Position numbers and translations under genes: made by a program. The notes beneath the pieces were generated by a model. The model searched no databases and had not been told where the DNA came from. It was given only the letters and a program-made list of their open reading frames with translations. Below, in pieces: positions 1 through 51,746 of a stretch of DNA of 51,746 nucleotides. This DNA comes from Actinomycetota bacterium (lineage in GTDB: Bacteria > Actinomycetota > Actinomycetes > Actinomycetales > Microbacteriaceae), in the NCBI GenBank assembly GCA_018268515.1, contig JAFDWK010000026.1:1-51746 (forward strand). The letters run 5' to 3'. Position 1 is the stretch's first letter; each line of letters opens with the position of its first letter.

Positions 1-114
1 CGCCGCCCGCAGCAAGCCACGAGCGACGATTTCCATCCCATGCGAGCAGCACTCCGACGCCTGTCGCGGGTCCGCTCGAGTCGCGACCGGCCGCCGCGAA
101 ACGACCCGTCGGAC
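1..114. other. Window edge, no supported gene
   Basis: No complete gene is visible. On the minus strand an ATG at 36 opens a frame that runs off the window edge after twelve codons (MEIVARGLLRAA). It could be the start of the gene downstream of the permease, but it has no clear ribosome binding site, so it is not called. Confidence 0.4.
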
Positions 115-1581
115 CTACGCGGAGAAGTCCTCCGGAACCTCGAGGGGGCGCCGGGAGAAGTACGCGTCCTTCGCCTTGCGGTAGAACAGCAGCAGCGGGA
201 TCACTCCGACCGCGATGAGGCCGAGACCGAGGATGTTCACGACGGGTTCGTTGTTCGGGATGGACGTGACGAAGATGTACATCATGAACAGAGCCCCGAC
301 CAGGGGCCAGATCCCGATCAGGATCGCGTTCTTGACCGAGGTGAAGATCACCTTCCGGAACCCGATCACCACGGCGAGGCCCGCGAGCGAGTAGTAGAAC
401 GCGATCTGCAGGCCGATCGACGACACCGCCCAGCCGAGGATCTGCCCCACGCTGTCGCCGAACACGTTCGCCAGCACGAACAGCAGGAGCGACACCACGA
501 CGACGACGAGGGTGGCGAACACCGGCGTCTTCCACTTGCGGTTGATCCGGCCGAAGGCGAACGGGATGGTGCGATCGCGCCCCATGGCGAACAGCGTGCG
601 GCTCACCTGCACGAGCGTGGTCTCGAGCGTCGCGATCGTGGACAGCGCGACCGCGATGATGAGGATCTTGCCGCCGATGCCGGGCATGATGGCGTCGCCC
701 AGCACGCTGAGCACGTTGCCGCTGTTGTCCTGGATGGTCTTGCCCGGCAGCATCACCAGGGTCGTCGTGGTGTAGATCTCGAACAGGATGAACACGATGA
801 CGATGCCCAGGATCCCGGCCATGCCGGTGGTCTTGTGCGCGTTCTTGGTCTCCTCGCCGAGGTTGGCCGTGACGTCCCAGCCCCAGTAGTAGAAGGCCGC
901 GATCAGGGCCGCCGACACGAAGACTCCCGCACCGGTGAGGTGGCCGAAGCCGAACCAGTCCCAGGAGAAGGTCTCGCCATGGTGGTACGTCGTGATCGCG
1001 CGCGGGATGGCGATGACCGCGAAGATCACCAGGATCCCGACCTCGACCACCGACATGATCCACTGCGCGCGCTCGGTCGTATGCACGCCGAAGATGACGG
1101 CCGCTGCCATCACCAGGAACCAGACGGATCCGACCAGGGTCACCAGCAGCGTGTTGTTCGCCTGGTCGGGCGCGAACAGTGCGACGGTCATCTGGCCGGC
1201 GGGCAGCGCGCCCGCGACCATGAACACCGTCGCGGAGATCACCAGGGCCCAGCCCGCGAAGAAGCCGAGCAGCGGATGCAGGCCACGGGCGACCCACGAG
1301 AACGACGCACCCGCGTGGCTGTCGACGCGGGCGAGGTGGCTGAACGCGAACGCGATGCCGAGCATCGGGATGCCGCACCACAGCAGGGCGGCGGGGGCGC
1401 CGACGCCGGCGGCGCCGATCAGCAGTGCGGTGCTCGCCGCGATGGAGTATGCGGGTGCGCTGCCCGCCACGGCCATCAGCGTGGAGCCGGCCTTGGACAC
1501 ACCGCCGGCCTGCAGCGCGTGCTCCTGGTAGTCGATCGCACGTTGCGCAGACGTCTCTGTCTCGATCGGGTTGTGGGTCAC
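115..1581 (-). CDS. APC-family amino acid/polyamine permease
   Basis: A 488-residue integral membrane protein of the amino acid-polyamine-organocation superfamily, expected to import an amino acid or amine across the cytoplasmic membrane by cation symport or antiport. About twelve hydrophobic segments follow a roughly 35-residue polar N-terminus. The first helix contains the APC-typical small-residue break (SAPAYSIA), and the protein ends in a polar tail (SRRPLEVPEDFSA). The start is a GTG at 1581, with AGGGG about eight bases upstream. It stands alone and is separated from the toxin-antitoxin pair upstream by a strong hairpin. Substrate specificity cannot be read from the sequence. The family assignment is firm; the substrate is unknown. 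Confidence 0.9.
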   Translation of the reverse strand: MTHNPIETETSAQRAIDYQEHALQAGGVSKAGSTLMAVAGSAPAYSIAASTALLIGAAGVGAPAALLWCGIPMLGIAFAFSHLARVDSHAGASFSWVARGLHPLLGFFAGWALVISATVFMVAGALPAGQMTVALFAPDQANNTLLVTLVGSVWFLVMAAAVIFGVHTTERAQWIMSVVEVGILVIFAVIAIPRAITTYHHGETFSWDWFGFGHLTGAGVFVSAALIAAFYYWGWDVTANLGEETKNAHKTTGMAGILGIVIVFILFEIYTTTTLVMLPGKTIQDNSGNVLSVLGDAIMPGIGGKILIIAVALSTIATLETTLVQVSRTLFAMGRDRTIPFAFGRINRKWKTPVFATLVVVVVSLLLFVLANVFGDSVGQILGWAVSSIGLQIAFYYSLAGLAVVIGFRKVIFTSVKNAILIGIWPLVGALFMMYIFVTSIPNNEPVVNILGLGLIAVGVIPLLLFYRKAKDAYFSRRPLEVPEDFSA

Positions 1582-1930
1582 TCTGTTTCCCCTGTCTCAT
1601 CGTCGGGTGTGGGGGATGACAGAGGGACGCTAGCACCGCGGATCCACCCGCGACTAGATCCGGATCCGATGATTTCGCTGTGCTTCCGAAGGCTATGCGC
1701 GGGCTGAGAGCTTCGGATTCTGAATCCGCGGAAACACGCGCGTTCTCGGAGAAAGTGTTTCGGTATCCGTTGCCGTTCATGTCGAAGGCTTCGGGATGCG
1801 TCGCAACCGGCGCATCCCGAAGCCCTCGGTCTCAGCCGACGGTGGCGGGTGCAGCCCGAGCCACCGCGCCGGTGGAGTGAGGCACGCAACGCGGACTCCA
1901 CCCTGGGGATCCGCCGGCCGCGACAGGGGG
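1582..1930. other. Intergenic region between permease and VapC
   Basis: This 349-base stretch holds the permease leader with its AGGGG ribosome binding site near 1590 and the 14-bp hairpin at 1787-1824. No further gene is supported; short frames here have no homology I recognise. Confidence 0.5.
1787..1824. terminator. Strong hairpin, likely terminator of the VapBC operon
   Basis: A perfect 14-bp inverted repeat (GGCTTCGGGATGCG and its complement) with a 10-base loop lies just beyond the stop of the minus-strand toxin gene. There is no long T-run, so it may also act as an mRNA 3' stabiliser. Confidence 0.65.
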
Positions 1931-2308
1931 TCAGTAGGGCGCGACGAGCCCCTCGAGCATCGGGTAATGCTTGACGTTGCGGGTCAGCAACCGTGCGTCG
2001 AGCAGGGTCGCCGTCGCCGCGATCAGGAAGTCGGCGGCGTCGATCCCGGTGAACGCCGGCAGCCAGCGACGCCCGAGTGCACCCGCCAGTTCGGCGACCG
2101 GCCGATCGATCGGATGCCAGACGATCGCCTCCAGCAGCGGCTCGACGAGGCGCAGCTCCTGTTCCCGGATGAGGATCAGCAGCTCGGCCCGCACGATCTC
2201 GCTGGAGTGCAACGCCCCCCTGGCGGCGGCGTCGAGCAGAGCCTCTCGCGCTGCCGGAACACCGCGACTGTGGTCGATCAGCACAGACGTGTCGACGAGG
2301 CTGATCAT
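1931..2308 (-). CDS. vapC: VapC-type PIN-domain toxin ribonuclease
   Basis: A 125-residue PIN-domain protein, the expected length for VapC toxins, which are Mg-dependent ribonucleases that cleave tRNA or rRNA when freed from antitoxin. The acidic active-site set is present: D6 in the opening LVDTSVLID strand, E42 (VRAELL), D90 and D93 (GIDAADFLIA), with N111 after the last strand (LLTRNVKHYP). Its start overlaps the end of the antitoxin gene by four bases, so the two are translationally coupled. The target RNA is unknown. The family assignment is secure because motif order, size and neighbour all agree. Confidence 0.92.
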   Translation of the reverse strand: MISLVDTSVLIDHSRGVPAAREALLDAAARGALHSSEIVRAELLILIREQELRLVEPLLEAIVWHPIDRPVAELAGALGRRWLPAFTGIDAADFLIAATATLLDARLLTRNVKHYPMLEGLVAPY

Positions 2309-2559
2309 GCGGACTCGGACAGCCTCTGCCCGGATCGAAGGGAATCGACCAGCTTCTCGCCGGAGACCTCGATCTCCACGACACCGAAGCTCATGTCGAT
2401 CAAGGTCCGGATGCGCTCCGGTTCCCCCACCTCACCGTAGGCCGTATGGATCGCGTCGCGGATCAGCGCACTCATCGATCGCCCGGTGCGTCGCGCAGCC
2501 GCATCCAGCACCCGACGATCGTCGTCGCTGAGCGAGATCTGCGTACGCGTCAAAGCCAT
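2305..2559 (-). CDS. vapB: VapB-type ribbon-helix-helix antitoxin
   Basis: An 84-residue protein with an N-terminal ribbon-helix-helix DNA-binding fold (TQISLSDDD strand, then two helices ending near GRSMSALIRDAIHTAYG). A C-terminal tail (IDMSFGVVEIEVSGEKLVDSL) probably wraps the toxin. It should neutralise the PIN toxin encoded immediately downstream and repress its own operon. The ATG at 2559 lies inside a 9-bp inverted repeat, which suggests autoregulation and a leaderless mRNA. Upstream of the ATG I see no ribosome binding site. Confidence 0.9.
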   Translation of the reverse strand: MALTRTQISLSDDDRRVLDAAARRTGRSMSALIRDAIHTAYGEVGEPERIRTLIDMSFGVVEIEVSGEKLVDSLRSGQRLSESA

Positions 2560-2581
2560 GATGTAATCATCCTACATCATG
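2557..2581 (-). promoter_or_regulatory. Autoregulatory operator and leaderless promoter of vapBC
   Basis: A perfect 9-bp inverted repeat (CATGATGTA ... TACATCATG, 7-base spacer) covers the start codon of the antitoxin. Read on the minus strand, TAGGAT (2569-2574) sits nine bases before the ATG and fits a TAnnnT -10 box for leaderless transcription. Antitoxin binding here would block RNA polymerase directly. Confidence 0.65.
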
Positions 2582-2618
2582 CGAGGCGTGCGCAGAGGGG
2601 ATCCTCCACAGCTCCGCG

Positions 2619-2725
2619 CGCCCGGCCCCCGGCCCCGACGCCCCCACGCCAGTCCCGGCCCCGGCCCCGGCGCCCCCACGCCAGCCCCAGCCCACCAGTC
2701 CCGGCCCCGGCCCCGACCCCGGTCC
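2619..2725. repeat. C-rich degenerate tandem repeat
   Basis: An almost pure C/G tract built from CCCGGCCCCGG-like units. The exact 14-mer CGCCCCCACGCCAG occurs at 2639-2652 and 2671-2684, a period of 32. It lies between the end of the sugar-permease gene and the antitoxin promoter. The plus-strand proline-rich reading frame has no start context and is not treated as a gene. Confidence 0.7.
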
Positions 2726-2766
2726 ACGACGATGCGCGGGCCGGGGTCGACGGGTCGAACGGACGC

Positions 2767-3972
2767 TCAGCGCCCCGAGCGGCGCTTGTTGAACACGTCG
2801 AAGGCGACGGCGGCGAGCAGCACCAGACCCTTGATGAGCGCCTGGTACTCGGTGCCGACGCCGAGGATCGACATGCCGTTGTTGAGGATGCCGATGATCA
2901 GACCGCCGATGATCGCTCCCGTGATCCTGCCGATGCCTCCTGTGACGGCCGCGCCGCCGATGAACACGGCCGCGATCGCGTCGAGCTCGAACCCGTCGCC
3001 GTTGCGGGGGCTCGCGAGGTTCAGCTGCGAGGTGAACACGAGACCGGCGAGCGCCGACAGCACGCCCATGTTGATGAACAGCGTGAACGTGACCCGCGGC
3101 GTCTTCACGCCGGACAGGCTGGCCGCGAGCGGGTTGCCGCCGATGGCGTAGATGTGCCGCCCCCAGACGCTGCGGGACATGATCGCGGAGTACACCACGG
3201 TCAGCACGCCGAGGATCACCAGGGCGATCGGGGTGCCGTTGTAGCTCGCGAGCAGGTAGGCGACGAACGCGATCAGCAGGCTCGTGAAGGCGAGCTTGGC
3301 GACGAACCACCACAGCGGCTCGTCCTCGACGGCGAACTTCCGCCGCGTCATGCGCCCGCGGATCCCGAAGCCGATCATCCCGAACACGACGAGCACCGCG
3401 AGGATGAGCGTGAGCGGCTCGACAACCGTCTGGCCCCCGCCGAGATCGGGCAGGAAGCCGGCGCCGATCGCGCGGAACCCGTCGGGGAAGGGAGAGATCG
3501 CGGTGTTCTGCAGCGTGATCTGGGTCAGGCCGCGGAACGTCAGCATTCCGGCCAGCGTGACGATGAACGCCGGGATCTTGAAGTACGCGATCCAGAAGCC
3601 CTGCCAGGCGCCGATCAGAGCGCCGAGCACGAGGCACAGCACGACGGCGATCGGCCAGGGCACGCCCATCCGGGTGATCAGCACGCCGGCCGCGGCGCCG
3701 ATGAAGGCGACCACGGATCCGACGGACAGATCGATGTGGCCCGCGATGATCACCATGACCATGCCGATCGCCAGGATCAGGATGTAGCTGTTCTGGATGA
3801 TCAGGTTCGACACGTTGATCGGCGCGAGGGTGATGCCGCCCGTGGTGATCTGGAAGAAGATCACGATCACGATCAGCGCGATGAACAGGCCGATCTGCCG
3901 CAGCTGTCCGGTGAGGAAGTCGACGACGCCGCGCAGCGAGGCCGTCTTCGGGGTGATGGATGAGCCGCTCAT
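2767..3972 (-). CDS. mmsB: Multiple-sugar ABC transporter permease (GguB/MmsB)
   Basis: A 401-residue inner-membrane permease of the ribose/xylose branched type (BPD_transp_2 family) with about ten hydrophobic segments. It should form the channel for a monosaccharide importer with the ATPase and binding protein encoded upstream. The start chosen is the ATG at 3972 (MSGSSITPK), which overlaps the ATPase stop by four bases. An upstream in-frame ATG at 4248 would put 92 residues of out-of-frame ATPase shadow on the N-terminus and is rejected. Landmarks include [20 protein letters not shown], typical of this permease family. The length agrees with GguB/MmsB. Confidence 0.92.
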
Positions 3973-5510
3973 GCGGAGCCCACCTCCTTCTCCTGGGTCA
4001 TGAATCGCATGAGGTTCTCCGCCGTGGCCTCCGACCGCGGGACGTCCGCGGTGATGCGCCCCTCGGCGAGGGTGTAGATGCGGTCGCAGAGACCGATCAG
4101 TTCGGGCAGTTCGCTGGAGATCACGATGACGCCCTTGCCCTCGCTCGCGAGCGAGTTGATGATGCCGTAGATCTCGTACTTGGCTCCGACGTCGATGCCG
4201 CGCGTGGGCTCGTCGAGGATCAGTACGTCGGGGGACGTGTTCATCCACTTCGACAGCACGACCTTCTGCTGGTTGCCCCCGGAGAGCTTGCCGACGACCG
4301 CCTCGACCGAGCTGGTCTTGATGTTCATGCTCTTCCGATAGGACTCGGCGATGATGCGTTCGCGGCTCTCGTTCACCCAGCCGATCTTCGCGATCCGGTC
4401 GAGCGCCGCGATCGTGATGTTCCGCTCGACGTCGTCGATGAGGTTCAGCCCGAACCGCTTCCGGTCCTCGGTCGCGTAGGCGAGCCCGTGGCCGATCGCC
4501 TCCGACACCGTCTTCGTGGAGATCTCGGATCCGCGCTTGTAGACGCGGCCCGAGATGTTCACGCCGTAGCTGCGGCCGAACACGCTCATCGCCAGCTCGG
4601 TGCGCCCGGCCCCCATGATCCCGGCGATGCCGACGATCTCGCCCTCCCGGACTGCCAGGGTCGCGCCGTCGACGACCTTGCGCTCGTGATCGAGAGGATG
4701 ATGCACCGTCCAGTCCTCGATCCGCAGCAGCTCCTCGCCGATCCTCGGGACGCGGTCGGGGAACCGGCTCGCCAGATCCCGGCCGACCATGCCGCGAATG
4801 ATCCGGTCCTCGCTGACGTCGTCCGTGCGCATCTCGAGGGTCTCGATGTTGCGTCCGTCACGGATGACGGTGACCTCGTCGGCGATCGCACGGATCTCGT
4901 TGAGCTTGTGGCTGATGATGATCGAGGTGATGCCCTCGTCGCGCAGGTGCGTGATGAGCTCGAGCATGTGCGCGGAGTCGTCATCGTTGAGCGCCGCCGT
5001 CGGCTCGTCCAGGATCAGCAGCCGCACGCTCTTGGAGAGCGCTTTCGCGATCTCGACGAGCTGCTGCTTGCCGACGCCGATGTCCGCGATCTTGGTGGCG
5101 GGGTTCTCCTTGAGCCCCACGCTCGCGAGCAGCTTCGCCGCCTCCTGGTTGGTGGTGTTCCAGTCGATCCAGCCGCCGGATTGACGCTCGTTGCCGAGGA
5201 AGATGTTCTCCGCGATCGACAGGTACGGGCTCAGCGCCAGCTCCTGATGGATGATCACGACCCCGGCGTGCTCGGATTCGTTGATGTTCTTGAACGCCAC
5301 CGGCTCGCCGTCCAGGACGATCTCCCCGTCATAGGATCCGTGCGGGTAGACGCCTGAGAGCACTTTCATCAGGGTGGACTTTCCGGCGCCGTTCTCGCCG
5401 CAGATCGCATGCACGTGGCCGCGCTGCACCGTGATCGACACGTCCTGCAGAGCCTTCACGCCCGGGAACGTCTTGGTGATGCCGCGCATCTCGAGGATGT
5501 TGTCGCTCAT
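3969..5510 (-). CDS. mmsA: Multiple-sugar ABC transporter ATPase (GguA/MmsA)
   Basis: A 513-residue duplicated ATPase of the sugar type (RbsA/XylG/GguA). The first nucleotide-binding domain has Walker [10 protein letters not shown] and a Walker B ending [11 protein letters not shown]. The second has a degenerate Walker A ([10 protein letters not shown]) but an intact signature [14 protein letters not shown] and Walker [12 protein letters not shown]. This asymmetry is normal for the family. It energises uptake of monosaccharides captured by the binding protein 66 bases upstream and is coupled to the permease by an ATGA overlap. An AGGAGAG ribosome binding site precedes the ATG at 5510. Confidence 0.95.
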
Positions 5511-5576
5511 CTCGCTCTCCTTTCGTCAGAGGGGCGGCCGCGGGAGCGTCCGCGGCCACCCCTGTCGAGGGAGTGC

Positions 5577-6701
5577 CTACTTGAGCTGATCCTCGGTGTA
5601 GTAGCCGGTGTCGATGACGGCTGCCTTGTAGTTGTCCTTCGTGACGACGACCGGCTCGAACAGGAACGTCGGGACGACCTTGGTCTTGTTGTCGTAGGAC
5701 TTGGTGTCGTTGACCTCGGGGGTCTTGCCGTTCAGCACGTCGTCGGTCATCTTCACGGCCTCGCCTGCGAGCTTGCGGGTGTCCTTGTAGATGGTGGAGT
5801 ACTGCTGGCCCGCGATGATCGACTTGACGGACGGGATCTCCGCATCCTGCCCCGTGATGATCGGGAGCTTGTCGGTCGCATAGCCGGCCCCGGTGAGGGC
5901 CGAGATGATGCCGATCGACAGACCGTCGTAGGGCGAGAGCACGCCATCGACCTTCTGGCCGCCGGAGTACGTGGAGGCGATGAGGTCCTGCATGCGCTTC
6001 TTGGCGACGTCGGCCTGCCAGCCCTGCGTGGCGACCTGCGTGAATCCGGTCTGGCCGCTGCCGACCTTCACCACGCCCTTGTCGAGGTACGGCTTGAGCG
6101 TGTCCATCGCGCCGTTGAAGAAGAACGTGGCGTTGTTGTCGTCCGGGCTGCCTGCGAACAGCTCGATGTTGAAGGGGCCCGCGTTGCCGGTGTCCTTGCC
6201 GCTCTTGTCGAGGACGCCGAGTCCCTCCAGGAGGCTGGTCGCCTGCTGCACGCCCACCTTGTAGTTGTCGAAGGTCGTGTAGTAATCGACGTTCTTGTTG
6301 CCGTTGATGAGCCGGTCGTAGGCGATGACCTTCACACCCTTGGACGCGGCCTGGTCGAGCTGGCTGGACAGCGCCGTGCCGTCGACCGAGGCGATGACGA
6401 GGACCTTGGCCCCCTTGGTGAGCATGTTCGAGATCTGCTGCACCTGGGTGGGGATGTCGTCGTCCGCGTACTCCAGGTCGACCTTGTAGCCGAGCTTCTC
6501 GAGGCCCGCCTTCACGGCGTCGCCGTCGTGGATCCACCGGGTCGAGGTCTTCGTCGGCATCGCGACGCCGACGAGGGCTCCCTTGTTGGCACCGGGCTCC
6601 GCCGTCGTGGAACCGCCGCCCCGGGTTCCGGCGCACGCGGTCATGGTGACGGTCAGGGCGACGGCGGCTGCGACGCCGACGACCAGTCTCTTGAACTTCA
6701 T
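5577..6701 (-). CDS. chvE: Multiple-sugar binding lipoprotein (ChvE-like)
   Basis: A 374-residue periplasmic-type sugar-binding protein anchored as a lipoprotein. The N-terminus is a signal peptide ending in a lipobox-like TMTAC near residue 22. The mature part closely follows ChvE/XylF proteins ([49 protein letters not shown]). It should bind aldopentoses and hexoses and deliver them to the permease. The ATG at 6701 is chosen because AAAGGA lies seven bases upstream; longer in-frame starts add a non-signal extension. It is the first gene of the transporter operon, 350 bases downstream of the LacI gene. Confidence 0.93.
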
Positions 6702-6928
6702 GTGATTCCTTTCGTCGAGCGGCCGCCATGGCGCGCTCCGAACAGCAGCGGGCGCGCCGATGGCACGATCGGACCGCCCGGTCAGGACCTGCACCCGGCA
6801 GGGGCAGGGCGGCGGTCGCATCGATGCGGCCGCCGATTCGTGGTGCTCTTCGCACGACACCGGTGGCCGCCGGCATCCTGCACTGCTGCGGCGAGGAGAG
6901 TCGGAACCCGACCTCTTCGTCGCCGCGA

Positions 6929-6985
6929 GTGTGACCGCTCACACCCGCACGACAGATCTTCTGGCGAACCGGTCACATTTGTCAA
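6929..6985 (-). promoter_or_regulatory. Promoter and LacI-type operator of the sugar transporter operon
   Basis: Read on the minus strand, TTGACA (6980-6985) is followed after 18 bases by GAAGAT (6956-6961), a plausible -35/-10 pair. Just downstream is GTGTGACCGCTCACAC (6929-6944), whose 6-bp arms GTGTGA/TCACAC are perfect and resemble the TGTGAnnGCTCACA operators of actinobacterial LacI-family repressors. Position downstream of the -10 fits repression by the LacI protein encoded upstream. The remaining 200 or so bases before the ATG are an untranslated leader in which I see no gene. Confidence 0.65.
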
Positions 6986-7051
6986 GAGGAGTTTCAGAAT
7001 GCACGAGGCGCGGGGCGGCTCAGGACCGCCTCGATGCCCGTCGCGAGCGGG

Positions 7052-8071
7052 TCAGGACGACCGGGGCGCCGCCGAGGAAGCCCGCACGATCAGCCGCGGG
7101 ATCAGGGGTTCCTGCACGACGTCCTCACCGTTCAGCTGCGCCATCAAGATGCGGATCGTGCGACGGCCGAGCTCGACGAAGTCCTGCCGCACGGTCGTCA
7201 GCGGCGGGAAGAAGTGCGCTGCCTCCGGAATGTCGTCGAAGCCCACGATGCTGATGTCCTCGGGCACTCTGACGCCTCGCTCCCGGCAGGCGTGCAGGAA
7301 GCCGAGCGCCATCGAATCGTTCCCGGCGAAGACCGCCGTGAAGTCCGGCGTGCGCAGCAGGCTCAGGCCCGCCTCGTAGCCGAACTGCGCGGTCCAGTCG
7401 CCCAGCAACGGGGCGCGCACCCGCAGATCACGGGCGTCGAGCTCACGCAGATAGCCGACCATGCGCGCCTCGGCCTCCGTCCAGTTCTGCGGCCCGGCCA
7501 GGTGGACGATGAACTCGTGGCCGAGGTCTGCGAGATGCCCGACGGCGGCTCTGGCACCCGCGATCTGGTCCATCGCCATCGAGTGACGCTCACCGCTGGG
7601 CCCGAGCGCCACGATGGGCACGTCCACGCTCATGCCGCCGACCTCGCTGAGGACCTCCTGCTGCGGCGCGATCACGATGATCGCCTCGACGGCCTGGCTG
7701 AGCAGGTCGTCGACGCTGGTGCGCACGGCATCGGGCTCTCCGGAGCGCAGATTCGCGACGGAGAGCCGGTAGCCGGCGTCGCGCGCCGCGAACTCGATGG
7801 CGGTGATCGCCGTGGCGGGTCCGTACAACGAGCTCTGCGCCGTGAGCACGCCGATCGTGCGGGAGCGGCTCGTCGACAGCGCCCTCGCGACGGGATTCGG
7901 CCGGTAGCCGAGCCGGTCGATGACCGACTGCACGTGCTCGCGCGTCTTCTCCCTGATCCGGTCGCTGCCGTTCAGCACCCTCGACACGGTCTGATACGAG
8001 ACGCCGGCCTCGCGCGCCACATCCCGGATGTTCAGGGCGCGAGGCGGCTCGCTGTCCACAGCCACGCGCAC
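7052..8071 (-). CDS. LacI-family sugar-responsive repressor
   Basis: A 339-residue LacI/GalR regulator. The helix-turn-helix and hinge are at residues 13-35 and onward (LNIRDVAREAGVSYQTVSRV, then a GYRPNPVARAL hinge), followed by a periplasmic-binding-protein-like effector domain (TIGVLT, VFAGNDSMALGF, ISIVGFDDIPEA). It lies directly upstream of and co-oriented with the ChvE-type transporter operon and probably represses it through the palindrome at 6929-6944, with release by a sugar. The start is a GTG at 8071, preceded by GGAACGGGG; a CATAAT -10 box sits at 8096-8101 on the same strand. The effector is not identifiable. Confidence 0.92.
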   Translation of the reverse strand: MRVAVDSEPPRALNIRDVAREAGVSYQTVSRVLNGSDRIREKTREHVQSVIDRLGYRPNPVARALSTSRSRTIGVLTAQSSLYGPATAITAIEFAARDAGYRLSVANLRSGEPDAVRTSVDDLLSQAVEAIIVIAPQQEVLSEVGGMSVDVPIVALGPSGERHSMAMDQIAGARAAVGHLADLGHEFIVHLAGPQNWTEAEARMVGYLRELDARDLRVRAPLLGDWTAQFGYEAGLSLLRTPDFTAVFAGNDSMALGFLHACRERGVRVPEDISIVGFDDIPEAAHFFPPLTTVRQDFVELGRRTIRILMAQLNGEDVVQEPLIPRLIVRASSAAPRSS

Positions 8072-8392
8072 CCCCGTTCCATTCGGTCAGGACTCATTAT
8101 GCGCGAGCCCCGGGACGCCACGGACGCGAGAGACGCGCACCCCGCCGGTCCGGCATTCGGAGCAGACACCACAGCGTGCAGAGCCGGTGACGTTCTGCAT
8201 GATCCGAGAAGCTCTCCTGCTGAACCCCAGAAGGGCCCTCGGGAACCGGGGCGACGCAAGCGGCGAGGAACGCCCGCGCCCTCGCGGCGACCGCGCCCCG
8301 TCGCCGTCGCCGTCGCGGGCGAGCGGATCCGGTCCCGTCGACGACGGTGGCATGCCGGAACAGTGCCGAGGAGGTCTCGGCGGGAGCCCTCC
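8072..8392. other. Intergenic region upstream of the LacI gene
   Basis: A 321-base GC-rich gap. It contains the likely LacI promoter (CATAAT at 8096-8101 read on the minus strand) and, at its other end, the 3' flank of the PLP-enzyme gene. Frames through it on both strands show arginine-rich translations typical of non-coding high-GC DNA. Confidence 0.5.
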
Positions 8393-9697
8393 TCAGAAGA
8401 CGGTCTCCACGGCGTCGACGACCACGGAGTCGAGCGCATCCGCATCCGCGACGACGGGGATCAGCCGCCACTTGTCGAGCACCGTGCACGGGTGCGAGAG
8501 ACCGAGCCGCACCACGTCGCCCACCCGCAGACGAGCGGCGGCGCCCGAGGCGACCGCGTCCTCGCCGAGGCGGAGGAACAGGTGCTGGTCGTTGAGCGCG
8601 GATACGTGGCTGCCCGCGAGCGCGCCGTCGTCCTCGGCGCGTCCTGCGATGCGCTGCGCGACCGGGAGCCCCTCGTCGAAGGAGGCATCGCGGCGTCCGC
8701 AGTCGAGCAGCGCGAGACCCGGCTCGGGCCGCGACAGCACCCGTGCCCATACGTGCATCGCGGAGCGGAACGGCACATCACCGATCGTGCGGCCCATCGG
8801 GCTGATCCCCGCGTAGAAGCCGTCGTCGTGGATCTGGAACGCTCCCGAGCGCACCACGACGTCTGCATCGGGGCACAGCGGCGGGAGCACGGCGCCGACG
8901 CGATCGAAGTAGGCGCTGCCGCCCGCGGTGACCACGGGACGCGCGCCCTCCGGATACAGCCCGGCGTCGGCGAGCTCGCGATGCAGGCCCCCGAGCGCGG
9001 CCAGATAGCCGTCGACCCGGGCGATCGCCGCGTCACCGGCGTCGTGCGCGAGGGCGCCCTCGTAGCCGCCGACACCGGCCAGCTCGAGCACGGGCGAGGC
9101 GGCGATGGCCTCGGCCACGGCGCGAGCGGCGGCACGGTCGCGGGCGCCGGTACGACCGCCGGCCCCGCCGAGCTCGACGAGCACCCGCAGCGGACGCGGC
9201 GCTCCCCCGTTCGAGGCGGTCTCCATCGCGCGGACCACATCGACGCCGTCGGCCCAGCTCAGGATCTCGACGTCGGGGTGCGCGGCCAGCTCATCGGCGA
9301 TCCAGCGCAGCCCGATCGGATCCACGACCTCGTTCGCGATGACGATGCGGCGCACTCCGTGGGCGCGTCCGACCTGCGCCTGCCACGGGGTGGCGAGCGT
9401 GAGTCCCCAGGCGCCGGCACCACGGGGGCGGTCGTCGAGCAGCCGCCGCCACAGCATCGGGGCCATAGCCGTCTTGCCGTGCGGGGCCAGCAGCACCCCG
9501 GCTCCCTGCGCCCAGTCGGCCATGCGCACCTCGTTGTGCGCCATCGCACCGGCGTCGAGCGTGAGCAGCGGCGTCGCGAAGTCGGAGCGCACCGGTCTCG
9601 TCAGCAGGAACTGCTCCAGCGTCAGTCCGTGCGCCGACGGCGGGAAGGACTTGTCGCCGACGGACAGCGTGCGGGCACCATTCGAAGACGTCTCCAT
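8393..9697 (-). CDS. D-threonine aldolase / D-serine dehydratase-like PLP enzyme
   Basis: A 434-residue fold-type III PLP enzyme with an N-terminal alanine-racemase-like barrel and a C-terminal DSD1-type metal-binding domain. K75 in APHGKTAMAP is the expected Schiff-base lysine. The C-terminal LSHPCTVLDKWR carries the His and Cys that bind the divalent metal in D-threonine aldolase and D-serine dehydratase. It probably cleaves or deaminates a D-beta-hydroxy amino acid; the exact substrate cannot be told. The ATG at 9697 follows GGAGGT with almost no spacing. The alternative ATG at 9751 would run through a tandem repeat that looks regulatory, so the shorter form is preferred. A RidA remnant lies divergently upstream. 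Confidence 0.85.
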   Translation of the reverse strand: METSSNGARTLSVGDKSFPPSAHGLTLEQFLLTRPVRSDFATPLLTLDAGAMAHNEVRMADWAQGAGVLLAPHGKTAMAPMLWRRLLDDRPRGAGAWGLTLATPWQAQVGRAHGVRRIVIANEVVDPIGLRWIADELAAHPDVEILSWADGVDVVRAMETASNGGAPRPLRVLVELGGAGGRTGARDRAAARAVAEAIAASPVLELAGVGGYEGALAHDAGDAAIARVDGYLAALGGLHRELADAGLYPEGARPVVTAGGSAYFDRVGAVLPPLCPDADVVVRSGAFQIHDDGFYAGISPMGRTIGDVPFRSAMHVWARVLSRPEPGLALLDCGRRDASFDEGLPVAQRIAGRAEDDGALAGSHVSALNDQHLFLRLGEDAVASGAAARLRVGDVVRLGLSHPCTVLDKWRLIPVVADADALDSVVVDAVETVF

Positions 9698-9711
9698 ACC
9701 TCCATGATGCG

Positions 9712-9761
9712 GCGCAGCGGCACTCGCATCACCTGTGCCGCGCAGCGACACTCGCGTCGCC
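9712..9761. repeat. Two direct 22-bp repeats upstream of the PLP-enzyme gene
   Basis: A 22-bp sequence at 9712-9733 recurs at 9740-9761 with three mismatches. The shared core is GCGCAGCG-R-CACTCGC. The 28-bp period and position directly before the ATG at 9697 suggest a regulator-binding site, but the regulator is unknown. Confidence 0.5.
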
Positions 9762-9860
9762 TAGCATGTGTCCGTCCGGCGCTGCGGCGACCGCGACGCG
9801 GGCCGCGTCCGCAGACCCGGGCCGGGCGCCGCACCCGGCCGCCGACCGAGAGGAACCACC

Positions 9861-9926
9861 ATCATCGACGAGACCCCGAAGACCCGCGTGCTCACGACCG
9901 ACGCCCCCGCGCCCGCGCACGTGTTC
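9861..9926 (+). pseudogene. N-terminal remnant of a RidA-family gene
   Basis: The plus-strand frame reads KTRVLTTDAPAPAHVF, which matches the N-terminus of RidA (YjgF/YER057c) family enamine/imine deaminases; in intact genes a SQG motif follows directly. Here the similarity stops after 9926 and gives way to a repeat hairpin. No ATG is present at the expected place. RidA proteins deaminate the reactive intermediates made by PLP enzymes, so a former partner of the adjacent D-amino-acid enzyme is plausible. The identification rests on recall of family N-termini. Confidence 0.55.
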
Positions 9927-9934
9927 TGCGCTCC

Positions 9935-10000
9935 TCGCTCAGGGACCGGACGCGGGATCACCGCACTCCCCGGTTCCTGAGCGAGCGCAGCGAGACGAAG
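9935..10000. repeat. Inverted repeat of the GAGCGAGCGCAGCGAG intergenic type
   Basis: CTCGCTCAGGGACCGG (9935-9950) pairs with CCGGTTCCTGAGCGAG (9970-9985), 15 of 16 positions, and continues into CGCAGCGAGACGAAG. Sequences of this sort recur between genes in Microbacteriaceae genomes as far as I recall. It sits exactly where the RidA remnant loses similarity. Confidence 0.6.
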
Positions 10001-10058
10001 GACGCTCGGGGACCGAGGTGCGCACCGGAACCGGGACCGACGCGCGGACCCCGCCCGG

Positions 10059-11996
10059 TCAGAGCTCGATCTGAGAGCCCATCACGATCACCCGGTCACG
10101 GGGCAGACCGAAGTGGTCGCTCGCGTCGGTCGTGATGTGCGAGGCGGCGAGGAAGAGCCGCTTCCGCCACAGCGCCATGCCGCCGCGCCGACCCTCGCGC
10201 AGTTCGATCTTCGACAGGAAGTACGTCGCATTGTCCAGGTCGAGCCAGCCCTGGGTCTTGTGCGGCGGGATGCTGCGCAGTGCGCGGGGCAGATCCGGCT
10301 TCTCGGCGTATCCGAACCGCGCGGAGATGTACAGGATCCCGTCGGTCGGATCGCCTAGGTCGTCGACCGTGCAGCGTTGGGCCTGCGGCACTCGCGGGAT
10401 GTTCTGGATGTCGACCGACACGATGATCACCCGCGCATGGCGAACGTGGTTGTGCTCGACGTTGGCGCGCAGCGCGAGCGGCGTCGTGGTGCCGCCCGGA
10501 TTGAGGAAGATCGCCGTGCCGGGCACCCGGTCCACGAGCTTCGGGTGCGTGCGCAGGTTGCTGACGAAGTCGGTGAGGGACCCCTCCGCCTCGGTGCGGC
10601 GCGCGGTGATCAGCGCGCGCCCGCGCTGCCACGTGGTCATCACGATGAACGCGGCGAGCCCGATCGCGAGCGGCAGCCAGGCGCCGTGCACGAACTTGGT
10701 CAGGTTGACCGCGAAGAACAGCAGATCCACGGTGAGCAGCACGGCCGCGCCGATCCCGAGGATCCAGCCCGGCGTCTTCCAGCGCCGGCGGGCGAGGTAG
10801 AAGAACAGGATCGTGGTGATCGTGATGGTGCCGGTCACCGCCATCCCGTAGGCGAACGCGAGCGAGGCGGAGCTGCGGAACGCGAACACCAGCGTGATCA
10901 CCGACACCATCAGCAGCCAGTTGATCCACGGCACGTACACCTGGCCGTGCGACTCGGAGGACGTGTGCGTCACCCGCAGCCGCGGGAGGTAGCCGAGGCC
11001 CGCGGCCTGGGCCGCGACCGAGAAGGCCCCGGAGATCACCGACTGCGACGCGATCACGGTGGCGCCGGTGGCCAGGATCACCAGCGCGATCCGCCCCCAC
11101 TCGGGCGCCAGCAGGAAGAACGGCGCCGACATGTTCGCCTTGTCCTCGAGCAGCAGCGCCCCCTGGCCGAGGTAGGTGAGCGCCAGCGCCGGGAAGACGA
11201 GGAACAGCCACGCCACGGAGATCGGCTTGCGTCCGAAGTGGCCCATGTCGGCGTACAGCGCTTCGGCGCCGGTGACCGACAGCACCACCGCGGCGAGCGC
11301 GAAGAAGGCGATGTTGAAATGGCCGACCATGAAGCCGATCGCGTATGTGGGCGACAGGGCGAGCAGGATCTGCGGGTCGTGCGCGATGCCGCCGATGCCC
11401 AGCACCCCGACGACGACGAACCAGACCACCATGATCGGCCCGAACAGCCGTCCGACCACGGAGCTGCCGAACTTCTGGATCAGGAACAGGATCAGCAGGA
11501 TGGTGGCGGTGATCGGCACCACCCACTCGGCCAGATCCGGATTGATGGTCTTCAGACCCTCGACCGCGGAGAGCACCGAGATCGCCGGGGTGATCATGCT
11601 GTCGCCGAGGAACAGCGCGGCGCCCAGCACGGCGAGGCCCGACAGCAACGCGACCGTGCGCGTGCGGGCGGTCGGCGCCCAGCGGCGCAGCAGGGTCAGC
11701 AGCGCCATGATGCCGCCCTCGCCGTCGTTGTCCATCCGCATGGCGAGCAGCACGTACGTGATGGTGACGATGAGGATCACCGACCACACGATCAGGGAGA
11801 CCACGCCGTACAGGTTCTCGGTGGTCAGCGGCACCGGATGCGGATCGCCCGGGTCGAACACGGTCTGCAGCGTGTAGATCGGGCTCGTGCCGATGTCGCC
11901 GAAGACGACTCCGAGGGCGCCGATGATGAGGGCGAGGCGGAGCGGACTCCTGCCTGCGGTCGACGCCTGATGGTCGATGACGGCCTTGCTGCTCAC
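10059..11996 (-). CDS. kup: Kup-type potassium uptake permease
   Basis: A 645-residue potassium-proton symporter of the Kup/HAK/KT family, at the expected length. The N-terminal signature GALGVVFGDIGTSPIYTLQ is clear. Twelve hydrophobic segments span about residues 20-440, and a cytoplasmic C-terminal domain of about 200 residues follows. It imports K+ at low pH or low external K+. The ATG at 11996 is preceded on the minus strand by AGGGGAAGCCTAG-like leader sequence without a strong ribosome binding site; the next ATG lies well inside the protein. It is separated from the protease gene upstream by a hairpin terminator and seems to be transcribed alone. Confidence 0.96.
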   Translation of the reverse strand: MSSKAVIDHQASTAGRSPLRLALIIGALGVVFGDIGTSPIYTLQTVFDPGDPHPVPLTTENLYGVVSLIVWSVILIVTITYVLLAMRMDNDGEGGIMALLTLLRRWAPTARTRTVALLSGLAVLGAALFLGDSMITPAISVLSAVEGLKTINPDLAEWVVPITATILLILFLIQKFGSSVVGRLFGPIMVVWFVVVGVLGIGGIAHDPQILLALSPTYAIGFMVGHFNIAFFALAAVVLSVTGAEALYADMGHFGRKPISVAWLFLVFPALALTYLGQGALLLEDKANMSAPFFLLAPEWGRIALVILATGATVIASQSVISGAFSVAAQAAGLGYLPRLRVTHTSSESHGQVYVPWINWLLMVSVITLVFAFRSSASLAFAYGMAVTGTITITTILFFYLARRRWKTPGWILGIGAAVLLTVDLLFFAVNLTKFVHGAWLPLAIGLAAFIVMTTWQRGRALITARRTEAEGSLTDFVSNLRTHPKLVDRVPGTAIFLNPGGTTTPLALRANVEHNHVRHARVIIVSVDIQNIPRVPQAQRCTVDDLGDPTDGILYISARFGYAEKPDLPRALRSIPPHKTQGWLDLDNATYFLSKIELREGRRGGMALWRKRLFLAASHITTDASDHFGLPRDRVIVMGSQIEL

Positions 11997-12116
11997 AGGG
12001 GAAGCCTAGGGCCCGATTCGGGCGCGGCCAGGCGCCCCTCACGGAATCCTCACGGGGCGTGTCGGAGCGGTCCTCACCGGATCCTCACGCCCGCCGCGCC
12101 ACGGCGCCGTGCACGC

Positions 12117-12154
12117 CGCAGCGCCGGCCCTGCGGGTGCGGGACCGGCGCTGCG
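12117..12154 (-). terminator. Terminator-like hairpin after the M6 protease gene
   Basis: CGCAGCGCCGG (12117-12127) and its complement (12144-12154) form an 11-bp GC-rich stem with a 16-base loop just past the stop codon of the minus-strand protease gene. There is no U-tract. Confidence 0.6.
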
Positions 12155-12162
12155 GGTTCGGG

Positions 12163-15030
12163 TCAGCCCTTGCGGGGCGCGGTCACCGAGATGAGTGCCG
12201 CGGTGTTGCCCTGCATCGACTTCTTCACCGAGATCACGGTGCCGTAGCCCACGCCGGCGTCGGCGGGGTTGCCGGTGCCGAGGGTGGTGAACCCGAGGTC
12301 CGCGCCGTACCAGTCGGTCGCCGGGGTGCCGTCGGGGTTGACCACGCGCGTGGTGTACGGCGCGCCGCCCACCGAGGGCACGACCACCGAGGAGTCGCGC
12401 ATGCGGTTGAACAGCTGTCCGCCGCGCACCTCCAGGCCGGCCACCCAGCCCTTGTCGTCGGTGAAGGTGCTCACCGCGGGCAGCGCCGGGATGTCGGTGC
12501 ACGCCTCGGTGTAGTCCGCGTCCACCAGGCAGTCCTTGAACGGGTACGTGGCCTGCAGGCCGAAGGCCGCGTTCGACGACTGCGCACGGCTGGGCAGGTT
12601 CTTCAGCGTCGACGGATCCAGATCCGCCTCCGCACCCGTGCGGCGCAGCGGGTCGAAGTGGCTGTCCACGAGCAGCAGGCCGCCCTTGGCGCCGTAGCTC
12701 GGCAGGCTGGTCAGGTTCGTGGTGACCTGGTTCGAGTTGCCGTAGGTGGTGTCGCGGTACCAGACCAGCGCGCCGGGCGCGTTGTACGGGACCTTCTCGA
12801 CCTTCCAGGCGTCGTCGCTGTACACCGTGGTGTAGCCGTACTTCAGGCCGTTGTCGAAGCCGTCGAAGTTGCGCCACTCGACCAGGTAGTACTGCGCCTT
12901 GATCTGAGTGCCGCTGTCGCGGGTCCAGCCGGCACCGGTGGTGTCGGTGAAGGTGGAGTCGGTCGCGGTCCAGCCGTTGTCGCCGGACTCGACGTCATCC
13001 GTCCAGACGTCGGCGCCGCCGGCGGTCAGGGCGAAGTCGTCGGAGAACCAGCCGCGCTCCTCGAACGCCGCATCGGTGGCCTGGCGCAGGCGCACCTGGA
13101 TGTTCTGCCCCGCATAGGCCGACAGGTCGATGTGGTCATGACGCCAGCCGCCCGAGGACCCGGTGAGGCCGTACCTGAGCCCGCCGTAGTCCTTCATGCG
13201 GCCGTTCGGGTCGCTGTAGCCGTCATCCGTGGAGACCAGCGCACCGGACTCGTCGTAGACCTTCTGCGGGCTCCAGGTGGATCCGCCGTCGGTCGAGACC
13301 TCGATGAAGCCCATGTCCCAGTCCTTCTCGATGACGTAGTTGTTCCACATCGAGAAGGTCGCACCGGCCGGCACTGCGTCGATCGAACGGGTCAGTCGCG
13401 CGTCGGCCCAGTTCTGATCGGCGTTCGAGTACCACATCTCGGATCCGCTGTGCGGCTCGGCGAGGGTGATCACCTTGTCCGGCAGGTTGACCTTGATGCC
13501 GTCCTTGGTGCCCTTCGCCGGCCGCGAGGTCTGGCCGACCTTGACCGTCTTGGTGCCGTCGCCCGGATTGATCACCTCGGGCTCCGCCCAGCCGAGCACC
13601 CACTTGTCCCAGATGCCCATGTGGGTCGGCTGGGACTGGAAGATCGGCCCGGAGTGCGAGCCGGAGCTCATCAGATCCCAGAAGTCGATGTCGGAGTTGC
13701 CCGCGTTCGACGTGTCGTACAGGTCCGGAAGCCCGAGGTCGTGACCGTACTCGTGCGCGAACACGCCGACGCCGGAGTTCTCCGGCTGCACGATGTAGTT
13801 CTGGATCTTGAAGTCGGTGCCGGGGATCGCGGCGCCGCCCGCCACGTCGGAGGAGTGCGCCCAGATCGCGTAGGTGCCCTCCTTGCCGCCGCCGCCGGAC
13901 TTGTCCTCGCCTGCGTGCACCAGCACGACGTGGTCGATGATGCCGTCGGGCTCGTTGACGTTGCCGTCGCCGTCGCGATCTCCCTGATCCTCGATGTCGT
14001 AGTCGGCCCACGGGAAGTCGGGATTCTGCGCCGCGAGCGCCGCCACGGCGTCGATGGGCAGCTGCCCCGGGCCGAGCGGGTTGTCGGGGTGCCCCTGCAT
14101 GTCCTGCATGGGACCGGCCTCGTACTGGCCGGTCTCCGGGTTGATGTGGCAGACGGTGGCGCCGTAATAGGCCTCCGAGTGCGGCACGGTGACCCATGCG
14201 GTGGCCTCGCCGGTGAGCGAGTACGCCCCGCGGGACATCTCCTCGTACATGTTCTTCATGGTGTTGCCGGAGATGTCGAACCCGGGCTTGCCATCCGGGC
14301 CCGTCAGGTCCGTGCGCACGCGCTCGGTGACGCCCTTCGTGGAGAACAGCATCTTGTTGTAGAAGTCGCTCGAGAAGTCGGGCACCCACATCGTGTTGTT
14401 GTCCTTGTGGGCGGCGGTGGCCGGATCCGGGATCTCGTTGTGCCGGGTCGGGCCCTGCACGTCGCCCGGCTTGCAGTCCGTCGCGCCGAACCCGGTCGGC
14501 ACCTGCAGGTTCGAGAAGTCGTCGGTGCCGTCGAACTCGACCAGGATCGTGAGGAGCTTGGCCTGCTGCGTCGTCTTCGACTTCTTCAGGTTCTTCGGGC
14601 TCGTGCCGGTCTTCACCGCCTGCGCCTCGGTCTTGGCCAGCTGCTTCGCGGCCACGGGATTGCCCTGCGCGTGCTTCTGGTCGTTCTTCTTCGCCCGCTC
14701 GAAGGCCGCGGCGCCGACCGTCTGGCGGGTGCTGGTGCTGCCGTCGGCGGCGACGACGGCCTCGTCGTCGGATGCGTCGGTGAACGCCTCGGCGCGGGGC
14801 GCGACGTAGTTGATGTAGTGATCGCCGGCGCCGCCGTCTGCGGCCGACCCAGCGGATCGGGTGCCCGCCGATGCCGTCGCGGTCGGCGGCGGGGTGCTGG
14901 ACGATGGGGGGCTCGCCGGTGCGGCGACGGCGGGTATCGCCCCGAAGGTCGCCATCCCGGCCGCCGCGATCACGAACGCGGACGTCGTCGCCGCGACACG
15001 TCGTCGTGTGCGGGCGCTCTTCTCTGACAT
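12163..15030 (-). CDS. Secreted M6 (immune inhibitor A) metalloprotease
   Basis: A 955-residue secreted zinc protease of peptidase family M6, related to Bacillus immune inhibitor A and Vibrio PrtV. A Sec signal peptide occupies about the first 40 residues (cluster of Arg, hydrophobic core, cleavage near AVAAP). A low-complexity Ser/Pro/Thr linker and a propeptide-like region with a KKSKTT basic stretch follow. The catalytic site is HEYGHDLGLPD with H426, E427, H430 and D436 as the zinc/catalytic set. After this come the MAM/carbohydrate-binding-like beta regions usual in the family. The enzyme should degrade extracellular proteins or host defence peptides. The ATG at 15030 has GGAGGGAGAAG upstream. 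No dedicated secretion or regulator gene is adjacent. Confidence 0.93.
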   Translation of the reverse strand: MSEKSARTRRRVAATTSAFVIAAAGMATFGAIPAVAAPASPPSSSTPPPTATASAGTRSAGSAADGGAGDHYINYVAPRAEAFTDASDDEAVVAADGSTSTRQTVGAAAFERAKKNDQKHAQGNPVAAKQLAKTEAQAVKTGTSPKNLKKSKTTQQAKLLTILVEFDGTDDFSNLQVPTGFGATDCKPGDVQGPTRHNEIPDPATAAHKDNNTMWVPDFSSDFYNKMLFSTKGVTERVRTDLTGPDGKPGFDISGNTMKNMYEEMSRGAYSLTGEATAWVTVPHSEAYYGATVCHINPETGQYEAGPMQDMQGHPDNPLGPGQLPIDAVAALAAQNPDFPWADYDIEDQGDRDGDGNVNEPDGIIDHVVLVHAGEDKSGGGGKEGTYAIWAHSSDVAGGAAIPGTDFKIQNYIVQPENSGVGVFAHEYGHDLGLPDLYDTSNAGNSDIDFWDLMSSGSHSGPIFQSQPTHMGIWDKWVLGWAEPEVINPGDGTKTVKVGQTSRPAKGTKDGIKVNLPDKVITLAEPHSGSEMWYSNADQNWADARLTRSIDAVPAGATFSMWNNYVIEKDWDMGFIEVSTDGGSTWSPQKVYDESGALVSTDDGYSDPNGRMKDYGGLRYGLTGSSGGWRHDHIDLSAYAGQNIQVRLRQATDAAFEERGWFSDDFALTAGGADVWTDDVESGDNGWTATDSTFTDTTGAGWTRDSGTQIKAQYYLVEWRNFDGFDNGLKYGYTTVYSDDAWKVEKVPYNAPGALVWYRDTTYGNSNQVTTNLTSLPSYGAKGGLLLVDSHFDPLRRTGAEADLDPSTLKNLPSRAQSSNAAFGLQATYPFKDCLVDADYTEACTDIPALPAVSTFTDDKGWVAGLEVRGGQLFNRMRDSSVVVPSVGGAPYTTRVVNPDGTPATDWYGADLGFTTLGTGNPADAGVGYGTVISVKKSMQGNTAALISVTAPRKG

Positions 15031-15390
15031 TGCTTCTCCCTCCAGGCATCGCCGCGAGGGTTCCCGCGACGGTGCGGATGTCGTGCGCCGGTCAGGCGCA
15101 CAAGAAACAGGATTACCGTGAAAGTCCTATGCACGGGAAGAGAATCGCCTGAAAAGAGGAAGGTCTCCCGGGAGCGCCGCAGACGGCGGATCCCTCGGAT
15201 CCCTCGGGAGCGCGGACGCGCGGATCCCCCCGGAGCGCGGGGACCCGGAGGCCTGCAGCACGCCGGCGGGTGCAGGCCTGCCGACCGCCGAGAAGAGAGC
15301 TCCCGCCTCGGCTCTGGAGCGCCGAAGAGCGCCATCCGGAGGTGATCCGGATGGCGCCTTTGCGGACGAGCGGGATGCTCGAAGTGCGGA
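15031..15390. other. Intergenic region with protease leader and terminator
   Basis: This 360-base gap holds the protease leader near 15040, a possible promoter region around 15100-15130 (an AT-richer patch), a CG-rich direct repeat zone (GGATCCCTC units near 15190) and the perfect hairpin at 15329-15357. No gene is supported. Confidence 0.5.
15329..15357. terminator. Perfect 12-bp stem, bidirectional terminator candidate
   Basis: GCGCCATCCGGA and its exact complement are separated by GGTGA. The minus-strand operon that ends at 15391 lies 34 bases away. Read on the plus strand it is followed by CTTTG. Confidence 0.75.
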
Positions 15391-15531
15391 TCAGGCCTTG
15401 TTGCAGACGTCCTGCAGCTTCTCGGCCTGGTCGGTGAGCGTGGTGCTGGCGGCCTGCGCCTTGTCCGAGAGCGCCGTGAGCTTCTCCTGCGCCTGGGTGA
15501 GCTTCTCCTGCGCCTGGGTGAGCTTGTCCAT
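15391..15531 (-). CDS. Small coiled-coil protein with an internal repeat
   Basis: A 46-residue frame made almost wholly of heptad-like helix: two exact LTQAQEK repeats, then ALSDKAQAASTTLTDQAEKL and a C-terminal DVCNKA. The 21-bp repeat in the DNA (15476-15496 and 15497-15517) encodes the duplicated heptads. The only in-frame ATG before the similarity ends is at 15531. It lies 76 bases after trpF on the same strand, just before the strong terminator, so it may be the last gene of that operon. The function is unknown, and it could be a fragment of a longer coiled-coil protein. Confidence 0.4.
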   Translation of the reverse strand: MDKLTQAQEKLTQAQEKLTALSDKAQAASTTLTDQAEKLQDVCNKA

Positions 15532-15607
15532 CGCGGCGTCGAGGTCGCTGGGTTCGGGCCGCTCCCGCGGATCCGGAGGGATCGTGACCGCACCGAGATC
15601 TCGTGGA

Positions 15608-16219
15608 TCAGGCCGCCGAACGCGCCGCCGCGACGAACGCCCGGATGAGGCCGGGATCCTTGACGCCGCGCGACGACTCCACGCCGCTGGACACGTCCAC
15701 GCCCCAGGGGCGCAGCCCGGCCACGGCCAAGGCGACGTTGTCCGGCGTGAGGCCTCCGGCCAGCATCCAGGGCCCGTCGATCGTCCGGTCGGCGAGCACG
15801 GAGGCGTCCCAGCGCTCGCCCGCCCCGGGGGTCGGGGCATCCAGCAGCAGCGTCTCCTCGCCTCGTTCGCCGACGCGGTACGGGAAGTCCACGTCGGCGA
15901 AGGAGGTCGCCCGCCAGATGCGGGGGGTGATGTCCGCGGCCCGGGCGAAGTCCGCGGCACCGTATCCGGATCCGTGAAGCTGCAGGATGTCGATCCCCGC
16001 GGTGCGCGCGATGCCGGCGGCCTCGTGCGCAGCCGTCTCGTCCACGACGAGGACGGTGTCCGCCGCCGCGCCCACGTAGCCCGCGAGCTCCGCGGCCACG
16101 GCCGGCGAGACGCGGCGGGCGCTGCGCGCGCTGAGCACCAGCCCGATCGCGTCGGCGCCTGCATCCAGCGCGGCTCGGACGGTCTCGAGCGTCGACAGCC
16201 CGCAGATCTTCACGTACAT
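15608..16219 (-). CDS. trpF: Phosphoribosylanthranilate isomerase
   Basis: A 203-residue (beta/alpha)8 barrel that isomerises phosphoribosylanthranilate in tryptophan synthesis. The opening YVKICGLSTLE contains the catalytic Cys region. D126-type acid is expected in VDFPYR...LLLDAPTPG, and the phosphate-binding end GLTPDNVA...GVDVSSGVESSRGVKD is intact. The ATG at 16219 gives the usual length. It starts five bases after psuG, far from any other trp gene in the window. Actinobacteria often use PriA for this step, so a separate TrpF here is notable. Confidence 0.93.
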   Translation of the reverse strand: MYVKICGLSTLETVRAALDAGADAIGLVLSARSARRVSPAVAAELAGYVGAAADTVLVVDETAAHEAAGIARTAGIDILQLHGSGYGAADFARAADITPRIWRATSFADVDFPYRVGERGEETLLLDAPTPGAGERWDASVLADRTIDGPWMLAGGLTPDNVALAVAGLRPWGVDVSSGVESSRGVKDPGLIRAFVAAARSAA

Positions 16220-16224
16220 GCGGG

Positions 16225-17133
16225 TCAGCGGTTGCTGAGGGAGCGTGCGATCCCCGCGCCCAGTGCCACGTTGTTGCGGTACACCTCGATGTTGACCTCG
16301 AGGCTCTCGCCCTGGGTCGCCTTCTGGATGTAGTCGAGGAGGAAGGGCGTGGTGTCGTGACCGATGATGTTCGCCTCCGCCGCCGCGGCGTTCGCCTCGA
16401 CGAGCACCTTCTCCAGGGTCTCCGGCGGGAGCTGCTTGTCGGCGGGGATGGGGTTGGCCACCAGCACGGTCGCGCTGAGCTTCAGCGCATCCCGGCTCGC
16501 GACGATGTCCGCGATCTCGTCGGTGCTGTCGACGGAGTACTCGATGTCGTGGCCGGAGTCGGTGATGTAGAAGCCCGGGTAGTCGGTCGTCTTCCACCCC
16601 ACGACCGGGACGTTGAGCGTCTCGAGACGCTCGAGGGTCAGCCCGATGTCGAGGATCGACTTGACACCGGCGCTGACGACGACGATCGGCAGGCTCGCCA
16701 GGGCGCCGAGGTCGGCCGACTCGTCGAAGGTCTCCGCGGCCCCCTGGTGCACGCCGCCGAGGCCGCCCGTGGAGAAGACCCGGATGCCGGCCGCGTGCGC
16801 AGCGAAGGCCGTGGCGGCGACCGTGGTGCCCGCATTGAGCTTCTTCGCCGCGGCGATCGGCAGGTCGCGGATCGACGCCTTGACCACGGTGTCGTCGTTG
16901 GAGAGGGCCTCGATCTCGGCGGTGGAGAGGCCGACGACCAGCTGCCCGCCGATGACGCCGATCGTGGCCGGGACCACGCCGGCGGCGCGCAGCTGCGCCT
17001 CGGACTCCGTGGCGACCTGCAGGTTGCGCGGGCGCGGAAGACCGTGCGTGAAGATCGTGGACTCGAGGGCGAGGACGGGCTTGCCCGCGGCGACGGCTTC
17101 CTGGACCTCGTCCGAGATGCGAATGGCGTTCAT
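16225..17133 (-). CDS. psuG: Pseudouridine-5'-phosphate glycosidase
   Basis: A 302-residue enzyme that reversibly splits pseudouridine 5'-phosphate into uracil and ribose 5-phosphate. The family hallmarks are all visible: LALESTIFTHGLPRP, TIGVIGGQLVVGLS, KASIRDLP, GIRVFSTGGLGGVHQG, VVSAGVKSILDIG, and the metal site region around NIIGHDTTPFLL. It follows a PfkB-family kinase after 116 bases and precedes trpF by five bases. The kinase would make the substrate by phosphorylating pseudouridine. The start ATG at 17133 has AGGAGA eight bases upstream. Confidence 0.95.
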   Translation of the reverse strand: MNAIRISDEVQEAVAAGKPVLALESTIFTHGLPRPRNLQVATESEAQLRAAGVVPATIGVIGGQLVVGLSTAEIEALSNDDTVVKASIRDLPIAAAKKLNAGTTVAATAFAAHAAGIRVFSTGGLGGVHQGAAETFDESADLGALASLPIVVVSAGVKSILDIGLTLERLETLNVPVVGWKTTDYPGFYITDSGHDIEYSVDSTDEIADIVASRDALKLSATVLVANPIPADKQLPPETLEKVLVEANAAAAEANIIGHDTTPFLLDYIQKATQGESLEVNIEVYRNNVALGAGIARSLSNR

Positions 17134-17249
17134 GGGTCTCCTGCTTTCGTGGGGTTCGGGCCGGCTCCGGGGAGCACGTTCTCGTCTCAGTGTCGGATCC
17201 GAGAATCCTTCACCACAACGGGCAAATCTGTCTTATTGATTGTCTTTAT

Positions 17250-18143
17250 CTATTTCTTGGGCGGGAGCGGGATCGGCGAGGTCGCCCCCGGGGAGCCGAG
17301 CACCGCCTGTGCGGCACGATGACCGCCCTCGCAGGACATCCGGAGGTCGGCGGTGCGCAGGAACGCGGAGAGGAACCCGGCGGCGAAGGCATCGCCGGCG
17401 CCTGTCGAGTCCAGGATCTCGCTCACCGGAGGCACGGGCACGACCAGCGGCTCCTGGCCGCGTGCGAGCACGCGCGTCGGAAGCGGTCCGGACTTGAGCA
17501 CGTAGGTCGTCGACGGATTGCGGCGCAGGATCCGGCGCTCGGCCGCCGGGTCGCCGAAGCCCATGAGCCGCGCCTCGTCCTCGTTGGCGATGACGAAGTC
17601 GGGCGCGATGCGCTCGAGCTGATCGAGGAAGCCGCGGAGCCCGAAGTTCTCGATGACATGCGTCGACGAGGCGTCGACCGAGATCAGGCCGCCGCGGGCG
17701 CGGACCACCGCGATCATCTGCTCGACGCTCTCGCGCACGGGGGAACCGTCGAAGGAGTAGGCCGGGACGTGGAGCAGGTCGACGTCGTCGAGCCACTCCG
17801 GTGAGACGGGCTCGAGCAGCGTCGCCGCGGCCCGGTTCGGCAGCATGGTGCGCTCGCCGTCGGGTTCGATCAGGATGACGATCGTGCCGGTGCTGCCGCG
17901 CTGCTGCACGCAGACATCGACGCCGAAGTCCTCCAGATCCTGGGCGAGATACTCGCCGGCGGCGTCGTCACCGACGCATCCGATGAAGCGCGTGGCGTGC
18001 AGAGGGGCGGCGAAGGCTGCGACGTTCGCCGCGGAACCGCCGCGCGTGCGATAGATCCGGGCCTCGTTGTCGGTCCCTCTCCTGAGGGGCCCCGCCGGCC
18101 ACACGATGATGTCCTCGACCAGGTCGCCTACGACTGCCAGCAT
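17250..18143 (-). CDS. psuK: PfkB-family sugar/nucleoside kinase, probable pseudouridine kinase
   Basis: A 297-residue ribokinase-like kinase. The substrate-binding GGSAANVAAF is near residue 34, and the C-terminal signature DSTGAGDAFAAGF includes the catalytic base D251. Its position ahead of psuG suggests that it phosphorylates pseudouridine, though ribokinase or another nucleoside kinase activity is possible. The ATG at 18143 gives a normal N-terminus (MLAVVGDLVEDI); the in-frame ATG at 18206 would add an unrelated extension. It is transcribed away from the LysR gene, from which it is separated by 92 bases. Confidence 0.8.
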   Translation of the reverse strand: MLAVVGDLVEDIIVWPAGPLRRGTDNEARIYRTRGGSAANVAAFAAPLHATRFIGCVGDDAAGEYLAQDLEDFGVDVCVQQRGSTGTIVILIEPDGERTMLPNRAAATLLEPVSPEWLDDVDLLHVPAYSFDGSPVRESVEQMIAVVRARGGLISVDASSTHVIENFGLRGFLDQLERIAPDFVIANEDEARLMGFGDPAAERRILRRNPSTTYVLKSGPLPTRVLARGQEPLVVPVPPVSEILDSTGAGDAFAAGFLSAFLRTADLRMSCEGGHRAAQAVLGSPGATSPIPLPPKK

Positions 18144-18235
18144 CTTCGCCCCACTCCACTCTCGATCCCTCCACGCTAGAGGACGCAACCCATGCGACCA
18201 ATGCACAAATCATGCTCGATTGATAGGCTTCATCT
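18144..18235. promoter_or_regulatory. Divergent promoter region between psuK and the LysR gene
   Basis: A 92-base AT-rich gap between divergent genes. An imperfect dyad (ATCA...TGAT, 18208-18223) and the word GATTGATAG lie just before the LysR start. GATTGAT is shared with the region before the MFS gene (GATTGATCG, minus strand near 20378), so both may bind the same LysR protein. Confidence 0.45.
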
Positions 18236-19135
18236 ATGAGGATCACTCTTCGGCAGATCGAGGTCTTTCTGGCCCTGGCCGACGAGCTCCACTTCGGACG
18301 GGCCGCCGAGAGCCTGCACATCGCGCAGGCGACGGCCAGCCAGGAGCTCAAGCGGCTGGAGGTGGCCCTCGGGCTCCGACTCTTCGCCCGGTCGACCAGG
18401 GCTGCGACCCTGACGCCGGCGGGCGAGGCCCTGCTCGAGGACGCACGGGCGCTCGTCGACGCCGCCGGACGGCTGACCGATCGCGCGCAACTGTTCCACA
18501 GCGCCCACCTCGCCCGGGTCCGGGTCGCCGCCTCGCCGAGCGTGGTCAACCGGCTGCTCCCCGCCGTGATCCGCCGTGCCGAGGACGCGGCCCCGGGCAC
18601 GAGCATCGAGGAGCTCGCCGCCGAGAGCGGCACCGTCGTGGAGACGCTGCGGGAGCACGCGGCCGACATCGGCATCGGCCGGTTCCTCACGCCGCCGCCG
18701 CGCTTCGTGAAGGAGGTCCTCGTCGAGGAGGAGTTCGTCGCGGTCCTCGCCACGACCCACCCTCTCGCGACGCAAGACGCGGTCGATCTGCGGGAGCTGG
18801 GCGACCTGCCCCTCCTGCTGTGGCCACGGGAGCAGGCTCCGGAATACTACGATGCCCTCCTCGGCATGTGCATCGACCGCGGCCTCACCCCGATGGTGCT
18901 CGTCTCGCCGCCGCGCATCGTCGGCTCGCGCAGCTACCTGCTCGGCGACGGGAGGGCGTTCAGCCTCGTCCCCCGGTCCGCGGCCGAATCGCTGCCGGGC
19001 GGCGTCGTCGCCCGGCCCCTGGCGCAGCCGGCGACGCTGGCGCTCGAGATGATCTACCGGGAGAAGGATCCGCGCGCGAGCATCGCCGAGGTCACGGACC
19101 TCATCCGTTCCGCGGCGACGGAGCTGCTGCACTGA
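18236..19135 (+). CDS. LysR-family transcriptional regulator
   Basis: A 299-residue LysR-type regulator with a winged helix-turn-helix at residues 1-60 (LRQIEVFLALADELHFGRAA, then SQELKRLEVALGLRLFARS) and a two-lobe effector domain. It is divergent from psuK and flanked on its other side by the MFS and nucleoside-hydrolase genes, so control of nucleoside salvage is the likely role. Its last 35 bases overlap the end of the convergent MFS gene. The effector is unknown. Confidence 0.92.
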   Translation: MRITLRQIEVFLALADELHFGRAAESLHIAQATASQELKRLEVALGLRLFARSTRAATLTPAGEALLEDARALVDAAGRLTDRAQLFHSAHLARVRVAASPSVVNRLLPAVIRRAEDAAPGTSIEELAAESGTVVETLREHAADIGIGRFLTPPPRFVKEVLVEEEFVAVLATTHPLATQDAVDLRELGDLPLLLWPREQAPEYYDALLGMCIDRGLTPMVLVSPPRIVGSRSYLLGDGRAFSLVPRSAAESLPGGVVARPLAQPATLALEMIYREKDPRASIAEVTDLIRSAATELLH

Positions 19136-20339
19136 CGGCGCCGCGGGCGAGGCGCGCGAGCGCGAGGGCGAGGAGCACGGCGCCCGCACCAAGCCCGGCG
19201 ACATAGCCCGCGAGCGGGCCGGCCGCCGTCACCAGCTGTCCGCAGAGCGCGGTCGTCACCGCCTGGCTCACGATCAGCGCGGCGGCGAGGATCGCGAACG
19301 CCGAGGTGCGCCGCGACGCGGCGACGTCGTGCGCCGCCAGGCCGAACACGGTGACGAGCGCGCCGCCGATGCCGCAGCCGAGCACCAGCAGGCCCACGCA
19401 AGTGGCCACCATCGTCGTCGTGCTCGCGAGCACGACCAGTCCGACGCCGCCGACCGCGCTGCAGACGACCCATCGCATCCGCCGCGGCAGCACGGCGACG
19501 GGGATCTTCGGCAGCACCACCGCCGCGATGATCGACCCGACGCTCATGATGCCGTAGACGACGCCGGTCAGATCCGGCATGTGCTGCAGTTCCATCCAGC
19601 GCGTGAGCGAGGTGAGCGTCGTGCCGAACAGCGCGCCGATCGTCGCCATCCCGGCCACGAGGAGGACGAACCAGCCCGTGACGAGCGCGCCGCGCGGAGC
19701 CTGCGCGGCGTCGTGAGCAGGCTCCGGCGCGGAGGCCGTCGGATGCAGCGCGAACACGACCACGGCGGAGAACGTGAGGGCGGCCGCGACCAGGAGCGGG
19801 GCGTACGGCCCCGATGACGCGGACAGCACTCCGACCAGCGCGGGCCCGACCACGAACGCCCCCTCATCGGCCATCGACTCGTAGGCCATCGCCGCGTCGA
19901 GGGTCGTGGGGGACGCCGTCGGCGCGGCCGCCGTCACGCGGGATCGCGAGAGCGGCGCGACCTGCGGGCTCGAGATCCCGGCCAGCGCGGCCACGGCCAG
20001 CAGCAGCGCCACCGGCGCCTCCAGCCAGGTGAGCGGGACGATCGCGACGAGCAGCACGCCGAACACGGGCGCGATCACGAGCAGCACCGGGCGCTGGCCG
20101 AAACGCTCCACGGCGCGGCCCAGCAGCGGGGCGCCGGCCGCGGTGCCGATGCCGATCACCGCGGAGACCAGGCCTCCTTCGGCCACCGTGCGCCCGGCGC
20201 CGACCAGGAGCAGCAGGACGCCGACGACGGCCATCGCGAAGGGGAGCCGCGCGATGAATGCGAGGACGAGGTAGCGGATGCCCATCAGCTCCGTCACGCG
20301 GCTCGTGCGGACGGCGGCGGTCGGAGCTGTCATCGTCAT
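19101..20339 (-). CDS. MFS transporter
   Basis: A 412-residue major facilitator with twelve hydrophobic segments. The sequence GRAVERFGQRPVLL in the loop after the second helix is the MFS motif A. It most resembles MFS permeases of sugar-efflux or nucleoside type. The start chosen is the ATG at 20339 (MTMTAPTAAV); a TTG at 20381 could add 14 residues. Its context with a nucleoside hydrolase and pseudouridine genes suggests a nucleoside or base substrate, but this is inference. Ribosome binding site support is weak (GTGAAGTG). Confidence 0.82.
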   Translation of the reverse strand: MTMTAPTAAVRTSRVTELMGIRYLVLAFIARLPFAMAVVGVLLLLVGAGRTVAEGGLVSAVIGIGTAAGAPLLGRAVERFGQRPVLLVIAPVFGVLLVAIVPLTWLEAPVALLLAVAALAGISSPQVAPLSRSRVTAAAPTASPTTLDAAMAYESMADEGAFVVGPALVGVLSASSGPYAPLLVAAALTFSAVVVFALHPTASAPEPAHDAAQAPRGALVTGWFVLLVAGMATIGALFGTTLTSLTRWMELQHMPDLTGVVYGIMSVGSIIAAVVLPKIPVAVLPRRMRWVVCSAVGGVGLVVLASTTTMVATCVGLLVLGCGIGGALVTVFGLAAHDVAASRRTSAFAILAAALIVSQAVTTALCGQLVTAAGPLAGYVAGLGAGAVLLALALARLARGAVSAAAPSPRNG

Positions 20340-20375
20340 CACTTCACGGTACGAACCAGTGCGCTCTTCATCAAC

Positions 20376-20389
20376 GATCAATCTTGATC
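20376..20389. promoter_or_regulatory. Dyad upstream of the MFS gene, candidate regulator site
   Basis: GATCAA-TC-TTGATC is a perfect 6-bp inverted repeat with a 2-base centre, placed 37 bases before the MFS start. It lies in an AT-rich patch that contrasts with the surrounding DNA. The LysR protein encoded next to it is a candidate binder. Confidence 0.45.
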
Positions 20390-20418
20390 CATCTATGTGC
20401 TTCCACTATAAACTTGCG

Positions 20419-21351
20419 TCAGTCGAGCGCCCGCACGGCGCCCTCGATGAGGTTCCAGAAGCGGTCGACGTCCAGGTCAAGGGCGACCTCGGCGTTCGCC
20501 TGCCTCCCGAGAACGCCGAGCAGATCCACGCAGGTCGCGCCTCGGGTCTCGGTGCCGGTGAGCTCGATGTCGAGGCGGGTGCGCACGATCGTAGCGACCG
20601 CCGGATCGGCGATCATCGCGACGGTGATCGGGTCGTGCAGCGGCCCCTCGGCCATCCCCTCGGCCTTCTCGTAGGCCGCGCAGAAGTACTCCAGCAGCGC
20701 GGCCCCGAAGGCGCCCATGCGCGTTCCCGCCGCGGCGACGCGCGACCGCACGTCGGCGGTGATCAGCGCCTGGTGGGCGATGTTGAGCCCCACCATCGTG
20801 AACGGGACCCCGGAGTCGAGCACGATCTGGATGGCTTCCGGATCCGTCCAGGCGTTGAACTCCGCATACGCGGCGACATTCCCACGGCCGGTGGATCCGC
20901 CCATCCAGATCACCCGGGCGATCCGCGGAAGCAGATCCGGGTGCCGTCCGACGAAGAGCGCGACGTTCGTGAGCGGACCGGTGGCGACGATCGTGACCGG
21001 TTGCGTCGAGCCCGCGACCACGTCGCGCATGAGGGCGAGCGCCTCGCGATCGTCGAGTGCGATCTCGGGCTCAGGCAGTTCCGGCCCGCCGAGCGCGTTC
21101 GCGCCGTGGATCCAGTCCGCGATCGACAGCTCCTGCACGAGCGGTCGCTCCGCGCCCCGGGCGACCGGGACGTCCGTGATCCCGGCCACCGTGCACGCCA
21201 CCAGGGCGTTGCGGGTGGTATCGGCGATGTGCCCGTTGCCGGCGACCGCGGTGATCGCACGCAGGTCGATGGCCGGGTGCGCGGCGGCGAGCCAGATCGC
21301 GAAGACGTCGTCGTGGCCGGGATCGCAGTCGAGGATGATCGGGGTGGGCAT
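20419..21351 (-). CDS. Inosine-uridine-type nucleoside hydrolase
   Basis: A 310-residue N-ribohydrolase that splits ribonucleosides into ribose and base. The N-terminal DCDPGHDD (D8, D10, D14, D15) is the calcium-binding signature. VATGPLTNVALF, the EFNAWTDPEAI loop and a later LHDP (metal-coordinating Asp and the His acid) are present. The ATG at 21351 is preceded by AAGGA; the upstream ATG at 21414 would precede the conserved strand by 21 extra residues. It is co-oriented with the MFS gene 79 bases downstream and probably belongs to the same operon. Confidence 0.93.
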   Translation of the reverse strand: MPTPIILDCDPGHDDVFAIWLAAAHPAIDLRAITAVAGNGHIADTTRNALVACTVAGITDVPVARGAERPLVQELSIADWIHGANALGGPELPEPEIALDDREALALMRDVVAGSTQPVTIVATGPLTNVALFVGRHPDLLPRIARVIWMGGSTGRGNVAAYAEFNAWTDPEAIQIVLDSGVPFTMVGLNIAHQALITADVRSRVAAAGTRMGAFGAALLEYFCAAYEKAEGMAEGPLHDPITVAMIADPAVATIVRTRLDIELTGTETRGATCVDLLGVLGRQANAEVALDLDVDRFWNLIEGAVRALD

Positions 21352-21446
21352 GCGGAGTCCGTCCTTTCCGGGCCGTGCGGTACGGACGTCTCGTGCACGG
21401 TCACCGCCTTCCATCCGTCGTGCCAGAGCGCGCGATGACCGAAGGT

Positions 21447-21650
21447 CTACCCGTACTGGGTCCGCCAGCCGGCGGTCTCGCCACCGGAGACGATCGCGTC
21501 TCCGACGCTGTTGCCGTGCACGTGCTCGGTGCCGGAGATGCCCGCGAAGTCAAGGAGCGTCGGTGCGAGATCGATCACGTTCACGAAACCCTCCCCGGAT
21601 CCCACCCCGCGTGCCGATCCCAGCGGGCCAGTCGCGGAACCCCGTGGCCA
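21447..21650 (-). pseudogene. Sulfatase gene remnant
   Basis: The minus strand encodes GFVNVIDLAPTLLDFAGI, a hallmark of the C-terminal half of arylsulfatase/phosphonate-ester hydrolases. The preceding WPAGIGTRGG, which normally directly leads into it, sits in a different frame around 21600-21620. The N-terminal catalytic part (Cys/Ser-x-Pro-x-Arg) is absent. So this is a frameshifted fragment left after loss of the gene, lying just after the AtuA operon. Confidence 0.6.
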
Positions 21651-21661
21651 CGGCAACGCCA

Positions 21662-22027
21662 TCACGAAACGAGACCTGACCCCATGCCTCCCTCAGCCTG
21701 GATTCCCGCGCGCGATCCGTCAAGGGGCAAGGCAAGGAGGTGGCCGGAGAGCGTCTTCCCGTGTGGGTCCGCCGTCGCGGACCGGGTGACACCGCCGTCG
21801 AGCCGATGCGGGATCACGATCGACAGCGCGCTGAGGGCTTCAAGCGGACGGATCGCGACGCTGGCGACGTCGCGGATCTGGAAATGTGCGGCGACCGCCG
21901 CTTGCGTGACCACATGGCGCAAGAGTGCGTAGTCGCCCTCGTCGAACGGCGCGAGAAACAAGATCGAGCTGTCCCCCTTGTCGCCGGCGCGCGCGTGCGC
22001 GATGTCATGCAGCGTTCGCCGGATCAT
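21662..22027 (-). CDS. AtuA C-terminal-domain-like protein
   Basis: A 121-residue protein beginning RRTLHDIAHARAGDKGDSS, the signature of the small ferredoxin-fold domain that follows AtuA in fused proteins. Here it is a separate gene and overlaps the AtuA gene by four bases (22024-22027), so the two probably form one complex. The family takes part in catabolism of acyclic terpenes and related branched acids in Pseudomonas, although the reaction is not established. Its last bases run up to the sulfatase remnant. Confidence 0.8.
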   Translation of the reverse strand: MIRRTLHDIAHARAGDKGDSSILFLAPFDEGDYALLRHVVTQAAVAAHFQIRDVASVAIRPLEALSALSIVIPHRLDGGVTRSATADPHGKTLSGHLLALPLDGSRAGIQAEGGMGSGLVS

Positions 22028-23397
22028 CTCATCGTCACCTTCGTCGTCACTGCCTCACGATCGATCATCGTGGAAACGATTCCGAGCGTCTCCCGGACCA
22101 CGGTCGTGACACCGCCGCCGCCGTATGGTCCGTTCGTGTAGAGCGCCTCGACCTCGTCGCACAGGGCGTCCGCTGCGGCGCGATCGAACGTGCGCACCGA
22201 GATGCGCAGCCGAACTTCTGACGGGGAGCGTTCCGCGTCGGGCCACCAGGGACGGGTCGCATCAACGCCGATGTAGCCCACGGACAGCAGATCGGGGTTG
22301 AACCGTCGTATATGCTGCCAGCGCTCCTGCACCACTTCGGCCGCGAGCTCGGCCCGCCTCATGCAATCCGCGCCGGAGTAGGAGATCTCGGCAACGGCGA
22401 GGTAACCGTCGCGCAGGCCGACGCTCACCTTGAGCTGTTCCGGCCTGCCGGCGTCCCGTGCGCCGTCGACGGTGACCGTCGATGCGCCGTCGGCACGAAT
22501 ACTGACCCGGCTGAAGTCGATCGTCACATCAGGCGTCTTGTACGACGCCGGATCGTCGATCTCGTACAGAAGCTGCTCGAGCACCGTGCGGCGATCGATC
22601 ACACCGCCGGTACCCGGGAGCTTCGTGTACGTCGCGGAGCCATCCGCCCGCACGTCCGCCATCGGGAATCCGAGATCCCAGAGCCGATCCACCCGTTTGC
22701 GCCCGGCATCTGCGAAGTATCCGCCGGTGAGCTGCCCTGCGCATTCCAGAAGGTGGCCGACGAGGCTCGCACGTGCCATGGCACCGAGATCGTCGAGCGC
22801 CCAGCCGAAGTGGTGCGCCAGCGGGGCGACGAACAGCGCTGCATCGGAGCATCGGCCGGCGATGACGACCTGGGCTCCCTGGCCGAGCGCCTGCACGAGC
22901 GGCTCGGCCCCGATGTAGGCGTTCGCAGACACCAGGCGATCACGGACGTCCCAGAGCGTGTCGTCAGTACCCAGGATCCGGGACTGCTTCAAGTCGATCG
23001 CCGACAGCACATCATCGCCGGTCACCGCCGCGATCACGGGGGCAAGGCCGATCGAGTCACAGAGAGCGCGAGTCGCCTCCGCGGCTCCGATCGGATCGGC
23101 GGCACCGGCATTCGTCGTGACGACCGCACCACGCGGCAGCAGGTGCGGGAGCGTTCCGGCGAAGCGGCGAAGCAGCCGCGAATCGAACCCGGGACCGGTA
23201 CCCTGCTGACGCATCTGCTGCGCGACGCCGATCGTGCGTTCTGCGAGGCACTCGAACGCCATCGCGTCCACACCTCCGTACCGCGCCAGATCGTCGGCAG
23301 GCTGGATCCGATCTCCGGCGAATCCCGCACCGACACCGATGCGAAATGCGTGAGGCGCGACGGGCGGGGCAGGTCGTCGCTGCTCTGCGATTGTCAT
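22024..23397 (-). CDS. AtuA-family (DUF1446) protein
   Basis: A 457-residue AtuA/DUF1446 protein. Recognisable parts are IGVGAGFAGDRIQPA near the start, AFECLAERTI, VVTTNAGAADP, VIAGRCSDAALFVAPL, and the AMARASLVGHLLECAGQLTGG-type helix. In this family the enzyme acts on acyl or branched-chain substrates, with function still unclear. The ATG at 23397 overlaps the esterase stop by four bases; the upstream ATG at 23511 would only add an esterase shadow. Place in an operon with an esterase and peptide-type importer suggests catabolism of an imported ester. Confidence 0.85.
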   Translation of the reverse strand: MTIAEQRRPAPPVAPHAFRIGVGAGFAGDRIQPADDLARYGGVDAMAFECLAERTIGVAQQMRQQGTGPGFDSRLLRRFAGTLPHLLPRGAVVTTNAGAADPIGAAEATRALCDSIGLAPVIAAVTGDDVLSAIDLKQSRILGTDDTLWDVRDRLVSANAYIGAEPLVQALGQGAQVVIAGRCSDAALFVAPLAHHFGWALDDLGAMARASLVGHLLECAGQLTGGYFADAGRKRVDRLWDLGFPMADVRADGSATYTKLPGTGGVIDRRTVLEQLLYEIDDPASYKTPDVTIDFSRVSIRADGASTVTVDGARDAGRPEQLKVSVGLRDGYLAVAEISYSGADCMRRAELAAEVVQERWQHIRRFNPDLLSVGYIGVDATRPWWPDAERSPSEVRLRISVRTFDRAAADALCDEVEALYTNGPYGGGGVTTVVRETLGIVSTMIDREAVTTKVTMR

Positions 23398-24839
23398 GGT
23401 CGAGGTGTCCCTTCCCAGTGGGCGAGGAGTCGCGCGAAAGATGCAGGGATCACCCTGCGCCCGCTGCCGAGGTGCATGACTCCCGAATCGGGGGTCTCGA
23501 ACTCCGCCCAATCGGCGGATCCCATGCGCGCGAACCCGCCGATCGTCTCGCGGAGCAGCCCACTCAACACGGCATGGGGGTCATCGTCGGCGAGGTTGCC
23601 GAACAGGAGAGCCGCAGGCAGATCGTGAGATGCCAGTGTGTCGTCAGGCTGATCCACCTGAGCGATCCATGCCCTTCCGGAAGCCGCGGTCTGTGCGAGC
23701 GCGGAACGGGCGGCCGGAAGCCGATAGATGTAGTCAGTGAGAATGTTCTCCCGCATCCTGCCGAGATCCGGATCCTCGTATTCGGCGACGAGCGCCATCG
23801 GATCGGGAGCTCCCCAGGCTTCGACTTCGGCGACAAGACGGTCGCGACTCGACGGCACGAACTCCTCGTCCGGTCCGCGCAGGCTCGCGACCTCGGCCCC
23901 TGTGACGACGAATAGCAACGGGATCGCGGAGGCTCTGCCCGCCGCGATCGCCTGCATCGGATGATCGTCGAGAACCGGGCCCGGCGCCCCCGCATCGAGC
24001 ACGACGCCCAGCGAATCCGGGTTGGCCGCGTTGCGCGCACCGATCTCGCGGGACCCGACCGCGCCCTGTGCGGCGAGAATCGCCGCCACCGGCAGATCGC
24101 GCAGCCGAGCTCCGGGATCGGAGGCGTCGGAGGCGATCCCTGCGGCCTCGAGGAACTGCTCGGCGTGACGACGGGCCTGCGCGAGCGTGACGAGCCGCGA
24201 GGCGCCCCCGGAAATGAGGACGAGTCGGTGAAAGAGACCTCGTGCAGAAGGTGCGGCCAGGAGCGCCGCGGACACGAACGCCCCAGAGCTCTGGCCCATG
24301 AGCGTCACCCGACTCGGATCGCCGCCGAACGCCGACACGTTCTCGTGCACCCAGCGCAACGCCGCGATGACGTCCTGCACCCCGAGGTTCGATGCTTCAG
24401 GCAGCCCGCTGCCGGTGAGAGCCGAGAACCCCAGCACACCGGTCCGGTGATTCGCGGAGACGACGACGATCCCCTGTTCTGCGGCGAGACGCGCACCGTC
24501 GAAAATCGGCAAGGCGGAGCTGCCGCCCTGGAATCCGCCCCCGTACACCCAGAACAGCACGTCTGCGTCCCCGATCCGGTCCGGTACCCAGATGTTCAGG
24601 GTCAGACAGTCCTCGGACAGGATCAGCCCTTCCGTGTGCGGCGTCGTCGGCTGCACCGGCGAGGCGCCGAAAGAAGTGGCGGAACGCGGTTCGGACCAGC
24701 TCGGGCTCCTTCGCGGACTCGCGAACCGCAGCTCTCCGACGGGCGGCGCAGCGAACGGAACCCCCAGATACGCGGTGGTTCCTCCGTGCGCACGGCCGAT
24801 CACCGGCCCGGTGGTCGTCGTCATGGTCGGCCCGCTCAT
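23394..24839 (-). CDS. Type-B carboxylesterase
   Basis: A 481-residue alpha/beta-hydrolase of the carboxylesterase type B (COesterase) family. The early GVPFAAPPVGELRF, EDCLTLNIWVP and YGGGFQGG oxyanion-hole motifs are intact. The nucleophile elbow is GQSSG with S184, a variant of the usual GESAG. No signal peptide is present, so it acts in the cytoplasm on an imported ester. It overlaps the upstream ATPase gene and the downstream AtuA gene by four bases each, so all are tightly coupled. The substrate is unknown. Confidence 0.92.
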   Translation of the reverse strand: MSGPTMTTTTGPVIGRAHGGTTAYLGVPFAAPPVGELRFASPRRSPSWSEPRSATSFGASPVQPTTPHTEGLILSEDCLTLNIWVPDRIGDADVLFWVYGGGFQGGSSALPIFDGARLAAEQGIVVVSANHRTGVLGFSALTGSGLPEASNLGVQDVIAALRWVHENVSAFGGDPSRVTLMGQSSGAFVSAALLAAPSARGLFHRLVLISGGASRLVTLAQARRHAEQFLEAAGIASDASDPGARLRDLPVAAILAAQGAVGSREIGARNAANPDSLGVVLDAGAPGPVLDDHPMQAIAAGRASAIPLLFVVTGAEVASLRGPDEEFVPSSRDRLVAEVEAWGAPDPMALVAEYEDPDLGRMRENILTDYIYRLPAARSALAQTAASGRAWIAQVDQPDDTLASHDLPAALLFGNLADDDPHAVLSGLLRETIGGFARMGSADWAEFETPDSGVMHLGSGRRVIPASFARLLAHWEGTPRP

Positions 24840-25645
24840 GCTCGGTCCATCTCCGGTGCGGCGGCGACAGGCAGCGGCGGAACAGCATCCAAGAGCCTCT
24901 TGGTGTAATCCGTGCGCGGCGAGCGATAGATGCTCGCGCGATCGCCCTCCTCGACGAGGTCGCCGAGGAGCATCACGCCGATGTGATCGCACAAGAATTC
25001 CACGACGGAGAGATCGTGCGAGATGAACAGGTAGGACAGCCCCAGTTCATCCTGCAGATCCTTCATGAGGTTCAGTACCTGAGCCTGAACCGACACATCC
25101 AGCGCGGATACCGGCTCATCCGCCACGATGAGCCTCGGCTCCAATGCGAGGGCTCGGGCGATCATGATGCGCTGGCGCTGTCCGCCGGAGAACTCGGCCG
25201 GTCGGCGCTCGAGCGCCGACGACGCGAGCCCCACCTGATCGAGGAGCCTTCCGGCCCGCAATCGGCGATCCGGCCGCGTATGCAGCCCGTGGATCTCCCA
25301 GGGCTCACTGATGAGCTCGAGCACGGTCATCCGCGGATTGAGAGCCCCATACGGATCCTGGAACACCATCTGCACATCGCGTCGGAACTCGCGCAGGGTC
25401 CTGCCGCGCAATCCTGTCACATCCCTGCCGTCGAAACGGATGGTTCCGCTCGTCGGCCGGGCAAGCTGCGCGACCATCCGCGCGACAGTGGTCTTGCCGG
25501 ATCCGGACTCTCCGACGAGTCCATAGCTCGCCCCCTCCTCGATCCGCAACGACACTCCCTTGACCGCGTGGAAGGTCGTCTTCCGCAGCGGCGGGCCGAT
25601 GCGGAAGTCCTTCACGAGACCATCCAGTTCGAGCAACGCAGTCAT
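24836..25645 (-). CDS. Dpp/Opp-type ABC transporter ATPase (F subunit)
   Basis: A 269-residue ATPase with Walker A GESGSGKTT, signature FSGGQRQRIMIARAL, Walker B LIVADEPVSALD and a switch His in ISHDLS. It matches the OppF/DppF half of peptide/nickel-type importers. It is encoded by overlap coupling between its partner ATPase and the esterase. The C-terminus (PLPVAAAPEMDRA) is typical of the oligopeptide branch. Confidence 0.93.
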   Translation of the reverse strand: MTALLELDGLVKDFRIGPPLRKTTFHAVKGVSLRIEEGASYGLVGESGSGKTTVARMVAQLARPTSGTIRFDGRDVTGLRGRTLREFRRDVQMVFQDPYGALNPRMTVLELISEPWEIHGLHTRPDRRLRAGRLLDQVGLASSALERRPAEFSGGQRQRIMIARALALEPRLIVADEPVSALDVSVQAQVLNLMKDLQDELGLSYLFISHDLSVVEFLCDHIGVMLLGDLVEEGDRASIYRSPRTDYTKRLLDAVPPLPVAAAPEMDRA

Positions 25646-26586
25646 GCCGCCGCCTCCTGATCCTGATCTCGAACCCAGTGGCCCGGGGACACCTCACGCA
25701 GCTCGCTCACGACTCCCTCTCCTGCCATCTCGCGAGTGTCCGTGAGCCACGGGGCCGACGTCGCAATGGACGGCAGCCGCCGCCGGGTATCGCCGATGCG
25801 CGGCGATGCATCCAGCAACGCCCCGGTGTAGGCGTGACCAGGTGCTCGCATGATCTGGGCGGTGCGTCCGCGCTCCACGATCTCACCGGCATACATCACG
25901 GCGACCTCTTCGCATGTCTCGGACACCACGCCGAGATCGTGGGTGATCATCAGCAAGGACAGCCCCAGCCGCTCCTGCAATCCGCGCAACAGCTCGATGA
26001 TCTGTCGCTGCAGAGTGACATCCAGCGCGGTGGTGGGTTCGTCTGCGATGAGCAGATCCGGCTCACAAGAGATCGCCATCGCGATCATCACGCGCTGTCG
26101 CATGCCACCCGACAGCTGGCCGATCCTGTTGTCCAGGATGCTCCGCGCCTTCGCCAGGCCGACGAGGTCGAGCAGCTCGATCGCCCGGTCTCGACGCTGC
26201 GCCCGTGACAGCCCGGTGTGCGCACGCAGCCCTTCCGCGAGCTGTACACCGATCGGCAGGATTGGATGCAGTGCCGACATCGGTTCCTGGAACACGAAGC
26301 CGATCCGGGATCCGGCGAGGGCACGTCTCCGATCCGGCGCCATCCCGATGAGCTCTTCGCCGTGAAAACGCGCAGACCCCGACGGGGTGAGGTTGTCGGC
26401 GAGCAGGCCTGCGATGGCGAGGGCGGTCAGTGACTTGCCGCTCCCGGATTCTCCGACGAGGGCAAGCTTGGATGACGGCCGGAGGGAGAAATCGACGCCT
26501 CGGACGGCCGGAAACGCGCGCCCGCCTCGGGAAGCGGTCACTGCCAGGCTCTGCACCTGAAGAGCGGGGATCTGTTCGGGGGTCAT
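25642..26586 (-). CDS. Dpp/Opp-type ABC transporter ATPase (D subunit)
   Basis: A 314-residue ATPase with Walker A GESGSGKSL, LSGGMRQRVMIAMAI signature, and LLIADEPTTALDVT Walker B. The C-terminal tail (HAYTGALLDASPRIGD...) carries the conserved oligopeptide/dipeptide C-terminal domain. It works with the F-type ATPase encoded next to it to drive the importer, and overlaps both neighbours by four bases. Confidence 0.93.
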   Translation of the reverse strand: MTPEQIPALQVQSLAVTASRGGRAFPAVRGVDFSLRPSSKLALVGESGSGKSLTALAIAGLLADNLTPSGSARFHGEELIGMAPDRRRALAGSRIGFVFQEPMSALHPILPIGVQLAEGLRAHTGLSRAQRRDRAIELLDLVGLAKARSILDNRIGQLSGGMRQRVMIAMAISCEPDLLIADEPTTALDVTLQRQIIELLRGLQERLGLSLLMITHDLGVVSETCEEVAVMYAGEIVERGRTAQIMRAPGHAYTGALLDASPRIGDTRRRLPSIATSAPWLTDTREMAGEGVVSELREVSPGHWVRDQDQEAAA

Positions 26587-27539
26587 CGTGACTGCGCTCC
26601 GTACTGGACACGGGGGTCGACGATCGCGTAGAGCACATCGATCACCAGATTGAAGATGATGATGGCGGTTCCGCTGAACAGGACGATCCCCTGGATGAGG
26701 TTGTAATCGCGGCTGGACACGGCGTTGAACATGAGTTGCCCGATGCCGGGGATGCCGAAGATGTTCTCGATCACGACGCTGCCGGAGATGAGGCTCGCGG
26801 CCAGCAGGCCCACCACGGTGAGGACGGGAAGCGCCGCGAGTCGTGAGATGTGCACACCCGCGATTCGCGCGGGTCTCAGCCCGAGGGACTTCGCTGTGAC
26901 GATGAAAGGCTCCCCGATCACGTCCAGCAGTGCGCCGCGGGTGATCCTGCTGACAAAGCCGACCTCGCCGAGCCCCAGTGCGAGTGAGGGCAGGACGAGC
27001 GAGTTCAGATGAGGCAGGAGTCCCGCCGAAGGCGGAACGTAACCGCCGACGGCGAACCAGCGCAGACCGACCGCGAACACGATGATCAGCAGCAGCGCGA
27101 GGAAGTAGTTCGGAATCGAGATTCCCAGGATCCCGAGCGCCTTGGCCACACGGCCTTCCGGGCGACGACGACGGAAGGCCGCGATCGCTCCCAGGATGAT
27201 TCCGAACGCCAGCCCCCAGACCAGAGCGAGAACGCTGATCTCGATCGTCACCCAGGCGTACCCGGGGATCACCTGGGCAACCGGCTGCTGCAGGAAGGTG
27301 CTGTTGCCGAGCTGCAAGGTGGCGATGTCGCCCAGGAAACGGCCGAACTGCGCGAGCGGCGGCTGATCCAGCCCCATCTGGTGCCGCAGCGCCGCAACCT
27401 GGGCCGGGGTGGCCTGGTCGCCGAGGATGATGGCGGCAGGATCCCCCGGCGCGAGCCGGATCAGCAGGAAGACCAGGATCAGCGGCACGAGCACAGTGGG
27501 CAGGAGCGCCAGCAGGCGCTGGACGAGATAGGTGAGCAT
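26583..27539 (-). CDS. Dpp/Opp-type ABC transporter permease (B subunit)
   Basis: A 318-residue inner-membrane permease with the DppB/OppB N-terminus (YLVQRLLALLPTVLVPLILV, LAPGDPA) and about six hydrophobic segments; the EAA loop lies around SLGLRPARIAGVHISRLAALP. It ends in DVLYAIVDPRVQYG, the family's usual C-terminus. It is coupled to the D-type ATPase by overlap and follows the C-type permease after three bases. Confidence 0.93.
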   Translation of the reverse strand: MLTYLVQRLLALLPTVLVPLILVFLLIRLAPGDPAAIILGDQATPAQVAALRHQMGLDQPPLAQFGRFLGDIATLQLGNSTFLQQPVAQVIPGYAWVTIEISVLALVWGLAFGIILGAIAAFRRRRPEGRVAKALGILGISIPNYFLALLLIIVFAVGLRWFAVGGYVPPSAGLLPHLNSLVLPSLALGLGEVGFVSRITRGALLDVIGEPFIVTAKSLGLRPARIAGVHISRLAALPVLTVVGLLAASLISGSVVIENIFGIPGIGQLMFNAVSSRDYNLIQGIVLFSGTAIIIFNLVIDVLYAIVDPRVQYGAQSR

Positions 27540-27542
27540 GGT

Positions 27543-28427
27543 TCAGCGCTCCGTCATGCGGGGGTCGAGAAGATCGCGGATGTCATCGATGAGGACGTTG
27601 GTGGACAGAACGGTGCCGACGAGAGCGGCCCCTGGGAATACCCACATCCACCAGGCTGTCTCCAGGTAACTGCGCGACGCGGCCAGACTGGCACCCCAGC
27701 TCGGGACGTCCGGCGGAAGCCCCGCACCGATGAAGCTCAACGCGGACTCCACGAGGATCGCGACGGTGAAGGCGATGGCGCCCTGCACCAGGATCGGAGT
27801 CAGGCAGGCGGGCAGCACATAACGCCACAGGATCCGCGCTCTCCCCGCTCCCGCTGCGCGAGCCGCGTCGAGCATCGGCAGCTCCGCGACGACGAGTGAT
27901 GTGCTGCGCACCACTCGCGTGACTCCCGGGAACAGCACGATGATCAGGCAGATGTTCACGGTGACGAGGCCCGGGCCGAGGATCGCCACCATGGCCAGCG
28001 CCAGCACCAGGACGGGGAAGGACATGACTCCGTCGACGATGCGCATCACGATGAGATCGACCCACCGGAAGCTGCTCGCCAGCAGCGCGATCAGGGTGCC
28101 GAGGACCGTGGCGCCGACGCCGCTGATCAGCCCCACGGACAGTGAGGACCGCGCTCCGACGACGACGCGGGCGAACACGTCACGGCCGTAGTTGTCGGTG
28201 CCGAACCAGTGCGCACCCGACGGCGGCTTGAGCCGCGCCGCGCCCGAGAACGCATTCGGATCAGTCGCCAGGAGCGGGCCGACGACCGCGGCGAGCAGGA
28301 GTGCGGCGAGGATGATCATCGCCACGATGGCCCCCTTGCGCCGGATCAGGCGCCCGACGAGACCGCGGGGCGGGGCTTTCGTGGGTGTCCGACCGATGGC
28401 CATCGCCGGTACTGTGCTCGTCGTCAT
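27543..28427 (-). CDS. Dpp/Opp-type ABC transporter permease (C subunit)
   Basis: A 294-residue permease of the DppC/OppC type: an N-terminal cytosolic basic stretch, then the first helix (GAIVAMIILAALLLAAVVGP), WFGTDNYGRDVFARVVVGAR, the EAA motif near DAARAAGAGRARILWRYVLP, and the terminal LLDPRMTE. The start at 28427 (MTTSTVPAMA) is preferred over 28541, whose added residues have no family match. It follows the binding protein by 25 bases. Confidence 0.93.
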   Translation of the reverse strand: MTTSTVPAMAIGRTPTKAPPRGLVGRLIRRKGAIVAMIILAALLLAAVVGPLLATDPNAFSGAARLKPPSGAHWFGTDNYGRDVFARVVVGARSSLSVGLISGVGATVLGTLIALLASSFRWVDLIVMRIVDGVMSFPVLVLALAMVAILGPGLVTVNICLIIVLFPGVTRVVRSTSLVVAELPMLDAARAAGAGRARILWRYVLPACLTPILVQGAIAFTVAILVESALSFIGAGLPPDVPSWGASLAASRSYLETAWWMWVFPGAALVGTVLSTNVLIDDIRDLLDPRMTER

Positions 28428-28452
28428 CGTGACCCGCTCCTCCGCGCCCGGC

Positions 28453-30066
28453 CTACTTGCCGGACTTCCAGTAGTTGAAGTACAGCTGGTTGCCGCTGTG
28501 GGCGACACTGTCCGTGGAATGGGTGTCCTTGGCGAACACAATGGTGCCGCCGGACACCGTCCCGAACTTCAGGAACGGCACCTCGGTGTAGATGAGCGTC
28601 TGCAACTTGTCCCACGTCGCCTTACGCTCGGACTCGCTGGCCGATGTCGACAGCGTCCGCAGCAGATCGTTCTTGTCGGTGCTGGTCCAGCCTCCGGGGA
28701 ACGTGTCCTGCAGGTACGGGAGCAACAGCGGGTCCGCATAGGTGGGGATCGCAGAGGAGAAGATGTCGTACTTCGTCGGATCCGTGCGCTTCGCGATGAT
28801 CGTGGCCTGGTCGACGACCTGCAGGTCGATGTTGAAACCGAGCTTCTTGAGCTGCTGCTGAGCGGGGACCGCCGGTCCGTACCAGGTCGGATCGTCCTGC
28901 GTCGTGTACCAGGTGATCTTCTCGTCGTGGTAACCGGCTTCTTTCAGGAGCTTCTTGACCGTGTCGCCAGAGGGTGCGTTGTAGTGGCCCTTGGTTCCCG
29001 CTTCCGTGTGCCAGGTCGTGTTGTCCTTCGTGAAGATGCTTCCGTCGACGTCGAAGTTGGCGGGATCCCCGAAGCCTGCGGACATGATGTCGCTCATGTT
29101 CAAGGCCGCCAGGAAAGCCTGGCGCATCTTCACGTTCGCCATCACACCGCTGATCTTGTTGAACACGATCGTCGGGCTGGACTGCTTGGCCAGAAGCCCG
29201 GCTGTGACCGAGGCGTTGGACGCAACCGTCGCATAGTCGTCCAAGGTGCCGGCGGCCACATCGACGAGCCCCGTCGTCACGGCCTGCATCCGGGTCGAGC
29301 TGGTGGGCATCGGCTTGAAGACGATCTCGTCCAGATAAGCGTGCTTCGTACCGGTGCCTGCGCTGGACGGTCCTTCGGGTGAGGAGTAGCCCGACCACTT
29401 CTTCAGCGTGATCTGCTGCCCCGCGACGTTCGAGTCCAGGGTGTAGGGGCCGGTGCAGTCGAGCTTGTCCAGCGCCTGGGTCGCGGGGCGCCCGGCGACG
29501 ACCGACGCGGGCATGATGTACGCCGTGGTGAGAAGCGTCGGGATCAACAGGCTGGACGAGTTCAGGTGCAGGGTCACCGTCTTGTCGTCGTTCGCGTCGA
29601 TGCTTGCGACGAGCCCCTTGAGGATGGAGCCGTTCCCGGGTGTCTCCTCGTAGCGAGTCAGGCTGGCCACCACATCCTTCGAGGTCATCGGCTGACCATC
29701 CTGGAAGGTCACTCCGCTGCGGAGCTTGATGACGTAGGTCTGCTTCGAGTCGTATGTCGAGCTCTCTGCGAGCACGGGCTTGACCTTGAACGCGGTGTCC
29801 ACGTCGAACAGCGGCTCGCACACGTTGCGCGCGATGATCCAGTTGGCCTGCAGCGTGGTCGCGTACGGATCGATGATCGCCGGCAGTGCGGACACGGCAA
29901 CGGTCAGGGTCCCTCCGGCGACCGGCTTCGCCGAGGCGGCCGTGGCAGGCGAGGCTTGCCCGCTCCCGCCGGAGCACGCGGAAAGCACGATCGCCCCCAG
30001 GGCGACGGCCGCGATGGGCATGATCCGACGCCGCAGCGCCGTGGGCGATTTCAGGTGAGACCTCAT
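28453..30066 (-). CDS. Substrate-binding lipoprotein of the Dpp/Opp-type importer
   Basis: A 537-residue SBP_bac_5 family protein. It has a lipoprotein signal peptide with Arg-rich start, hydrophobic core AAVALGAIVLSAC and lipobox Cys. The mature part follows the family (LTVAVSALPAIIDPYA, EPLFDVDTAFKVKPVLAES, LRSGVTFQDGQPMTSKDV). It captures the ligand for the importer; a peptide, opine or ester-type compound is possible. An AGGAGAA ribosome binding site is three bases before the ATG at 30066. It is first in the operon, transcribed divergently from the GntR gene. Confidence 0.93.
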   Translation of the reverse strand: MRSHLKSPTALRRRIMPIAAVALGAIVLSACSGGSGQASPATAASAKPVAGGTLTVAVSALPAIIDPYATTLQANWIIARNVCEPLFDVDTAFKVKPVLAESSTYDSKQTYVIKLRSGVTFQDGQPMTSKDVVASLTRYEETPGNGSILKGLVASIDANDDKTVTLHLNSSSLLIPTLLTTAYIMPASVVAGRPATQALDKLDCTGPYTLDSNVAGQQITLKKWSGYSSPEGPSSAGTGTKHAYLDEIVFKPMPTSSTRMQAVTTGLVDVAAGTLDDYATVASNASVTAGLLAKQSSPTIVFNKISGVMANVKMRQAFLAALNMSDIMSAGFGDPANFDVDGSIFTKDNTTWHTEAGTKGHYNAPSGDTVKKLLKEAGYHDEKITWYTTQDDPTWYGPAVPAQQQLKKLGFNIDLQVVDQATIIAKRTDPTKYDIFSSAIPTYADPLLLPYLQDTFPGGWTSTDKNDLLRTLSTSASESERKATWDKLQTLIYTEVPFLKFGTVSGGTIVFAKDTHSTDSVAHSGNQLYFNYWKSGK

Positions 30067-30102
30067 TGCTTCTCCTGTCGGGTCCGGCTTCAGTGCCATC
30101 GA

Positions 30103-30162
30103 ACGATCTGAATACATCGTCTACATTGGATACAGTACATCCACGGAGTAGGATCCCGTCAA
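30103..30162 (-). promoter_or_regulatory. Importer-operon promoter with TACAT repeats (GntR site candidate)
   Basis: On the minus strand TTGACG (30157-30162) is followed after 17 bases by TGTACT (30134-30139). Around the -10 and start region the plus strand reads GATACAGTACATCC next to GAATACATCGTCTACATTGG; TACAT occurs three times. GntR/FCD regulators bind short AT-rich TGTAT/ATACA dyads, so this is a likely site for the divergent regulator. Confidence 0.5.
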
Positions 30163-30231
30163 GTCGGAACTGCAGATCCTTCGATTCCGGGAATCATCAA
30201 CCGCGAGAGCACCGACACCGAAAGGAGCCCC

Positions 30232-30888
30232 ATGTCGCCGGAAGCGATCGCGGAACTCATCCGCCGGGCAGTACGCGAGAAGGTCTTCGCCCCCGGGACG
30301 CCGCTGATCCAAGAAGATCTCGCGCAACGATTCGGCGTGAGCCGAAGCCCCGTCCGGGAAGCGCTGCGAATCCTCTCGAGCGAAGGACTCGTCGTCATGC
30401 AGCCGGGCGAAGGGGCGACCGTGCGCGCACTGTCGCGCGCCGATCTGGAAGAGATCTATGATCTGCGCCTCGCGCTGGAACCGCTGATCGCGCGGGCTGT
30501 GGTCGCCGAGGCCCGACCCCGCGATCTTGCTGCGCTGGAGAAGCTCGAGGCGTCGATGTCGGCCGCGTCCAGCACCGACGCGTGGATGCGCGCCAACTTC
30601 GAGTTCCATCGACACATGTACGCCATGATGGGCCGTCCGCGCACCGAGACGATCCTGGACGGTCTGCTGAGCGCGGTCCAGCCCTACTCACAGGAGAACA
30701 TCGAGCAACTCGGCGGACGGCAGACCGCGGACGAAGAGCACCGGCTCATGATCGCCTCGATACGCTCCGACGATCACGACGAGCTCGCCCGGCTGCTCAC
30801 GGAGCACTTGCGCGCCGCACGCGATCGACTCGCCCACGCGTACGAGGAGAGCGAAGCCCCCGACCCGCTGAGCATGTTGCGCAGGTGA
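30232..30888 (+). CDS. GntR-family (FCD) transcriptional regulator
   Basis: A 218-residue regulator with an N-terminal winged helix (GTPLIQEDLAQRFGVSRSPV, REALRILSSEGLVVMQPGEGATV) and an all-helical FCD ligand domain whose metal-site residues probably lie in the ANFEFHRHM and DEEHRLM segments. It is divergent from the importer-esterase-AtuA operon, so it probably represses it in response to a small organic acid. The ATG at 30232 is preceded by AAAGGAG. Its last 92 bases overlap the antisense C-terminal tail of the PIN gene downstream. Confidence 0.93.
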   Translation: MSPEAIAELIRRAVREKVFAPGTPLIQEDLAQRFGVSRSPVREALRILSSEGLVVMQPGEGATVRALSRADLEEIYDLRLALEPLIARAVVAEARPRDLAALEKLEASMSAASSTDAWMRANFEFHRHMYAMMGRPRTETILDGLLSAVQPYSQENIEQLGGRQTADEEHRLMIASIRSDDHDELARLLTEHLRAARDRLAHAYEESEAPDPLSMLRR

Positions 30889-31345
30889 GCACGGGCCCCA
30901 GTGCTTGTCCACGATGCGCATTCGGCTTCTCGCCGGTGCAGGCCTCGCCGTGCGGCTCTCGCAGCGAAAGATGACGGAGCCCGACGAGCACCGAGTCGGG
31001 GAAGTCCTTCACGTTCTCGGTGACGATGAGGTCTGCTCTGCCGAGGAGCGCAGCAGCCACAACGTGGGCATCATTCGGGTCAGGCAGTTCGATGCCCTTG
31101 GCGAGCGGCTCCCACCCCTCAACGAGCGCGTCGTCGAAGGCTTCATTCATCGATCGGAAACGGCTCTGGAATCGGCTCGCGTCGACATCCGGGTGGATGC
31201 GCTCGAGAGCTCTGAGCGCTTCGTCGAGCACGTTCTGCGACCAGACCGGGCGGAAGGCACCAGCGTCAGCCATGCGGAGCATCGTGTCGCACGGCGCCAA
31301 CGGCACGATCACACATGCGTCGAGGAACGCCGTGAACCGCGCCAC
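30797..31345 (-). CDS. PIN-domain toxin with an aberrant C-terminus
   Basis: A PIN-domain protein: ARFTAFLDACVIVPLA (first acidic residue), the helix ending SQNVLDEALRALE, and LPDPNDAHVVAAALLGRADLIVTENVKDFP. It is a VapC-like ribonuclease paired with the upstream excisionase-fold protein (gap of two bases). Up to about residue 122 (position 30980) it looks normal. After that GLRHLSLREPHGEACTGEKP... has no likeness to the helical C-terminus of the family and overlaps the GntR gene antisense. The natural end appears to have been lost by deletion and replaced by read-through. Whether the protein is functional is uncertain. Confidence 0.65.
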   Translation of the reverse strand: MARFTAFLDACVIVPLAPCDTMLRMADAGAFRPVWSQNVLDEALRALERIHPDVDASRFQSRFRSMNEAFDDALVEGWEPLAKGIELPDPNDAHVVAAALLGRADLIVTENVKDFPDSVLVGLRHLSLREPHGEACTGEKPNAHRGQALGPVLTCATCSAGRGLRSPRTRGRVDRVRRASAP

Positions 31346-31347
31346 CG

Positions 31348-31854
31348 CTACGACTGCTTCCGCGCCTGAGCCAATGCTTCCTTGTAAGCTCCAGCATCGA
31401 CGTCATACAGACCGTCTTCTTCCGCTTGCCGGGTGAGCTCGTCCAAACGGCTCCGCCTGTCAGCGCGCTTTCGGTCGCGGTATGCGAGGACGTCGTGCAG
31501 TCGCAATCGCCGATGCCTGGACTCACCGAAACGCTCGAAGGGCAGCTCGTGCTCATCGAGCAGCCGGACCAGCGTGCTGCGGCTGATGCCAAGCAGGGTG
31601 GCCGCTTGCTGAGTCGTCAGTTGCCGATCAATGGGTTCGACGCTGACAGCCTCGCCGCGCTCCATCGCCGACACCACCTGCCGGAGAACGTCGTACGCCA
31701 CCATCGGGAGCGGGATCTGCTCGCCGTCGGGACCGAGCAGCAGCGCAGGAGCGGTGTGATGCTCCAGGAATCGCCCGAGTTCAAGCATCTCGCTGAGGTC
31801 GTTAGGCGGGTCGACGACCAACGGATCTCTTGTTCGTACGGATGCAGTGCTCAT
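31348..31854 (-). CDS. Excisionase-fold antitoxin-like DNA-binding protein
   Basis: A 168-residue protein. Residues about 75-125 form an excisionase/MerR-like helix-turn-helix (TTQQAATLLGISRSTLVRLL, then ELPFERFGESRHRRLRLHDV), and a charged helical tail follows (DRKRADRRSRLDELTRQAEE). Proteins like this are antitoxins for PIN toxins in many actinobacteria, and here the PIN gene follows after two bases. The start at 31854 (MSTASVRTRD) is tentative; ATG 31890 is an alternative. A TATAGA -10 lies just before the start. Confidence 0.78.
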   Translation of the reverse strand: MSTASVRTRDPLVVDPPNDLSEMLELGRFLEHHTAPALLLGPDGEQIPLPMVAYDVLRQVVSAMERGEAVSVEPIDRQLTTQQAATLLGISRSTLVRLLDEHELPFERFGESRHRRLRLHDVLAYRDRKRADRRSRLDELTRQAEEDGLYDVDAGAYKEALAQARKQS

Positions 31855-32030
31855 GCTTCTATATTCGCTCAAATCATCCAAATCCGCCATATCACTCAGG
31901 ACATTGGCGGAAACCATGGAGGGCGAATGTCCCGCCCCGGTGAGGGCAATGAAGCGCGGCGCGCCTTCAGGCTGAGTGCACTGACCGCATCCCGGAAGCG
32001 CGCGGCCCAACACCGTGCAACCTCGACTGG
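31855..32030. other. Upstream region of the PIN module, left flank of IS21
   Basis: The DNA between the antitoxin start and the left end of the insertion element. It contains the likely promoter (TATAGA near 31860). Translations on both strands do not resemble the Mob fragment found right of the element, so the element is not sitting inside one recognisable gene. Confidence 0.5.
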
Positions 32031-32112
32031 TGTGTTTTGTCAAGTCGAGCCCGGCCGTTTGAGCGCGGATTTTCCGGCCAGGGTGGCGGGTTTTCCGGCC
32101 GTTTGAGCGCGG
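32031..32112. repeat. IS21 left terminal repeats
   Basis: Left end with two copies of GGCCGTTTGAGCGCGG spaced 44 bp apart and interleaved TTTTCCGGCC words, matching the right end in inverse orientation. Confidence 0.8.
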
Positions 32113-32136
32113 CCGGGGACCTCGGGTCGGGTTGGT

Positions 32137-32874
32137 CTATTTCATGAGGGCGTGGGCGACGCGGTAGGACTGGCCGCGGAACTGCAGGAGCCTGCCGTGG
32201 TGGACGATGCGGTCGATCACGGCGGCGGCCATCTGGTCGTCGCCGAACACGGTTCCCCACCGGGCGAACTCGAGGTTCGTGGTCAGGATCAGGCTGCGTT
32301 TCTCGTAGGCGTCGGCGATGACCTGGAACAGCAGCCTGGCGCCGTCAGCGTCGATCGGGAGGTATCCGAACTCGTCGATCGCGAGGAGCGGGCATCGGGC
32401 TATTGCGGCGAGCTCTTTGTCGAGACGGTCGGCGTCTTTCGCGCGGCGTAGCTGGGCGACCAGCGACGCGGTGGTGTGGAACCGTGCCGGGATGCCCTGC
32501 TGGCAGGCGGCGGCGACCAGCGCGCAAGCGAGGTGGGTCTTCCCGGTGCCGACGTCGCCGTAGAACACCAGGTCTCCGGCGTGGTCGAGGAACTCCAGGC
32601 TGACCAGCTGGTCGCGTCCGTATCCGTCGGGGAACCGGATCGCGGTCCAGTCGTAACCGTCCAACGATTTCCGTGCGGGCAGGCGTGCTGCGGCGAGCAG
32701 CCGGGCGTGGCGGGCGTGGGTGCGGGAGGCGTGTTCGGCGGTGAGGAACCCGTGCAGGTACTCGCGTTGCTTCGGGGTGCTCCGGCCCGCCCAGTCCGCG
32801 ACGACCGTGCTGGTCAGCGAGATCGCCCGGCCCGCGGTGATGATATCCGTGTCGGTGATTGCCTGCCCGGTCAT
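32137..32874 (-). CDS. istB: IS21 IstB ATP-binding helper protein
   Basis: A 245-residue AAA+ ATPase that directs IS21 target selection together with IstA. Walker A GDVGTGKT is near residue 105 (VFYGDVGTGKTHLACALV) and Walker B LLAIDEFGYLPI follows. The ATG at 32874 overlaps the istA stop by four bases, as usual in this family. The length agrees with intact IstB. Confidence 0.95.
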   Translation of the reverse strand: MTGQAITDTDIITAGRAISLTSTVVADWAGRSTPKQREYLHGFLTAEHASRTHARHARLLAAARLPARKSLDGYDWTAIRFPDGYGRDQLVSLEFLDHAGDLVFYGDVGTGKTHLACALVAAACQQGIPARFHTTASLVAQLRRAKDADRLDKELAAIARCPLLAIDEFGYLPIDADGARLLFQVIADAYEKRSLILTTNLEFARWGTVFGDDQMAAAVIDRIVHHGRLLQFRGQSYRVAHALMK

Positions 32875-34400
32875 GCTGCCACCTCCGTGACCCCGCTCGC
32901 ATCGGTCCGGGGCGGCCCGGTTTTGGCCGTGTCTGGTTCGGACGGGAGCGTGCTGGTGAACTGGTCATAGACACGCAGGTCCACGGCCATGGGGGCCGGT
33001 TCGGTGCCCTCGTGGAGGCGGCGGGCGAGCATCCCCAGTCCGTCGCCGGCGGGATCATCACCGGTAGCGATCAGACGGGTCGCGGCGGCGATGGCGTCCG
33101 TGAAGCTCGTTGCGGTGGCGGTCTGATCGAGCCAGTTCAGCAGCCGCGCCCGATCCGGATTGGTCGCGTGATCGAGCCAGTCACGCACCGGATCGGCGAT
33201 CACCTCACGTGCGGGCGAGTGGGACCAGGCGCCGGGCTTGACGGCGAGGGCCTGGAGCAACTGGGCGGGAGCGAACACGGTCTGATCGCTCGCGCCGTAG
33301 ATCCGGTCGAACACGATCACCGGATGCGCATGCTCGTCGAGGATCTCGATCACATCGTGACGGATCCCGACCGTCAGATGCCGGTCATGATAGCCAGGAC
33401 CGGCCAGATACGCGGTGCCGTCAATGAGGACCTTCCCGGTCTTGTCCGCACGGCGCGACTCGTAACGGACCGGGTCGAACCCGATCCCGGGCAACGCCAG
33501 GCCGGCAGCGACATCCTCGGCGAACAGCTCCCCGACCGGGGTGTCCTTGCGCCAATGCTCCCGAGCTGCGAGGCGATCGCAGCGGTCCAGGAGCATCAGG
33601 TTCAACGCGGCAAGCGATGCCGCTTCGGGTTCGGGGACCATCAGGTTGCGGCGCAGGAACCCGACCGCGTTCTCCACGTTGCCCTTCTCGTTACCCGAGT
33701 TCGGGTTGCAATATCGGGCGGTGAGTCGGTAGTGCGCTTTGAACGCGGCGAACAGTCGCGACTCGATGATCTTCTCCCCGGTGCGCCGGCCGACGCCGGT
33801 CGCGTTGTCGAACACCAGCACCCGTGGGGCGGCGCCGACGTGTTCGAAGATGCGGCGCAGCCCATGCGTGACGCACTCCGCTGTCTCGCCCCGGTAGGTC
33901 TGCACGAACCGGGTGTTCGAGAACGGGAACGTCACGATCAGCAGGTGCAGCACGGCCCGCACCCCCGCGATGATCGCCTCGGCCTGCCCGAAATCGACCT
34001 GCGCCTGTCCCGGCGGCCACGCCAACTCCAGATACCCCTCAGCCCGGGAACGATGCTCGGCCCGATACGCCTTCACGAACCGTTGCACCGGGGAATACGA
34101 CCCCGCGTAGTCATGCTCGGCGACGAGGCGATCGAACACCCGCTGCGCGGTATGACGCTGCTTACGGGGGCGGCGCTCGTCGTCGGCGAGCCACCCCTCC
34201 ACCACAGATTCCAGGCCCGCCAACACCACAGACCCGGGCCGGGTAGCAGGCGCCGGCGCCGAGGGTGAGAAGTCCTCCACACCGGAGTACTTCGCGACCG
34301 AGTCGCGGCTCACCCCGAGCCGACGGGCGATCTCCCGCCTCGGCACGCCCTGGGCGTCGAGTCGCCTGATATTTTCTACAACGGTCATGGGTACCGTCAT
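32871..34400 (-). CDS. istA: IS21 IstA transposase
   Basis: A 509-residue IS21 transposase. The N-terminal helix-turn-helix (VVENIRRLDAQGVPRREIAR) binds the terminal repeats, and the DDE catalytic core follows, including GQAQVDFGQAEA with the first Asp, VFDNATGVGRR with the second, and NSGNEKGNVENAVGFLRRN with the Glu. Appears complete. Starts at ATG 34400, or ATG 34388 four codons in. It is cotranscribed with istB. Confidence 0.95.
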   Translation of the reverse strand: MTVPMTVVENIRRLDAQGVPRREIARRLGVSRDSVAKYSGVEDFSPSAPAPATRPGSVVLAGLESVVEGWLADDERRPRKQRHTAQRVFDRLVAEHDYAGSYSPVQRFVKAYRAEHRSRAEGYLELAWPPGQAQVDFGQAEAIIAGVRAVLHLLIVTFPFSNTRFVQTYRGETAECVTHGLRRIFEHVGAAPRVLVFDNATGVGRRTGEKIIESRLFAAFKAHYRLTARYCNPNSGNEKGNVENAVGFLRRNLMVPEPEAASLAALNLMLLDRCDRLAAREHWRKDTPVGELFAEDVAAGLALPGIGFDPVRYESRRADKTGKVLIDGTAYLAGPGYHDRHLTVGIRHDVIEILDEHAHPVIVFDRIYGASDQTVFAPAQLLQALAVKPGAWSHSPAREVIADPVRDWLDHATNPDRARLLNWLDQTATATSFTDAIAAATRLIATGDDPAGDGLGMLARRLHEGTEPAPMAVDLRVYDQFTSTLPSEPDTAKTGPPRTDASGVTEVAA

Positions 34401-34609
34401 CTCCTCTACCGGTTCCTTCCCGGCGCCCGCCTAGGAACGAGAAGCGCCGACCGGAACCTATCCGATGGTGACGGTGCTCATGACCCCCGGCTCGTGACCG
34501 AGCCAGGGGCAGCAGGAGCCGTCACCGATGTGAACGATGAACACGCCGCCCCGAGCCCCCGAGACTCCAGCAGAAATCCCGCCAACACGCGCAACGCACG
34601 GTGGCCGGA

Positions 34610-34695
34610 TTCTTGCGCTGAAACGGCAGGAAACCAGCCACTACCTCGGCCGGAAAACCCTGCTCAACCGGCCTACAAACAGTCGATCACACACA
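34610..34695. repeat. IS21 right terminal repeats
   Basis: Read on the minus strand from 34695: a 22-base tip beginning TGTGTG, then GGCCGGTTGAGC, GGTTTTCCGGCC, and farther in a diverged second copy (TGCCGTTTCAGCGC). These match the left end, with the spacing of the tip to the first repeat equal at both ends. Confidence 0.78.
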
Positions 34696-35189
34696 ACAGG
34701 ATCATCGCCGAGGATCGCCTCGCCGCCGCCCGCGAGCAGGAAGACCAGAACCTCGACGACCTCGACCTCATCGCAGCGTCGCGCAGGAAGGACGCCACGC
34801 GCTCCGCCGATCTCGACGCCCGAGAGGCCGATCTCGACCGCCGCAACCAGGAGACAGCAGACGACCGCCTCGCGGCTCAGAACGAGCGGCAGGAGGCCGA
34901 GGAAGCCCAACGGGTCGCCAGCGCCGCACAGCGGGTCGCAGAGCGCGCGAGGGCGCAGGCCGAAGCTGATCGGCAGTACGCCCGCGAGCTGGTCGCCAAG
35001 GTCGAGCACATCGAGCCCGACATCGACCGCTGGCTCGACAACCGCAAGGTGGGCGACGGCCGCACCATGCGCGACCTGTTCGACGCGGACATGAAGAAGA
35101 CCCGCGCAGCCCGCGCCGAGGTGCAGGCGCTCATCAACGCAGACGCACCGGCGCGCGCAGCCGACCGCACCCAGGGGCTCGGCGAGTGA
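34696..35189 (+). pseudogene. Coiled-coil C-terminal remnant, probably of a Mob relaxase
   Basis: Directly at the IS21 right end an open frame without its own start continues into about 160 residues of helix rich in Ala, Arg, Glu and Asp (LAAQNERQEAEEAQRVASAA, then a DRWLDNRK...GRTMRDLFDADM tail). The style matches the coiled-coil C-terminus of the relaxase encoded at 45276-46748, although the sequences are not close. I read it as the tail of an old Mob-type protein beheaded by the insertion element. The catalytic N-terminus is nowhere to the left of the element. Confidence in the family is moderate. Confidence 0.5.
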
Positions 35190-35239
35190 GCGCGAGGGTT
35201 CTTCCCTGCTATGTCGGCGCTACCTGGGATGATAGAGCC

Positions 35240-36019
35240 ATGGCAGAAGCGAAGAAGTTCGACCCCAAAGCGCTGGTCAAAGCTGGGCTCAACAAGGCCC
35301 TGGACACGCAGCAGCCGGTCGCCGTGGCGAACGTCGCTCGCCTGCGCCGAGTCCACCCGGACAAGTCGCCCGAGGAACTGGTCGCCTACATGAACAAGTG
35401 GTACATAGGCTCGGTCTCCGCGACCGGCGCAGGTGCCGGAGCCGCCGCTGTGGTTCCGAACGGGTTCGTCCAGGTGCCTGCCGCCTTGGCCGACCTGCTC
35501 ACCTACCTCGAAGCGTCGGTTCTGTACGCGCTGTCGGTGGCTGAGATACACAAGCTGAACCTTGAGGACATCGAGCGCCGACGGCTGCTCGTCACCGCCG
35601 TGTTGGTCGGCAACTCCGCATCGACGCAGGTGCTCGAAAAGATCATCGGTAGAACCGCGCCCTACTGGGGCAAGAAGATCGTCCAGGCGATCCCGATGGC
35701 GGCGATCAACCAGGCGAACCGCGTGCTCGGCCCTCGGTTCATCACGAAGTGGGGAGTGAAAACGGGCGTGCTGGTTCTCGGCAAGCAGGTGCCGTTCATG
35801 ATCGGTGCGGCCATCGGCGGCGGCGGGAACGGCCTGTTCGGGTGGTTCGTGGTGAAGTCGGCGCGAAAGATACTGGGCCCGCTGCCCGAGAGCTGGGATG
35901 AGATAGCAGAGCCCGATGAAACGGTGTTGCCGGTAGTCGTCAACGAAGATGACGCCTCGAAGGCTGAGCACCTCGGGGAAGAGGAACCCCTCGACCGTGA
36001 GAAGCTCGGAGAGATGTAG
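35240..36019 (+). CDS. EcsC-family membrane-associated protein
   Basis: A 259-residue protein. The central and C-terminal part fits EcsC (GPRFITKWGVKTGVLVLGKQ followed by VPFMIGAAIGGGGNGLFGW), with hydrophobic helical stretches typical of this family, whose cellular function remains unclear. The final 45 residues are acidic. It begins at ATG 35240; GATGAT six to eleven bases ahead suggests a leaderless promoter. It follows the Mob remnant by 50 bases and ends just before a strong terminator and the tRNA-Ser tail, so it may be the last gene of an older mobile element. Confidence 0.75.
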   Translation: MAEAKKFDPKALVKAGLNKALDTQQPVAVANVARLRRVHPDKSPEELVAYMNKWYIGSVSATGAGAGAAAVVPNGFVQVPAALADLLTYLEASVLYALSVAEIHKLNLEDIERRRLLVTAVLVGNSASTQVLEKIIGRTAPYWGKKIVQAIPMAAINQANRVLGPRFITKWGVKTGVLVLGKQVPFMIGAAIGGGGNGLFGWFVVKSARKILGPLPESWDEIAEPDETVLPVVVNEDDASKAEHLGEEEPLDREKLGEM

Positions 36020-36054
36020 TCGGAATGTAGTCGGTCGGCCCCGAGGGGGAACGA

Positions 36055-36101
36055 CGAAGGCCCCGCCTCCCCAGTGTTTTCTAGGGGAGTCAGGGCCTTC
36101 G
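36055..36101. terminator. Strong terminator after the EcsC gene
   Basis: CGAAGGCCC (36055-36063) pairs with GGGCCTTCG (36093-36101), and inside it CTCCCC pairs with GGGGAG. The loop contains TTTT. It lies between the EcsC stop and the tRNA tail and also serves the reverse direction, where it could terminate the tRNA transcript. Confidence 0.75.
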
Positions 36102-36104
36102 ATT

Positions 36105-36132
36105 TGGCGGTGACGGTGGGATTTGAACCCAT
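36105..36132 (-). other. tRNA-Ser 3' tail, probable integration site (attL)
   Basis: Read on the minus strand, the DNA is the last 28 bases of a tRNA: TGGGTTCAAATCCCA (T-arm), CGTCACC (acceptor strand), discriminator G and encoded CCA. Acceptor and T-arm match actinobacterial tRNA-Ser as I recall it. The matching 5' acceptor strand (GGTGACG) is missing within 90 bases on the right, so this is a tail and not a gene. This is the expected scar of integration into a tRNA-Ser gene, which predicts the intact tRNA at the right end of the element, beyond the window. Confidence 0.7.
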
Positions 36133-36360
36133 AGCCGACCTCAATCACCATGGCCGCCGACCGCTAAGTCTGCATGATTACGCGGAACCAGCTCCCATCG
36201 ACTCACATGTCCCGACACCCTCGCGCAGACATTCCGTTACTGGAGCGTTACCGCTACGGGTGACCCGGAGAGGCCGCGGATGCCCACCTGCCAGGCTATG
36301 GGCGTCACGACGGGGTGCGGCACCGGGCGTCTGGAAATCGCTGAGCGTGGGCCCGCGTAG
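36133..36360. other. Non-coding att-proximal region
   Basis: 228 bases between the tRNA tail and the end of the first XRE-ImmA gene. It holds a local dyad AGCGTTACCGCT (36244-36255) and several GTTAC words, which could be integrase arm sites. No gene is supported. Confidence 0.4.
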
Positions 36361-37548
36361 TCACGGTCTGCTGGGTAGCCGCGAGACCCGCCCCGCGGAC
36401 GGCGAGGAAACGACCGGTCGTTGACGCGGCTGCAACACGGTCACTTCGGCCGGCGGTCGAGCTGTCCCGGATGGGCTCCAGTCCAGCCACCGTTCAATGT
36501 AGCCGCGGCCGAGCCCGGAAGCACGGGACGCTCCCCCCAAGACGTCCTCGGCAGGGAACGCCTCGCGAAGCGCCTTGCCGAACCACACAGCGGACTCCGT
36601 GCCCGGACGATGTGGTTCTTCCTTGTTCCATCGGCGCGCGGAGATCTGCTTGTACAAGGATCGAGCCTGCGCGTCATCGATCACGCCAAGTTCGCGAAAC
36701 CGGAACACGAAGGCCTTGATCGAATAGCCCCACTTCTGCTTGAGCGAAGCCAGAGTACCGAGCGTGACGCGCCCGCCAAACGCCTCGAGGTCTTCGAGCG
36801 CCGCATCACCGGGCACAAGAAAGGAGGCAGCGAACCTGTTTGCCTGCTGCTCCATGCGAGCCGCCTCCGACGGAGTGGCCGGCTGCGTGGATCCAGCATG
36901 GAGGACGAGGTGCCCGACTTCGTGAGCGACTGTGAAGCGCTGTCGATCCCCGGGGATATCAAGGTCAGCGTCGTGTGATGGACGGGCTACTCGGATGACG
37001 GGAATCCCGTCGACTGTGAGCGACATGCCCCAGTGACGTCCTAGTTCGCGGTCCAACGGCAGAACCACACATCCGAGGCGCTCCGCGGCGCGAATGACGT
37101 TGGGAATAACCTCGTCCGTATCGAGCCCGGCAGCCGTTCGGACATCGGCGGCGATCCGATCGATCTCGTCGTCGTCGTTCAGATCACCGTCATAGAGGGG
37201 AAGCTTGACCGGGAGCGTGCGCAATCCCGCCGACCGAATCGACTCGATGGCGCTGATCGAGTCGAACAACGTCCGATCAACAGAGCGCTGCGGCGCATCG
37301 GCATAGGCTCGCAATTTCGGACGGTCGTACCCAGCATTCGCGGAATCCGTGAGGTACGACGGGTCACAGTCGAGTACCTCAGCGAGGGCACGCAACATCG
37401 CACCGTCCGCTTCCTGGTGGCCGTTTTCGATCATCGAGATTGATCCGGAAGCGATCCCGGATCGTGTCGCCAGCTCCGTCTGAGTCAGACCGAGCGCGAG
37501 GCGGAGCTGACGGACGCGCGCGCCGACGACCGCCGCGCCGAACGGCAT
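36361..37548 (-). CDS. XRE-ImmA/IrrE regulator-protease, first copy
   Basis: A 395-residue fusion. An N-terminal XRE helix-turn-helix (VRQLRLALGLTQTELATRSG) binds DNA, and a C-terminal ImmA/IrrE metallopeptidase domain carries the zinc motif AHEVGH with H209, E210 and H213. In ImmA/IrrE systems the protease cleaves a repressor or antitoxin upon a signal. Its C-terminus has an extra ~100 residues (from about WNKEEPHRPGTESAVWFGK), also common in phage-defence-linked relatives. The start at ATG 37548 is preferred; GTG 37560 or ATG 37590 are possible. It follows the unknown 199-residue gene after 19 bases. Confidence 0.85.
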   Translation of the reverse strand: MPFGAAVVGARVRQLRLALGLTQTELATRSGIASGSISMIENGHQEADGAMLRALAEVLDCDPSYLTDSANAGYDRPKLRAYADAPQRSVDRTLFDSISAIESIRSAGLRTLPVKLPLYDGDLNDDDEIDRIAADVRTAAGLDTDEVIPNVIRAAERLGCVVLPLDRELGRHWGMSLTVDGIPVIRVARPSHDADLDIPGDRQRFTVAHEVGHLVLHAGSTQPATPSEAARMEQQANRFAASFLVPGDAALEDLEAFGGRVTLGTLASLKQKWGYSIKAFVFRFRELGVIDDAQARSLYKQISARRWNKEEPHRPGTESAVWFGKALREAFPAEDVLGGASRASGLGRGYIERWLDWSPSGTARPPAEVTVLQPRQRPVVSSPSAGRVSRLPSRP

Positions 37549-37567
37549 AGAGTCAGTCACGATCTTC

Positions 37568-38167
37568 CTAGCCCTGCTTGTCGATATCATCCGCTTCCGG
37601 CAGGTCCCAGCCGTCAAGCGAGTCGCCGCCATCGGGCGTGAACGATGATCCCCCGCGCGGAGCAGGCTCACCGAAGTGATGTGTCCAACCGAACTCCAGA
37701 TGGGCGACAGCGCCGTCCGACTGGCCGATGACTTCCGCTACGAAGAACCTCACCGAATCGTCCTCTGTGAACGTACAGCCGAACACGTAGGGCACTTCCC
37801 GCCAGAACCCGTCGTCCGACAAACCTCCCCATGTCGACCCGCTGTTGGCGATCACGCGCAATTCTTCGCCAACAATCTCCGCGCCGCGCAGCCGCACGAC
37901 GGCGTATTCGTCGCCGTTGAGCTCATAAAGTTCGACAGCTCCCCCGAGGCCGGAACGAGGATTCAACCCTCGCCGCCCTGCAGCCGAGCGGAACTCTCGA
38001 GCGATGACCGCACGCATCAACGCAGATCGCGGGACGTTGTTGTCATTGAACGCAGGGTGGAGTTCCAGTGCCGCGTTGACCGCCCACACGCTTGCTTCGA
38101 ACCCCTCTCGGACGTCGAACGCAACATCACTTAGGAGATCGAGAAGCTCCGACGAAAGTGCGACCAT
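37568..38167 (-). CDS. Protein of unknown function partnering an XRE-ImmA gene
   Basis: A 199-residue protein that I do not recognise. The N-terminal half is helical (LSSELLDLLSDVAFDVREGF, then a polar RSALMRAVIAREFRSAAG), the rest beta-rich (VELYELNGDEYAVVRLRGAE) with a disordered, acidic C-terminus. No catalytic motif, signal or membrane segment is visible. The ATG at 38167 has TATCCT eight or nine bases upstream, which suggests leaderless transcription. It is adjacent and upstream of the first XRE-ImmA gene, so it is probably the module's target or effector. Confidence 0.7.
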   Translation of the reverse strand: MVALSSELLDLLSDVAFDVREGFEASVWAVNAALELHPAFNDNNVPRSALMRAVIAREFRSAAGRRGLNPRSGLGGAVELYELNGDEYAVVRLRGAEIVGEELRVIANSGSTWGGLSDDGFWREVPYVFGCTFTEDDSVRFFVAEVIGQSDGAVAHLEFGWTHHFGEPAPRGGSSFTPDGGDSLDGWDLPEADDIDKQG

Positions 38168-38219
38168 GGCTATGAGGATATTCGATCCAATGTCACACCG
38201 CAAGCGCGTTCCAGTGTTC

Positions 38220-38759
38220 CTAGATGAGACCGTTCTCGTCAGCCCACTGCGCGAACTTCCCCTTGGCGAAGGGCAAGCGGTATTCGCCAATCAGAAGATC
38301 GTCCGCGAGGTCAGAAACCATGGCCACTGTGAGCTTCTGCTGGCGGATCGCGTCGCAGAGCAGTGCGAGCGTGCCCCGGCAATTGAGCTTCTCCCGACGG
38401 GCGATGTTGCTCGCCACCCTGTCGTCGATGATGATCTGGTGGCCACGTGTCTTCCCAAGCGCGAGGACACCGCACTCTCCCAAATTCCTGCCACCAACGG
38501 CAAGCAGGCGCTCGTAGCCGGAGAACGCTTGGAGGTAGGCGAGGTCGGTGCTGCGATCGACATGGATCCAGTCCGCCTCGAGGACCTGCCGAAGTTCCGG
38601 GTCGGTCCGACTCTGGTCTCGGAGCTCGACCTCGACACTTTCAGGGATTATCACCTGATGATCCCTGCCGAGGTATTTCACCACGCCAAGCCATCCCTGC
38701 AGCGTGAAGTGCCGCAGCGGGCCAGTGTCGAAGACGAGCCCCGGCTTCGCGTCCGTCAC
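38220..38759 (-). CDS. PIN-like protein paired with an XRE-ImmA regulator
   Basis: A 179-residue PIN-fold nuclease-like protein: opening LVFDTGPLRHF with D11, then PESVEVELRDQ (Glu), LGECGVLALGK (Glu), and IIIDDRVASNIAR (paired Asp). These acids fit the metal-binding cluster of PIN-like nucleases that act as toxins. It overlaps the second XRE-ImmA gene by four bases, and pairs of this sort are known for PIN-like toxins with XRE-ImmA antitoxins. Target unknown; a role in RNA cleavage is inference. Confidence 0.78.
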   Translation of the reverse strand: MTDAKPGLVFDTGPLRHFTLQGWLGVVKYLGRDHQVIIPESVEVELRDQSRTDPELRQVLEADWIHVDRSTDLAYLQAFSGYERLLAVGGRNLGECGVLALGKTRGHQIIIDDRVASNIARREKLNCRGTLALLCDAIRQQKLTVAMVSDLADDLLIGEYRLPFAKGKFAQWADENGLI

Positions 38760-39871
38760 GAGACGAACTGCCAGATGTCAGTGTCCTCGGGGATGTGAGG
38801 TGCAGGCAGGTCGTTCTCATCGACGGTTCCCCACAGCAGCTCAAGCGCCCGCGCTCCCGCGAGCAGCTCCTGCCGTACTAGACGCAGCACAGCCTGCTGG
38901 TATGCCCGGGGCTGCGTTGTGCCCGCCATGTCGTCGTGCGGGTAGAGGTCGTGCTCGATCATGTCGGCGCTTGTCGTCTTGAAATGACGGATCTGCCCTG
39001 CCTGAGCACCGTTCACCAGCTCGAGATCAGTGAGGCGGCGCGCAAGCGTGGCCATGTCCACCCGGAATGTGCTCGCAGCGACGACAGCAGCGGCACGGAG
39101 ACCCTCGACGATCGTTCGGGACCACAACGCACGCAGCCCCTGGTCCGGCAGGAGAAAAGCTCGTGCGAAATGATCCAGGAGCGCCTCGGTCTGCTGACCG
39201 GTAGCTGTGACATCCCAGTCGACCGAATAGTCGTCCAAGACGAGGAAGTGACCAAACTCATGCACGGCGGCAAGTCGACGACGCCCGACCTTCTGGGCGC
39301 TGTTGACGAGCGATACGCCGGTCGCATCGCGCAGCAGCACCGTGCCCGCGTCAGCGGTGTCCGTGCCAAGGTCGCGCGTGAATACCAGTAACCCAACGTC
39401 TGCGAAGAGGCGCTGCAGGTCCTTCGCCGGCTGATCTTCGTCGAGTCCCAAAGACGCGCGCACCTGCATCGCCATCGTCTCTGCATCCCCGTGAGTCTGC
39501 GGGACATCGATCTGCATCGTGGGAGCTTCTCGGCTCTCCAAGGCACCTAGCTCCTGCACGAGTTCGACATCGGCGACGATCTCCTCAAGCATCGCGTCAA
39601 TTTGGGAATCGACGACTTCTAGCCCTTGGGAGGAACGATGCGAGACGATCGCGGGAACGGGCACGGCGAAGAACGATGCCATCCGGACGCGGAGTGCATC
39701 GGCAATCTGCGAGAGTTCAAGAGCCGACACCTTGCGGGTGCCGTTCTCGATCTTGTTCACCATCGTGCGATCTAGTTGGAGCCGCTCACCGAGATCAGCC
39801 TGGTTCAGCCCACGGCGCTCCCTGGCCTCGCGAATGCGCACGCCAAGCTCGGCCGATGTGATCTCAGTCAT
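38756..39871 (-). CDS. XRE-ImmA/IrrE regulator-protease, second copy
   Basis: A 371-residue fusion with an N-terminal XRE domain (GVRIREARERRGLNQADLGE, MVNKIENGTRKVSALEL) and an ImmA/IrrE metallopeptidase domain: HEFGH with H204, E205 and H208. It shares domain order with the first copy but little sequence. It is coupled by overlap to the PIN-like gene. The start codon (39871) lies in a perfect 17-bp inverted repeat, so the XRE domain likely controls its own transcription. An upstream ATG at 39892 (MCARIAHMTE) is also possible. Confidence 0.88.
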   Translation of the reverse strand: MTEITSAELGVRIREARERRGLNQADLGERLQLDRTMVNKIENGTRKVSALELSQIADALRVRMASFFAVPVPAIVSHRSSQGLEVVDSQIDAMLEEIVADVELVQELGALESREAPTMQIDVPQTHGDAETMAMQVRASLGLDEDQPAKDLQRLFADVGLLVFTRDLGTDTADAGTVLLRDATGVSLVNSAQKVGRRRLAAVHEFGHFLVLDDYSVDWDVTATGQQTEALLDHFARAFLLPDQGLRALWSRTIVEGLRAAAVVAASTFRVDMATLARRLTDLELVNGAQAGQIRHFKTTSADMIEHDLYPHDDMAGTTQPRAYQQAVLRLVRQELLAGARALELLWGTVDENDLPAPHIPEDTDIWQFVS

Positions 39872-39899
39872 GTGTGCGATTCTCGCACACATGACTGAG
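39863..39899. promoter_or_regulatory. Perfect 17-bp palindromic operator over the XRE-ImmA start
   Basis: CTCAGTCATGTGTGCGA and its exact complement are separated by three bases (TTC). It covers the start codon of the minus-strand XRE-ImmA gene and lies 79 bases from the start of the divergent 434-residue gene. On the minus strand GAGAAT within the centre sits about eight bases ahead of the ATG and is a possible -10 for leaderless expression, so binding would block it. Confidence 0.8.
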
Positions 39900-39978
39900 G
39901 ACGTCACCTGGGTAGCCCTCCTCTGACCCTATGCAAGCCAGCGGCACGAGGGCGCCGCGTCCCGGATAGCCTTCGAAT

Positions 39979-41283
39979 ATGAGCGAAGACCCCGAAGAGG
40001 CATCGGAGCCGGCCGAAGAAGCGCCCGAGTCTGCCGAAGAGGCGGAGCTGATCATAAGCGATGGGGAGAACCTTCTCATCGTCAGCAGCGACCGAAGCTC
40101 CGTGGAGAGGTCCATGCGTTCCAGGGGTCTGTTGGATCGGGCTCAGACGATCAGCGCGCAGCAACTCGCGCCGATGCTCCGCGCAGCGGCAAAAGCCGGG
40201 CAGACGATCTCCGAGACCATCGCCGAGTCCGGCCTCTGGGTCAAGCTCACGGAGGATTCGGCGACGGCCAAAGCGAAGTACGGACTCATCGATAGCGGAG
40301 TCCCAGGTGTTTCGTATGCGATGGCCGGCGACCGCGGTGACATCAAGCAGTGGATGAAGATCGATTCATCCGTAGGCGCCAAGCTTGCGAATCCCGGCGT
40401 CGTTTCCGGTATCGCCGGCGGGCTCGCGCAGGCAGCGAGCCAGGCGGAAGCAGAGCAACTGCGCACGATACTGGCGGCGATGGACGAGAAGCTGGACCAG
40501 CTCCGACGGGATAACCGGGACGAGATCCTCGGCGATCTTGGCGGTATTGAAGAACACCTGCGTGATGAGAACATCATGCTGGCCGCCCAAGGAGAACTGG
40601 ACTCGCAGGAGTGGGACACGCTCGCGGGGGTACCACTTCAACTCAAACAGCTCCGACGCAAGGCTGTCCTGAAGCTTGAGAGCATCGCCGACGACATGGC
40701 CAAGCACAAGATGATCGGCGACCTGAAGACCTGGCTGCCCCAGGCTGAGCGCGAGGTACAGCTGTGGTTGAGCACTATCGCACGGACGATCGTCGCCCTC
40801 GATGACTTCGCTGTGCTCGAGTTGCAGCACGCTGCTGCCATCTCGCCCGACAAGTTGGACGCAAAGCGTCGAGGCATCCAAGACGCTCGCGCATCGGCCG
40901 TCGAGGATCTCACCGCGGGTGTCACCGAACTGATGAAGCGCATGAGCGAGACCGCCGATTGGGCGAACGAAAACGTGCTCGCGAACCATCGAGCGGTCCC
41001 TAAAGTCCTCGCATCAATCGAGGACGCACGTGGAGCGGTCAAACGCCTCTACGACGCACTCGGCATCGAGATTGATTGGGAGTCGCTCACCCCTGAACAG
41101 TGGCTCGCCGCGTTGCGTCAAGCTCAGCAGTGGAAGAACGCGCTCGCGCAAGGCGGGACCTTGGCCAAGGAGAAGGGTAAGCCCATCTTGGTGTGGGGCC
41201 TCGGGATAGCCGCCTCGGCCATCGTCGGCATCCTGCTCAACGGGAAGGGGCCCGACGGCAGCGGCAATGCCCCCGAGGCGTGA
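39979..41283 (+). CDS. Unknown helical protein with a C-terminal membrane anchor
   Basis: A 434-residue protein that I cannot assign. The first 35 residues are acidic and repetitive (EEASEPAEEAPESAEEAEL). The middle is almost all helix, with coiled-coil character (LRTILAAMDEKLDQLRRDNR, TELMKRMSETADWANENV). At residues about 407-424 there is one hydrophobic helix (ILVWGLGIAASAIVGILL), followed by a short Gly-rich tail. A tail-anchored membrane protein is the plain reading. It is divergent from the second XRE-ImmA gene across the 17-bp operator and probably part of the same system. TAGCCT six bases ahead of the ATG suggests leaderless transcription. Confidence 0.72.
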   Translation: MSEDPEEASEPAEEAPESAEEAELIISDGENLLIVSSDRSSVERSMRSRGLLDRAQTISAQQLAPMLRAAAKAGQTISETIAESGLWVKLTEDSATAKAKYGLIDSGVPGVSYAMAGDRGDIKQWMKIDSSVGAKLANPGVVSGIAGGLAQAASQAEAEQLRTILAAMDEKLDQLRRDNRDEILGDLGGIEEHLRDENIMLAAQGELDSQEWDTLAGVPLQLKQLRRKAVLKLESIADDMAKHKMIGDLKTWLPQAEREVQLWLSTIARTIVALDDFAVLELQHAAAISPDKLDAKRRGIQDARASAVEDLTAGVTELMKRMSETADWANENVLANHRAVPKVLASIEDARGAVKRLYDALGIEIDWESLTPEQWLAALRQAQQWKNALAQGGTLAKEKGKPILVWGLGIAASAIVGILLNGKGPDGSGNAPEA

Positions 41284-41340
41284 GAACCTGCGCTTTCGAG
41301 GTTGTTAGATCCTCATACCGACGCGCAGCCTGAACCGACT

Positions 41341-42477
41341 TCAACGAAGCGCGGCCGTTCGCTGTTTGTCCAGAGCGGTCGCGACTTCCTCGAGGTCGTC
41401 TTCGAACAGATCCGCGTACGTGTCGAGCGTCATCACTGCCGACGCGTGGCCGAGCATCCGCTGCACGGCCTTCACATTGGCGCCGGCGCTGATCGCGAGC
41501 GACGCCGCCGTGTGGCGCAGATCATGGGGCGTGACTCGGGGCATGACCGGCGGCTCGTCCTCACCTTTGGCCCGCGCGTCATCGGCCGCCTTGATGTCTT
41601 CAGCTCTCACGCGCTTGACCGCACCGGCGAACCAGCCCGACACCGCGTTCCCGGGCGACAGGTATCCGCCTTCCAAGGCCGGCCAGAGCAGATCGCCGGG
41701 GCGCTTCTTGCTGCTGGCGCGCTTGATCGCGTCATCGAGGAACGCCGGGTATGGGACCGACCGCTTCTCGTGAGTCTTCGGGGTCCCTGGTTCCACATGC
41801 CCGTTCACGATGACGGCGTTCTCTTCAATGCTCACGCGTCGGCGCTGCGCGTCGAGATGCTTGACCCGCAATCCGGTCGCCTCACCCCATCGAAGCCCGG
41901 TGTACGCGAGGAAGCGGACGAAGTCGGGGTAGCGCGAAGCAACAGCGAGCCGTTCGACCTGCTTGTGCGTCAAGTACGGCTTTCCCTTGGCCGTCTTGCG
42001 CGGAGTCTTCACGTCACGGGCCGGGTTGGACGGGATACGTCGATCCCGGACGGCGCCGTCCAGGATGGCGGCGAGCACGCCGTGACAGCGCTTCACCGTC
42101 GTCGGCGACTTCGTCGCGGAGAGTTGCGCGACCCATGCCGCGACCTCAGTGTGCCGGAGCGAGCCGACTCGTCGCGAACCCCACTGCGGCTCCACGTGAA
42201 TCCGCCACGCGCTGTCGTCCGAGTGGTACGTCGACGGCTTCACTGCCGCCTTGTGCGCCGCAAGCCAGGCCTTGCCGAGGGCCTCGATCGTGGCGTGCGC
42301 ATCGCTCGGCGCAATGTACGTCCCGGCACCCTTCGACACCTCGACTTCAGCGATGTACGCCTCAGCGTCCCGCTTGCGGAGGAACCCGCCCTTCCTCGCC
42401 GTCTTGCCGTCCGGCTTCCGGTAGCGCGCTTCCCACCGCCGGCCGGCCTTGGTGTCGTATGAATAGGCCGAGCCCAT
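41341..42477 (-). CDS. int: Tyrosine integrase
   Basis: A 378-residue phage-type tyrosine recombinase. The N-terminal arm-binding domain (SYDTKAGRRWEARYRKPDGK, residues 5-24) and a SAM-like core domain lead into the catalytic domain. The catalytic set is R196 (YTGLRWGEA), H318 and R321 (HDLRH), H344 (LGHASAVMT) and Y354. It inserts and excises the element at the tRNA-Ser site. The start is ATG 42477; the in-frame ATG at 42588 adds an improbable extension. It stands alone on the minus strand, beside the excisionase and rep genes transcribed the other way. Confidence 0.94.
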   Translation of the reverse strand: MGSAYSYDTKAGRRWEARYRKPDGKTARKGGFLRKRDAEAYIAEVEVSKGAGTYIAPSDAHATIEALGKAWLAAHKAAVKPSTYHSDDSAWRIHVEPQWGSRRVGSLRHTEVAAWVAQLSATKSPTTVKRCHGVLAAILDGAVRDRRIPSNPARDVKTPRKTAKGKPYLTHKQVERLAVASRYPDFVRFLAYTGLRWGEATGLRVKHLDAQRRRVSIEENAVIVNGHVEPGTPKTHEKRSVPYPAFLDDAIKRASSKKRPGDLLWPALEGGYLSPGNAVSGWFAGAVKRVRAEDIKAADDARAKGEDEPPVMPRVTPHDLRHTAASLAISAGANVKAVQRMLGHASAVMTLDTYADLFEDDLEEVATALDKQRTAALR

Positions 42478-42721
42478 CCGAGACCTCCCGTGGGATTCGC
42501 GACGCGTGTACAAATGTGAGCCTATACGTGAGCAGATGTGAGCGTGTCGCGTCGAAAATGTCAGTCCTGGTCCGTACCGTCGAAGCAATTGAACACACCC
42601 CGCTGACGCCGTGACAGGACCGCAAGGTTGAGAAGCACGGGGCGACGACCGTCAGATATCCACCGGGAAGCACTGCTCGAAGCGAGCTGGGGCCGGAAGA
42701 TCCAAACAAGGACTTCCGACT
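42478..42721. promoter_or_regulatory. Int-xis divergent region with GTGAGC repeats
   Basis: The 244-base gap holds three copies of GTGAGC at 42516-42521, 42528-42533 and 42538-42543 (12 and 10 bases apart, about one helical turn). They lie just ahead of int and may bind the excisionase or a repressor. The rest carries the xis leader, with AAGGA about ten bases before its ATG. Confidence 0.5.
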
Positions 42722-42991
42722 ATGCCTACTTCCGTTTCCCTTGAAGACCGCCTCGCCGCACTTGAGGCCCGCGTCGCCGGCCCGAGCGCTCCGGTGCTCG
42801 ACAGTCTCCTCACTCCCCCGATGCTGTCCGAGCGCATCGGCCAGACCGAGCGCACGCTGTCCGAATGGCGCATCCGCGGGGATGGCCCCGCCTACATCCG
42901 CGTCGGCCGCACCGTCCGCTACCGTCCGGAAGCCGTAGACGAATGGCTGCTCTCGCGCGAGTTCACCGGGACCGCGCAGGAGGCCCGGTGA
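42722..42991 (+). CDS. xis: Excisionase-like helix-turn-helix protein
   Basis: An 89-residue protein of the excisionase/MerR-type HTH_17 fold: TPPMLSERIGQTERTLSEWR then IRVGRTVRYRPEAVDEWL, with a short helical N-terminus (LEDRLAALEARV). It should bend att DNA and favour excision by the integrase. Its stop codon overlaps the ATG of the next frame (TGATG). Confidence 0.85.
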   Translation: MPTSVSLEDRLAALEARVAGPSAPVLDSLLTPPMLSERIGQTERTLSEWRIRGDGPAYIRVGRTVRYRPEAVDEWLLSREFTGTAQEAR

Positions 42992-43338
42992 TGGAACTCA
43001 GGAACACCGACCGTCGCAGCTGCGTCCCGCTGCCCGACGTCATCGCCGCAGCACCGCACGCTGAGCACCTCTTCACGACGGACCTGCTTGAGCGCCGACG
43101 CCCGTCGATCCCACCGTACGGGCCGCAAAGAGTTTCGCGTGACTCCGTTCCCTACGGGTGCGGCAAGGGCTTGTCGATTGCCGCACCACCTCTGAAAACC
43201 ACTGATCACTCCAAAGTTTTCCGCGAGGTCCTCGCCGCTGCCCGCGGTCGTCAATTGGGGGATCATTTGGGGATCAATTGGACCGCAAAGGATGCCGACG
43301 GCTCGCGACGCACGCGCGGAGGTGATCGACGTGGCTAG
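42991..43338 (+). CDS. Small unknown ORF between xis and rep
   Basis: A 115-residue frame that starts with ATG coupled to the xis stop and ends inside the start of rep. The N-terminal 45 residues read normally (MELRNTDRRSCVPLPDVIAA) but the C-terminal part passes through the iteron-like repeats and looks non-coding. It may be real only in its first part, or be spurious. I give it low weight. Confidence 0.35.
   Translation: MELRNTDRRSCVPLPDVIAAAPHAEHLFTTDLLERRRPSIPPYGPQRVSRDSVPYGCGKGLSIAAPPLKTTDHSKVFREVLAAARGRQLGDHLGINWTAKDADGSRRTRGGDRRG
43251..43281. repeat. Iteron-like repeats before rep, candidate replication origin
   Basis: TCAATTGG occurs at 43251-43258 and 43274-43281, and GGGGATCA at 43258-43265 and 43269-43276 (11-base step). 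Direct repeats just upstream of rep resemble the Rep-binding locus of rolling-circle replicons of the pMV158 type. No nick hairpin is obvious within this stretch. Confidence 0.5.
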
Positions 43339-44911
43339 GAACGAGAACAACCCGACGATCATCGGCATGACGCAGTACCTTGAACCGGCATACTGGGCGT
43401 GGGCCGCGCACGACCCGAATGCCGCCTCGGTGCTCCAGCAAGGTGCCGCGCCGATCCTGACGCAACTCGTCGCTCAGCTCGAAGACGGCGGCTGCACTGT
43501 GACAGAGGCGTACGGCATCGTCCACGACAAGGACGAACGCGAGGTATGGAACGACCAGCGTCAAGCGCTCGTCATCGAGCCCAAGCCACCGCACATCCAC
43601 GTCGTGATCAAGTTCGCGGGTCGAGCGCAGAGCGCGCCGATCGACCAGCTCGCTCGCCTTCTGGGCGTCGAGGCGCAGTATGTCGAGAAACCCGGCCGAG
43701 GTGGCCACGCGTACGACAACATCCTCGCGTACCTCACCCACGCGAAGTACGCCGACAAGCATCAGTACGACCCGTCCGAAGTCGCGACCGCGCGCGGCCC
43801 GGAGTACCTCGGGGTCGACGCGGCGCGACGAGAGACCTGGTTGAAGGGTCGAGCCCACGTGAAGCAGAAGCGCGTCACCGAGGACTTCGAAGCGTTCCGC
43901 GAGCTTGTTCTGCAGGGCGAAGTGACCAGAGATCAGATCATGCTCACCGACGAGTACTTCGACATCTACTCGCGCCGATCCCGCGAGATCGACGATGCGC
44001 TGTCGGCGTACGGCCAGCGGCGAGCTTACCGCGCCGCCGCGAAGCTGCGAGCCGGCGAGTTCTCGACGCAGGTCGTCTTCGTCTATGGGCCCGCTGGCGT
44101 CGGCAAGACACAGTTCGCGAACTGCTTCATCTCGGAGGCCATCGCCTTCGCGTCTCAGCACGGGGAGCGGTGGCAGCTGTATCGCGCCGCGACCGCAAAC
44201 CCGCTCGACGACTGGCAGGGCGAGGAAGTCATGCTGCTCGATGACCTCCGTGCCTCAGCGATGGATGCCAACGACTGGCTGCTGCTGCTCGACCCGCACA
44301 ACGCCTCCCCCGCGAAAGCGCGCTACCGGAACAAGGGCGAGGTCGCGCCACGGCTCATCGTGATCACCGCGACGATCGAGCCTGTCGAGTTCTTCTACTA
44401 CGCGCGTAAGAAGGGGGAAGTCGACGAAGCGCTCGATCAATTCATCCGACGGCTCGCCTCGATTGTCCGGGTCTTCCGCGCAGACGACGTCCTCCGCTAT
44501 CGCGTACAGCGCATCGGCCGTGTCGCGCCGTATACCCAGGAGATCACGACTGGCGACAGCAGATGGGGGTCGATCAAGACCGCAGTCGCGCTGTCACAGG
44601 GTGCCGTCTCCACGACCGACCACTCGTCCGGTGGCGCAGTTGCTGCACTATTGTCCGAGACGGCCAGGCACAACCGTGATGTCCCATTTGCATCCACTCC
44701 GGGCTGGCCCGAACTCGAGGCCTTGGCGATCGATGAGGAGAACGCGTCGACGATCTCCCGATTGGAGGCCGAGCTCGCCGCGCTCCGCCCGGCCGAGGTA
44801 TCCATCGACGGTCGCGACATCCTGAGTGAGGTCATCCGTCGAGCCGGCGAGGACGGCCGACTCACCCGCGGGATGCCGTGGGATGACGAGGCCGATTGGA
44901 GCAGGGAATGA
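43331..44911 (+). CDS. rep: HUH-endonuclease/SF3-helicase replication protein
   Basis: A 526-residue replication initiator. The N-terminus is a Rep_2-like HUH endonuclease: YGIVHDKDE (motif 1), PPHIHVVIKF with H88 and H90 (metal site), and AYLTHAKY with Y134 or Y140 as the nicking tyrosine. After residue 250 comes a helicase of the SF3 type, with Walker A GPAGVGKT (G253 to K259) and EEVMLLDDLRA as Walker B. The pairing is that of CRESS-like bacterial replicons. The start is a GTG at 43331 preceded by GGAGGTGATC, better than ATG 43292. It is followed by the mobilization region. Confidence 0.9.
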   Translation: MARNENNPTIIGMTQYLEPAYWAWAAHDPNAASVLQQGAAPILTQLVAQLEDGGCTVTEAYGIVHDKDEREVWNDQRQALVIEPKPPHIHVVIKFAGRAQSAPIDQLARLLGVEAQYVEKPGRGGHAYDNILAYLTHAKYADKHQYDPSEVATARGPEYLGVDAARRETWLKGRAHVKQKRVTEDFEAFRELVLQGEVTRDQIMLTDEYFDIYSRRSREIDDALSAYGQRRAYRAAAKLRAGEFSTQVVFVYGPAGVGKTQFANCFISEAIAFASQHGERWQLYRAATANPLDDWQGEEVMLLDDLRASAMDANDWLLLLDPHNASPAKARYRNKGEVAPRLIVITATIEPVEFFYYARKKGEVDEALDQFIRRLASIVRVFRADDVLRYRVQRIGRVAPYTQEITTGDSRWGSIKTAVALSQGAVSTTDHSSGGAVAALLSETARHNRDVPFASTPGWPELEALAIDEENASTISRLEAELAALRPAEVSIDGRDILSEVIRRAGEDGRLTRGMPWDDEADWSRE

Positions 44912-45275
44912 GCGCGCGGTTCGAGGTGGGGATCGGGCGAGTTCGGCGTCCGACCGTTGCCCGCGAAGCGGGCGCCGCCCTCCGCAGGAGCCCCGACGAT
45001 CTGGAGCGCAGCGAGAGATTGTCATACGGGGCTAAGACAAATCTTTGTCGCCTGGCTCCGATGGGCCCACGTCGACGGCTATGCCCGGCGATGAGGGAAG
45101 GTGGCAGGCGGCGGAGATTTGTCGCGTCGGCGCAGCGAGTGGAGAGGCGAAGCCGGAGGCTCCACGCGATGGGACGACGCCATCTATCGGCATTCACGTG
45201 CCGAGGGGTCCTCTGCCCGACGAGTGCTCGGGGGTGCTGCGAACGCAAGTGGCGCGACGCGGGAAGGAGCTGCGC
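44912..45275. other. Rep-mob intergenic region, candidate oriT
   Basis: The 364 bases between rep and mob carry several repeats: GACAAA-TC-TTTGTC dyad (45036-45049); TTTGTCGC at 45044-45051 and 45118-45125; GCGCAGCGAG at 45006-45015 and 45130-45139; and a GTGGAG ... CTCCAC hairpin (45139-45165). MobV-type relaxases act at an oriT directly ahead of their own gene, so it is the natural place. An ATG at 44908 overlaps the rep stop, but its frame looks non-coding. Confidence 0.45.
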
Positions 45276-46748
45276 ATGAGCACCATCACGGGACATGCGG
45301 CATTCCACCTGTCCAAGAACAGTCCGAGGCATTCGGGCACGCCGTCGGGCACCAGATCGCAGCGGCGCGCGCTGTTGAAGGAGTCGATGCGGCATCTCGA
45401 CCCGAAGGACGTCGCGCGTCACGCCGCGAAGAACGCGAGTATCGTCTCCGCGGATACGCATCTCAACATCGCGTACGTGAACGACGGTTCCGGTGGGTTC
45501 CGTGTCGTCTCGACGGTCAAGGAGGTTCTTGCGTACGGCGATGCGCGCGAGGCACGCGTCCGTCGGAAGATTGCTGAAGGGCAGAGCACCGTCAGTCTGT
45601 TCGTCGTCCACCTGCCGAAGACCCTCTGTTTCGAGGAAGAGGACTTCTACCCGCGGCACAATGCCGACGGATCACAGCGACTCGATCCGATCACGGGCCG
45701 GCCGATGAGCCGATCCAGATGGATCGCGCGCGACCAGAGCGAGGCGATGAGGTACTTCGCCGACGCCATCGCCTTCCTCGGCGACAGTGTGATCCCCGGC
45801 GGCCACGACGCGATCCATGGATGGGCGACGAACTTCGATGAGACGACGCCGCACATCCAGCTGATGGCTGACCCGTTCGCCATCGACCCGAAGGCGCCAG
45901 CCACGGCACCCGACGCGCTGCGCACGGAGCAGAACCAGGCCTACGGTTCGCATCGCGAGACACGAGGGCTCGACGGCAAGCAGATCAGCGGCAACGAGAA
46001 GATGCGTCAGTACCAAGCGCTGATGCGGGCGCACATGGTCGGTCGCGGCTGGCCAGTTGAAATCGAGCCGGGAGAGCGCCACGGGAGGGGGCAGAGCAAG
46101 AGTGAATACGAAGCCACTCAGGACGCGAAAGCCGACGCGGCCTCCCTGCATGCGGCTGCATCCGCGGCTGAGGCACGCGCCGATGACACCCACGCGGCCG
46201 CGCTCAGCATCCACGAGACCGCCATCGATCTCGTTTCTGACGCGATCGAGGCCATGCAGGTCGCTGAAGTGGAGCGGCGACAGGAGATGGAGGAGACGCG
46301 TGAGGAACTCTACGGTCAGCTGGGCGTCGAGTACGCCGAGCTTCGCAAGAAGCACGCCCAGGTCGATGATGTCCTCGATATCGAACGCCGGATGATGGCC
46401 GCCGATCGCACGAAGGAGCAAGCCGAGCACCAACGTGCAGTGGATTCGCTGACCGCGCAGACCGGCGTGGCGCTCGCCCGCGAGCGGGCCGCCGACGAGC
46501 GGGAGCGCGAGGCGGATGCCCGACGAGCGGAGTTCAATCGCAAGGTGTCTGACGCGCGCGAGCTGTTCGCCGCGGCGCAGGAGCTCGGTCGCCAGACCGT
46601 CGAGCTCGCCAGGGCGAACAAGGTCCGCTTGACGCTCCCAAACGGGTCGATGCTCAAGCAGGCGCGGTCGGCCCACGATGAGCTCGTGAGTCGACTCCTC
46701 CGCAGCGACGAAGTGAGCGGGCACCACAATCGAAATCTCGAGCTTTGA
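45276..46748 (+). CDS. MobV-like plasmid recombination/mobilization relaxase
   Basis: A 490-residue Pre/Mob family protein. The relaxase domain covers about the first 270 residues: HLNIAYVND (motif 1), FVVHLPKT, then HGWATNFDETTPHIQLMAD around H193 (motif 3). The C-terminus from about residue 290 is a long coiled coil (ADAASLHAAASAAEARADDT to ERAADEREREADARRAEFNR). It should nick oriT and pilot DNA transfer with a helper conjugative system. The ATG at 45276 has AAGGAG seven bases before it. In motif 3 a Gln (195) stands where other Mob proteins have the second His, and the position before FDE is Asn. Confidence 0.82.
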   Translation: MSTITGHAAFHLSKNSPRHSGTPSGTRSQRRALLKESMRHLDPKDVARHAAKNASIVSADTHLNIAYVNDGSGGFRVVSTVKEVLAYGDAREARVRRKIAEGQSTVSLFVVHLPKTLCFEEEDFYPRHNADGSQRLDPITGRPMSRSRWIARDQSEAMRYFADAIAFLGDSVIPGGHDAIHGWATNFDETTPHIQLMADPFAIDPKAPATAPDALRTEQNQAYGSHRETRGLDGKQISGNEKMRQYQALMRAHMVGRGWPVEIEPGERHGRGQSKSEYEATQDAKADAASLHAAASAAEARADDTHAAALSIHETAIDLVSDAIEAMQVAEVERRQEMEETREELYGQLGVEYAELRKKHAQVDDVLDIERRMMAADRTKEQAEHQRAVDSLTAQTGVALARERAADEREREADARRAEFNRKVSDARELFAAAQELGRQTVELARANKVRLTLPNGSMLKQARSAHDELVSRLLRSDEVSGHHNRNLEL

Positions 46749-46932
46749 CGCGCGAGGAGGCCTCGTGCACGCGCGCGGGCGACGGTAATGCCGGTAACGG
46801 GTAACACCTTTCCCGCATTACCGGCGCTGCCCGTTCCCCGGCGTCCCCGTCGCACCTCCCGCCCTTTCGGTAGGCTCGGCCGCAGAGCCGACAGCCCTGA
46901 TTCATCTCGACGGCCTCGCGGCAGGAGGTTCT
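46749..46932. other. Inverted repeat region after mob
   Basis: CGGTAATGC (46783-46791) and GCATTACCG (46815-46823) form a perfect 9-bp dyad with a 23-base loop, which includes GGTAAC twice (46793-46798, 46800-46805). It may be a mob terminator or a single-strand origin. Nothing else is apparent before the next gene. Confidence 0.5.
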
Positions 46933-47538
46933 GTGACGAACAACCCGCGCGTGCTCATCGTGCTCGACGTCGACGGCACCATCAGTCCGCTACCTCCGCC
47001 AGATGGCGGCAGTGAGCCGGCATTCGCGACTCCCGTCGAGGATCGCGTGATCGGTGCGCTTTCGGAAGTCGCCGAACGAGACGACGTCGCGGTCGCCTGG
47101 GTCACAACCTGGTCTCCCAGGATGCTCCGTTGGCTGATCGATGAGCGACTCGGTCACAGGCTCGACGGCCCGCACATGGGCGACGGAGTCGACCGGACAC
47201 GCGGATGGCGCGCCCGGGCCGTTGCGAATGCGGTCGCCGCCGTCGGCGCCAGCGCGGTCGTGTGGATCGATGACATGGCGGTGCGCACGACATTGGAGCG
47301 GGCCATCGAACGCGCCGCGCTCGACGTCGACATGCTTGTGATTCGTCCTGAGCGCTACACCGGCGTCACCCTGCGGCAGGCCCAACGGGTGCGGCGATTC
47401 ATCGAAGGTCTCGACGCGCGCGATGGCTATCTCGAAGACACGGTCCGCACCCAGACGCACGCAAAGCATGGAGTCCGCCCGGCGGGCACGGCCGCAGAGT
47501 ACTCAAGCCTCCATCCCCGATCGAGCATGGTCAGGTAG
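46933..47538 (+). CDS. HAD-like phosphatase
   Basis: A 201-residue protein of the haloacid dehalogenase fold. Motif I is LDVDGTIS (D12 nucleophile, D14), motif II is VTTWSP, and VVWIDDMA near residue 115 serves as motif IV. Motif III Lys/Arg is not obvious. It probably hydrolyses a small phosphate ester, or is a nucleic acid 5'/3' phosphatase relative. Starts with GTG at 46933 and has GGAGG just before it. Its final 112 bases overlap the convergent gene, so one of the two ends is perhaps shorter in reality. Confidence 0.7.
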   Translation: MTNNPRVLIVLDVDGTISPLPPPDGGSEPAFATPVEDRVIGALSEVAERDDVAVAWVTTWSPRMLRWLIDERLGHRLDGPHMGDGVDRTRGWRARAVANAVAAVGASAVVWIDDMAVRTTLERAIERAALDVDMLVIRPERYTGVTLRQAQRVRRFIEGLDARDGYLEDTVRTQTHAKHGVRPAGTAAEYSSLHPRSSMVR

Positions 47539-47840
47539 GCCTGCGCGAAGGCTTCGAAGGTCGGATACATCGAAGCCTCGCGCTCGATGTCGAGAGGTTC
47601 GGTCGACCCCACCACCTTGGAGTAGGTGACGAGGTAGATGTCGTCGAACCGATCGATGCTCTCGACCTTCCATCCACGCTCGCCCCACTTGTTGAGGCTT
47701 CCGTCGAATTTGCCCTCGGCTGCGCGATACCGCTCCTGACGGTAGACATACCGCGCGCCGCTCGAAGTATTGCCCTCGTCATGGCGCCAGGCATCCGTCG
47801 GGCGCGGTCTCTGGCCCGAGCCGACCCCGTAGCTACTCAC
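47427..47840 (-). CDS. DUF4177-like small protein
   Basis: A 137-residue protein. The middle YVYRQERYRAAEGKFDGSLN and WGERGWKVESIDRF are like DUF4177-type domains, which have no known role. A second YLTMLDRGWRLEY could be a partial copy of the motif. It starts with GTG at 47840 and is divergent from the controller gene across the 11-bp repeat array. Its end overlaps the HAD gene. Confidence 0.6.
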   Translation of the reverse strand: MSSYGVGSGQRPRPTDAWRHDEGNTSSGARYVYRQERYRAAEGKFDGSLNKWGERGWKVESIDRFDDIYLVTYSKVVGSTEPLDIEREASMYPTFEAFAQAYLTMLDRGWRLEYSAAVPAGRTPCFACVWVRTVSSR

Positions 47841-47860
47841 TGGCCAGTCCGACTGCGGAT

Positions 47861-48137
47861 ATCGTGCGCCCGTGCGGGAGTCGTGCGACTTTCAGGCGCA
47901 GCCCACGGCCCGGCTGAAGTCGTGCGTGCATCGTGCGGGATCCGTGCGCGAGTCGACCGCTGCCCGCGCGGGCAGCGTGCACCCGGCTCTCTCGGATCAC
48001 GCCGTACGGGAATTGTGCGTCAGCCGCCCCGCGATCGTGCGCACTCCGTGCGGAGATCATCCCGACATCGTGCGAGAGAATCTCGCCGCGATGAACGCGC
48101 GCGAATTGTGCGCAATCTGTGCGTTGAACGTGCGGCG
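47861..48137. repeat. 11-bp iteron array (ATCGTGCGnGA)
   Basis: Fifteen copies of an 11-mer with core GTGCG start at 47861, 47869, 47880, 47919, 47930, 47941, 47974, 48001, 48012, 48034, 48045, 48067, 48105, 48116 and 48127. Ten of fourteen spacings are 11, 22 or 33, so copies face the same side of the helix. 11 is not a multiple of 3, so coding cannot explain it. Some copies are degenerate (AGCGTGCACCC, GCCGTACGGGA). It fills a gene-free gap between divergent genes. A partition centromere, an origin or a regulator-binding array are possible. Confidence 0.75.
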
Positions 48138-48250
48138 GCGTCGCGGAGATGCTGGTCGTCATGGTAGGCGGGACGATGCCAACGCACTCCTTTCCGGTCG
48201 GCGTCGCGTCAAGGATGAACGCAACACGGTTCGTGGCGGAACGGCTCAAT

Positions 48251-48282
48251 GATACTTATAAGTCCGTCGACTGATGAGTATC
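48251..48282. promoter_or_regulatory. C-box-like operator
   Basis: GATACTTATAAGTC and GACTGATGAGTATC, separated by CGTC, form an inverted repeat matching in 12 of 14 positions. Each half is itself a near palindrome (ACTTATAAGT). The form is like the C-boxes of restriction-modification controller proteins (ACTTATAGT-type halves around a GTC/GAC centre). It lies 20 bases ahead of the controller gene. Confidence 0.7.
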
Positions 48283-48301
48283 GGCTCGCGACGCTCGAAG
48301 G

Positions 48302-48556
48302 GTGGAGAAGCGTGGCCGGCTGAATGTGACGCTCGGGGCGAACCTCCGAGCGATCCGGCTAGCGCGCGGACGCTCACAACAGGATTTCGCGCACGACCTC
48401 GGTTACGACAGGACTTACGTGGCTTCCGTCGAGCGCGGCGAGCGGAATCTCACGCTCGATACCGTCTCCGATCTTGCGGAGCGACTCGGAGTGGATGCCC
48501 TCGGCTTGCTGCAGGATTCTCCGTCCGCCAACCGCCCGGCAGTCTCAGAACCCTGA
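48302..48556 (+). CDS. Controller (C)-like XRE regulator, orphan
   Basis: An 84-residue single-domain XRE protein: GANLRAIRLARGRSQQDFAH, DRTYVASVERGERNLTLDTV and LAERLGVDALGLL. Size and sequence fit the controller proteins that time expression of restriction enzymes. It begins with GTG at 48302, downstream of a C-box-like operator, so it probably regulates itself. No restriction or modification gene is seen in the window. Genes on the other strand next to it do not resemble either. Confidence 0.8.
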   Translation: MEKRGRLNVTLGANLRAIRLARGRSQQDFAHDLGYDRTYVASVERGERNLTLDTVSDLAERLGVDALGLLQDSPSANRPAVSEP

Positions 48557-48587
48557 GCCCGATCGACAGATCGATGACGAACTGCCG

Positions 48588-48968
48588 TCAGAGGTAGATG
48601 CGGTGCTCGGTGAAGTAGTCGTAGGCGAGCAGCGGCTTCCCCGAGAGGTAGAGCGGGTGCTCGAGCTCTGGCTCCCCGTCGAGACCGGCGAGGTTCGGGA
48701 ACTCGGAGGTCACACGCTCGTACGCCTTCTTCTGGACGAGCATGTGCTTCAACAGATGCTTCGTCTCGGCACTCATGCGCGAAAGGTCCAGCGAGGCGAT
48801 CTCAGTGGTGCGCACCGCTCGCTGATTCAACAGCAACCGGTTCAAGTATCGGAACAGCGCGTAGTAGTCCGCAGGCTCCCAGTCGCGCTGGTCCTCGTAG
48901 TAGATCGGCTCGGTCACTCTCGTCTCCCCCGGGATGTCGACGCGACCGCGGCCGATGTCATCCGCCAT
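48588..48968 (-). CDS. Unknown protein, third gene of a small operon
   Basis: A 126-residue protein that I do not recognise. It is acidic and helical (EPADYYALFRYLNRLLLNQR, SAETKHLLKHMLVQKKAYER) with a Pro/Tyr-rich end (LYLSGKPLLAYDYFTEHRIYL). Starts at ATG 48968, overlapping the end of the 54-residue frame by eleven bases. It is convergent with the controller gene and 31 bases from it. Confidence 0.55.
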   Translation of the reverse strand: MADDIGRGRVDIPGETRVTEPIYYEDQRDWEPADYYALFRYLNRLLLNQRAVRTTEIASLDLSRMSAETKHLLKHMLVQKKAYERVTSEFPNLAGLDGEPELEHPLYLSGKPLLAYDYFTEHRIYL

Positions 48969-49122
48969 CGATGGCGTCAAGAAGCTCTGCCTGCTCGGAT
49001 CGAATGAGCCCACTCGCGACGAGTGCATCGACGACCTCAGTCGCGACGCTCGGACGTCGGGCCATCGGGGTACCCAAGAGGGCGCCGTGGACGACCGACC
49101 ATGCCTCGCGGTACTCACTCAC
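48958..49122 (-). CDS. Small unknown protein (54 residues), second gene of the operon
   Basis: A 54-residue frame on the minus strand starting with GTG at 49122: VSEYREAWSVVHGALLGTPM then ATEVVDALVASGLIRSEQAE and a short GG end. It reads like a helical protein, unlike the Arg-rich shadow frames, and it is coupled to the next gene by an 11-base overlap. AAGGA lies about 11 bases ahead of the start. I do not recognise a family. Confidence 0.5.
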   Translation of the reverse strand: MSEYREAWSVVHGALLGTPMARRPSVATEVVDALVASGLIRSEQAELLDAIDGG

Positions 49123-49189
49123 ATTGCACCCGCATCCTTCGACCTCCGGGCTGTCCGGATGTCACGCCCGAGTCGGCGCCTCCACTTGT

Positions 49190-50041
49190 CTACACGCGGA
49201 GCATTCGGATATCGACCTCCGCACCGACTCCGTCGATCGAGAAGACGTGGTGTCCACCAGCGAGTCGATAGGGGTCGTGCCGCATCCTCGGCTCGAGATG
49301 CGGAGACTGCATCTGCTCGAGCAGCCACGGCATCGGGTCCGGCGCCCCCACGGGAACCATCAGTTCGACTGCAAAACGTCCGGCGTCGCCCCTCCAGGAG
49401 TCGATAGCGATGTCGGCTCGGAGTAGCAGTCCCAGTCGCCTCGCAACGACGCTCGCAGCGACCACTGTCTCGTCCGCCCGCACGGTCGTGGCCCGCTCCT
49501 GCGGCGTCAACAGGTCACCGCGTCGAACGGAGACGAGGTCTGATGCGGACAAGACAGCCCGCCGATACTCCTCGAAGTCATTCAGCGTGATCCCCCACAC
49601 GGTGAAGCGTCCCGGCTCATCGAGGCGGTAGAACGTGACACCGATGCCGTCTCCGAAGTCGGCGAAGCGCAGCCCCGGGATGCCACTCTCAACTTCTTCT
49701 GCGCCGCGCGTCCATGTGGGAAGCAAGGGGTGCAGCGAGCTCGCGACATGCGCACCCCGCACCGTCAGGATGTAGTGCTCCGCGTCGACAGCAACGCGGA
49801 GCGGGACGAAGAACTCGACGGGCCGGCGCGGGCGCCGCGGATCTGACAGATGTCCGAGCGAACTGACGATGAGCCCCTCGAGGTGACGCTGTGCGTCAGA
49901 AGGCGGCGGGACGACAGGGGCTCCCGCGGAGTGCTGCTCGATGAACATCAGCGCGTCCGCGTACGGCTCGACGAGTGCGGCGATGCGCAGTGCAGCGCGG
50001 TCGTGCACGAGGCTGTCCTGCGGCGGTTGAGAATGAGTCAT
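49190..50041 (-). CDS. Unknown protein, first gene of the operon
   Basis: A 283-residue protein of unknown function. The N-terminus is helical (LRIAALVEPYADALMFIEQH), followed by mixed strands (VEFFVPLRVAVDAEHYILTV, FADFGDGIGVTFYRLDEPG), and a C-terminal part with GGHHVFSIDGVGAEVDIRML. No membrane segment or catalytic motif is apparent. It starts at ATG 50041 (MTHSQPPQDS) rather than 50104. It precedes the 54-residue gene by 67 bases. Confidence 0.6.
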   Translation of the reverse strand: MTHSQPPQDSLVHDRAALRIAALVEPYADALMFIEQHSAGAPVVPPPSDAQRHLEGLIVSSLGHLSDPRRPRRPVEFFVPLRVAVDAEHYILTVRGAHVASSLHPLLPTWTRGAEEVESGIPGLRFADFGDGIGVTFYRLDEPGRFTVWGITLNDFEEYRRAVLSASDLVSVRRGDLLTPQERATTVRADETVVAASVVARRLGLLLRADIAIDSWRGDAGRFAVELMVPVGAPDPMPWLLEQMQSPHLEPRMRHDPYRLAGGHHVFSIDGVGAEVDIRMLRV

Positions 50042-50248
50042 GCCCGTCACCGTAGGCGTCGACCAGACGAGATCGACGTACCGGGCACCCCCTCTCGTGC
50101 ACAAACCGGAGGGCGATCCTCATAGATCAGGATGAATCCACCCCAACCGCCTCGGCACGACACGCCGTCGCGGCGCTGGAGGTTCCACCATTCCCTTTCG
50201 CGATCGCGCGTGATCACACTGTCGTATCCCACCGCTAGTGTCACGAGC

Positions 50249-50572
50249 GTGAGACTCGAGATCACGACGACCCCACGCGAGACCCTGGTTTGGGCACCGA
50301 CCGCACAGGCGGCCGCAAGGTTGCGGAAGCTCCTCACCGACTCGGGCTGCCTTGTCCTGGAGGCGGACCCCTCGGAACTTGACTTCGTCGATCGGGTTCC
50401 GGACCACGAACGTGAGGAGTTCGATCCGGCGCGCATCATCGACGTTGAGATCGGCGCCGAGGCCTACGAGTCGCTGACCGCGCTTGCGAAGGCCGGACAC
50501 GAGCTTCGGTGGCATCGCTGGCAAAGCGATCAGACCGTTGACCACGTGTGGGGCGTGCCGATCACTCCTTGA
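50249..50572 (+). CDS. Small unknown protein with a leaderless start
   Basis: A 107-residue protein of no recognised family (RLEITTTPRETLVWAPTAQA, AYESLTALAKAGHELRWHRW). TAGTGT (50236-50241) lies seven bases ahead of the GTG at 50249 and fits a leaderless promoter, so I prefer it to the ATG at 50132. It ends 82 bases ahead of the promoter of the ncRNA. Confidence 0.55.
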   Translation: MRLEITTTPRETLVWAPTAQAAARLRKLLTDSGCLVLEADPSELDFVDRVPDHEREEFDPARIIDVEIGAEAYESLTALAKAGHELRWHRWQSDQTVDHVWGVPITP

Positions 50573-50654
50573 CCCGTAAGCACGCGGGGCGTACGGTCTC
50601 GGGAGGCGACGGGAGCGCGCGATCCAGGTTCGCCAAGAAACCGCTGGGAGGTCG

Positions 50655-50684
50655 TTGACCGATGTCGGCGCCGACGGCTAGGGT
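50655..50684 (+). promoter_or_regulatory. Promoter of the Abi-associated RNA
   Basis: TTGACC (50655-50660), 18-base spacer, TAGGGT (50679-50684). Transcription would start near 50691, at the base of the hairpin RNA. Confidence 0.65.
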
Positions 50685-50690
50685 AGTTAC

Positions 50691-50760
50691 ATAAACACCA
50701 GTCCCTCTGTCTCTCACTGACTTTCGAGTCGCCGAGATGACATGGGCTGGTTTTCTTTTT
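50691..50760 (+). ncRNA. Structured small RNA upstream of abi (abiF RNA-like)
   Basis: A ~70-base RNA folds into one long bulged hairpin of 20 base pairs: ACCAG(697-701)/CTGGT(747-751), CCC/GGG (703-705/744-746), TGTC/GACA (708-711/739-742), TCTC/GAGA (712-715/734-737), GACT/AGTC (719-722/727-730), closed by a TTCG tetraloop; the numbers are the last three digits of 50xxx positions. TTTTCTTTTT follows as a termination tract. It has its own promoter and ends seven bases before the abi start. Structured RNAs of the abiF class are known directly before Abi_2-type genes. An alternative is a long terminator for the upstream gene. Confidence 0.7.
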
Positions 50761-50767
50761 CGCCAGA

Positions 50768-51730
50768 ATGGATAGCGTGAAGGTTCACCTGTCCTACGAC
50801 GACCAGCTTGCGAAGATGCTCGGTCGTGGGCTCGTGACCACCGATCGCCCAGCCGCGATCGCCGCTCTCAAGCGCATCGGCTACTACCCGCTCTCGGCCT
50901 ACACCTACCCGTTCCGCGAGCCAGCAACAGAAGCGGACCTTGCCGCAGGCCGGACGCGGGCGGAGATGTTCCGCGACGGGGCAACCCTCGAGGACGCGCT
51001 GCGGCTGTACGAGTTCGACAGCAAGCTGCGTGCAGTGGTGCTTCAGGCGCTGCAGGAGATCGAAGTGGGGTTTGCGACCAAGGTCGGGTACGTCCTGGGC
51101 AAGCGAGCCGGCGATGGACATCTGCGTCTCGATTGTCTGGACGCGACGACGGCGTCAAGACTGAACTCAGAGGGCGAGACTGCACACGCCGTGTGGGTTC
51201 GGCGTTACGAGAAGCTACGACAGGATGCCAAGGACGAGGAGTACGTCAAGCACCATCTCCTCCACTACGGCGGTGAGATCCCGATCTGGGTCGCGACGGG
51301 CTTCATGGATTTCGGGTGCCTGATCCGCCTGTACTCCCTGATGGACAAGCGTGACCGCAAGAAGATCGCCTCCGAACTTGGTCTCAGGGGAAACGGTACG
51401 GACACGCTGTCCCGCTGGCTTCGCGCGCTCAACATCCTCCGCAATCATTGCGCGCACAACAACCGCATCTGGAATCGGGCGACGGTGGATGTCCCGCCCA
51501 AGTTCGCCGATCAGGTCGCGCCGACACATCTCCGCCATCTGAATGAGTTGGACAATGACCAACGCCAGAAGATCTACCTACTGCTGGCGCTCACCGCGCA
51601 TTTGGATCGTGCGGTGAATCCGTCAAGCACATGGGCGTGGTCCGCACTCCCGACGCAAGCCAAGAAGTTCGGCAACGTTGGTGGCATGACACTCGAGAAC
51701 ACGATGGGATTCCCCGCGGGCTGTGTTTAG
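50768..51730 (+). CDS. Abi_2 family (AbiD/AbiF-like) abortive infection protein
   Basis: A 320-residue protein of the Abi_2 family, which protects cells by shutting down growth on phage attack. The opening DDQLAKMLGRGLVTTDRPAA and IGYYPLSAYTYPF, then YEFDSKLRAVVLQALQEIEV are typical, as is the HEPN motif RNHCAH with R225 and H230 (RxxxxH), pointing to ribonuclease activity. The ATG at 50768 follows the RNA terminator by seven bases and has no clear ribosome binding site, so translation may depend on read-through or an internal promoter. It is the last complete gene of the window. Confidence 0.88.
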   Translation: MDSVKVHLSYDDQLAKMLGRGLVTTDRPAAIAALKRIGYYPLSAYTYPFREPATEADLAAGRTRAEMFRDGATLEDALRLYEFDSKLRAVVLQALQEIEVGFATKVGYVLGKRAGDGHLRLDCLDATTASRLNSEGETAHAVWVRRYEKLRQDAKDEEYVKHHLLHYGGEIPIWVATGFMDFGCLIRLYSLMDKRDRKKIASELGLRGNGTDTLSRWLRALNILRNHCAHNNRIWNRATVDVPPKFADQVAPTHLRHLNELDNDQRQKIYLLLALTAHLDRAVNPSSTWAWSALPTQAKKFGNVGGMTLENTMGFPAGCV

Positions 51731-51746
51731 CCGGGGCTTCGGGTAG

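Follow-up and report, generated by a model that had tools for sequence, protein, structure and literature searches.

The window, by which we mean the whole stretch of 51,746 nucleotides analyzed here, probably carries near its end a type III-like toxin-antitoxin defense unit of the AbiF kind, in which the antitoxin is an RNA of a class outside the Rfam model of abiF RNA. This reading is based on the intact HEPN motif of the predicted toxin, the homology of the toxin to the solved chain 8vz6, a conserved hairpin with changes on both sides of its pairs, an architecture shared by nearly all Abi_2 loci compared and the agreement between hairpin class and protein tree. A preliminary description of the same DNA had proposed a two-part RNA-protein unit, a proposal that is supported by the anatomy, conservation, covariation and linkage of the locus.

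Anatomy and conservation of the locus

The features identified, all on the forward (+) strand, are as follows.

50655..50684, +, promoter of the RNA, TTGACC-18-TAGGGT (sequence reading; TTG and TANNNT in 5 of 5 loci including the window)
50691..50760, +, predicted small RNA (fold z -3.76; hairpin identity across five loci; covariance model R1)
50697..50751, +, hairpin of 21 pairs (fold; both-side changes)
50697-50704/50744-50751, +, outer helix of the hairpin
50705-50707 (CUC)/50743 (U), +, internal loop CUC/U of the hairpin
50708-50715/50734-50742, +, middle helix of the hairpin, with one bulge
50718-50722/50727-50731, +, apical helix of the hairpin
50723-50726, +, UUCG loop of the hairpin, closed by a U-A pair
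50752..50760, +, U tract, intrinsic terminator tail between the RNA and the toxin gene (sequence; 91% mean identity in five loci)
50768..51730, +, HEPN toxin gene of the Abi_2 / AbiF-AbiD family, 320 amino acid residues (PF07751 1.2e-45; PADLOC AbiD; 8vz6)
51440..51457, +, HEPN motif RNHCAH, R225-H230 (intact; alignment of 24 proteins)

Direct reading confirmed the promoter previously described before abi, with a -35 box TTGACC at 50655-50660, a spacer of 18 bases and a -10 box TAGGGT at 50679-50684. The predicted start of the small RNA was placed 7 bases past the -10 box and its end within the U tract. Positions 50691-50770 folded as a single long hairpin of -26.3 kcal/mol (z -3.76), and none of 200 shuffles was equally stable. 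The hairpin of the preliminary description was thus found again, with 21 pairs (8+8+5) by the fold instead of the 20 originally counted; its TTCG loop, its T-rich end and the seven bases between the end of the U tract and the ATG at 50768 agreed with sequence and fold. A generic promoter and terminator scan called neither this promoter nor this terminator at the locus, owing to the weakness of the -10 box and to a long, interrupted stem that falls outside the rule of the scan. Therefore, the case against chance rests on the fold and the conservation. No direct repeats were found in 50655-50767 and no repeat array in 50560-51746.

The protein scored 156.5 bits against PF07751, whose curated cut-off is 25.6, and matched the PADLOC AbiD model with an E value of 1.2e-50. 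A phmmer search returned solved chain 8vz6 as one structural homolog (3e-16), and no NCBIfam model matched the protein at E 0.01. The motif RNHCAH satisfies the HEPN pattern R(phi)xxxH, and R225, N226, A229 and H230 were invariant in all 24 aligned proteins. By analogy with its relatives, the Abi_2 product is probably a toxic HEPN RNase that cuts RNA. Consistent with the preliminary description, in which the abi frame had no visible ribosome binding site, no Shine-Dalgarno-like purine run was seen upstream of ATG 50768. This ATG may not be the true start and GTG 50777 may serve instead, because a stop closes the frame in L033, L034 has GTG at the position of the ATG, and all five loci have GTG 50777. 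Purifying selection acts on the protein, with dN of 0.12–0.14 between the window and its relatives, for which dS is saturated and the ratios are rough. The window protein has 320 residues as compared with 326–327 in its four nearest relatives; it terminates in GCV where they run on, being 6–7 codons shorter at the C-terminus (51710-51730), and a Cys replaces a nearly invariant Trp. Because of the missing last 6–7 residues and this replacement, the window copy of the toxin may be impaired. The contig stops 16 bases past the gene.

The four loci most closely related to that of the window, with protein identities of 79–83%, were from Microbacterium testaceum, Microterricola pindariensis, Leucobacter chromiireducens and a Leifsonia, which belong to different genera, and they were compared with the window as a five-locus set. 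The mean pairwise identity in this set was 33.1% in the 91 bases that precede the -35 box, 59% for the promoter stretch, 89.6% for the hairpin and 72% for the first 90 bases of the gene; the hairpin DNA was therefore better conserved than the coding DNA. Aligning the upstream regions of homologs, a check proposed earlier, thus showed that promoter and hairpin are conserved and that the DNA beyond the promoter is unrelated. Since conservation begins at the promoter, the upstream gene lies outside the unit, and since the upstream DNA is unrelated between loci, the hairpin does not belong to a conserved upstream gene as its terminator.

Compensatory base changes in homologs, whose absence had been named as evidence against the unit, were found in alignments of 5 and of 13 sequences. 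In the five sequences, changes on both sides occurred at 3 of the 21 pairs, which 12 of 500 shuffles reached; the covariation score (169 of 500 shuffles) and the proportion of cells that were paired (88 of 500) were not exceptional in so few sequences. Among 13 window-type RNAs (8 adjoining Abi_2 and 5 alone), the outer helix was paired in every sequence, and 11 cells showed both-side changes, which 0 of 500 shuffles reached, in an alignment whose four phage rows were picked by a pattern fixing most letters of the 5' arm, which leaves the 3' arm of these rows as the independent part. Counted by pairs, the both-side changes in the same alignment amounted to 3, which is not exceptional (49 of 500 shuffles). 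Two weaker members, L090 beside Abi_2 and L138 from a phage, are omitted from this alignment. In addition, unpaired letters of the hairpin were also kept among the window-type RNAs, which a terminator does not need, and several relatives were without most of the apical arm.

With regard to the wider context, the preliminary description had called the unit element-borne, for which the support is weak. Positions 43292-44908, in the region about 4–7 kb upstream, code for a replication protein that has Rep_OBD and helicase domains, and the MobV match of the ORF at 45045-46748 is below the cut-off (27.9 bits vs. 100). Judged from these genes, a mobilizable element around 43292-46748 is plausible. 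Positions 46933-47538 of the window encode a HAD domain of the RNA-repair type (HAD_SAK_2, 1.7e-07).

Hairpin classes beside Abi_2 genes

No Rfam family reached its gathering score in the window. The search with the Rfam abiF covariance model (RF03085), which had been suggested as a check, gave no match in 50560-50800 at E values up to 10, and the 241 bases around the hairpin had two unrelated weak Rfam matches at E up to 10, neither of them abiF. Similar to RF03085 abiF RNA, the window RNA is a hairpin that ends in a T-rich tail and directly precedes an Abi_2 gene; different from it, the window RNA has another internal loop and a longer arm. The earlier idea of a distinct actinobacterial member was thus supported. 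On sequence grounds, the window RNA represents a class missed by the Rfam abiF model and tied to its own branch of the toxin tree.

Abi_2 homologs were found in 48 of 299 Microbacteriaceae genomes and in 18 of 394 genomes of a class-wide sample, the genome of the window being included in both counts. A hairpin with a T-rich tail precedes nearly every Abi_2 gene whose start is in view; sorted by eye, these hairpins fall into about a dozen sequence classes. By a fixed rule, which was chosen after the loci had been seen, a stem with tail was present at 62 of 64 actinobacterial Abi_2 loci with the start in view (including the window and its four near relatives), and at 60 of the 64 a TANNNT box was also found 14–20 bases before the stem. 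L037 and L045 failed the rule on the hairpin, and L051 and L052 on the -10 box. Abi_2 matches with an alignment starting after residue 12 are omitted from the count, as are L002 (the same locus as L032), the match in genome G020 and L078-L083. The corresponding numbers for control ORFs, from which 50 others were excluded because an RNxxAH motif made them possible Abi_2 genes, were 29 of 183 for stem with tail and 4 of 183 when a -10-like box was added; for dinucleotide shuffles of the same DNA they were 45 and, with a TANNNT box, 3 of 640.

RF03085, searched with strict filters, exceeded its cut-off in 6 of the 48 homolog-bearing Microbacteriaceae genomes, each time directly upstream of Abi_2. 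Only weaker matches with E values up to 10, several of which adjoin Abi_2, were found in 11 more of these genomes. Thus, the described abiF RNAs occur in Microbacteriaceae, and most of the Abi_2 loci read in this family, including that of the window, carry other classes.

The hairpin classes followed the relationships of the proteins. On a tree of 68 proteins, built by a quick method and including L078-L083, the hairpin class needs 14 changes for 13 groups (the minimum is 12), with four class-less rows pooled as one group; one of these rows, L081 from phage phiC2, does bear an RF03085-like hairpin. Shuffled class labels needed 49.9 changes on average, and none of 200 shuffles was as low. The window class (5 rows) formed one side of a branch with an SH-aLRT value of 100, and its neighbors were two proteins whose hairpins are shortened versions of it, with 98 for the joint branch. 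Part of this agreement is expected because adjacent DNA is co-inherited. That the hairpin class tracks the protein branch is nevertheless consistent with matched binding, as far as sequences can indicate it, and points to a joint diversification of RNA and toxin; the resulting cognate and non-cognate combinations would lend themselves to work on specificity close to where the Cas13 lineage is proposed to have its root.

Several Abi_2 loci depart from this pattern. L022 has an RF03085-like hairpin at 1344-1379 (28.8 bits, below the cut-off), followed by a class D hairpin at about 1429-1475 and one Abi_2 gene. No such hairpin was found in the 200 upstream bases folded for L080 and L083, the Abi_2 genes from plasmid records. 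In L083 (175-3873), the Abi_2 gene is flanked by the S and R genes of a type I restriction system.

Mode of action and alternative explanations

The closest tested counterpart is the AbiF-RCd22 pair of Clostridioides difficile, which like the window has an Abi_2 HEPN protein with an R...H motif and a hairpin RNA directly upstream. According to the part of the report available to us, the C. difficile protein is toxic and replacement of the HEPN R and H removes its toxicity; the upstream RNA binds AbiF and neutralizes it in cis and in trans; breaking the stem of the RNA abolishes the activity, whereas compensating changes do not; and RCd22 also reduces abiF expression in cis (PMC12373285). As described there, RCd22 has its own start site and terminator and yields mostly a short transcript, features that are predicted for the window, but it contains two RF03085 motifs, different from the one long hairpin of the window RNA (PMC12373285). 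The homolog of phage phiC2 shares 28% identity with the window protein. Chain 8vz6 is the PbAbiF-ncRNA structure according to a figure legend of a review, in the accessible part of which one RNA is bound per monomer of the HEPN dimer of PbAbiF and the RNase is inhibited (PMC12737573). The resemblance to this PbAbiF-AbiFr complex (PDB 8VZ6, Zilberzwige-Tal et al.) is a matter of homologous proteins, compared by protein sequence alone. Similar to ToxIN and other type III toxin-antitoxins, the window has RNA and toxin gene in one unit with a predicted terminator in between. Different from ToxI, which is a tandem-repeat pseudoknot, the window RNA is one hairpin without repeats. ToxN is not known to be a HEPN protein.

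By comparison with these relatives, the promoter of the unit would produce a short hairpin RNA that mostly terminates at the U tract, and read-through of the terminator would yield the toxin mRNA, keeping the RNA in excess over the protein. The rigid hairpin with its CUC/U internal loop would bind the AbiF HEPN dimer and block the RNase. If a phage shut down transcription or depleted the RNA, the toxin would be released, cut RNA and stop growth. Of the three roles of the hairpin suggested previously, namely to guide, inhibit or activate the HEPN protein, inhibition is by far the best, given the RNA antitoxin of C. difficile in the available part of its report (PMC12373285) and the lone phage RNAs described below. 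If so, the range of this experimentally tested type of RNA antitoxin would include an actinobacterial class not recognized by the public model.

Four other explanations of the hairpin were considered. That it acts in cis only, as a leader terminator limiting abi transcription with no protein binding, is unlikely. The U tract does end seven bases before the gene, and the accessible text on RCd22 describes a decrease of abiF expression in cis (PMC12373285), but an attenuator would not explain why the hairpin is better kept than coding DNA, why unpaired letters that a terminator can spare are kept as well, or why RNAs of the same classes stand alone in phages, where no abi gene to attenuate was found. 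We give still less credence to a terminator of the upstream ORF 50132-50572 that is unconnected to abi, which has hardly any chance of being correct: the hairpin begins about 125 bases past this ORF and has a U tract, but the upstream DNA is only 33% identical between loci at which promoter, hairpin and abi stay together, and the same arrangement recurs at 60 of the 64 Abi_2 loci.

A guide function, in which the hairpin would direct the HEPN nuclease to targets as a crRNA directs Cas13, is very improbable. It owes its appeal to the descent of Cas13 from AbiF-like proteins, as proposed in the accessible parts of two papers (PMC12165695; PMC12737573). Different from Cas13 of type VI CRISPR systems, the window protein has one HEPN motif in 320 residues rather than two domains, and it has no array. 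Moreover, the hairpin is 90% identical across the five loci, contains no spacer-like stretch and is not accompanied by a repeat array at the locus, and most of its apical arm is missing in several relatives, so the guiding role suggested by the preliminary description was not retained. We regard as similarly remote an RNA that senses infection and activates the protein instead of inhibiting it by default, since the tested relative in C. difficile inhibits, as stated in the part of the report available (PMC12373285), and since an activator would be of no obvious benefit to phages bearing lone copies. Such lone RNAs without a toxin are what a trans-acting antitoxin predicts.

Lone RNAs in bacterial genomes and phages

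Model R1, a covariance model of five window-type RNAs, gave 15 matches at E up to 1 in 398 genomes of the family, of which 10 were at E under 0.05. Six of these ten were beside an Abi_2 frame, two of them being members of the model and one being beside a fragment. Another match, in genome G697 (92% complete), had its own -10 box in a genome with no PF07751 match. The remaining three of the ten look like chance; the R1 matches L091, L092 and L093 look like chance or unrelated structure. Since R1 scores the reverse strand of window-type hairpins at 22–26 bits, scores near this range, as obtained for classes C and C', phage Ascela and L090, are no proof of kinship. The wider model R2 found an additional lone copy in G118, which is not among the homolog-bearing genomes and has no Abi_2 in the 3 kb around the copy, and a weaker lone copy in G509, a genome with an Abi_2 homolog on another contig. 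The other R2 matches look like ordinary terminators or coding DNA.

In IMG/VR, the first window-type pattern had 0 hits. A looser pattern, in which the leader and 5' arm were specified at most positions and the pairing 3' arm was left free, had six hits, of which L096, L097, L099 and L100 fold into a window-type hairpin with a TANNNT box before the leader; a third pattern returned L096 and L097 again. No PF07751 match was found in the whole records of these four. L097, L099 and L100 are phage-like, because terminase and portal genes lie near the RNA, and L096 has only weaker phage-family matches. The hits L098 and L101 had no hairpin and were taken as chance. A search for viral contigs that code for a close relative of the window protein gave 3 matching stretches, none of which was confirmed.

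Patterns for the other classes hit 1 locus of class C, 16 of class B and 13 of canonical abiF in IMG/VR, with no Abi_2 at 1 of 1, 8 of 16 and 12 of 13, respectively; the class C' pattern had 0 hits. Thus, hairpins of AbiF RNA classes occurred without Abi_2 at 25 of 34 IMG/VR loci (36 hits minus the two chance ones), four of the 25 being of the window type, in records that may be fragments and with PF07751 possibly missing very distant toxins. PF07751 was present in 8 of the 35 whole records, in agreement with the counts by locus. The 25 lone loci are L096, L097, L099, L100, L102, L104, L105, L108, L110, L113, L115, L116, L118-L121 and L123-L131, of which L115/L118, L123/L124 and L127/L129 are near copies. 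A tRNA gene is within 15 bases of nine of them and at 100 bases from two more. The outer helix is shortened in the canonical lone loci L119, L121 and L126.

Short queries against named phages matched 2, 66, 1 and 3 records. In all seven phages examined (L133-L139), namely Mycobacterium phage Thibault, Acinetobacter phage Acj61, Aeromonas phage T7-Ah, Synechococcus phage S-SZBM1, Salicola phage CGphi29, Arthrobacter phage Ascela and Curtobacterium phage Olliecat, the hairpin was intergenic by annotation and PF07751 was found nowhere in the record. The RF03085 cut-off was exceeded in Thibault, Acj61, T7-Ah, S-SZBM1 and CGphi29. Ascela is the weakest example (match at E 0.9, low R1 score). In some other listed phage records, a hypothetical ORF is annotated across the hairpin, and the sole class C match of the named-phage queries, MT835574, adjoins an Abi_2 homolog.

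These lone phage RNAs are the more surprising part of the results as compared with the pair in the window. A lone antitoxin RNA would be useless to a phage as an attenuator and useful as an inhibitor of a host toxin. From this we infer, with a little more belief than doubt, that phages of many hosts carry lone AbiF-type RNAs, the window class included, as trans-acting decoys that disarm AbiF, and that AbiF proteins and RNAs are split into matching classes, of which phages copy that of the host. The weakness of the Ascela example has slightly lowered our estimate of this reading. If true, phages would counter AbiF by means of RNA, in parallel to pseudo-ToxI and the RNA anti-CRISPRs. According to the accessible parts of the respective reports, phage phiTE uses pseudo-ToxI to mimic the antitoxin against ToxIN (PMC3475682), and Racr are solitary phage-borne RNAs against CRISPR-Cas (PMC10651486). 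Similar to Racr, the lone RNAs would be copies of a defense-system RNA in viral genomes; different from Racr, which act on CRISPR-Cas, they would act on AbiF. Since the lone RNAs of isolated phages are short, sequenced and predicted to belong to given classes, a direct test of RNA decoys is possible.

Our literature search, whose scope lay largely outside subscription papers, found no proposal of phage abiF RNAs as anti-AbiF decoys. DNA of Lactococcus phage sk1 reportedly, by the title of a paper, protects phage 712 from AbiF. RF03085 had no match in the whole sk1 record, so for the RF03085 class sk1 gives the decoy idea no support. An abiF sRNA has been reported in cyanophage S-CREM1, along with three phage entries in Rfam, and the part of that report available to us does not propose blocking of AbiF (PMC9964418). 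Finally, the Thibault locus (L133, 2881-2962) also has a match to DUF3800-IV RNA below the cut-off (42.9 bits vs. 60.7).
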